Shown here piece by piece: positions 1 to 33,131 of a stretch of 33,131 nt of DNA. Position 1 is the stretch's first letter, and the number at the start of each line of letters is the position of its first letter. A program made the position numbers and the translations under genes. Origin of the DNA: Clostridia bacterium (GTDB taxonomy: Bacteria > Bacillota > Clostridia > Christensenellales > Aristaeellaceae). The DNA is taken from positions 1 through 33,131 of the forward strand of contig JAFQOD010000069.1 of assembly GCA_017395685.1 (NCBI GenBank). Direction: 5' to 3'. The notes below the pieces were generated by a model. That model saw only the letters and a list, made by a program, of their open reading frames with translations. It did no database searches and was not told the origin of the DNA.

Positions 1-1643
1 GCAGCTTCCTTCACTTTGCCGCCCAGGAAAGGCGTTTCGGCAAACTGATCATCACCAATCTTCAGAGAGGCGATCTTGCCTTCAGCATCCAGGGTAACTT
101 CCACATACACGGGGCCGGCATAGCCCTGAGCGGAGGCGGATTTCACATCCCCGGCAGGAGCGGCAGCTGCATCAGCACCGCAGGCGGCGTTGATGGCATT
201 GACCACAGCCTGGGAGGTGATGGTGGCATTGGCCACGGCGTCGATATCGCTGAGCGCAAGGGGAGGAACCTTACCGGTGAACTGATCGGTGAAGGCAGCT
301 TCCTTCACTTTGCCGCCCAGGAAAGGCGTTTCGGCAAACTGATCATCACCAATCTTCAGAGAGGCGATCTTGCCTTCAGCATCCAGGGTAACTTCTACAT
401 ACACGGGGCCGGCATAGCCCTGTGCGGAGGCGGACTTTACTTCCCCGGCAGCAGCGGCAGCGCCAGTGGTATTATCCTCAGCGGGAGCAGAGGGGGCAGC
501 ACCCTGAGACTGGGCAGCAATCTGCTCCACTGCGCTCTTGATGGCGCCGGAGGTAACCGTTGCGCCGGAAATGGCATCCACATTCTTGGCTTCATCAGCG
601 GTCAGGCCGATATACTGAATCAAATAAGCGGGTTCCTTGGCCTTGGCACCGAAACCATCGGTTTCCTTGAACTGATCATTGCCGATGGAGAAATAGCTGA
701 TCTTGCCCTGGGCGTCAAAGGCGGCTTCCGCATATACGGGGCCGGCGAAGCCCTGGGCAGAAGCGCTGTAAATCTGTACGCCTTCAGGCTTTTCGGGCAG
801 CACAATTTCATCCTCAGCACCGGGGAAGAGGATGCCCTTGGCATGATTGGCGGCGGTATTGACGGCACCGGCCACAGCATTGGAGGTAATGGTGGCGGAG
901 GTGATGGCGTCTACCGTGCTTTCAGTGGCCTTGCCGCCCGCCTTGATGACGCTGACAGGGAGAACCTTGCCGATGAACTGATCGGTGAAGGCGGAATCCT
1001 TGGCTTTGGCACCCAGACCGGCGGTTTCAGAGAAATTGCCGCCGCCCACGGAAATGCCGGTAAGGGTGAGATTGGTATCCACGCCAACCACCACTTCCAC
1101 CGGGCCGCCGAAGCCCTGAACGGTGGCCTGGGCCACATAGCCCACCACTTCTTCCCCCTGATAGCCGGCATAGCACCAATCCACCAGCACTTCTTTGGGC
1201 TGGGCAGCATTGACGGCGCTGATAACCGCATTGGAGGTGATGGTGGCGCCGGCGATCAGATCGATATCGCCGTCGGCCAGGGGCAGGGATTTGCCGATGA
1301 ATTGATCGGCAAAGGCGGGCTCCAGCGCCTTGGCGCCAAAGCCGGGGGTTTCAGCAAATGCGCTGTTGCCGATGGTGATAGAGGCGATTTTGCCTTCTTC
1401 ATCCGGCACATATTCCACATATACAGGGCCAGCAAAGCCATCCGCCTTGGCAGCATGCACATTCAGGGGCATCTCCTGAAAGGAATCGGCCAGGGGCAGC
1501 ACGGCCTTGCGGGCATTTTCAGCCTTCAGGGCATTCTGCTCATTGATGGGGTCGATGGTGAGGGCATAGGTGCAGCCCAACGCCAGCCCTGCAACCAGGG
1601 TGATGATGAGCAGCGCCGCCCAGCCGGGAAGTTGCTTCTTCAC
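1..1643 (-). CDS. RnfG-like membrane protein with at least five tandem FMN-binding domains (partial)
   Basis: My translation of the complement gives 547 residues before the window edge, so the C-terminus is missing. It starts at GTG 1643 behind AGGAGG. Residues about 8-28 are one membrane segment. The following stretch (DPINEQNA..ARKAVLP) resembles the N-terminus of RnfG/NqrC. Then come tandem FMN_bind domains at about 65-150, 165-268, 288-378, 400-488 and 498 onward. Each complete one ends in a flavinylation-like motif: GATITS (Thr134), SATITS (Thr251), SGATVTS (Thr362) and NATITS (Thr474). In NqrC/RnfG this threonine carries FMN attached by ApbE, and an ApbE gene lies two genes upstream in the same operon. 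Inferred role: an extracytoplasmic multi-flavin electron carrier. An Ala/Pro/Ser-rich linker lies at about 379-399. No Rnf partner genes are visible, so it is not a standard RnfG. Confidence 0.85.
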   Translation of the reverse strand, partial: MKKQLPGWAALLIITLVAGLALGCTYALTIDPINEQNALKAENARKAVLPLADSFQEMPLNVHAAKADGFAGPVYVEYVPDEEGKIASITIGNSAFAETPGFGAKALEPAFADQFIGKSLPLADGDIDLIAGATITSNAVISAVNAAQPKEVLVDWCYAGYQGEEVVGYVAQATVQGFGGPVEVVVGVDTNLTLTGISVGGGNFSETAGLGAKAKDSAFTDQFIGKVLPVSVIKAGGKATESTVDAITSATITSNAVAGAVNTAANHAKGILFPGAEDEIVLPEKPEGVQIYSASAQGFAGPVYAEAAFDAQGKISYFSIGNDQFKETDGFGAKAKEPAYLIQYIGLTADEAKNVDAISGATVTSGAIKSAVEQIAAQSQGAAPSAPAEDNTTGAAAAAGEVKSASAQGYAGPVYVEVTLDAEGKIASLKIGDDQFAETPFLGGKVKEAAFTDQFTGKVPPLALSDIDAVANATITSQAVVNAINAACGADAAAAPAGDVKSASAQGYAGPVYVEVTLDAEGKIASLKIGDDQFAETPFLGGKVKEA

Positions 1644-1745
1644 GAAAGTTCCGTCCTCCTTAATGCGCAGGAAAGCGCGCATATGGTATTCATCCGGATT
1701 ACCATCCGGGGGAGCATAAGGGGCAGCCGCCCCCTGGAAATAGAA

Positions 1746-2144
1746 TCAGATATCGGGCAGATCGGGGGAAGGGGTGCGGTCGGTAAGCACCAGCTCTACC
1801 TGCACTTCATTATGGGCGCAGATGACCCTTGTCCCCAGGGCCCGTTTATCGTAATTATCCACCGTCACCTGGCCCTGCTGGATACACTGCTGGGTGATGC
1901 AGGTGGATTCTTTCATATAAAAACCATTTTCCATCAGATGCAGGATATTGGTTTTGCCGTCAGGCTGGGAGATGGCGACATCCCTTTCCATCAGCAATTC
2001 TTCCTGGGAATGCAATTGACCGCTGATATAAATGCGCACCAGGCCGTTGGGGGCCTTTCCCAGCAGGGTTGTCTGAGAAACGATGATCAGGATGCAGGCG
2101 ATAATCACCACGCCCAGAATCAGAAAAATATTCTTTTTGCTCAT
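1746..2144 (-). CDS. NusG domain II-containing membrane-anchored protein
   Basis: The protein has 132 residues with an N-terminal membrane anchor (about 5-24) and an extracytoplasmic domain of the NusG_II type. It keeps the cysteine pattern of that family: STCITQQC near residues 81-88, then VICAHN near 107-112. Such proteins commonly sit beside ApbE, Rnf subunits and FMN_bind proteins in Firmicutes, but their biochemical role is not established. The gene starts 9 bases after the ApbE gene behind AGGGGG and is followed by the multi-flavin gene, so the three are probably one transcript. The 100-base gap to the next gene contains short inverted repeats (GGGGC-AGCC-GCCCC at 1720-1733, ATGGTA/TACCAT at 1683-1705) that could affect RNA processing. 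Confidence 0.8.
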   Translation of the reverse strand: MSKKNIFLILGVVIIACILIIVSQTTLLGKAPNGLVRIYISGQLHSQEELLMERDVAISQPDGKTNILHLMENGFYMKESTCITQQCIQQGQVTVDNYDKRALGTRVICAHNEVQVELVLTDRTPSPDLPDI

Positions 2145-2153
2145 GGCGCCCCC

Positions 2154-3203
2154 TTACCTGGAGGTGGCGCCCATGGACCGGGCATATTTTGCCATCCCGT
2201 CGCTCATCAGTACCGTGCCATCCATCAGGGACCAGATGGCTTCCGCCCCTTCCGTTGCTTCAATCAGCGCCCTGCCCTCTTCATAGGGCATGAGGAAGAG
2301 GGTAGTGGACAGATAATCGGCCAGCAGGGAGCTTTCGCATACCACCGTTACCGCCTGGATATGCCGGGCGGGCATCAGGGTGGCGGGATCGATGATGTGA
2401 TGATACCGTTCCCCATCCACCGTATAATAGCGCCAGTAATCACCGCTGGTGACCACTGTCAGCTGATCGACATACAATACTTCCAGCATGCCGCTGAAAT
2501 CATCAGGATCCTGGACGCTGACGCCCCAGTGGAGCCGGCCGTCCCGGGGAGGCTCGCCGGCGATGACATTGCCCCCCAGACTGAGCAGGAAGGAGGGCAT
2601 TTTTTCCATCAGGGATGCGGCGGCAAGATCGGCGGCATAGCCCTTGGCCACAGCGCCGATATCCAGTTTCAGCAGGGGATCGGCAAAATAGACCGTCCGC
2701 TTTTCGTGATCCAGAATGACTTTGGAAAAATCGGTATGCTGTGCCGCTTCTTCCAGGGCAGCCATGGGAGGCAGCTGGGCATTCAGGGGATCCTCAATTC
2801 CGGCAGTACGGAAATCATGCCACAGGGACAGCACGGCGCCCATGGCGATATTCGCGCCCTCTTTTCCATCCGCCCATTGCTCCTTGCACCAGACGATCAG
2901 ATCAAAGAGGGGGGCGGGGATTTCCACAGGCTCTTTGGCGGCATGGGCATTTACGTACCAGAGATTGTGCAGATTGGGATAGGAATTATAGGCGTCAAAG
3001 ATGCGGTGATAATCCCGCAGCTGTGCCATCACCTCATCAGCGGCCTGATTGAATTCATTCTGATCTTTTGTATAGCCGATCAATTGGATTTCTGTATCAA
3101 AAATGCCATAGGCCACACGGCTGAATTTGGCATATTCCTCTGCGGTGGTACAGGCCGGGCATGCAAGCATCAATGCGGCCAGCAGGCAGATCCATTTTTT
3201 CAT
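2154..3203 (-). CDS. apbE: ApbE-family FAD:protein FMN transferase
   Basis: This is a 349-residue exported protein. ApbE enzymes transfer FMN from FAD onto a Ser/Thr of target proteins outside the membrane, using Mg2+. Family signatures are present: GAVAKGY (about 183-189), LGGN (209-212), HHIIDP (268-273) and ADYLSTTLF (295-303). The usual PxTGxP is PATLMP here. An upstream ATG at 3269 exists, but it lies only 10 bases after the predicted transcription start and precedes the signal peptide. I therefore chose ATG 3203, which opens directly on MKKWICLLAALMLAC, a signal peptide that may be a lipoprotein signal. The ribosome binding site there is weak. It is first in the operon with the NusG-II and multi-flavin genes, which supply its likely substrate. 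Confidence 0.9.
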   Translation of the reverse strand: MKKWICLLAALMLACPACTTAEEYAKFSRVAYGIFDTEIQLIGYTKDQNEFNQAADEVMAQLRDYHRIFDAYNSYPNLHNLWYVNAHAAKEPVEIPAPLFDLIVWCKEQWADGKEGANIAMGAVLSLWHDFRTAGIEDPLNAQLPPMAALEEAAQHTDFSKVILDHEKRTVYFADPLLKLDIGAVAKGYAADLAAASLMEKMPSFLLSLGGNVIAGEPPRDGRLHWGVSVQDPDDFSGMLEVLYVDQLTVVTSGDYWRYYTVDGERYHHIIDPATLMPARHIQAVTVVCESSLLADYLSTTLFLMPYEEGRALIEATEGAEAIWSLMDGTVLMSDGMAKYARSMGATSR

Positions 3204-3285
3204 CCACTCAACCAACTTTCCAGATCCATTTTTACATTTCAAAGAGGAAAAACATGCAAATGTGCACACTTTTCCACTTTCATTT

Positions 3286-3314
3286 ATTATAACAAAGATG
3301 TATACTTAATTCTG
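3286..3314 (-). promoter_or_regulatory. Promoter of the apbE / multi-flavin operon
   Basis: On the minus strand the -10 box is a perfect TATAAT (bases 3291 down to 3286). At 17 bases the -35 position reads CAGAAT (3314-3309), unlike TTGACA. The missing -35 and the palindrome centred 29.5 bases upstream of the -10 suggest an activator-dependent (class II) promoter. Predicted start is near 3279. Confidence 0.65.
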
Positions 3315-3329
3315 TGATGCGAGTCACAG
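3312..3329. promoter_or_regulatory. CRP/FNR-type operator shared by two divergent promoters
   Basis: The sequence CTGTGA-TGCGAG-TCACAG is a perfect palindrome matching the TGTGA-N6-TCACA consensus of CRP-type proteins. Its centre (3320.5) lies exactly 29.5 bases from the upstream edge of both the minus-strand -10 (3291) and the plus-strand -10 (3350). That places it at -41.5 for both predicted start sites, the classical class II activator position. The neighbouring regulator has a CRP-like recognition helix. Confidence 0.75.
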
Positions 3330-3355
3330 AAAATTACAGGCAATTCGTGTATACT
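3327..3355 (+). promoter_or_regulatory. Promoter of the CRP-family regulator and antiporter operon
   Basis: The -10 box is TATACT at 3350-3355. The -35 position 17 bases upstream is CAGAAA (3327-3332), far from consensus. Predicted start is near 3362, with the operator at -41.5. This suggests the regulator activates its own operon. Confidence 0.6.
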
Positions 3356-3415
3356 GTCTTCGCCTTGCAATAAGGTTATTTAACATGTAGAAATTTTTCA
3401 GAACGGAGGGTTTGC

Positions 3416-4078
3416 GTGGATATCTCTGCCCAATTGCAGAAATTGCCGTTTGCCTCGTTTGCTACGGAAGAAGAGATGAGAATCGCCGCCCAGTATGCCT
3501 ATCTGATGTCATTTTCCAAGGGGGAAGTGGTGCATGCCCGTTCCCAAGGCGATTGTCTGGGGGCGGTGATGGTGCTTTCCGGTTCCTTGTGCGCATCCAT
3601 GATTTCAGATGACGGAAGGCAGATTATGCTCTATCGGCTGCAAAAAGGGGAAACCTGCGTTTTTTCCGCCCAGTGTGTGCTGAATCTGCTCAGCTATGAA
3701 GCGGTGGTGGAAGGGGAAGAGGATGGCACGGCGCTGGTTGTGCCTGTAATTGCCCTTAGTGTCATCATGAAAAATGTGCATGTGCAGAATGCCATGATCC
3801 GCCTGGCGCTGAAGCGCTGCTCCCAGATCATGCATTCCCTGGAGAGCGTATTATTCAGCCGGGTGGACAAACGGCTGGCACAATGCCTGGTGCGGGAAGC
3901 AGAAAAGCATGGAAAGATGGAAGTGCATCTTACCCATGAGCAGCTGGCCCGGGATATTTCCTCCGCCCGGGAAGTGGTCAGCCGCACCCTTTCCCGTTTT
4001 ACCAGGGAAGGGCTGATTCAGGTGGGGCGGGGCGCCATTATCATTCTGGATCCGGAAGGATTGAAAGCATACAAATAA
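3416..4078 (+). CDS. CRP/FNR-family transcriptional regulator
   Basis: The protein has 220 residues, the usual length for the family: an N-terminal cyclic-nucleotide-binding-like beta barrel (about 10-120), a dimerisation helix (about 122-160) and a winged HTH (about 165-212). The recognition helix SAREVVSRTLSRF has Arg185, Glu186 and Arg190 spaced like the CRP residues that read TGTGA, and TGTGA/TCACA boxes occur nearby. There are six cysteines (47, 59, 81, 87, 135, 157). The C81-x5-C87 pair lies in a GETCVFSAQC stretch of a kind I recall from clostridial relatives, but there is no classical N-terminal FNR iron-sulfur motif. The effector is unknown; redox or a metabolite are both possible. 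Start is GTG 3416 behind GGAGGG. The antiporter operon starts 38 bases downstream, so the two are probably cotranscribed. Confidence 0.88.
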   Translation: MDISAQLQKLPFASFATEEEMRIAAQYAYLMSFSKGEVVHARSQGDCLGAVMVLSGSLCASMISDDGRQIMLYRLQKGETCVFSAQCVLNLLSYEAVVEGEEDGTALVVPVIALSVIMKNVHVQNAMIRLALKRCSQIMHSLESVLFSRVDKRLAQCLVREAEKHGKMEVHLTHEQLARDISSAREVVSRTLSRFTREGLIQVGRGAIIILDPEGLKAYK

Positions 4079-4116
4079 TCGCCGCATCTGACGGCGGAAA
4101 CAGAGGGGAAAGCCTG

Positions 4117-4581
4117 ATGGCAATATTGATTTATGGGTTCTGGCTGGTGCTCAATGGGCGCCTGACCGGGGAAATTATGCTCCTTGGCATCCCGGTGATG
4201 GGGATTGCTATGCTGTTTGCGTGCAAATTCTGCGATTGGTCCCTGAAAAAGGAATGGGGATTATACCGATGCATCCCGCTGCTGATTGCCTATATGGCTG
4301 TGGTAGTATGGGAAATCATCAAGGCCAATCTGGCGCTGACCCGGGTGGTTTACCGCAAGCAGCCACAGCCTGTGGTCTGCACCGTCCAGACCAAGCTGAA
4401 AAGCCGGATGGCCCGGATGCTGCTGGCCAATTCCATCACCCTCACCCCCGGTACCATCACCCTGACCTTAAAAGGGGATGAACTGACCATCCATTGCCTC
4501 ACCCCCGAAATGGCGGAGGGGCTGGATCAGACGGTATTTGAAAAACGACTGCAGAGAATTGAGGAGGTGCTCCATGGATAA
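4117..4581 (+). CDS. mrpE: Mrp-type antiporter subunit E (MnhE/MrpE; Mbh subunit A equivalent)
   Basis: The 154-residue protein has two or three N-terminal membrane segments, the family-typical stretch AVVVWEIIKANLALTRVVY, and a soluble C-terminal domain with LLANSITLTPGTITL. MrpE is a small accessory subunit of multisubunit cation/proton antiporters and of the ion-pumping half of Mbh hydrogenases. It is the first gene of the ten-gene membrane operon. Its ribosome binding site (GAGGGGA) lies in the 38-base gap after the regulator gene, and its end overlaps the next start by 8 bases. Confidence 0.92.
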   Translation: MAILIYGFWLVLNGRLTGEIMLLGIPVMGIAMLFACKFCDWSLKKEWGLYRCIPLLIAYMAVVVWEIIKANLALTRVVYRKQPQPVVCTVQTKLKSRMARMLLANSITLTPGTITLTLKGDELTIHCLTPEMAEGLDQTVFEKRLQRIEEVLHG

Positions 4582-4879
4582 TGCGTATGCATATCTGATC
4601 CAGGGGGCCATGGCCATCCTGGGGCTTGCCCTGTTTGTATGCCTGTTCCGGGCGGTAAAGGGGCCTTCCACTTCTGACCGCATCATTGCCGTCAACATGA
4701 TCGGCACCATTACTATGCTGCTGATTGTGCTGCTGGCCCTTCTGATGAAGGAAGGGTATCTGATGGATATCGCCCTGATTTATGCCATGCTCAGCTTCCT
4801 GGCGGTGGTGCTGCTGTGCAAGATTTATATCGGCATCCACCGGGCGAAAAAGGAAAAGGAGGAAAAGCAGAATGTTTGA
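4574..4879 (+). CDS. mrpF: Mrp-type antiporter subunit F (MnhF/MrpF)
   Basis: The 101-residue protein has three predicted membrane helices and the family pattern FRAVKGPSTSDRIIAVNMIG near residues 25-44. I chose ATG 4574 because it overlaps the mrpE stop and follows GAGGAGG. An upstream in-frame ATG would run far into mrpE and add a hydrophilic leader. The C-terminus is short and highly charged (RAKKEKEEKQ). It overlaps the mrpG start by 8 bases, which suggests translational coupling. Confidence 0.92.
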   Translation: MDNAYAYLIQGAMAILGLALFVCLFRAVKGPSTSDRIIAVNMIGTITMLLIVLLALLMKEGYLMDIALIYAMLSFLAVVLLCKIYIGIHRAKKEKEEKQNV

Positions 4880-5195
4880 ATATCTTCGCTTTGGCCTCTT
4901 TGCTCTGTTTCTTGTGAGCGGGCTTTTCATCCAGCTGACGTCGCTGATCGGCGTCAATCGTTTCCGTTATTCCATCAATCGCATTCATGCCGCCGGCATG
5001 GGGGATACCCTGGGGCTGCTGCTGATTTCTGTTGCGGCCATCATTTATACCGGGTTTGACGGAGTAACGCTGAAGATACTATTCATTCTGGGCTTTTTCT
5101 GGCTGACCAGCCCGGTATCCGGCCATCTGCTGGGCCGGCTTGTCAGCGAAACGGATGAGCATTTCCAGGCGGAGGCAGAAATATGGAAGCGCTGA
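4872..5195 (+). CDS. mrpG: Mrp-type antiporter subunit G (MnhG/MrpG)
   Basis: The 107-residue protein has three membrane helices. The family hallmark is present at about 31-47: YSINRIHAAGMGDTLG, followed by a TSPVSGHLLGR stretch. ATG 4872 lies inside the end of mrpF. The gene overlaps the following MbhD-like gene by 13 bases. The order E-F-G at the front of an operon matches Mbh/Mbx-type clusters; classical Mrp operons run A-B-C-D-E-F-G. Confidence 0.92.
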   Translation: MFEYLRFGLFALFLVSGLFIQLTSLIGVNRFRYSINRIHAAGMGDTLGLLLISVAAIIYTGFDGVTLKILFILGFFWLTSPVSGHLLGRLVSETDEHFQAEAEIWKR

Positions 5196-5455
5196 ATGTG
5201 ATTTTGCTGATTTTTATTCTGGTATGCGCCATTGCGGTGGGCCGGGCCAAGAGCCTGCTGGCCTCGGTAATCATTTTCATGTCCCAGGGGCTGGCCATGT
5301 CCATCGTGTGGATTTTGCTGCGCTCCCCCGATCTTGCCATTACGGAGGCGGCGGTGGGCGCAGGCATTTCTTCCATTCTGATGTTTGTTGCGCTCAAAAA
5401 GATCCATGCCATTAAGGAGGAGGGGGCCAAAGAGGATGAAGAAGCACAAGAGTGA
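5183..5455 (+). CDS. MbhD-like subunit (DUF4040; equivalent to part of the MrpA C-terminus)
   Basis: The 90-residue protein has three membrane helices and the conserved SPDLAITEAAVGAGISS segment (about 49-65) of MbhD/DUF4040. In canonical Mrp antiporters this segment is fused into the long MrpA protein; in Mbh complexes it is a separate subunit, as here. The C-terminus is an acidic charged tail. The gene overlaps mrpG upstream and the MbhE-MrpB gene downstream by 20 bases. Confidence 0.88.
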   Translation: MEALNVILLIFILVCAIAVGRAKSLLASVIIFMSQGLAMSIVWILLRSPDLAITEAAVGAGISSILMFVALKKIHAIKEEGAKEDEEAQE

Positions 5456-6386
5456 CGCCCTGGCCCGCCTGAAAAACTGGCTGGAATACGGGGATGATCC
5501 ACTGGAGGTGGAAATGGAAGAGGCGCTGGGAGAGGAAGAGGCGCCCCCCATTCCCGCAGAGGAGGATGCCCCGGAATGGGAGGAAAGGGAAGATCGAAAG
5601 GCCCTGGCGCCAAAAAAAGAAAAGCATCCCCTGTATGATAAGGTATACCGCATTGCGGCTGAGGTGATCAGCCTGATGCTGATCGCAGTGCTTTTATATG
5701 CTGCCGTCCACATGCCCAATTTCGGCGGCGCCGATACATTGGTGAACAGCGAGGTATCCGCCTTCTATGTGGAAAATACGCTGGAGGAAACGGGCGCTGT
5801 CAACATCATCACCGGGATCATTCTGGATTACCGGGGATTTGATACCCTGGGCGAATCCCATGTGTTGTTCATCGGTATCTGTACGGTGCTTTTGCTGATG
5901 AGCATCAAAGGGGAGAAGGATGAGGAACAGCGTATTTTTGAGGATGCCTATGACCGGCATTTTGAGCCGCGGCATGATGAAATCCTGCAGACGGCCACCC
6001 GCATTCTCACTCCCCTGATTGTGGTCTTTGGCATTTATATCATTGTCAACGGCCATCTTTCTCCCGGCGGCGGCTTCTCCGGGGGTGCAGTGCTGGGTGC
6101 TGGGCTGATTTTGTATCAGAATGCCTTTGGGTATCTGAAGGTGGAGCGGATTTTCACCTTCCGAACCTTTAAGTGGGTTTCTGCATGTTCCCTGCTTTTC
6201 TATTCCCTGGCGAAGGGATACCATTTCTTCACCGGGGCCAATCATCTGGAAAGCGGCATTCATCCCGGGGTGGCAGGCAATATCTTTTCCGCCGGGCTGC
6301 TTTTGCCCCTGAATGCAGTGGTGGGCCTGGTGGTGGCCTGCACCATGTATGCATTGTATACCATGTTCAGAAGGGGGGATTTCTGA
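5436..6386 (+). CDS. MbhE-MrpB fusion subunit with an acidic N-terminal extension
   Basis: The 316-residue protein has three parts. Residues 1-75 are hydrophilic and strongly acidic (runs such as EMEEALGEEEAPP), with no recognised domain. Residues about 78-165 match MbhE, including ILDYRGFDTLGESHVLFIG. Residues about 185-316 match MrpB/MnhB, including the characteristic GHLSPGGGFSGGAVLGAGLIL. In Mbh clusters these are usually two genes (MbhE and MbhF). The start is ATG 5436, shortly after AAGGAGGAGG; an upstream in-frame ATG at 5385 is possible but sits well inside mbhD. Its TGA shares a base with the mrpC start. Confidence 0.88.
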   Translation: MKKHKSDALARLKNWLEYGDDPLEVEMEEALGEEEAPPIPAEEDAPEWEEREDRKALAPKKEKHPLYDKVYRIAAEVISLMLIAVLLYAAVHMPNFGGADTLVNSEVSAFYVENTLEETGAVNIITGIILDYRGFDTLGESHVLFIGICTVLLLMSIKGEKDEEQRIFEDAYDRHFEPRHDEILQTATRILTPLIVVFGIYIIVNGHLSPGGGFSGGAVLGAGLILYQNAFGYLKVERIFTFRTFKWVSACSLLFYSLAKGYHFFTGANHLESGIHPGVAGNIFSAGLLLPLNAVVGLVVACTMYALYTMFRRGDF

Positions 6387-6760
6387 TGCTGCAATTGCTT
6401 TATGAGCATATTGATGTGGTGGTGGCCCTGGCCCTGTTCGGCATTGGATTCACCCAGCTGCTGCTCAATAAAAACCTGATCAAGAAGATCATCGGCTTTT
6501 CCATGATGGATAGCGGTATTTATCTGTTCCTTGCATCCTACGGCTATATTGAATCGAGGATCGCCCCCATCTATGTGGAGGGCAATACCGATCCTTCCCT
6601 ATATGTCAATCCCCTGCCTGCCGGCCTGGTGCTCACCGGCATTGTGGTTTCGGTCAGCGTAACCGCTGTGATGCTGGGGCTGACGGTGCGGCTGTATCAG
6701 AGGTATCACACCCTGGATATTGATGAAATTGCTGAGCTTGTAAGAAAAGAGGGGAAATAA
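6386..6760 (+). CDS. mrpC: Mrp-type antiporter subunit C (MnhC/MrpC, NuoK-like)
   Basis: The 124-residue protein has three membrane helices related to NuoK. The family segments GIGFTQLLLNKNLIKKIIGF (about 20-39) and NPLPAGLVLTGIVVSVSVTA (about 80-99) are clear. The start overlaps the preceding stop as TGATG, so translation is probably coupled. It ends two bases before the first large antiporter subunit. It fits the conserved B-C-D order seen in both Mrp and Mbh complexes. Confidence 0.93.
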   Translation: MLQLLYEHIDVVVALALFGIGFTQLLLNKNLIKKIIGFSMMDSGIYLFLASYGYIESRIAPIYVEGNTDPSLYVNPLPAGLVLTGIVVSVSVTAVMLGLTVRLYQRYHTLDIDEIAELVRKEGK

Positions 6761-6762
6761 AT

Positions 6763-8256
6763 ATGCAGCTGTGGCAGAATCTTCCCCTTGTGATGATCGT
6801 GCTGCCCCTGATGTGTGCGGTGCTGTGCTCAGTACTGCGCAAAGGGGCCGCCCGGGGGCTGATGACGGGGCTTTCCCTGTTTTCCGGCCTTTCCATGGGG
6901 ACGCTTTTATATCTGGTGGCCCAGCGGGGCGAAAGCTATATCTATGTAATGGGGGAAATCGGCGCCCCCTTTGGCAATGAACTGCGCATCGGCATAACGG
7001 AATGCCTGATCGGGCTGCTGTTTTGCCTGGTGCTGATCTGTTCCATTCTGGGGGGATGGCGAAGGCTTTCCCAGGAAGTAGCGGAAAACAGGATGCATCT
7101 GTATGGATCCATGGTATGCCTGCTCATTTCCGCCATGATGGCCATCACCTTTACCAACGACCTGTTTACCGCCTATGTATTCATTGAGATTACCACCATC
7201 GCCGCCTGTGCGCTGATCTGCTCCACCAACAAGGGACGCACGCTCTTTGCGGCCACCCGGTATATGATCATGAATCTGCTGGGCAGCGGCCTGTTTTTGC
7301 TGGGCCTTTCCATTCTGTACTGCCTGACGGGGCATCTGCTCTTTCCCCAGATTGAGGAAAGCGTGACCGCCCTGCTGGCCGACGGCAGATATGCCATTCC
7401 CCTGGCGCTGGCCTGTGTGCTGATGACCATGGGTATCGCCTGCAAAAGCGCCCTGTATCCTTTCCATACCTGGCTGCCCAATGCCTATGCCAGCGCCACA
7501 CCCACATCCAGCGCGCTGCTTTCCTCCATGATTTCCAAGATGTATATCTTCCTGCTGATCAAGATTTTCTTCCGGGCGGCGGGAAGCCTGGTCTTTGCCC
7601 GGGGCATCGGGGATATCCTGTTTGTATTTTCCATCGTGGGCATTATTCTGGGCTCTGTGGACGCCATCCGGGAGCATCATTTCAGCCGGATGATTGCCTA
7701 TTCTTCCGTATCCCAGATCGGCTATATCTTCCTGGGTATTTCCCTGGGAACGGAGGCCGGTATGGCGGCGGCGCTGTTCCATATCCTGGCCCATTCTGCG
7801 GCCAAATCCATGCTGTTCCTTTCCGCCAATAAGCTGAGGGAAGTGTCCGGCGACAGCGACGCTTTCCGGGATATCCGGGGCTCGGGTCTGCGTGCGCCCC
7901 TGGCCGGTGTGGCATTTGCCATCGGTGCCTCCTCGCTGGTGGGCATTCCGCTGCTTGGCGGCTTTACCTCCAAGGTATTTCTCTCCCAGGCCGGTATAGA
8001 GCTGGGGGGGTGGCGGATGGTAACGCTGCTGCTGGCGCTGGCGCTGAGTACAGCGCTGAACGTAGCCTATCTGCTTCGCACCACCATGACCCTATACCGC
8101 CCCGGTGAGCGTTATCCCCTGACCCGCTCCCCCCTTGTGAAGGATAAGCCCTTCACCGCTGCCATGCTGGCGATGATTGCCGTCAATGTGGCGCTGGGCA
8201 TCTGGGGCGGCCAGGTGATGGATCTGATTTACAAAGGCATTGCCATGTTCAATTGA
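6763..8256 (+). CDS. mrpD: Proton-translocating antiporter-like subunit 1 (MrpD/MbhH type)
   Basis: The 497-residue polytopic protein belongs to the NuoL/M/N-MrpA/D family (about 14 helices). Residues of the proposed ion pathway are all present: Glu142 in the FIEI segment, Lys228 in ACKSALYPFHTWLP (with His235), Lys259 in MISKMY and Lys404 in GGFTSKVFL. Its place directly after MrpC makes it the MrpD/MbhH equivalent. It is the first of four such subunits in a row. Start is ATG 6763 behind GAGGGGAAA. Confidence 0.9.
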   Translation: MQLWQNLPLVMIVLPLMCAVLCSVLRKGAARGLMTGLSLFSGLSMGTLLYLVAQRGESYIYVMGEIGAPFGNELRIGITECLIGLLFCLVLICSILGGWRRLSQEVAENRMHLYGSMVCLLISAMMAITFTNDLFTAYVFIEITTIAACALICSTNKGRTLFAATRYMIMNLLGSGLFLLGLSILYCLTGHLLFPQIEESVTALLADGRYAIPLALACVLMTMGIACKSALYPFHTWLPNAYASATPTSSALLSSMISKMYIFLLIKIFFRAAGSLVFARGIGDILFVFSIVGIILGSVDAIREHHFSRMIAYSSVSQIGYIFLGISLGTEAGMAAALFHILAHSAAKSMLFLSANKLREVSGDSDAFRDIRGSGLRAPLAGVAFAIGASSLVGIPLLGGFTSKVFLSQAGIELGGWRMVTLLLALALSTALNVAYLLRTTMTLYRPGERYPLTRSPLVKDKPFTAAMLAMIAVNVALGIWGGQVMDLIYKGIAMFN

Positions 8257-8283
8257 TTTCAGGGAATGAAGGGAGAATTACAA

Positions 8284-9741
8284 ATGAACATTTTGCTGCT
8301 TGCGCCCATCCTGCTGCCCATTTTGCTGGGCCTCGGCTGGTATGCATTGAAATTGAAGGGGAAGGCGCTGCATGCCGCTTCCTTTATCACCATTCTGGTT
8401 TCTGCCGTGCTGGCCGTACTGGCGGCGGTGGCAAAGGGAGCGGGGGAAATCTGCCTGCAGTGGACGGATACCCTGTCCCTTACTTTGCGGGTGGATGGCA
8501 TGAGCCGCATTTATCTCATCCTGGTATCCGTGATCTGGCCGGGGGTTGGCCTGTATGCCGCGGAATATCTGGAGCATGATAAGCGGCCGGAAAGATTTTT
8601 CCTTTTCTATACCATTACCCAGGGCATTCTGTACGCCCTTTCCATGAGCGGCAATCTGGTAACCTTCTATATGTTCTATGAAGCCATGACCCTGCTTACC
8701 GTGCCCCTGGTGCTGCATAACCGGGATAAGGAAGCGGTGGCTGCCGCCATCAAGTATCTGATTTATTCCGTTATCGGCGCTTCTGCTGCCTTGGCCGGCA
8801 TCTTCTTTGTAGGCTCTCTGGGCTCCGGGGGGGATTTTGCCGCCGGTATCATTACTGCCGAGCAGCTGGCCGGCAAGGAAGGCCTGGGCATGGCGATTTT
8901 CATGGCCATGCTGGTGGGCTTTGGGGTAAAGGCGGGCATGTTCCCCCTTCACGGCTGGCTGCCTACTGCCCATCCTGTGGCTCCTGCCCCTGCCAGCGCC
9001 GTGCTTTCCGGCGTGATCACCAAAATGGGCGTGCTGGGCGCTGCCCGGGTGATTTATTCCGTTGCCGGGGTGGAACGGCTCCGGGGCACCTGGGTGCAGA
9101 TGGTGCTGCTGGGGCTGTCCCTGCTCACCATCCTGATGGGCTCTTTGCTGGCCTTTAAGGAAAAGCGGCTGAAGAAGCGGCTGGCCTATTCCTCCGTATC
9201 CCAGGTATCCTATGTGCTCTTTGGCCTGTTCACCATGACGGAACTGGGCTTTGTAGGGGCCATGCTGCATGTGATCTTCCATTCCCTGATGAAGAATACC
9301 CTGTTCATGGGCGCCGGCGCCGTCATCCACAAGACCGAAAAAACCAGGGTGGAGGAAATGGACGGCCTGGGCCGCCGGATGCCCTACACTTATGTATTTT
9401 TTACCGTTGCCTCTCTGGGCCTGATCGGCATTCCGCCCACCGGCGGCTTTGTGAGCAAGTGGAACCTGGCGGAGGGTGCCCTGGCCACCGGGCTGAATAT
9501 CAGCTGGGTGGGGCCGGTTGCGCTGCTGATCAGTGCGATCCTGACCGCTGCCTATCTGCTTACCATCGTCATCCGGGGCTGCTTCCCCGGTGAGGATGTA
9601 AAGCCCGGTCCCCGGTGTGAAGCGGGCTGGCGGATGCTGGTTCCCATGGCGGTATATGCGGTGCTGATTGTGGGCCTGGGTATGTTCTCCGGTGGGCTGG
9701 TAAGCTATCTGGAGCAGCTGGCGGCCGTGTTCATGGGCTGA
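8284..9741 (+). CDS. Proton-translocating antiporter-like subunit 2
   Basis: The 485-residue polytopic protein is in the same family as its neighbours. Visible ion-pathway residues are Glu133 (FYEAMT), Lys216 (FGVKAGMFPLHGWLP, His223), Lys247 (VITKMG) and a Lys in GGFVSKWNL. I chose ATG 8284, the start of the hydrophobic N-terminus behind GGGAGA; an ATG at 8266 adds only six hydrophilic residues. Its sequence differs enough from subunit 1 that it is not a recent copy. It resembles NuoM/NuoN-like or MbhH-like proteins, and I cannot say which partner complex it belongs to beyond this operon. Confidence 0.88.
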   Translation: MNILLLAPILLPILLGLGWYALKLKGKALHAASFITILVSAVLAVLAAVAKGAGEICLQWTDTLSLTLRVDGMSRIYLILVSVIWPGVGLYAAEYLEHDKRPERFFLFYTITQGILYALSMSGNLVTFYMFYEAMTLLTVPLVLHNRDKEAVAAAIKYLIYSVIGASAALAGIFFVGSLGSGGDFAAGIITAEQLAGKEGLGMAIFMAMLVGFGVKAGMFPLHGWLPTAHPVAPAPASAVLSGVITKMGVLGAARVIYSVAGVERLRGTWVQMVLLGLSLLTILMGSLLAFKEKRLKKRLAYSSVSQVSYVLFGLFTMTELGFVGAMLHVIFHSLMKNTLFMGAGAVIHKTEKTRVEEMDGLGRRMPYTYVFFTVASLGLIGIPPTGGFVSKWNLAEGALATGLNISWVGPVALLISAILTAAYLLTIVIRGCFPGEDVKPGPRCEAGWRMLVPMAVYAVLIVGLGMFSGGLVSYLEQLAAVFMG

Positions 9742-9751
9742 GGGAGGAAAT

Positions 9752-11203
9752 ATGCTGCTGTTGATTTGCGGCCTGACGCCGCTGATTCTGGGAGGGGCGC
9801 TTCCCTTCCTGAAGATCAGGCAAAGAAGGAGCAGGATGATTTATGTGGTGGCAGGTACTCTGCTTACCTCTCTGCTCTGTGCAGTGCTGATCTTCTCTGA
9901 AAAAGAGCATACCCTGGAATTGTTCCGGGTAACGGATCTGCTCACCTGCCGGCTGCATCTGGATGGGGCGGGCAAGGTATTTCTGGCGGTGGCGGCGCTG
10001 CTCTGGCCCCTTGCCGCCTTGTATGCCACGGAGTATATGCGCCATGAGAAGCGGGAAGGAAATTTCTTTTCCTGGTATATCATGACTTATGGGGCGGCGA
10101 TCCTCTTTTCCGCTGCCGCCAATCTGTTTACCCTGTATATTTTCTATGAGCTGCTGACCCTGATCACCCTGCCCCTGGTGCAGCATGAAAGGGATAAGGC
10201 CTCCATCCGGGCGACCCGCCGATATATGCTCACCCTCATTGGCGGGGCGGCCCTGGGCTTTATTGCATTGATTGGGCTTTCCTTCTTCGGCGCAGGGGAT
10301 TTCATTCCCGGCGGCAAGGAAATTGCAGGCGGCAGCACATGGGTGCTGTGGCTGTGCATGCTGGGTTTTCTGGGCTTTGGCGCCAAGGCTGCGGTATTTC
10401 CCTTAAGCCGCTGGCTGCCCTCTGCGTCCGTGGCTCCTACACCGGTAACGGCGCTGCTGCATGCGGTGGCGGTGGTCAATGCCGGGGTATTTGCGGTTAC
10501 GAGGCTGCTGTATTACACGGTATCGCCTGCCCTTTTGCAGGGCACCTGGGTGCAGAGCACCATGATGATCCTGAGCATGGGCACCATCCTGATGGGCTCT
10601 GTCATGGCGGTACGGGAGCAGCATCTGAAAAAGCGGCTGGCCTGGTCCACAGTGAGCAATCTGAGCTATATGCTCTTTGGCCTTTCCATGCTGACGGAAA
10701 AGGGCATGGCGGCAGGCCTTGGGCATATGGTTTTCCATGGCCTGATGAAAATCATCCTTTTCTTCTGCGCCGGGGCTATCCTGGTGCAGTCCGGGCGTAC
10801 CCAGGTGCGGAAAATGCATGGCATGGGCAGAAAGATGCCCCTCACCTTCGGCGCTTATCTGCTGGCCGGTGCATCCCTGGTGGGCGTTCCGCCCCTGCCC
10901 GGGTTTATCAGCAAGAATTACCTGGAAACAGAGGCCTTTTCCCTGGGCGGCGCTCTGCCCATTGCCGGGGCGGTGATTCTGCTGATGTCCTCGGTCCTGA
11001 CGGCAATTTATATTTTCACGGTGGCATTCCCTGCCTTCTTCATGCGGCTCAATCCCGCTGATGGGGAAGGAAAATTCCAGGATCCCGGTGCAGCCATGAA
11101 GGTGACCTTCGTGGTGCTGTGCGCGCTGCTGATTGCGGCGGGCATCTGGGGCGGCGATGTCATCCGATATCTCAACGGCATTGCAGGAGGCATCCTTTCA
11201 TGA
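9752..11203 (+). CDS. Antiporter-like subunit 3, with ion-pathway residues altered
   Basis: The 483-residue polytopic protein is in the NuoM/MrpD family and most like subunit 2 (shared pattern YATEY, FYELLTLITLPLVQHERDK). Glu133 and Lys212 are retained, as is a Lys in PGFISKNYL. The family histidine in PLHxWLP is replaced: the segment reads PLSRWLP (Ser219, Arg220). The helix-8 lysine is also replaced: AVVNAGV has Asn243 where relatives have VKAG. This may be a structural subunit with reduced or changed proton transfer. It starts 10 bases after subunit 2, and its stop overlaps the next start. Confidence 0.87.
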   Translation: MLLLICGLTPLILGGALPFLKIRQRRSRMIYVVAGTLLTSLLCAVLIFSEKEHTLELFRVTDLLTCRLHLDGAGKVFLAVAALLWPLAALYATEYMRHEKREGNFFSWYIMTYGAAILFSAAANLFTLYIFYELLTLITLPLVQHERDKASIRATRRYMLTLIGGAALGFIALIGLSFFGAGDFIPGGKEIAGGSTWVLWLCMLGFLGFGAKAAVFPLSRWLPSASVAPTPVTALLHAVAVVNAGVFAVTRLLYYTVSPALLQGTWVQSTMMILSMGTILMGSVMAVREQHLKKRLAWSTVSNLSYMLFGLSMLTEKGMAAGLGHMVFHGLMKIILFFCAGAILVQSGRTQVRKMHGMGRKMPLTFGAYLLAGASLVGVPPLPGFISKNYLETEAFSLGGALPIAGAVILLMSSVLTAIYIFTVAFPAFFMRLNPADGEGKFQDPGAAMKVTFVVLCALLIAAGIWGGDVIRYLNGIAGGILS

Positions 11204-13356
11204 TTGCAAGCATGCTGATTCTGCCCCTCATCGGGGCAGTGGCCGCGCCCCTGATGGGGAAGAAGAGCGGGAAACTGCGGGGCATCTGCCTGCGTATGTT
11301 CACCCTTGTGGAAATGGCGCTGGCGCTGGGGCTGTTCCTTGGGGTGCTGCAGGGAAAGGAATTTTCTCTTTCCCTGCCCGGCATGTGCGGCCTGGATTTA
11401 TCCTTCCGGGTGGATGGCTTCCGGGGCCTGTATGCGCTGATTGCCGCCTTCATGTGGGCAATGACGGCCCAGTTTTCCAAGGAATATTTCAATCACGGAG
11501 AAAATCACGGCCGATACGCCTGTTTTACCATGATCACCCTGTGTGGCGTGATGGGCGTATTCTTCTCTGACGATCTGTATACTACGTTTGTTTTCTTTGA
11601 AATCATGTCCATTGCCTCTTATCCCTGGGTGGCCCATGAGGAAACCAAGGGCGCCATGCGGGCGGCGGCCACTTATCTGGGGGTATCCATTGCCTGCGGT
11701 ATGGTGACGCTGATGGGCATGTTCCTGGTGTGGCATGAGATCGGGGATCTGTCCTTTGCGGCGCTCAGGGCGAATAACGGAAATGCCGCCCTGGTGCTGC
11801 CCGCTTGCCTTACCCTGGTGGGCTATTGCGCCAAAGCCGGCCTTGCTCCCTTGCATATCTGGCTGCCCAAGGCCCATCCCGTGGCCCCGGCCCCGGCCAG
11901 TGCGCTTTTGTCCGGTATGCTGACTAAAACGGGCCTGTTCGGCGTGATCGCAGTGGCCCTCAATCTGATGGGCGAAAATCAGATTTTCGGGCATATCATG
12001 CTGGGCCTGGGGCTGTTTACCATGCTGCTGGGTGCGGTGCTGGCGGTATTTTCCATCAATCTGAAGCGGACGCTGGCATGCTCCTCCCTTTCCCAGATCG
12101 GATACATTACCACCGGCCTTGCAAGCGCCGTGATCCTGGGCCATCATGGATCGCTGGCTGCGGCGGGCGCAGTGGGGCATATGATCAATCATTCTCTGCT
12201 GAAGCTGCTTTTGTTCATGGCAGCCGGCGCTGTTTATATGAATACCCATACCCTGGATCTTTCCGCCCTGCGGGGCTACGGCCGGGGGAAGAAGCTGCTG
12301 CATGTGCTGTTCCTCATTGGCGCCCTTGGCCTGATGGGCGTACCCGGCATCAACGGCTATGCTTCCAAGACCATGATTCACGAGGGCCTGGTGGAAATCG
12401 TGCATGAATTCCACGGGGTGATCTGGTACAGTGTGGCGGAATGGGTCTTCCTGTTTGCGGCAGGGCTGACCACCGCTTACATGCTCAAGCTGTATATCTG
12501 CCTGTTCTGGCAGAAGAATCCGGATCAGAAGCTGCAGGAAAAATACGACGCCCTGAACGGCCGGGATATGACGAAGCGATCCGCCATCGCCCTGATCCTT
12601 TCTGCCATTCCTGTGGTGATCCTGGGCATACTGCCCAATCAGCTGCTGATGCCCCTTACCCGGATCAGCGCCCATTTTTTGAATCATCACGAGCAGGGGG
12701 ATGTGCATTTCTTTGCCTGGGTGAATCTGAAGGGCGGGCTGATTACCCTGGTGATCGGCACCGTGGTGTATCTTTTCTTCGTCAGGAAGGTATTGTACAA
12801 AAGAGAAAAGGGATATCTGGATCGCTGGCCCAAAGGGCTGGATCTGGAGGAAATCTTCTATCGCCCGGTGTTCTGCCGTTTCCTGCCCTGGCTGGGATGC
12901 GGTATTGCTTCCTTCTTCAATGGGATTCCTGACAGCAAGCTGATTCAGGTGTATATTCCCAGGGTGATCAGCGGCTTTCTTTCCTTCCTGGACAGGCTGC
13001 CGGAAAGCCGCCTGTTTACCAGGGGGCTGCCCGGGGTGATCGTGGGCATTACCCGTGTATTCGATGAACTGGTGGATCACGCCATGCTGGTGGGCCGGGA
13101 AATTTTCCTGGTAAACCGCAGGGAACTGCGCCGGGCCAGAAACCATAATATCTTCACCTATCTGGCCAGCGTGATTGCGGAAGGCATCCATAAGATGATC
13201 CGCTTCCTGCTGCCCAACCGCTGGCTGCCTCACCGGGCGCCTACGGATATGCGGTACGGCACTTATGTAACCAATGCCATTTCCTTTGGCCTGCTGCTGT
13301 GTGCATTGGGCATTGTGGCGGCAATTATCTACGTGTTTATCCGTACAGGAACTTAA
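11200..13356 (+). CDS. NuoL/MrpA-like antiporter subunit 4 with a long C-terminal extension
   Basis: The 718-residue protein has the antiporter core in residues 1 to about 480 and a C-terminal extension ending in a membrane helix. The extension alternates hydrophilic and hydrophobic segments and may be a NuoL-like lateral arm. Key residues are Glu134 (FFEIMS), Lys212 (CAKAGLAPLHIWLP, His219), Lys243 (LTKTGL) and a Lys in NGYASKTM. The ATG 11200 start overlaps the preceding TGA and follows AGGAGG; a longer reading from 11119 would lie inside the previous gene. It is the last gene before a terminator, and no NuoB/C/D/H/I or hydrogenase gene follows. Confidence 0.88.
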   Translation: MIASMLILPLIGAVAAPLMGKKSGKLRGICLRMFTLVEMALALGLFLGVLQGKEFSLSLPGMCGLDLSFRVDGFRGLYALIAAFMWAMTAQFSKEYFNHGENHGRYACFTMITLCGVMGVFFSDDLYTTFVFFEIMSIASYPWVAHEETKGAMRAAATYLGVSIACGMVTLMGMFLVWHEIGDLSFAALRANNGNAALVLPACLTLVGYCAKAGLAPLHIWLPKAHPVAPAPASALLSGMLTKTGLFGVIAVALNLMGENQIFGHIMLGLGLFTMLLGAVLAVFSINLKRTLACSSLSQIGYITTGLASAVILGHHGSLAAAGAVGHMINHSLLKLLLFMAAGAVYMNTHTLDLSALRGYGRGKKLLHVLFLIGALGLMGVPGINGYASKTMIHEGLVEIVHEFHGVIWYSVAEWVFLFAAGLTTAYMLKLYICLFWQKNPDQKLQEKYDALNGRDMTKRSAIALILSAIPVVILGILPNQLLMPLTRISAHFLNHHEQGDVHFFAWVNLKGGLITLVIGTVVYLFFVRKVLYKREKGYLDRWPKGLDLEEIFYRPVFCRFLPWLGCGIASFFNGIPDSKLIQVYIPRVISGFLSFLDRLPESRLFTRGLPGVIVGITRVFDELVDHAMLVGREIFLVNRRELRRARNHNIFTYLASVIAEGIHKMIRFLLPNRWLPHRAPTDMRYGTYVTNAISFGLLLCALGIVAAIIYVFIRTGT

Positions 13357-13373
13357 AAATAGAAAAAATATCC

Positions 13374-13421
13374 AAAAGGGGCCGGAAATGTGACTAAGTC
13401 ACAGTTCAGGCTCCTTTTTTT
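13374..13421 (+). terminator. Intrinsic terminator of the antiporter operon
   Basis: The outer stem AAAAGGGGCC (13374-13383) pairs with GGCTCCTTTT (13409-13418, one G-T pair). The inner stem GAA/TTC and TGTGACT/AGTCACA continue it to a one-base tip, and a run of seven T follows. The gene stop is 18 bases upstream. The apex of the hairpin is the TGTGA/TCACA palindrome annotated separately. Confidence 0.85.
13389..13403. promoter_or_regulatory. Second TGTGA/TCACA palindrome (possible CRP-family box)
   Basis: TGTGACT-A-AGTCACA is a perfect 15-base palindrome (TGTGA-N5-TCACA, one base shorter than the box at 3312). Its centre lies 30 bases upstream of the TATAAT of the flavoprotein gene, so about -42 from the predicted start. 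It is also the apex of the terminator hairpin, so the symmetry may exist only for termination. Confidence 0.5.
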
Positions 13422-13425
13422 CGGG

Positions 13426-13431
13426 TATAAT
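13426..13431 (+). promoter_or_regulatory. -10 box of the secreted flavoprotein gene
   Basis: A perfect TATAAT sits here. At 17 bases upstream the -35 position reads AGTTCA, which is not a good match. With the palindrome at about -42, the arrangement copies the two divergent promoters near 3300. Predicted start is near 13438, and the gene starts at 13491 after AAGGAG. Confidence 0.6.
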
Positions 13432-13490
13432 CTATTTGAAACTTCCTGACAAAAAAGGAAGAAAAAAGAAAACAAGGAGAAAAACGACAA

Positions 13491-14000
13491 ATGAAGAAAC
13501 TGCTTGCCCTGACCCTGGTTCTGTGCTGCTTTGCCAGCGTTGCCCTGGCGGATACCTACGGCCTTGGTGTATACACCGTTGTGAGCGGCGCCCAGAATGC
13601 CACCGCTGAAAAGAACGGCCAGTATGAAGTGCTGTCCAATGTGTGCTCCCTGGTGCTGGATGACAACGGCGTGATCAAGGATGTATGGTTTGACGTTGCC
13701 CAGACCAAGGTTGGCTTCAATGATAAGGGCGAAGTAACCACTGAAAAGGGCACCATCGTAAAATCCAAGTTCGAACTGAAGGAAGGCTATGGCATGAGCA
13801 CCTATGCCAAGACCAATGAATGGTATCTGCAGGCCCGGGCCCTGGAACAGTACTGCATCGGCAAGACCGTTGCTGAAGTGCTGGCCACTCCCCTGACCGC
13901 TTCCGGCGCCCCCGATGTGGCTGATCTGAAGACCAGCTGCACCATCGGCGTATCCGATATGCTGCTGGCGCTGGTGCAGGCTGCCACCAATGCCCGCTGA
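13491..14000 (+). CDS. Secreted PplA-like FMN-binding-type protein
   Basis: The 169-residue protein has a signal peptide ending ALA-DT at residues 20/21 and no lipobox. The mature domain resembles single repeats of PplA/pheromone-type flavoproteins of Firmicutes: GLGVYTVVSG, LDDNGVIKDVWFDVAQTKV, a KSKFELKEGYGM segment, EWYLQARALEQYCIGKT, and a C-terminal DLKTSCTIG (Asp145-Thr151). That last motif sits where ApbE-type flavinylation motifs occur, but it has Cys where the usual motif has Ala. In the Listeria system PplA carries FMN and takes part in extracellular electron transfer. Inference: a second ApbE substrate. It has its own promoter and terminator and may share control with the apbE operon. 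Homology is judged by eye. Confidence 0.7.
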   Translation: MKKLLALTLVLCCFASVALADTYGLGVYTVVSGAQNATAEKNGQYEVLSNVCSLVLDDNGVIKDVWFDVAQTKVGFNDKGEVTTEKGTIVKSKFELKEGYGMSTYAKTNEWYLQARALEQYCIGKTVAEVLATPLTASGAPDVADLKTSCTIGVSDMLLALVQAATNAR

Positions 14001-14020
14001 TAGCAACTATTCAATCCTTC

Positions 14021-14050
14021 AGGAGGCTGGATGACCGGCCTCCTTTTCTT
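14021..14050 (+). terminator. Intrinsic terminator after the secreted flavoprotein gene
   Basis: The stem AGGAGGC...GGCCTCCT spans 14021-14043, with a loop around TGGATGACC, and is followed by TTTTCTT. Confidence 0.75.
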
Positions 14051-14077
14051 ATGCACATTTCTGCCTTTTTGTTGTAC

Positions 14078-14106
14078 TTGACGATGATGAAACAGGGAAT
14101 TATAAT
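14078..14106 (+). promoter_or_regulatory. Promoter of the rhomboid-like gene
   Basis: TTGACG (14078-14083), 17 bases, TATAAT (14101-14106): a near-consensus housekeeping promoter 27 bases before the gene. Confidence 0.8.
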
Positions 14107-14133
14107 AGTAGGAAAGGAAGGTGAAAAAATTCA

Positions 14134-14772
14134 ATGAAATGGTTGAACGCCATAGAACGGAAAATAGGCCGCCATTACATTCCCAATCTGATGAAATATC
14201 TGGTGCTGGCCATGGCAGGCGTATTCATTCTGGAATATCTGCCCCTGCCCCGGAGCGCCTATCAGTTTCTGATGTTTGATCGGGCTGCCGTCCTGCGGGG
14301 AGAAATCTGGCGGGTGATCACATTCATTTTCCTGCCCCCCAATGCCAGCCTTTTCTGGATTATCTTCAGCCTTTATTTCTACTATTTTCTGGGCTCCAGC
14401 CTGGAAAGCCAGTGGGGCAGCGCCCGATTCAATATCTATTATTTATTTGGGATCATCGGCAATGTGATTGCCGGCTTTATTACCGGATATGCCACCAATG
14501 AATATCTGAATCTTTCGCTGCTGCTGGGCTTTGCGGCACTGTTTCCCAATATGGAATTTATGCTGTTTTTCTTTTTGCCGGTCAAGGTGAAATGGATTGG
14601 CCTGGTGGATGGATTATTCCTGATTTATCAATTGATTATGGTGCCATGGCCCAATAAGATTGCCCTTGTGGCATCCATGCTGCCCTTTATCCTGTTCTTT
14701 GGCCGGGATGCCTGGCTGATGATCCGGATGGAATACAGGCGCATCCGGCGCTGGTTTGCAATGCGCAGATAA
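14134..14772 (+). CDS. Rhomboid-fold membrane protein lacking the protease residues
   Basis: The 212-residue protein has about five or six membrane helices. The pattern RGEIWRVITFIFLPP followed by a long membrane helix, and YYLFGIIGNVIAGF, is typical of rhomboid-like proteins. The catalytic GxSG serine motif is absent: the corresponding loop reads LLLGFAALFPNMEFM. No paired histidine is visible in the last helices. It is therefore probably a non-catalytic, derlin/pseudo-rhomboid-like protein of unknown function, of a type I recall from Clostridia. The C-terminus is basic (RRIRRWFAMRR). It has its own strong promoter and probably shares a transcript with the nucleotidyltransferase 18 bases downstream. 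Confidence 0.65.
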   Translation: MKWLNAIERKIGRHYIPNLMKYLVLAMAGVFILEYLPLPRSAYQFLMFDRAAVLRGEIWRVITFIFLPPNASLFWIIFSLYFYYFLGSSLESQWGSARFNIYYLFGIIGNVIAGFITGYATNEYLNLSLLLGFAALFPNMEFMLFFFLPVKVKWIGLVDGLFLIYQLIMVPWPNKIALVASMLPFILFFGRDAWLMIRMEYRRIRRWFAMRR

Positions 14773-14790
14773 TACGGAGGAGAATGAAAA

Positions 14791-15534
14791 ATGGAAAGAA
14801 CAAAGGCCATTATCCTGGCGGCGGGGAAGGGATCCCGGCTGCAGTGCGAAAAGGATGAAATTCCCAAGGCGCTTCGGATGGTAGGGGGCAAAACGCTGAT
14901 TGAGCATGTGCTCGCCGGAATCGATTTTGTAAAGCCCGAGGATATTACCATCGTCATCGGCGTGATGGGCCAGAAGATTAGGGATTATCTGGGAGAAAAA
15001 TACCATTATGCCTGGCAGAAGGAGCAGCACGGCACCGCCCATGCCATGCTCTGTGCAGAGGAAACGGCATCCGGCTTTGACGGCCCGGTGCTGTGCCTCT
15101 ATTGCGATATGCCCCTGCTTTCCCGGGCCACCTATTCCCGCATGGTGGAAGAGCATCTGGCCACCGGCGCGAAGAACACCCTGCTGGCGGCAAAAATCCA
15201 TCCTATTCCGGCTTTCGGCCGGCTGATCCGGGATGAGCAGGGCGAGCTTTGCGATATCGTGGAGCAGAGCGCCTGCACGGAAGAGCAGAAGCTGATTGAC
15301 GAAGTGAATGTGGGCATTCAGGTGATGCAGGGCGATGTGATGTGGGATGTGCTCAAAAAGGTGGAAAACAACAATCCCAAGAGGGAATATTATCTCACCG
15401 GCGTTGTAAAGGTAATCCACGATATGGGCATGAAAAATCATGCGGTGGTTACCGCCGATACCCCGGAATACTGGGGCGTCAATACCATGGAGGAACTGGA
15501 ACGGGTGGAAAAATATCTTGCTGGAAACGGCTGA
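14791..15534 (+). CDS. Sugar-nucleotide NTP-transferase (GlmU N-domain-like)
   Basis: The 247-residue protein has the nucleotidyltransferase fold. AIILAAGKGSRL (7-18) is the NTP-binding signature, followed by a conserved Lys in IPKAL. EQHGTAHAM (about 78-86) and LYCDMPLL (about 102-109) match the base- and metal-binding segments of UDP-GlcNAc pyrophosphorylases. EVNVGIQVM and NNNPKREYYLTGVV match GlmU. It lacks the left-handed beta-helix acetyltransferase half, so it should catalyse only uridylyl- or similar nucleotidyl transfer to a sugar phosphate. The substrate cannot be named. It follows AGGAG and ends before a bidirectional terminator. Confidence 0.8.
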   Translation: MERTKAIILAAGKGSRLQCEKDEIPKALRMVGGKTLIEHVLAGIDFVKPEDITIVIGVMGQKIRDYLGEKYHYAWQKEQHGTAHAMLCAEETASGFDGPVLCLYCDMPLLSRATYSRMVEEHLATGAKNTLLAAKIHPIPAFGRLIRDEQGELCDIVEQSACTEEQKLIDEVNVGIQVMQGDVMWDVLKKVENNNPKREYYLTGVVKVIHDMGMKNHAVVTADTPEYWGVNTMEELERVEKYLAGNG

Positions 15535-15572
15535 TATTTTCTGGAATTGCTGATTGCATCGGTAGAAAAAGC

Positions 15573-15601
15573 AAAGAGCGGCATGCAAGCCGCTCTTTTT
15601 T
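15573..15601. terminator. Bidirectional intrinsic terminator between convergent genes
   Basis: AAAGAGCGGC (15573-15582) and GCCGCTCTTT (15589-15598) form a perfect 10-bp stem with a 6-base loop. The T run downstream on the plus strand and the A-rich side on the minus strand allow it to serve both the nucleotidyltransferase gene and the PBP gene. Confidence 0.9.
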
Positions 15602-18105
15602 CAATCCCCCGATTGCCAGAAAAGGGATAGGGCGTCGGTGGTCTGATCCTCATCATCTGCTTCTTTTCCAAAGATCAGATCGGTGATATCCTGCCACAGG
15701 CTGCGGCCGGTGGAGGGGGCTTTGGCCCTTGCCACCTGTACGGCCTGCTTGCCTTCTAATAGGATGCCGTTATCCAGCAGCTCCGAATTGATGGGGATGA
15801 TGCGATAGGTGTATTCCACCCCAAGCCGGGCTTTGGCATCGGTATAGCGCAGGGTCTGCCCGGCGTTTCCGTATATTTCATTGAGGATGATGGATTCCCC
15901 GATGGCATCCCGCTGGATGCGGTACAGCCCTGCATCGGCAGTGGTGACCACCAGCACAGGATTGCCGCTGTCATTATGGGTTACATAAAATGCGGAGGGG
16001 GTCCGGGGGGCGTTCCATACATTGGAATGCTTGGTGGGCTTGTTATCGGCGGTGAAGGCTTCGGAATAGGAATAGGCACTGGGGGTGAGGGAGGTGGAAA
16101 GCATGGGTTCCCCCGCCCATTCGATGGCCTTTTTATCAATTTTCAGCCATACGATGTTATCCGCTTTCGGGAAATCTGGCTTTTTCTGATTGGCATAGCA
16201 GCTTTTGAAAAATTTGGCGGCAAGGGCAGCGGTATAATCCCCGCCGGATACCCAGCTTTGCAGCTTGTGATCCTGATCGGGATTGTCAAAGCCCATCCAA
16301 AAGGCGGTGGAAAGCTGGCTGTTATAGGCGGCCATCCAGATATCCCGGTTGCCGCCGCCGGTCATATTGACAGTGCCTGTTTTGCCGGCCACCGGCGTTC
16401 CTGCCCCGGATAGCTTGGCGCCGGTACCGGAGGAGGTAACCGTCTGCAGCATGCTGGTCATCAGATAGGCTGTCTGGGGAGAAAGCACCCTTTCCCCGCT
16501 TTTTTCATGCTGATAGAGGATGTTGCCCTGGGCATCCTCGATCCGTTCGATGAAGTACGGGGCGTAGAATGTGCCTCCGTTGGCAAAGGGGGCATATGCG
16601 GCAGCCAATTGCACCGGTGAAACCCCGTAGGTCATGGCCCCCAGGGCAAGGGAGAGATTCCAGTCCCGGTCATCCAGTTCAATACCGGTTTTGAGCAGAT
16701 AATCCCTGCCGGACGCCACCCCGATCTTGTTCATCAGATATACGGCGGCCACATTCAGGCTGTTTTTCAGGGCGGACCGCAGGGTCACATTGCCGTAATA
16801 GAGATGGCCGCTGTTCCGGGGGGCATAATTGCCAAATTTCTGCGGGGTATCATCCAGAACGCTGGCGGTCATATACCCATGGGATTCTATAGCGGGGGCG
16901 AATACAGCCAGGGGCTTCAGGGCCGAGCCGGGCTGGCGGCGCATCTGGGTGGCCCGGTTCAGCCCCCGCTGCACATCATAGCTGCGTCCGCCTACGATGG
17001 CCCGGACAGCTCCGCTTTGCACATCCACACAGGCCATGGCCCCCTGAACCTGGGTGCCGTCGGCGGCATCGGATGGGAAATTGGAGGCGGAGAGAAACTG
17101 GGTATCGATGATATCCTGCTGCCGGGTATCCAGGGCGGTGTAGATATAATATCCGCTGCCCAGCAGCGTTTCCGCCTGCAGGGAAAGCAAGCTTTCCGCT
17201 TCATCCAGCACCGCATCCATATACCAGCCGTAGGGGGAGGATACGGCTGTTTTTTCCCGGGGCGTTACATCCTGGGCAAGGGCTGATTGATAGCTTTCTT
17301 CCGTCAGCATGCCGTTATCCCGCATGGTGCGCAGAATATATTGCTGTCGCTGCCGGTTGGCCTCCGGCTGCAGATGGGGCGCATAGAGGGAGGGGGCCTT
17401 GATGATAGCGGCAAGGCAGGCACCCTGAGCGGTGTTGAGCTGGGATGCGGATACGCCGAAATAGCTTTTTGCCGCCGCTTCGATACCGTAGGCGCCCCGG
17501 CCGAAGTAAATGAAATTGAGATACATTTCCAGGATTTCTTCTTTGCTGCAGATCTTTTCCAATCGGGTGGCCAGATAAATTTCTTCCATTTTCCGGGCGA
17601 TGGTCTTGCGGGAACTAAGATGGCTCAGCTTGATCAATTGCTGGGTGATGGTGCTGGCCCCTTCGGAATAATCGCCGCTGCGCAGATTGGCCATCACTGC
17701 GCCGAAAATGCGCACGATATCAAATCCCTTATGCTGATAAAATCGCAGATCCTCCGCCGCCAGAAAGGCATTCTGCACATCCTTGGGAACGGAGGAAAGG
17801 GGGATGCTCACCCGGTTTTCGCTTCCCTGAATGCGGGTGATGAAATGGCCGTCCCGATCGAAAATGGCGCCGGTCTGGGGAATATTGCGGATTTTTCCAA
17901 GATCCAGCCGCTGCCAGTTTCCTACATCAAAAATGAAATAAAAGGATGCGGCGCCCGTGATCATCAGCGCTGCAAAAACGATCAGAATGGTGCGGCCTGT
18001 ATGCCGTTTTTTCTTTCCTTCCAGGGCCCGCAGATCCTGTAATTGCTGCTTTTCACTGGCTTTTTGCAGCCTGTGCATTTTCCGGCCCCATTTGCCCGTT
18101 CTCAT
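15601..18105 (-). CDS. pbpA: Class A penicillin-binding protein (PBP1A family)
   Basis: The 834-residue bifunctional peptidoglycan synthase has a basic cytoplasmic N-terminus and a membrane anchor at about 38-60. A GT51 glycosyltransferase domain follows: AAEDLRFYQHKGFD with catalytic Glu118, GASTITQQL, and YLNFIYFGRGAYGIEAA. The transpeptidase domain carries SALK (Ser394), SLN (Ser449) and KTG (575-577). After about residue 690 there is a fibronectin-III-like segment (DSGNPVLVVTT... EYTYRIIPIN) and an acidic tail, common in clostridial PBP1 proteins. I chose ATG 18105 because GGGAGG lies 9 bases upstream; an ATG at 18153 with AAGGA is the alternative and adds 16 residues. It is transcribed alone, away from the ftsH-like gene. 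Confidence 0.92.
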   Translation of the reverse strand: MRTGKWGRKMHRLQKASEKQQLQDLRALEGKKKRHTGRTILIVFAALMITGAASFYFIFDVGNWQRLDLGKIRNIPQTGAIFDRDGHFITRIQGSENRVSIPLSSVPKDVQNAFLAAEDLRFYQHKGFDIVRIFGAVMANLRSGDYSEGASTITQQLIKLSHLSSRKTIARKMEEIYLATRLEKICSKEEILEMYLNFIYFGRGAYGIEAAAKSYFGVSASQLNTAQGACLAAIIKAPSLYAPHLQPEANRQRQQYILRTMRDNGMLTEESYQSALAQDVTPREKTAVSSPYGWYMDAVLDEAESLLSLQAETLLGSGYYIYTALDTRQQDIIDTQFLSASNFPSDAADGTQVQGAMACVDVQSGAVRAIVGGRSYDVQRGLNRATQMRRQPGSALKPLAVFAPAIESHGYMTASVLDDTPQKFGNYAPRNSGHLYYGNVTLRSALKNSLNVAAVYLMNKIGVASGRDYLLKTGIELDDRDWNLSLALGAMTYGVSPVQLAAAYAPFANGGTFYAPYFIERIEDAQGNILYQHEKSGERVLSPQTAYLMTSMLQTVTSSGTGAKLSGAGTPVAGKTGTVNMTGGGNRDIWMAAYNSQLSTAFWMGFDNPDQDHKLQSWVSGGDYTAALAAKFFKSCYANQKKPDFPKADNIVWLKIDKKAIEWAGEPMLSTSLTPSAYSYSEAFTADNKPTKHSNVWNAPRTPSAFYVTHNDSGNPVLVVTTADAGLYRIQRDAIGESIILNEIYGNAGQTLRYTDAKARLGVEYTYRIIPINSELLDNGILLEGKQAVQVARAKAPSTGRSLWQDITDLIFGKEADDEDQTTDALSLFWQSGD

Positions 18106-18201
18106 GATGCACTGCCTCCCTGATGGTTTCTTTTCATCATTCTTCCCAGCCATATGCTTCCTTTACCCTGTTATTTCATGGCAGGTTTCCTCAAAGTACC
18201 A

Positions 18202-18230
18202 TGGACGGGCATGGATTGCTTCTGTATACT
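18202..18230 (+). promoter_or_regulatory. Promoter of the ftsH-like gene
   Basis: TGGACG (18202-18207, 4 of 6 consensus), 17 bases, TATACT (18225-18230). The predicted start (about 18237) falls two bases before a perfect hairpin. Confidence 0.55.
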
Positions 18231-18238
18231 GTGCCTGT

Positions 18239-18261
18239 GTGCGGCATCTGATGCGCCGCAC
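18239..18261 (+). promoter_or_regulatory. Hairpin at the predicted 5' end of the ftsH-like mRNA
   Basis: GTGCGGC (18239-18245) and GCCGCAC (18255-18261) form a perfect 7-bp stem with a 9-base loop. The ribosome binding site GGGAGG follows directly (18265-18270). Such a 5' stem could protect the mRNA, or the palindrome could be an operator at +3 to +25. Confidence 0.5.
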
Positions 18262-18277
18262 GATGGGAGGCTAATCA

Positions 18278-19936
18278 ATGAGCAAATGGAAAAACTGGAA
18301 AGGAATTTTTGTATTTTTTATGGTGGCCACGCTGGTGGTTTTATGCCTTGCGGATGGGGCGGGGAGCAGCCCCCGGATGCTTTCCTATCCGGAATTCTGG
18401 CAGATGGCGGAAACGGGGGAGATTCAATCCGTCCGCATGGGTGATGGTGAAAACTGGCATGCGGTTTTATCGGATGGGCAGATGGCCCTCACCCCCAATC
18501 CCCGGGCGCTGGATGGAAAGGAACGGCTGCTGGCCATGAATGTTCAGGTAACCGAGCAGCAGGAAAGCGCTGTGCCGCCTCTGGTATTTATGGGGCTGAT
18601 GCTGGGCATCTTTTTCATCATGATGCGCAGCCGCAGCAAGGGCGCCAGCATGGGATTGCAAAAATATGCGGCCGTGCAGGCGGATGAAAGGGTGCCCGAA
18701 ATCACCTTCAATGATGTGGCGGTGGCAGGCGAAACATTGCAGAGCATGCGGGACCTGGTGGATTTTCTTCAAAAGCCCGATCATTTTTCCCGGTACGGAG
18801 CCAGGGTGCCCAAGGGGGTAATGCTCTACGGCCCTCCCGGAACGGGGAAAACGCTGCTGGCAAAGGCATTGGCAGGGGAGGCCAAGGCCCCCTTCTTTGC
18901 TATGAGCGGCGCTGATTTTGTGCAGGTCTATGTGGGCGTGGGTGCTTCCCGGATCCGGGAATTATTCAAAAAGGCCAGGAAGGCCGGGGGCGGCGTCATC
19001 TTCATTGATGAAATCGATGCCATCGGTAAAAAAAGGGATAATGGAAACGATGAACGGGAGCAGACCCTCAATGCGCTCCTGACGGAAATGAGCGGCTTTT
19101 CTGACAGCAGCGGCATCATTGTACTGGCTGCCACCAACCGGCTGGATACATTGGATGCCGCCCTGCTTAGGGAAGGCAGATTTGACAGAAGGATTGAGGT
19201 GGGCCTGCCTGACCTGGAGGAACGATTGAAAATTCTGCAGGTGCATGCCCGGAAAAAGCCTCTGGCCCCGCACCTTTCTCTGGAGGATACGGCCCGGCAG
19301 ACCACTTTGTTTTCCGGGGCGCAGCTGGAAACGCTGCTCAATGAAGCGGCGATCCGTGCCGCCAGAAGGGGAGGAGAGCACATTGAAGAGCAGGATTTGA
19401 AAAATGCTTTTTGCGCTGTAACGGTGGGGGAAGAGCGGCCCCGGATCATGACGGAACAGGAAAAACGAATCACCGCTTATCATGAGGCAGGGCATGCCCT
19501 GATTACCCGCCTGATGATTCCGGAGGCAAAAATCACCCGGGTGACAATTATCCCTTCCTCCAGAGGGGCGGCAGGCTATTCCATGAGCATTCAGCCGGAT
19601 AAGATGCTCCATACCAGGAAAGAACTGATGGCAATGATCTGTGCGGCCCTGGCCGGCCGGGCGGCGGAAGAAATGATCTTCGGCCCTGATCAGGTAACCA
19701 GCGGCGCCGCGGGGGATTGGAAAAAAGCAAGGGAAATTGCCCTTGCCATGGCGGATGAATTCGGCATGGGCGAGACGGGAGATAAGGAAAAGGATCAGCG
19801 GCAGATTCTTGTAAAAGCCATGGAAATGGCAAAAGAATGCCTGCTCCATCATCGGGAACTGCTGGATCAACTGGCCGGGCAGTTGCTGATCCGGGAAACG
19901 CTGGAGGAAGAAGATATCCAGGCCCTGATTGCATGA
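18278..19936 (+). CDS. ftsH: FtsH-type membrane-bound AAA+ zinc metalloprotease
   Basis: The 552-residue protein has membrane helices at about 9-25 and 100-116 flanking a small extracytoplasmic domain. The AAA+ module has Walker A GPPGTGKT (185-192), pore loop FVQVYVG (Tyr218), Walker B VIFIDEID (240-247) and a second region of homology ending REGRFDRR. The protease domain has HEAGH (402-406) and the third zinc ligand Asp480 in TSGAAGDW. It is shorter than typical FtsH (about 610-650) because the C-terminal tail is nearly absent. The pore motif is VYVG rather than the common MFVG. It could be a second, specialised FtsH paralogue rather than the housekeeping copy. It is transcribed alone, divergent from the PBP gene. 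Confidence 0.9.
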
Positions 19937-20014
19937 GGAGAAAAGATGAAAAACGCTGGAAATTGGTCATATTTCTGTCGTAAATTGGGGGTATTCAAAT
20001 GAGAGAAAATCCTG

Positions 20015-20020
20015 TATAAT
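20015..20020 (+). promoter_or_regulatory. -10 box upstream of the solute-binding protein gene
   Basis: A perfect TATAAT lies 31 bases before the TTG start. At 17 bases upstream the -35 position is TATTCA, a poor match, so strength or regulation cannot be judged. Confidence 0.55.
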
Positions 20021-20051
20021 AGTAGTATTACCACAAAGGAGGCAGGATCAA

Positions 20052-21557
20052 TTGTTCAAGCGTATCATTTGCTTGTGTCTGGCCTGTGCGATCAGCTTTG
20101 GCCTGTGTGCCCTGGCTGAAGATGCTGCAGCCCCCGCTTATGTGATGGCCGGGCTGGAGCTGAATACTTCCCGGGATTGGAGCAATAATGATTTCTTTAA
20201 GCGGATGCAGGAAAAGACCGGCATCTCCTTCACCTTTCAGCAGTATGCTGAAAATGCAAAATGGCAGGAAGCAAAGCAGGAAATGATCGGCGGCGGCCAG
20301 CTGCCTGATGTACTTTTCAAGGCCAATCTTTCTCAGGCTGAAACCATTGAAATGATGGAAAAGGGATTGCTGGTGGATCTGGCCCCCTATCTGGAGGATT
20401 GCTGCCCCAATCTGTGGGCGAAGCTGCAGGAAAATCCTGAATATCTGGAGGCAATCACCCTGCCCGGCGGCCAGATTGCTGCGCTGCCCCAGATCCAGGA
20501 TTATTCTGTTCAGAATTTCATGTGGATCAATGAAAAATGGCTGAAGAATCTGGGCCTTTCCGCCCCCACCAATGCCCAGGAACTGGTAGAGGTGCTGGAG
20601 GCGTTCAAAACAAAGGATCCCAACCGCAACGGTAAGGCGGATGAAATTCCCCTGGGCTTTATCGGGCCCTTCGATCTGAAATTCCTGGGCCATGCCTTTG
20701 GCTTGATCGCCAACGATTACAATGTGTATGAAGAGGATGGCAAGGTGCATTTCATGCCCCTGCAGCCTGAATATCGCACCTTTGTTACCTGGCTCAAGGA
20801 TCTGTATGAAGCGGGCCTGATTGACAAGGATGGATTCACCACTGTGGATACCATGCGCACCGTCACCGATTCCAAGGCGACGGCCATCTACGGCATCGTT
20901 CTTACCAATACCATTTCGAATATTTTCCAGGTGGATTGGTCTACCGATTATAATCTGCTGATGCCCCTGACCTATGAAGGCAAGCAGGAATACCGCAATC
21001 TGACCGGTAATCTGGCGCGGGGCGCCTTTGCTGTAACCACTGCCTGTGATGATCCTGAAGCGCTGCTGCGCTGGGTGGATTATCTCTACACCGAGGAAGG
21101 GGCCATCCTGGCAACTGTGGGCCAGCAGAATGTTGATTTTGTGGTGGACGGCGATCAATCCTGGCGGTATCTGGATCATGTGCAGAGCAACAGCTACTTC
21201 ACCATTTACGCCCTGATTGAAGGGGTGCCTTACTATCCCGGCATCCAGGCCAGCGATTTTCAGATGCGGATGAGCGGGCTGACCGATGCCCAGCGCTCTC
21301 CCCTGGAGCGGCAGGCCCAGATGCAGTCTTCGCTGGTGCGGCCCTTCCCCTTCTATTATCTCACCAATGCACAGCAGGCACAGGTTTCTTCTCTTCAGAA
21401 TGCCATCGGCTATGAAGTAGATCTGCAGCTGGCCCAGTGGGTGCTGGGAGAAGAAGAAATCAGCGATGAAACCTTTGATGCTTTTGAACAGAAACTGAAT
21501 GAATTGGGTCTGCAGGATTTCCTGGCTTTCTGGCAGGATGTGCTGGATCACAACTGA
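20052..21557 (+). CDS. Extracellular solute-binding protein (sugar ABC-type), orphan
   Basis: The 501-residue exported protein starts with TTG at 20052 behind AAAGGAGG. The signal peptide ends near ALAED (about 20-22). The fold signature is that of large family-1/LipO-type sugar-binding proteins: an early FKRMQEKTG segment, MIGGGQLPDVLF, PGGQIAALP and LYTEEGA. It includes a calcium-loop-like DPNRNGKADEI near residues 182-192, also common in this family. ABC permease or ATPase genes are not next to it. Instead a galactokinase-like gene follows after 14 bases, suggesting a carbohydrate role, perhaps with a permease encoded elsewhere. The ligand cannot be read from the sequence. Confidence 0.82.
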   Translation: MFKRIICLCLACAISFGLCALAEDAAAPAYVMAGLELNTSRDWSNNDFFKRMQEKTGISFTFQQYAENAKWQEAKQEMIGGGQLPDVLFKANLSQAETIEMMEKGLLVDLAPYLEDCCPNLWAKLQENPEYLEAITLPGGQIAALPQIQDYSVQNFMWINEKWLKNLGLSAPTNAQELVEVLEAFKTKDPNRNGKADEIPLGFIGPFDLKFLGHAFGLIANDYNVYEEDGKVHFMPLQPEYRTFVTWLKDLYEAGLIDKDGFTTVDTMRTVTDSKATAIYGIVLTNTISNIFQVDWSTDYNLLMPLTYEGKQEYRNLTGNLARGAFAVTTACDDPEALLRWVDYLYTEEGAILATVGQQNVDFVVDGDQSWRYLDHVQSNSYFTIYALIEGVPYYPGIQASDFQMRMSGLTDAQRSPLERQAQMQSSLVRPFPFYYLTNAQQAQVSSLQNAIGYEVDLQLAQWVLGEEEISDETFDAFEQKLNELGLQDFLAFWQDVLDHN

Positions 21558-21571
21558 GGAGGAAACCAAAG

Positions 21572-22864
21572 ATGGATAGCTATGCCCAGATGCTCGCCCA
21601 GCTGAAGCGCCCCCGTGCCATGGAGCGTTTTGCCCGGCTTTACGGCCACAGGGAAGGGGAACTGGCCCGCCAGTTTACCCGCTATACCCAGCTGGTAAAA
21701 ATTCATGAGGATCTGTTTCACGCCTCCTCCAAGCCGGTATATCTGATCAGCGCCCCCGGACGGACGGAAATTATCGGCAATCATACCGATCATAATAACG
21801 GCCGGGTGCTGGCGGCCGCCGTCAATCTGGATTGCATTGCCTGCGTTACCCCCCGGGATGACGATCTGGTGCGTATTCATAGCCAGGGCTTCCCTGTGAT
21901 TGAGCTTTCTGTAAGCGATCTGGAAAAGAAGGCTGAAGAAGAGGGCACTTCTGCCGCGCTGGTCAAGGGCGTGGCCCAGGGCATGATCAATCATGGCTAT
22001 AAGGTGGGCGGCTTTGATGCAGCCATCACCTCCGATGTGCTGGGCGGCAGCGGCCTTTCTTCCTCTGCTGCTTATGAAGTATTGATCTGCGCCATTGAGG
22101 ATATTCTGTATAACGGCTTTACGGTGAGCAGCACCCTGCGGGCACAGATTTCCCAGTATGCTGAGAACGTTTACTTCGGTAAGCCCTCCGGCCTGATGGA
22201 TCAGATGGCTTCCTCCACCGGCGGCCTGGTCACCATCGATTTCAAGGCTGATCCGGAAGTGCAGCCCCTTTCCTTTGCCTTCAATGAGGCGGGGTATTCT
22301 TTGGTTGTGGTCAATACCCGGGGCAGCCATGATAATCTGACCCCTGAATATGCCGCCGTCCGGGAAGAAATGCAGAATGTGGCTGCTTTCTTCGGAAAGC
22401 CGGTGCTGCGCCAGGTGCGGCCGGAGCAGTTCAGCCAAAATATCGGCCCCATCCGGGAAAAACTGGGGGAAAGGGCCGTACTGCGGGCTATGCATTATTT
22501 TGATGAAAATGAACGGGTCAAGCAGATGGTGCATGCCATCCGCATGAATGATCTGTGCGCCATGTTTGAAAATATCATTGCCTCCGGGGAAAGCAGCTGG
22601 ATGCTGCTGCAGAATGTGCATATGCCCGGCGGGCATCAGCCCCTTTCCCTGGCCCTGGCCATGGCGGCCAGCATGCTGCGGGGTAAGGGCGCCTGGCGGG
22701 TACATGGCGGCGGTTTCGCCGGCACTACGCTGAATTTCGTGCCCAATGATCTGGTAGATGAATTCGTAGGACGGATGGAAGCGGTTTTCGGCGAGCATGC
22801 CTGCTTCGTGCTGGATGTACGGCCCGACGGGGCGGCGCTGGTGCTTTCCTCTCAGGAACAGTAA
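21572..22864 (+). CDS. galK: Galactokinase-like GHMP kinase
   Basis: The 430-residue protein has the three GHMP motifs. The first, PGRTEIIGNHTDHNNG (62-77), differs from the usual PGRVNLIGEHTDYN: Asn70 replaces the conserved Glu of IGEH. The second is LGGSGLSSSAA (157-167), and the third is GGGFAG near 382. The catalytic base region GLMDQMASS (Asp210) is intact. The N-terminus is about 25-30 residues longer than in E. coli GalK. It phosphorylates galactose or a related sugar using ATP. The altered first motif suggests a distinct clade, so the exact sugar is uncertain. It shares a transcript with the solute-binding protein and ends at a strong terminator. Confidence 0.85.
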   Translation: MDSYAQMLAQLKRPRAMERFARLYGHREGELARQFTRYTQLVKIHEDLFHASSKPVYLISAPGRTEIIGNHTDHNNGRVLAAAVNLDCIACVTPRDDDLVRIHSQGFPVIELSVSDLEKKAEEEGTSAALVKGVAQGMINHGYKVGGFDAAITSDVLGGSGLSSSAAYEVLICAIEDILYNGFTVSSTLRAQISQYAENVYFGKPSGLMDQMASSTGGLVTIDFKADPEVQPLSFAFNEAGYSLVVVNTRGSHDNLTPEYAAVREEMQNVAAFFGKPVLRQVRPEQFSQNIGPIREKLGERAVLRAMHYFDENERVKQMVHAIRMNDLCAMFENIIASGESSWMLLQNVHMPGGHQPLSLALAMAASMLRGKGAWRVHGGGFAGTTLNFVPNDLVDEFVGRMEAVFGEHACFVLDVRPDGAALVLSSQEQ

Positions 22865-22878
22865 ACGGTTTTTTTCAC

Positions 22879-22912
22879 ATCCATCCGCTTTTTCCGGCGG
22901 ATGGATTTTTCA
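22879..22912 (+). terminator. Intrinsic terminator after the galactokinase gene
   Basis: ATCCATCCGC (22879-22888) and GCGGATGGAT (22897-22906) form a perfect 10-bp stem with an 8-base loop, followed by TTTTC. Confidence 0.88.
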
Positions 22913-22959
22913 TGAGGAAAGGATATGCGCCGATGGGGCATGGCCGGCATGCTGCAATC

Positions 22960-22989
22960 TTGACAGCCGGATGGATTCGGCGATATAAT
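22960..22989 (+). promoter_or_regulatory. Promoter of tsaE-tsaB-rimI
   Basis: TTGACA (22960-22965), 18 bases, TATAAT (22984-22989): consensus hexamers. Predicted start is near 22996, about 20 bases before tsaE. Confidence 0.85.
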
Positions 22990-23016
22990 GCCATGAGAAT
23001 GATTAAGGGAGAAGCG

Positions 23017-23463
23017 ATGATGATCACCCATTCCGCAGATGAAACCCGTGCCCTGGGAAAGAAACTGGCCGCCCATTTGAAGGCGGGGGATATTGTGCTG
23101 CTCCAGGGGGATTTGGGGGCGGGGAAAAGTGAATTTGCCCGGGGGGTCGCCAGGGGCCTGGATATTCAGGGCCCGGTGCCCAGCCCTTCCTTTACCATCC
23201 TCAATGCCTATGATGAGGGCCGCATTCCTTTGTATCATTTTGATTGGTACCGGCTGGAGAGCGCCCAGGAAATTTATGAAATGGGTATGGAAGAGCAATT
23301 GGGCGGCGACGGCATTGCCCTGATTGAATGGAGCGAAAGGGCAAAGGAATGCCTGCCCGGGCGCCTATTGGAAATTGTGATTCATACCATCGATGAAAGC
23401 ACCCGGGAAATCACCTTTATTCCCCGCGGTGGATTTTCCTTTCAGGAGGAAATGCTTCAATGA
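23017..23463 (+). CDS. tsaE: tRNA threonylcarbamoyladenosine biosynthesis ATPase TsaE
   Basis: The 148-residue protein has Walker A GDLGAGKS (about 31-38), SPSFT (about 56-60), the HFDWYRL segment (about 75-81) and EWSER (about 105-109), all typical of TsaE. It acts with TsaB and TsaD to make t6A37 on ANN-decoding tRNAs. Two adjacent ATGs (23017, 23020) follow AAGGGAG; the second has the better spacing. Longer in-frame starts lie upstream of the promoter and are rejected. Its stop overlaps the tsaB start. Confidence 0.92.
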   Translation: MMITHSADETRALGKKLAAHLKAGDIVLLQGDLGAGKSEFARGVARGLDIQGPVPSPSFTILNAYDEGRIPLYHFDWYRLESAQEIYEMGMEEQLGGDGIALIEWSERAKECLPGRLLEIVIHTIDESTREITFIPRGGFSFQEEMLQ

Positions 23464-24158
23464 TTTTGCTATGTATTGATACTTCCGGCCCGGTGGCAGG
23501 GGCTGCGCTGATGCAGGATGGGGTTATCCGCTATGAGGGTATGGCCCTTAATTCTTTCACCCATTCCCAGTCCATCCTGCCCATGGTGGAGGAGGCATAC
23601 CTGCGCACCGGCCTTACAATTGAAGATACCGATTATTTCGCGGTGACGGTGGGCCCCGGCTCCTTTACCGGGGTGCGCATTGGCGTCAGCACCGTAAAGG
23701 GTCTGGCCCATGCCGGGGATAAGCCCTGTATTGCCGTGGATGCCCTGGAGAGCATGGCGGCAGGCGTGATGCCTTTTTCCGGTATTATCTGCCCCATCCA
23801 GGATGCCCGGGCAGGGCAGGTATACGGCGCTGCCTTCCAGGGGGAAACGCTGCAGCGGCTGCTGCCGGATGAACCTATCAGGCTGGAAGAATATCTGGAA
23901 AAGGTATCCGCTCTGGGAGAAAAAATGCTGTTCCTGGGGGATGGCATGCCGGTGCATAAGGAAAGAATCGCCGAAATTCTGGGGGAGAGGGCAATCTTTG
24001 CCCCTGCCCATCTTTCCTTCCTCCGGCCGGCCGCCGCGGCTTATCTGGCCTGGGAGAAACGGGATCAGGCGGTTTCCTATCTGGATCTGCAGCCCTTGTA
24101 TCTCCGGCCGCCCCAGGCAGAAAGGCAGAAGAATCTGAGGGAGAAGGGCCATGAGTAA
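23460..24158 (+). CDS. tsaB: tRNA threonylcarbamoyladenosine biosynthesis protein TsaB
   Basis: The 232-residue protein has the ASKHA fold: ILLCIDTSGPVAGAALM at the N-terminus, VTVGPGSFTGVRIGVSTVKGLA (about 61-82) and CPIQDARAGQVY (about 112-123). It is the inactive partner that binds TsaD and TsaE in t6A synthesis. It overlaps tsaE by four bases (ATGA) and rimI by eight, so the three are translationally coupled. Confidence 0.92.
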   Translation: MILLCIDTSGPVAGAALMQDGVIRYEGMALNSFTHSQSILPMVEEAYLRTGLTIEDTDYFAVTVGPGSFTGVRIGVSTVKGLAHAGDKPCIAVDALESMAAGVMPFSGIICPIQDARAGQVYGAAFQGETLQRLLPDEPIRLEEYLEKVSALGEKMLFLGDGMPVHKERIAEILGERAIFAPAHLSFLRPAAAAYLAWEKRDQAVSYLDLQPLYLRPPQAERQKNLREKGHE

Positions 24159-24648
24159 TATCATCATCCGCAGGATGGGCTTGCCTGATGTGGAGGCAGT
24201 ACATGCCATTGAGGCCGCTACCTTTCCCAAGCCCTGGACGAAAGAAGATTTTGAAAAGGAAATGACCCAGAATCGCTGCGCCCGGTATCTGGTGGCGGAA
24301 GAAGATGGAAAGGTGATTGGCTTTGCCGGGGCATGGATCGTGCTGGATGAAGCCCATGTAACCAATATTGCCGTTACTCAGGCGTGCCGGGGCCGGGGCA
24401 TCGGGAAGATGCTTACTGAAGGCCTGATGCATTATGCCGCCAACCTGGGGGTGGTCTATGCCACGCTGGAGGTACGCAGAAGCAATACCGTGGCCCAGAA
24501 TCTGTACAAAAAACTGAATTTTGAGTATGTGGGCGTTCGCAAGCGCTATTATGAGGATAATGGGGAGGACGCCTTCCTCTTCTGCTGTCAGCATATGCCT
24601 GCCCCTGATCCGGATTTTGAGGAAGAGGAAAGCATTACGGAGGAATAA
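24151..24648 (+). CDS. rimI: Ribosomal protein alanine N-acetyltransferase RimI-like (GNAT)
   Basis: The 165-residue protein has one GNAT domain. HVTNIAVTQACRGRGIGKML (about 69-88) is the acetyl-CoA-binding motif, and LEVRRSNTVAQNLYKKLNF (about 109-127) is the typical RimI ending. It acetylates N-terminal amino groups, classically of ribosomal protein S18. The C-terminal tail (about 150-165) is acidic. In many Firmicutes tsaD follows rimI; here an AraC regulator follows instead. Confidence 0.88.
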   Translation: MSNIIIRRMGLPDVEAVHAIEAATFPKPWTKEDFEKEMTQNRCARYLVAEEDGKVIGFAGAWIVLDEAHVTNIAVTQACRGRGIGKMLTEGLMHYAANLGVVYATLEVRRSNTVAQNLYKKLNFEYVGVRKRYYEDNGEDAFLFCCQHMPAPDPDFEEEESITEE

Positions 24649-24650
24649 TC

Positions 24651-25490
24651 ATGCCCTTCCAGCTGAACCGCCTGTATCATCCGCTCACCGCTCAGCCCTT
24701 TTCCATTACCCCGGATTACCGGGAAATGGCCCCCTGCGCCCCGCTGCGGCCTTATATCTGCTGCTTCTGGGGCGCAGATGCATTTCACAGCCCATGGGAA
24801 GAGGAAAGGCAGGTGCCAGGCCTTGTGACCCCGGACACCTGCATGGATGTGATCCTTTCCCTGAATTTTTCCAGGAATACGGTAGAGGATACCTTCTGCG
24901 GCATCAATGATGCATCCTTTGCCTCCTTTTCTGCCCCCACTCCCGATCAGACCACCACCTTCGCCATCCGCTTCTATGCCTGGAGCGTCATTCTTTTTTC
25001 GGATGAGGATATGGGGCATTCCCTCAATTACCACGGGGAGAGCGGCGCCTATTTCAGCCGTCTGAAAAGGGATCTGTTCTGGCTGCTGATGGATACAGAA
25101 ACATTGGAAGACAGGGCGAAGATCACGGAAAAATACTTGCTGGGCCGCATCAGGCCCTCTATGGAAAATGCAGATGTGATGAATGCCCTCTATGCTATGA
25201 TTTCTTCGAAGGGAGGGCAGGATATCCGCAGTATTGCGGAGGGCCTGGCCCTCAGTTCCCGGCAGCTGGAGAGGATTTTCAAGCAGCAGGTGGGCGTTTC
25301 CCCCAAGAAAATGAGCGATATGATCCGCTATCAGTTGCTCTGGCAGGAAATGATCTCTTCGCCCTGTATGGATATGGCGGATGCGGCCCTGAAATACGGA
25401 TATTTTGATCAGGCCCATCTGATCAATGATTTCAGAAAATATCATACCATGGCCCCGGCAGAGGCATTGAAGTTTGCCGGACGGAAGTGA
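24651..25490 (+). CDS. AraC-family transcriptional regulator
   Basis: The 279-residue protein has an N-terminal sensing half with a cupin-like pattern (APLRPYICCFWGA, then VTPDTCMDVILS) and a C-terminal double HTH (about 180-275). The HTH includes IRSIAEGLALSSRQLERIFKQ and the family-typical DAALKYGYFDQAHLINDFRKY with a following APAEAL. The ligand is unknown. It begins two bases after rimI and may be read from that operon. The next two genes lie in the same direction 70 bases on and are candidates for control by it. Confidence 0.85.
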   Translation: MPFQLNRLYHPLTAQPFSITPDYREMAPCAPLRPYICCFWGADAFHSPWEEERQVPGLVTPDTCMDVILSLNFSRNTVEDTFCGINDASFASFSAPTPDQTTTFAIRFYAWSVILFSDEDMGHSLNYHGESGAYFSRLKRDLFWLLMDTETLEDRAKITEKYLLGRIRPSMENADVMNALYAMISSKGGQDIRSIAEGLALSSRQLERIFKQQVGVSPKKMSDMIRYQLLWQEMISSPCMDMADAALKYGYFDQAHLINDFRKYHTMAPAEALKFAGRK

Positions 25491-25559
25491 ATCTGTCGCA
25501 TTTTTCCAAGACAGCATGGCTTTCTTTATCGTATGATCGGAAAAAAAGGAGGGAATTCC

Positions 25560-26483
25560 ATGAATCCACTGCAGCAAAATGCCAGGCGCTTTATTTATCG
25601 CCATGCCCGGGCACTGGATGTGGCCCGGTATCAATATCATTTTGAACAGGGGAGCAAGGATGCGGTGATGCTGGCCTTATCTGCCTATCAGAATGAGGAT
25701 GGGGGCTTCGGCCATGCCCTGGAGCAGGATTCGTGGAATCCCCATTCCTGGCCCATTCCCACCTGCACAGCAGTATCCATCATCCGGGAGATCGGCTGGG
25801 AGGATCGGGAGCATCCGGTAATTCAGGGCCTGATCCGCTATTTGACAAGCGGTGCGGATTTTGACGGCCGGGTATGGGCCTGTATGGTGAAAACCAATAA
25901 TGATTATCCCCATGCCCCCTGGTGGGAAATGGGATCGGAAAGCACCTGCCATCAGGATTATAATCCCGGGGCGGGGCTGGCGGGCTTCCTGATCCGTTTT
26001 TGTGAAAAGGGAAGCGCAGCCTATGCCCTTGGCAAACGCATCGCTGAGGAGGCCTATCAGGCCTATATGGGGAAAGATCTGCTGGAGGATATGCATGAAT
26101 CTACCCTGTATCTGCAGCTTATGGAGGACGCCAGGATTGCCTGCTTTGAAAGCGATATTTTTGACGCTGATCAGCTGGAGGAAAAATTGCGCCGCCAGGT
26201 GAGCCATCTGATCACCAAGGATAAGGAAGCCTGGAAAAAATGGTATATCTGCCGTCCCAGCCAGTTTTTCAATCAGAAGGACACTGTATGGTACCGGGAT
26301 AATCAGGAATGGGCAGATTTTGAATGTGATTTTATCCGCAAATCCCAGGAAGAGGATGGCGGATGGGCGATCCATTGGAGCTGGCAGGATTATCCTGAGG
26401 CCTGGGCCATCAGTAAAAACTGGTGGCGGGGCACGGTGGCAGTGAATTATCTTTTATATCTGAAAGGAATGGGTGAGGAATGA
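25560..26483 (+). CDS. Predicted alpha/alpha-barrel (prenyltransferase/terpenoid-cyclase-fold) protein
   Basis: The 307-residue soluble protein carries two QEDGGF-type repeats of the alpha6/alpha6 barrel superfamily: YQNEDGGFGHALEQD (about 41-55) and SQEEDGGWAIHWSW (about 262-275). It also has internal LIRYL- and LIRF-type helices. No DXDD or other cyclase acid motif, no zinc ligands of protein prenyltransferases and no signal peptide are visible, so the catalytic function is unknown. I chose ATG 25560 behind AAGGAGGG; an ATG at 25533 adds nine residues and encodes part of the ribosome binding region. It overlaps the following VOC gene by four bases (ATGA). Confidence 0.6.
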   Translation: MNPLQQNARRFIYRHARALDVARYQYHFEQGSKDAVMLALSAYQNEDGGFGHALEQDSWNPHSWPIPTCTAVSIIREIGWEDREHPVIQGLIRYLTSGADFDGRVWACMVKTNNDYPHAPWWEMGSESTCHQDYNPGAGLAGFLIRFCEKGSAAYALGKRIAEEAYQAYMGKDLLEDMHESTLYLQLMEDARIACFESDIFDADQLEEKLRRQVSHLITKDKEAWKKWYICRPSQFFNQKDTVWYRDNQEWADFECDFIRKSQEEDGGWAIHWSWQDYPEAWAISKNWWRGTVAVNYLLYLKGMGEE

Positions 26484-26896
26484 AAATTGTGCCCAATCTG
26501 CGATTCTGCGGCCAATGCGGGCAGGCGATGAGGCTGTATGAAAAAGTTTTTGGCGGAAAAATCACCTGTCTGTTGCATTACAGTGCCGCTGTTTCCCAGG
26601 ATTATGATACGGCAGATTGGCCGGAGGAAAAATTACAGGCGGTCTATCATGGGGAAATGATGATCGGAGAAATGCGGTTTATGATGTGCGATGATTTTGT
26701 GCATGATGCCGCCCCAGGGGATCGGATTGCCATGAATGTAACTTTTAGTGATCCACAAGCGGCCCGGGAGGCCTTTGATGCCATGATGGGGGAGGGGGCG
26801 TCCATCGTTGTGGAGCCCCATACCACGACATACAGCCCTTTTATGGCAGTGATCCAGGATCCATTTGGCATTCGCTGGGGGATCGTGACGGAATAA
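26480..26896 (+). CDS. VOC-superfamily (PhnB/YjdN-like) protein
   Basis: The 138-residue protein has the two beta-alpha-beta-beta-beta halves of the vicinal-oxygen-chelate fold: PNLRFCGQCGQAMRLYEKVFGG at the start, and SPFMAVIQDPFGIRWGI at the end. The PhnB/YjdN subgroup typically has this layout (about 135-150 residues). The substrate is unknown. It is coupled by ATGA overlap to the barrel protein. No terminator is obvious, and the permease promoter begins eight bases after the stop. Confidence 0.8.
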   Translation: MKIVPNLRFCGQCGQAMRLYEKVFGGKITCLLHYSAAVSQDYDTADWPEEKLQAVYHGEMMIGEMRFMMCDDFVHDAAPGDRIAMNVTFSDPQAAREAFDAMMGEGASIVVEPHTTTYSPFMAVIQDPFGIRWGIVTE

Positions 26897-26903
26897 AAAT
26901 ATC

Positions 26904-26932
26904 TTGACAGAACGGCAGCTTACGCATATGAT
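26904..26932 (+). promoter_or_regulatory. Promoter of the ion-transporter permease gene
   Basis: TTGACA (26904-26909), 17 bases, TATGAT (26927-26932). Predicted start is near 26939. Confidence 0.8.
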
Positions 26933-26934
26933 AT

Positions 26935-26945
26935 GGAACGGTTCC
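26935..26945. promoter_or_regulatory. Small palindrome at the permease transcription start
   Basis: GGAAC-G-GTTCC is a perfect 11-base palindrome covering the predicted start (26939). It could be a repressor site, but short palindromes arise by chance. Confidence 0.3.
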
Positions 26946-26976
26946 GCTGATTTTACCAAAGTGAGGCGCATGTTCC

Positions 26977-28119
26977 ATGGCTGATGCTGCTGTTGCTTCT
27001 CAGCGCCCTGAAAAAGGGCGCTTTGTTGTGCTGGTAAAGAAAAACGCTGTGCTGGTCATTGCTTTCCTGGCGGCGGTGATTTCCGCTTTTCTGGTGCCGC
27101 CGGACGGGGAATACCTGGGATACTTTGATGTGAAGACGCTGTGCTGCCTGTTTGGTACGCTGGCGGTGGTCTGCGCCCTGAAGAACATCCATTTCTTTTC
27201 TATCCTGGCCAGCCGGATCATCCAATTGACGGGCAATTCCCGGATTGCGGCGCTGACGCTGATTTATATCACCTTTATCGGCTCCATGCTCATTGCCAAT
27301 GATATGGCGCTGATCACTTTCCTGCCTCTTGGGTATTATGTTTTCTCCGTTGCCGGCAGGAAGGATGAGGTGGCCACCGTATTCATTCTGCAGAATATTG
27401 CGGCCAATCTGGGCGGCATGCTCACCCCCTTCGGAAATCCCCAGAATCTGTATCTGTATCAGCGCTTCAATATCCCTACCGGGGAATTCATGGGCATTAT
27501 GCTCTGGCCCTTTTTGATTGCTGTGGCGCTGATTACGGTCTGCTGTCTGCTGGTACCCAGGCACAGCCTCAGGGTCAGCCCCAAGAAGGATGAAATTTTG
27601 CCTGCCGGCAGGACGGCGGTTTATATTGCGCTTTTTGCTCTTACAATTTTCATGGTATTCCGGCTTCTGCCGCCCTGGCTGGTGCTGGTGATTGTGGTGG
27701 GGGCGCTGCTGATTATGGATCGGAGAGCGCTGCGCCAGGTGGATTATGGGCTGCTGCTTACGTTTGTATGCTTTTTCATTTTCTCCGGAAATATGGGCAG
27801 GGTGCCTGTGATCCGGGAATTTTTCTCCGGGCTGCTGGAAAAGAATGCGCTGCTGACAGCCGCCCTTTCCTGCCAGGTGATTTCCAATGTGCCTTCCGCC
27901 ATTTTGCTCTCCCAGTTTACAGAGAATTATGCGCCGCTGCTGGTGGGCGTCAATATCGGCGGCGCAGGCACGCTGATTGCATCCCTTGCCAGCCTGATTA
28001 CCTTCCGGGAGTTTTCCGCCCATTACCGGGAATGCACCCGACTGTATCTTGTGCGCTTCACGCTGCTGAATTTTGGTTTTCTTATCATTCTGGCCCTGTG
28101 CTGCAGCCTGATCATGTAA
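26977..28119 (+). CDS. Ion-transporter superfamily permease (ArsB/NhaD/SLC13-like)
   Basis: The 380-residue protein has about 10-11 helices with the two-fold repeat of the IT superfamily. Likely ligand-binding loops are SMLIANDMALITFLPL (about 106-121), NLGGMLTPFGNPQNLYLY (about 146-163) and, in the second half, SNVPSAILL plus GVNIGGAGTLIASLASLI (about 325-342). Transported ions for relatives are dicarboxylates, citrate, arsenite or Na+/H+; which applies here is not visible. The first 16 codons contain a GC-rich hairpin (27002-27022). A later GTG at 27028 preceded by AAGGG is a possible alternative start, which would put the hairpin in the leader. Confidence 0.8.
   Translation: MADAAVASQRPEKGRFVVLVKKNAVLVIAFLAAVISAFLVPPDGEYLGYFDVKTLCCLFGTLAVVCALKNIHFFSILASRIIQLTGNSRIAALTLIYITFIGSMLIANDMALITFLPLGYYVFSVAGRKDEVATVFILQNIAANLGGMLTPFGNPQNLYLYQRFNIPTGEFMGIMLWPFLIAVALITVCCLLVPRHSLRVSPKKDEILPAGRTAVYIALFALTIFMVFRLLPPWLVLVIVVGALLIMDRRALRQVDYGLLLTFVCFFIFSGNMGRVPVIREFFSGLLEKNALLTAALSCQVISNVPSAILLSQFTENYAPLLVGVNIGGAGTLIASLASLITFREFSAHYRECTRLYLVRFTLLNFGFLIILALCCSLIM
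27002..27022 (+). repeat. Perfect hairpin within the first codons of the permease gene
   Basis: AGCGCCCT (27002-27009) and AGGGCGCT (27015-27022) form a perfect 8-bp stem with a GAAAA loop, followed by TTGTTG. It resembles a weak terminator or translation-control hairpin. Confidence 0.45.
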
Positions 28120-28149
28120 ATAAATTTGAAAAAAATTTAGAAAAACCTA

Positions 28150-28179
28150 TTGCCAACCAACCACAAGATATGGTATAAT
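28150..28179 (+). promoter_or_regulatory. Promoter of rplS
   Basis: TTGCCA (28150-28155), 18 bases, TATAAT (28174-28179) with an extended TGG just upstream: strong, as expected for a ribosomal protein gene. Predicted start is near 28186. Confidence 0.85.
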
Positions 28180-28185
28180 TCATCT

Positions 28186-28259
28186 GTTGCCAAAACGGGC
28201 GGTCCGCTGGCGGCCAAGTGCCGCGCATGAACGTCTATGAGGGAAGGAGGAACTATTCA
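28186..28259 (+). ncRNA. Possible L19 leader RNA upstream of rplS
   Basis: The 74-base leader contains a foldable GC-rich segment at about 28197-28225: GCGG..CCGC outside and GGTC..GGCC inside. Autoregulatory L19 leaders are known in Firmicutes. I cannot confirm the consensus by eye. Confidence 0.3.
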
Positions 28260-28610
28260 ATGAGCGAAATCATCCGTTCTATCGAACAGGCGCAGCTCCG
28301 TACCGATCTGCCCAGCTTCAACGTCGGCGATACCCTGCGGGTATTCGTTAAGGTTGTGGAAGGCAGCCGCGAACGTCTTCAGGCGTTTGAGGGTACTGTG
28401 ATTGCCAAGCGCAATGGCTCCAGCCGGGAAACCTTCACCGTTCGCCGTGTATCCTACGGCATCGGCGTAGAGCGTACTTTCCCCCTGCATTCTCCCCGTG
28501 TGGATCATATCGAAATCATCCGCCGTGGTAAGGTGCGCCGGGCCAAGCTGTATTACCTGCGTAATCTGCAGGGCAAGGCTGCCAAGATCAAGGAAGCTGG
28601 CCGCCGCTAA
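28260..28610 (+). CDS. rplS: Large ribosomal subunit protein bL19
   Basis: The 116-residue length is normal for bL19. Recognisable segments are [18 protein letters not shown] (about 18-35), [44 protein letters not shown] and a basic C-terminus [22 protein letters not shown]. It sits at the 30S-50S interface. Start is ATG 28260 behind GGAAGGAGG; an in-frame ATG at 28218 lies in the leader. It is monocistronic: strong promoter before it, terminator directly after. The usual rimM/trmD neighbours are absent. Confidence 0.97.
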
Positions 28611-28623
28611 TAACAGCATTCCG

Positions 28624-28651
28624 AAGGTCATCCCGTTGGGGTGGCCTTTTT
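28624..28651 (+). terminator. Intrinsic terminator of rplS
   Basis: AAGGTCATCCC (28624-28634) pairs with GGGGTGGCCTT (28638-28648) through 11 pairs (two G-T), with loop GTT, then TTT. Confidence 0.88.
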
Positions 28652-28660
28652 CTGTGTGGT

Positions 28661-28694
28661 ATGGCAAAAGGGTGGCCTCATCCCTCTTTTGCCA
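28661..28694. repeat. Second inverted repeat downstream of rplS
   Basis: ATGGCAAAAG (28661-28670) and CTTTTGCCAT (28685-28694) are perfect 10-base arms around a 14-base centre. No T run follows on the plus strand. It lies between the rplS terminator and the next promoter, in the longest gap of the window (28611-28804). Confidence 0.55.
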
Positions 28695-28725
28695 TGATCT
28701 TGCCTTAAAATGACAGCCAATTCTG

Positions 28726-28754
28726 TTGCGTTTGCCAGCGATTTGGAGTATAAT
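28726..28754 (+). promoter_or_regulatory. Promoter of the phosphodiesterase gene
   Basis: TTGCGT (28726-28731), 17 bases, TATAAT (28749-28754). The gene starts about 45 bases after the predicted start site. Confidence 0.7.
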
Positions 28755-28804
28755 ATACATTGGTATTTTTCAATGCGGCAGGATAATCAGAAGGGGGGCT
28801 CCTG

Positions 28805-29632
28805 ATGGCCTGGGGAATCATTGCGGCGGTTTTTCTGCTTTTGATTTTTGCCTATATCTTTCAGGTGGCTCCATTCTTTATCAAACGAAAACGGGATTTT
28901 TCCCCGTTCAAGGTAAAGGCCTATGCCCATCGGGGGCTGCATGATGTATCAGCCGGCATCCCGGAAAATTCCCTTGCCGCTTTCAGAAGGGCAAAGGAAA
29001 AGGGCTATGGCGTGGAGCTGGATGTATTCCTTACATCTGACGGCCATATGGTGGTGCATCATGATCGCTCGCTGAAGCGCATCTGCGGCATAGACAGGAA
29101 TATCGATCAGATGACGCTGGAAGAGGTCAGGGCGCTCACCCTTTCCGGTACGGATGAAAGGATTCCAACCCTGGATGAGGTGCTTTCCCTGATTGACGGA
29201 AAAATCCCGATGATCATCGAGATGAAATCCGATCGGGGGCCGATGGCCCGTGCGCTGCCGCCCGTTCTCCATGCACGGATGCAGCAATATCAGGGCCCCT
29301 ATTGCGTGGAATCCTTTGATCCTTTCATGCTGCATTGGTATAAAAAGCATGCGCCCCAGGTGATCCGGGGCCAGCTGTGCTATGATCAGCGGCGAATGGA
29401 AGGAAAATATGAATCCCTGTTTATGTTTTTCTATGCCCACATGCCCATGAATCTGCTGTCCAGGCCGGATTTTCTGGCCTATGAATACCGATCCCGGAGG
29501 AATTTTTCCTTTCGGCTGGTAAGCTGTCTGTTCCGGCCGCTGCTGGTGGCCTGGACGGTGCGGGATCAGCAAACATACAATCAACTGCAATCAACATTTG
29601 ATTGGCAGATCTTTGAGGGGTTTGAACCATAA
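28805..29632 (+). CDS. Membrane-anchored glycerophosphodiester phosphodiesterase
   Basis: The 275-residue protein has an N-terminal membrane helix (about 3-24) and a GDPD TIM barrel: AHRGLHDVSAGIPENSLAAF (about 40-59), GVELDVFLTSDGHMVVHHD (about 68-86) and IPTLDEVLSL (about 117-126), with IIEMKS following. His41/Arg42, Glu70/Asp72 and His85 are the expected catalytic and metal residues. It hydrolyses glycerophosphodiesters, releasing glycerol-3-phosphate. Start is ATG 28805 behind AAGGGGGG. greA follows after 32 bases and may share the transcript. Confidence 0.85.
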   Translation: MAWGIIAAVFLLLIFAYIFQVAPFFIKRKRDFSPFKVKAYAHRGLHDVSAGIPENSLAAFRRAKEKGYGVELDVFLTSDGHMVVHHDRSLKRICGIDRNIDQMTLEEVRALTLSGTDERIPTLDEVLSLIDGKIPMIIEMKSDRGPMARALPPVLHARMQQYQGPYCVESFDPFMLHWYKKHAPQVIRGQLCYDQRRMEGKYESLFMFFYAHMPMNLLSRPDFLAYEYRSRRNFSFRLVSCLFRPLLVAWTVRDQQTYNQLQSTFDWQIFEGFEP

Positions 29633-29664
29633 CCTCGGGAAAAAAGAAAAGGAGATAGATCAAG

Positions 29665-30156
29665 ATGAGCGAAATCCATGAACACGTAAATAAAACCGTC
29701 GTTTCTGCTGAAGGCATGAAAAAGCTGGAAGAAAAGCTGCAGTACCTGACCACTGTCCGCCGGGCGGAAGTGGCTGAGCAGATTGCCATCGCCCGCGGCT
29801 TCGGCGATCTGAGTGAAAATGCCGAATACGATGAAGCCAAGAATGAGCAGTCCCGTCTGGAAGCGGAAATCATTGAGCTGGAAAATGCCATCCGCACCGC
29901 CATCATTATCGATGACAGCGATATTTCCACCGATTCTGTGAATGTGGGAACCACCGTGAAGGTGCTCTATGTGGAAGACGGCGATGAAGAAGAATATGCC
30001 ATCGTGGGCGCCCGGGAAAGCGATCCCATGAACAATCGCATCTCCAATGAATGCCCCATCGGCGCTGCTTTGCTGGGCCACAAGGAAGGGGAAACCGTGA
30101 TGGTAGATGCCCCCGACGGCTCCGTCGCCCTGAAGATTCTGGAAATCCGCCGGTAA
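29665..30156 (+). CDS. greA: Transcription elongation factor GreA
   Basis: The 163-residue protein has the GreA coiled-coil hairpin (about 14-85), including LQYLTTVRRAEVAEQIAIA and the family signature GDLSENAEYDEAKNEQSRLE (about 48-67). The C-terminal globular domain has VGARESDPMNNRISNECPIGAALLG. It rescues backtracked RNA polymerase by stimulating transcript cleavage; the acidic Asp-Glu pair at the hairpin tip (DLSENAEYDEA) is present. The ribosome binding site is AAGGAGAT. It precedes lysS by 37 bases, an arrangement common in Firmicutes. Confidence 0.96.
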   Translation: MSEIHEHVNKTVVSAEGMKKLEEKLQYLTTVRRAEVAEQIAIARGFGDLSENAEYDEAKNEQSRLEAEIIELENAIRTAIIIDDSDISTDSVNVGTTVKVLYVEDGDEEEYAIVGARESDPMNNRISNECPIGAALLGHKEGETVMVDAPDGSVALKILEIRR

Positions 30157-30193
30157 TTTCCCAAACATTTACCAACGAAATGAGGTTTTATTC

Positions 30194-31684
30194 ATGACCC
30201 AGGAACAGAACGTAATCAATTATTCCGAGCAGGAGCAGATCCGCCGGGAAAAGCTGGCCGCCCTGCAGCAGGCCGGTCATGATCCCTATGAAATTACCCA
30301 TTATGATGTGACCCATCATAGCCAGGATATCATCAGCAATTTTGCGGATGATGCCGAACCTGTCGAAGTTTCCGTGGCCGGCCGGATGTTGAGCCGCCGC
30401 GTAATGGGCAAGGCTTCCTTTGCCAGCCTTCTGGATCGCCAGGGCAATATCCAGATCTATGTTACCCGGGATGATCTGGGCGAAGAAGCGTATGCTGCCT
30501 TCAAAAAGAGCGATATCGGCGATATTTTCGGTGTGAAGGGCTTTCCTTTCCGTACCAAGACTGGCATGGTTTCCATCCATGTGAAGGAAATGACGCTGCT
30601 GAGCAAGTCCCTGAAGGTGCTGCCCGAAAAGTTCCACGGCCTGGTAGATACCGATCTGCGCTTCCGTCAGCGTTATCTGGATCTGATCGTGAATCCTGAA
30701 GTGAAGCGGAATTTCATCATCCGCTCCCAGTTCATCAAGTTCATGCGCAATTATCTGGATGATATGGGCTATATCGAGGTGGAAACCCCGGTGCTCAATA
30801 CCATCGCCGGCGGCGCAACTGCCCGCCCCTTTGTGACCCATCACAACACCCTGGATATCAATATGTACATGCGCATCGCCACCGAGCTGCCCCTTAAGCG
30901 GCTGATCGTGGGCGGCATGGACCGGGTGTATGAAATCGGCCGTATTTTCCGCAATGAAGGCATGGATCCCAAGCATAATCCCGAATTCACCTCTGTGGAA
31001 CTGTATCAGGCCTATGCCGATTTCCATGATATGATGGATATCTGCGAAGGCATCATTTCCGGGGCCGCCAAGGAAATCCTGGGCACCTATGAAGTGGAAT
31101 GGATGGGCGAAAAGATCAATCTGGCCCCCGGCTGGCGGCGCCTTACCATGGTGGAAGCCGTCAAGGAATATGTAGGCATTGACTTTGGCGCCATAATCGA
31201 TGACGCCCAGGCTGTTGCCGCCGCCAAGGAAAAGGGCGTGGAACTGGCCAAAACCGCCGATCAGACCTGGGGCAATGCCCTGTATGCCTGCTTCGATCAG
31301 AAGGTGGAAGAGCATCTGATTCAGCCCACCTTTATTACCATGTATCCTGTGGAAGTATCCCCCCTCACCAAGCGTAGCCCCGAAGATCCCCGGCTCACAG
31401 AACGCTTTGAGGCCTTCATCTGCCACAGCGAAATGGGCAATGCTTATTCCGAACTGAATGATCCTATTGATCAGCGGGCCCGCTTTGAAAAGCAGCTGGA
31501 ACTGCGTGAGCGGGGCGATGATGAAGCCGAAATGCTGGATGAGGATTTCCTCAATGCCCTGGAATACGGCATGCCCCCCACTGGCGGTATGGGCATCGGC
31601 ATTGACCGGTGCGTAATGCTGCTCACCGGCAGCGATACCATCCGCGAAGTCATTCTTTTCCCCACCATGAAGCCCCGGGATTGA
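30194..31684 (+). CDS. lysS: Lysyl-tRNA synthetase, class II
   Basis: The 496-residue protein has an N-terminal OB fold (about 55-150: VSVAGRMLSRRVMGKASFASL) and a class II catalytic domain. Motif 1 is near MGYIEVETPVL, motif 2 is GRIFRNEGMDPKHNPEF (about 251-267), and motif 3 is GGMGIGIDRCVMLLT (about 466-480). It charges tRNA-Lys with lysine using ATP. The N-terminus includes a QxQIRREKL-type helix. Start is ATG 30194 after TGAGGT; this ribosome binding site is weaker than those of neighbouring genes. Confidence 0.97.
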   Translation: MTQEQNVINYSEQEQIRREKLAALQQAGHDPYEITHYDVTHHSQDIISNFADDAEPVEVSVAGRMLSRRVMGKASFASLLDRQGNIQIYVTRDDLGEEAYAAFKKSDIGDIFGVKGFPFRTKTGMVSIHVKEMTLLSKSLKVLPEKFHGLVDTDLRFRQRYLDLIVNPEVKRNFIIRSQFIKFMRNYLDDMGYIEVETPVLNTIAGGATARPFVTHHNTLDINMYMRIATELPLKRLIVGGMDRVYEIGRIFRNEGMDPKHNPEFTSVELYQAYADFHDMMDICEGIISGAAKEILGTYEVEWMGEKINLAPGWRRLTMVEAVKEYVGIDFGAIIDDAQAVAAAKEKGVELAKTADQTWGNALYACFDQKVEEHLIQPTFITMYPVEVSPLTKRSPEDPRLTERFEAFICHSEMGNAYSELNDPIDQRARFEKQLELRERGDDEAEMLDEDFLNALEYGMPPTGGMGIGIDRCVMLLTGSDTIREVILFPTMKPRD

Positions 31685-31698
31685 TAAAGGAGAATACC

Positions 31699-32397
31699 AT
31701 GCATATCAACACCCCCCTGACCAAAGAAAGGCTGCGCAATCATCTGACCTATTCCAGCTGGAAATATGTGCTGCTGGTGATCTGTGCCGTTTTCGGGTGG
31801 AGCCTGATTTATACCATGACTGCTCCGCAGGTGCCGCAGGATAAAAGAATTGATGTTTATCTGCTTTCCTATTCCACGGAAACGGAATTGTCGGATGCAT
31901 TTATTCAGCCTATCGGCGCTGCTGTTGTGCCGGAAATGGAAAGAGTATCTTCTGTGGTTTTGTTCCCGGATGAAACCTACAGCAGCATGCAGCTGACGGC
32001 ATATTTTGCAGCGGGGGACGGCGATATCTATTTCCTCCCGGAAACATATTTCAAATCCTTTGCTTCCGGCGGTACTTTCCTGCCCCTGGAGGATCTGGTG
32101 GCCAACGGCACCATCGATGTGGGGGATGTGGATCTGACCAAGGGCTATGTCACCTATGTTGATTCGTATGATGAGAATATGCGCCCCATCATCGGGGATC
32201 AGCATCTCTATGGCATCCCGCTGGATTCCTTCTATGGCTATATCGAGGGGATGAATATGGATAATCGGGGCATGTATGCCGTGATTACCGTCAATAATCA
32301 GAATGACGAAAATGTAATTCCCTTCTTTAATGCGCTGCTGCAGGCTGGCCGGGGCGAAATGCCCGGCTGGATGAAGGAACAGCTGGAAAAGCAATAA
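31699..32397 (+). CDS. Membrane-anchored extracytoplasmic protein of unknown function
   Basis: The 232-residue protein has one N-terminal helix (about 20-40) after a short basic cytoplasmic segment, and an extracytoplasmic domain. I do not recognise the family. The pattern GDIYFLPETYFKSFASGGTFLPLEDL (given here in part: DIYFLPET, then FLPLEDLV) resembles the core of solute-binding proteins, where a bound state is read from a two-lobed fold. The protein is too short for a full one. I chose ATG 31699 behind AAAGGAG; a longer reading from 31609 lies inside lysS. It is 14 bases after lysS and probably cotranscribed. Confidence 0.55.
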   Translation: MHINTPLTKERLRNHLTYSSWKYVLLVICAVFGWSLIYTMTAPQVPQDKRIDVYLLSYSTETELSDAFIQPIGAAVVPEMERVSSVVLFPDETYSSMQLTAYFAAGDGDIYFLPETYFKSFASGGTFLPLEDLVANGTIDVGDVDLTKGYVTYVDSYDENMRPIIGDQHLYGIPLDSFYGYIEGMNMDNRGMYAVITVNNQNDENVIPFFNALLQAGRGEMPGWMKEQLEKQ

Positions 32398-32405
32398 ACC
32401 ATCAC

Positions 32406-32432
32406 AGAAGGGCTGAAAATGCCCTTCTTTTT
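32406..32432 (+). terminator. Intrinsic terminator before nrdG
   Basis: AGAAGGGC (32406-32413) and GCCCTTCT (32421-32428) form a perfect 8-bp stem with a 7-base loop, followed by TTTT. It ends the greA-lysS transcript and leaves only 14 bases before nrdG, so nrdG depends on readthrough. Confidence 0.85.
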
Positions 32433-32446
32433 CATAAGGAGCAATG

Positions 32447-32953
32447 ATGAAGATTCGTATTGCAGGAACCGTTAACGACAGCATCGTGGATGGCCCCGGG
32501 CTGCGTTTTACGGTATTTACCCAGGGCTGCCCCCACGGCTGCCCCGGCTGCCATAACCCTGAAACCCACGATTTCAACGGGGGAAAAGAAGCGGATACGG
32601 AAGCGATCATCGGCAATATGCTGAAAAATCCGCTGTTGTCCGGCGTTACCTTATCCGGCGGTGAGCCGCTGATGCAGTGCCAGCCCTGCCTGGAGATTGC
32701 CCGGGCGGCCCATCAGCATCATCTGAATGTATGGGCCTATACGGGCTATACCTGGGAATATCTGATGCAGGAAAATGATCAGGATCGGATAGCGCTGATC
32801 CGGGAAGTGGATGTGCTGGTGGACGGCCCCTTCCTGCAGGCAAAAAAATCCCTGGAACTGGATTACTGCGGCAGCAGCAATCAGCGGCTGATCGATGTGA
32901 AGGCATCCCTGGACCAAGGCAGGATTGTGTTGTGGCACATGCCGGTCTGGTAA
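32447..32953 (+). CDS. nrdG: Anaerobic ribonucleoside-triphosphate reductase activating protein
   Basis: The 168-residue radical SAM activase has GCPHGCPGCHNP (CxxxCxxC, about 27-34), which binds the [4Fe-4S] cluster, TLSGGEPL (about 68-75) and VDVLVDGPF (about 124-132). It generates the glycyl radical on NrdD. Two ATGs (32444, 32447) follow AAGGAG; the second has the better spacing. The partner nrdD is not in this window: upstream is the lysS operon, downstream an IS3-family end. It supports an anaerobic lifestyle. No separate promoter is visible in the 49 bases before it. Confidence 0.93.
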   Translation: MKIRIAGTVNDSIVDGPGLRFTVFTQGCPHGCPGCHNPETHDFNGGKEADTEAIIGNMLKNPLLSGVTLSGGEPLMQCQPCLEIARAAHQHHLNVWAYTGYTWEYLMQENDQDRIALIREVDVLVDGPFLQAKKSLELDYCGSSNQRLIDVKASLDQGRIVLWHMPVW

Positions 32954-32982
32954 ATAAAGATTTGAAAAAACGCTCTTTGAAG

Positions 32983-33131
32983 TGAAGTGCCCCCAAAAAG
33001 TTAGACATAAGAATAGATTAAGCAGCCGATAGGGCTTGTTGTCTGTGAAGAGCAGGCGGCAAGCCCTTAAGCTTTGCTTTGATACGACGGTTGTTGTAGT
33101 AATCCAGGTAGTCTATCAGTTCTTGTTTGAA
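32983..33131 (-). mobile_element. End of an IS3-family insertion sequence (partial)
   Basis: The boundary sequence TGAAGTGCCCCCAAAAAG resembles IS3-family (IS150-type) terminal repeats. The transposase reads inward from the window edge and ends at 33020-33018. The exact tip may be 32983 or 32978, because GTGAAGTG is internally repetitive. The other end and the target duplication are outside the window. Confidence 0.75.
33018..33131 (-). CDS. IS3-family transposase OrfB, C-terminal fragment
   Basis: Reading leftward from the edge gives 37 residues and a stop: FKQELIDYLDYYNNRRIK, then AKLKGLPPALHRQQ and a short tail. The YxxYYNxxRIKxKLxG pattern is the conserved end of IS3-family DDE transposases (the catalytic DDE residues lie upstream, outside the window). 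Its codon use is more AT-rich than the neighbouring chromosome, as expected for a mobile gene. Whether the element is intact cannot be judged. Confidence 0.85.
   Translation of the reverse strand, partial: FKQELIDYLDYYNNRRIKAKLKGLPPALHRQQALSAA

Follow-up and report, generated by a model that had tools for sequence, protein, structure and literature searches.

The window, the whole stretch of DNA analyzed here, is an entire contig of 33,131 nucleotides (C68) that breaks off at one end inside a gene for a protein with multiple FMN-binding domains. Two divergent operons and a gene for a small secreted protein lie within 14 kb of that end (Table 1). This gene set, and the matching control boxes that a first-pass annotation had placed there, were borne out by Pfam and NCBIfam matches and by conservation of the boxes in three species. 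The start codon and signal peptide of ApbE were called by eye.

Table 1. Features of the divergent rnf-mrp locus (positions in the window)
Feature	Position	Strand	Evidence or remark
RnfG-like protein, N-terminal part	3..1682	-	PF04205; TIGR01947; runs off contig end
NusG domain II protein	1746..2144	-	Pfam PF07009, 29.7 bits (cut-off 29.6)
ApbE flavin transferase, probable signal peptide	2154..3203	-	Pfam PF02424, E 4.4e-59
Predicted extended -10 (TGTTATAAT) of rnf operon promoter	3286..3291	-	21 bp from box 1; kept in G121 and G122
Box 1, TGTGATGCGAGTCACA, putative operator common to both divergent promoters	3313..3328	.	exact TGTGAN6TCACA
Predicted -10 (TATACT) of crp-mrp operon	3350..3355	+	21 bp from box 1 in three genomes
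CRP/FNR-family regulator	3416..4078	+	Pfam PF13545, E 2.5e-18
MrpE/MnhE	4117..4581	+	PF01899
MrpF	4574..4879	+	PF04066
MrpG/MnhG	4872..5195	+	PF03334
MbhD-like subunit	5183..5455	+	PF13244
MbhE-MnhB fusion subunit	5436..6386	+	PF20501 + PF04039
MrpC-like subunit (NuoK family)	6386..6760	+	PF00420
Antiporter-like subunit 1 (MrpD/NuoN type)	6763..8256	+	PF00361; NCBIfam best PRK12662
Antiporter-like subunit 2	8266..9741	+	PF00361, PF00662
Antiporter-like subunit 3	9752..11203	+	PF00361
Antiporter-like subunit 4 (HyfB/MbhH-like)	11200..13356	+	PF00361; NCBIfam best PRK06521
Terminator-like hairpin 3' of mrp operon, box 2 inside	13374..13418	+	two arms of 22 nt (86% complementary) separated by 1 nt
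Box 2, TGTGACTAAGTCACA, putative operator of secreted-protein gene	13389..13403	.	conserved in G121 and SIG363/G122, also at N5 spacing
Predicted -10 (TATAAT) of secreted-protein gene	13426..13431	+	
Secreted single-domain FMN-bind-like protein	13491..14000	+	variant motif DLKTSCT

The four-antiporter Mrp operon lies divergently beside apbE-nusG-rnfG in 20 of the 28 ApbE loci of the genus, antiporter genes adjoin apbE in 2 more, and the NusG domain II protein has a tblastn match in all 27 loci other than that of the window. An ApbE tree places 23 loci, including all 22 with Mrp or antiporter neighbors, on one side of a branch (support 100/99), with only 57 to 69% identity to the ApbE of the window. 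Four genomes (G094, G123, G124, and G129) have apbE-nusG-rnfG with no Mrp operon adjoining, and a genome-wide search of G094 yielded no match to antiporter subunit 4. Mrp loci were also fetched from other genera, 33 in all, and in 27 of them the sequence extends 2 kb or more past mrpE; none of the 33 had rnf, apbE, FMN_bind, or crp nearby. The pairing therefore looks genus-specific, and Mrp in general does not need flavin partners. Of the earlier proposal that the operons form one unit, to be checked by co-occurrence across genomes, conserved adjacency within the genus and shared putative boxes in the three crp-bearing species held up, but the pairing did not extend to the fetched loci of other genera.

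The crp gene was found in 3 of 29 genus genomes, with orthologues in G121 and G122 (63 and 67% identity). Several cysteines are conserved across the three proteins. The regulator of the window carries a Crp-type helix-turn-helix (PF13545); its cNMP_binding match (21.3 bits) falls below the cut-off (27.5). TGTGA-type palindromes co-occur with the gene: boxes 1 and 2 are present in all three crp-bearing genomes, as against a box in 0 of 25 divergent gaps lacking crp. Box 1 is the only exact TGTGAN6TCACA in the assembly, its center lies 41.5 bases from each predicted start, and both divergent -10 elements stand exactly 21 bp from it in all three genomes. When flanks were shuffled, this geometry arose in 9 of 200,000 trials; relaxing it to allow one mismatch each and a spacing of 20 to 22 gave 167 of 200,000. 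Box 2 (TGTGAC-N3-GTCACA; N5 spacing, compared with N6 in box 1) is upstream of the secreted-protein gene, with TATAAT 20 to 22 bp downstream; its reading as a mere terminator stem was dropped because L126 and L180 keep the box without the GC stem. In the three crp-bearing species, then, both operons and the secreted-protein gene have a putative regulator box close to their promoters, and the regulator would presumably activate them on a signal of its own. The search for crp came up empty in the other 26 of the 29 genomes, so shared control through it is not the reason why the operons stay side by side.

The reading that we prefer, at a probability of about 0.58, is that the locus is a two-part energy-conservation unit, an Rnf complex and a divergently encoded four-antiporter Mrp complex, switched together by the CRP/FNR-type regulator. 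It draws on gene content, genus neighborhood, conserved boxes, and promoter geometry, all read from sequence. An unlikely but serious competitor is descent alone: a single insertion would have brought in an autonomous Mrp operon, parting apbE from the secreted-protein gene, and the operon would have stayed there uncoupled, the shared divergent promoter being a convenience. The lack of flavin partners or crp near Mrp in all 33 loci of other genera fits such a history, as do the four genus members in which apbE and the secreted-protein gene diverge directly from each other, no Mrp operon intervening (the expected state before insertion), and a tree that few changes would explain. Against it, the pairing persists in 20 of 28 loci over deep divergence, and three species have in common one regulator gene and boxes for both operons.

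The Mrp operon comprises ten subunit open reading frames, four of them antiporter-like, with subunits B, C, D, E, F, and G all present by Pfam. MrpA is usually one fused subunit, and Mrp has two antiporter-like subunits; here no single fused MrpA occurs, and MbhD and MbhE+MnhB are separate frames, neither fused to an antiporter domain. Antiporter subunit 4 has a C-terminal extension of ~200 residues, and its best solved relative by sequence is 6cfw chain H (E 4.2e-52, residues 4 to 481). The split MbhD and MbhE, this nearest solved chain, and the excess of antiporter-like subunits over two would suit the membrane arm of an unrecognized redox complex (as in Mbh/Mbx), with Rnf or a distant redox module as electron input. 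We consider this quite improbable, because all ten frames were assigned by Pfam and none is a hydrogenase catalytic or small subunit or another redox subunit, and because no widely shared redox partner was found among 34 Mrp loci (the 33 from other genera plus G030), where the largest neighbor clusters occur in 5. Four-antiporter Mrp-type complexes are common in the family, and our literature search found no functional study of one.

The multi-FMN protein, which has a membrane anchor (by eye), retains in the window four whole FMN_bind domains (Pfam PF04205) and part of a fifth, and scores 203.2 bits against the NCBIfam rnfG model TIGR01947 (cut-off 102). Contig C5 of the same genome shares this FMN repeat at its end and continues into rnfC-D-E-A-B, with NCBIfam matches for rnfC (489.4; cut-off 245.95), rnfD (313.2; 207.05), and rnfB (118.4; 68.7) and two further Rnf-Nqr proteins (PF02508). 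An exact overlap between the C5 and C68 ends was sought and not found; both ends have ~44 identical bases in common, counted by eye, within a repeat. Where the contig runs past rnfG (17 of the 28 ApbE loci), rnfC follows directly in 16; in the exception, G136, the rnfG frame leads not to rnfC but to transposase-like and unrelated genes. The protein is thus most likely the RnfG of an Rnf complex, and we infer that rnfG joins rnfC in this genome (C68 to C5). The "flavin wire" of the first-pass annotation is corrected accordingly: a multi-flavin wire that reaches the cell surface on its own, with no relation to Rnf, could appeal to the contig stopping within the gene, to the many multi-flavin proteins of unknown partner described in PMC8238504, and to G136, but the RnfG model score above cut-off and the 16 of 17 loci with rnfC next make it very improbable. 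Six of the nine FMN domains of this RnfG read ANAT or TNAT and are not SGAT-like, which makes full flavinylation uncertain; linker stretches reading DATSAAT also fit the pattern (three of them lie in the C5 part) and were excluded from the count by eye.

The ApbE attachment motif is given as Dxx[S/T]GA[S/T] (PMC10339131). In the secreted protein, a single domain of ~160 residues, the variant motif keeps D, T at position 4, and the final T, with GA replaced by SC; across the genus it approximates D-x-K-[TA]-[ST]-C-[TS]. The protein matched neither Pfam FMN_bind nor NCBIfam (E<=0.001, including PplA NF041941), Foldseek alone returned no PDB match at E<=0.001, and profile comparison with the RnfG FMN domains was weak (probability 4%) with the motif columns aligned. 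The predicted fold is probably FMN-bind, and the attachment motif a variant one; the earlier description of the protein as PplA-like finds no match in the PplA model. By-eye comparison placed a homologue within ~2 kb of apbE in 15 of the 35 family genomes having one.

The two-part unit would work as follows. Rnf, an ion-pumping ferredoxin:NAD+ oxidoreductase served by an ApbE of its own and equipped with an RnfG of about nine FMN_bind domains, would oxidize ferredoxin and pump an ion, probably Na+; by eye, the single c subunit found in the genome fits the two-carboxylate Na+ rotor described in PMC3692424. The extended RnfG, to the extent that its sites are flavinylated, may also hand electrons to extracytosolic acceptors, a route in which the small secreted protein and secreted flavocytochrome-type reductases may take part. 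The ten-subunit Mrp complex would interconvert Na+ and H+ gradients and so keep Rnf and the ATP synthase in balance. Acting on the box between the operons and on that before the secreted-protein gene, the regulator would turn all three on together, which suggests that electron export and salt balance run together. It would be a long shot to propose that Rnf, with nine flavins on its RnfG, is joined to the four-antiporter Mrp in a single supercomplex or a closely coupled module; if so, Mrp would match outward electron branching to an Na+/H+ stoichiometry that varies, under the control of one redox-sensing regulator, and the whole would be a respiratory pump of variable ratio with flavins in place of quinones or cytochromes.

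Multi-flavin RnfG is already published: Meheust et al. (2021; PMC8238504) describe Rnf with multi-flavinylated RnfG, some in Christensenellales, and propose electron branching to outside acceptors. The present locus shares the Rnf operon and an RnfG carrying several FMN-binding domains, but has a ten-gene Mrp operon attached and, in three species, a CRP-type regulon; the word "antiporter" does not occur in the main text of that paper. Methanosarcina acetivorans likewise combines Rnf bearing an extracytosolic multi-cofactor branch with Mrp, which is described as highly expressed and important for Na+/H+ balance (PMC6703419, PMC2838876), although its branch is a multiheme cytochrome (MmcA), its Mrp has seven genes, and its rnf and mrp form separate clusters, in contrast to one divergent locus here. 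With Mrp antiporters and the Mbh membrane arm, the window operon has in common subunits of types B, C, D, E, F, and G, and MbhD and MbhE unfused to an antiporter subunit; it differs in having four antiporter-like subunits, no single fused MrpA, and no hydrogenase genes. As in the FMN-bind2/PplA-type flavoproteins described in PMC11334425, the secreted protein has a domain of similar length, a probable FMN-bind fold, and apbE nearby; unlike them, it has a single domain and a variant motif and lacks Pfam FMN_bind and PplA matches. No Rnf-Mrp locus was found in titles and abstract openings, a search that lay outside subscription journals and supplementary tables. For a clostridia-like genus about which little is known, the locus would tie flavin-based electron export genetically to ion balance in a way that can be tested, and would offer a bacterial counterpart to the Rnf-branch-Mrp arrangement of Methanosarcina with flavins replacing hemes.

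Beyond the locus, the genome holds 43 one-mismatch N6 sites including box 1 (9 for a reversed-pattern control); 22 of the 42 others were scanned for a wider regulon, and none had a TATAAT-like hexamer (at most one mismatch) 20 to 22 bp downstream. Of 10 stretches examined 5' of the secreted-protein gene beyond the genus, one has a box: in G011, from another genus, the gene is accompanied by ApbE, NusG_II, a CRP gene, and a pair of multi-FMN genes, and the nearest -10 candidates to its N5 box lie at 19 or 26 bp, not 20 to 22. The genome of the window has one further exact N5 box (C16:6230), which is inside an apbE gene.

The genome carrying the window is 2.83 Mb long in 79 contigs, one of which, C68, is the window in its entirety. 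ORF, Pfam and NCBIfam analysis bore out the gene content that the first-pass annotation gave for positions 1 to 14000. The Mrp operon comprises six small Mrp/Mbh subunits followed by four antiporter-like proteins; Pfam families were assigned to all 10 ORFs, none of which was a redox subunit by Pfam. We read the locus, from sequence comparison, as known parts in an apparently new arrangement conserved within a genus.

The multi-FMN ORF, open at base 1 of the window (contig edge), had been taken for a flavin wire; it is most likely RnfG instead, scoring 203 bits against the rnfG subfamily model (cut-off, 102), with rnfC, rnfD, rnfE, rnfA and rnfB in order downstream of a matching FMN ORF on contig C5 of the same genome. 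The corresponding end of C5 falls within a near-identical FMN repeat, and the ORF there has five FMN_bind stretches. Since no exact terminal overlap was found between C5 and C68, whose ends have a run of ~44 identical bases in common, we infer their join into one rnfG gene. Of the two FMN domains cut by the contig breaks, one spans profile positions 1-34 and the other 27-76, the pattern expected of a single broken domain, and the joined gene would encode nine FMN domains, or more if repeats were lost. FMN motifs (counted after linker matches to the pattern were removed by eye) were AGAT, TSAT, SGAT and ANAT in the window and ANAT (four times) and TNAT in C5, six of nine being unlike the SGAT type; other RnfGs of the genus have AGAT, SGAT or TGAT at many listed motifs. 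Where contigs of the genus extend past the end of rnfG, rnfC directly follows in 16 of 17 loci (in the remaining 11, including the window, the contig stops before, within or 20 bases past rnfG). The sole exception, G136, in which the frame enters transposase-like sequence (judged by eye) and then unrelated genes, may be an insertion or a misassembly; this exception and the motif count slightly lower our confidence in the overall reading.

ApbE was found in 28 of the 29 genus genomes, and loci were counted in these. The conserved neighbourhood on which the proposed unit depended is present: the Mrp operon starts divergently next to apbE-nusG-rnfG in 20/28 loci, with crp (a CRP/FNR-type regulator gene) between apbE and Mrp in the window's genome, G121 and G122. 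In G131 (L198) and G141 (L193), both on short contigs, antiporter genes adjoin apbE in another order, the set being reduced or rearranged; none adjoin it in G132 or G030, the G030 contig having only ~2 kb preceding apbE. In G094, G123, G124 and G129 the secreted-protein gene (single FMN-bind-like domain) takes Mrp's place by apbE, followed by a rhomboid gene. These four cluster together on the ApbE tree (support, 100/99), separately from a 23-member group (100/99) made up of G132 and every locus that carries Mrp or antiporter genes; the outgroup rows are set apart with weak support (82/47). Most of this pattern would be explained by a single insertion, or a single loss, between apbE and the secreted-protein gene. 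A Hpre_diP_synt_I-family gene lies between nusG and rnfG in five genus loci (L106, L108, L199, L200 and L201, from G094, G030, G123, G124 and G129), all without Mrp next to apbE and grouped together on the tree; it was unmatched in the loci of the other 22 genus relatives searched.

The crp gene occurs in 3/29 genus genomes (E ≤ 1e-6), and in all three TTCTGTGA-N6-TCACAGAAAA (box 1) lies between apbE and crp with fixed arms and varying central bases. A 21-bp distance from box to -10 on both sides, again in 3/3, centers the box at -41.5 from both predicted starts, the position of a class II activator; shuffled flanks gave this geometry in 9 of 200,000 trials and a laxer form in 167 of 200,000. 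In the same genomes TGTGAC-[AT]AA-GTCACA (box 2) precedes the secreted-protein gene, with N5 spacing versus N6 at box 1 and TATAAT 20 to 22 bp downstream. No box with ≤1 mismatch was found in the gaps of crp-less genus genomes (0/25). In G011, of a different genus, a single cluster holds apbE, a CRP-type gene, a NusG_II gene, two multi-FMN genes and the secreted-protein gene, the last of which is preceded by an N5 box; that stretch gave no Mrp match. The regulator is therefore associated with the flavin genes more than with Mrp. Nine other stretches upstream of the secreted-protein gene had no box (0/9). Several cysteines common to the three regulator orthologues would fit a redox signal. Of the single unit first proposed, co-regulation in three species, indicated by the boxes, is the best-supported part; a physical unit is conjecture. 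In this genome the putative secreted-protein operator lies within a terminator-like hairpin that follows the mrp operon, and predicted regulator binding and termination would thus use one sequence; the GC stem is absent in two relatives. A third palindrome, TGTGACCCATCACA (N4), within an ORF resembling lysyl-tRNA synthetase (by eye), is probably there by chance.

Coordinates of features in the window (C68) and in fetched DNA stretches (L numbers)
Feature	Sequence	Positions	Adjoining gene
Box 1	C68	3313-3328	
crp	C68	3416-4078	
Terminator-like hairpin	C68	13374-13418	
Box 2	C68	13389-13403	
Secreted-protein gene	C68	13491-14000	
Third palindrome	C68	30832-30845	
Flavocytochrome-like protein	C70, L047	191-2092	NusG_II-like gene
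Flavocytochrome-like protein	C14, L048	7061-9334	NusG_II-like gene
Flavocytochrome-like protein	C16, L049	6435-9686	second apbE
ATP synthase c subunit	L204	1435-1731	
rnfG run-on, G136	L185	14035-17671	
Flavin gene cluster, G011	L109	6290-13925	

Antiporter subunit 4 (HyfB/MbhH-like) was searched for in 120 genomes of the same family, including five genus members (the window's genome among them), and matched in 72. Loci were fetched from 36 relatives, three of them genus members (L050 and L051, from members that have the paired locus, and L052 from G030, whose Mrp contig begins 96 bases before mrpE). The expected co-occurrence of the four-antiporter operon with a multi-FMN RnfG held for most loci of the genus but for none of those fetched from outside it: tblastn placed no rnf, apbE, FMN_bind, nusG_II or crp near Mrp in these 33 loci (flank shown past mrpE, at least 2 kb in 27 and less in four; mrpE absent in two), and in those matched but unfetched genomes that were compared by eye, ApbE was far off or on a different contig. 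The Mrp operon of L083 (G107) has subunit 4 in two copies and five antiporter-like matches in total; L082 (G072), G035 and G097 have just two, possibly a different complex.

Rnf is an ion pump that passes electrons from ferredoxin to NAD+. The Rnf encoded here would do likewise, its long RnfG forming a branch to outside acceptors, a side path proposed in PMC8238504. The Mrp complex might match Na+/H+ exchange to changing electron flow, as PMC6703419 describes for M. acetivorans. Three flavocytochrome-c/fumarate-reductase-like proteins with FMN_bind and signal-like N termini (by eye) are candidate acceptors for RnfG electrons. The single ATP synthase c subunit found in this genome has a second Glu and ETTGIY, resembling by position (by eye) the Na+ rotor with two carboxylates in Fusobacterium nucleatum (PMC3692424), except that Thr replaces Ser66; the two-carboxylate pattern suggests Na+ coupling.
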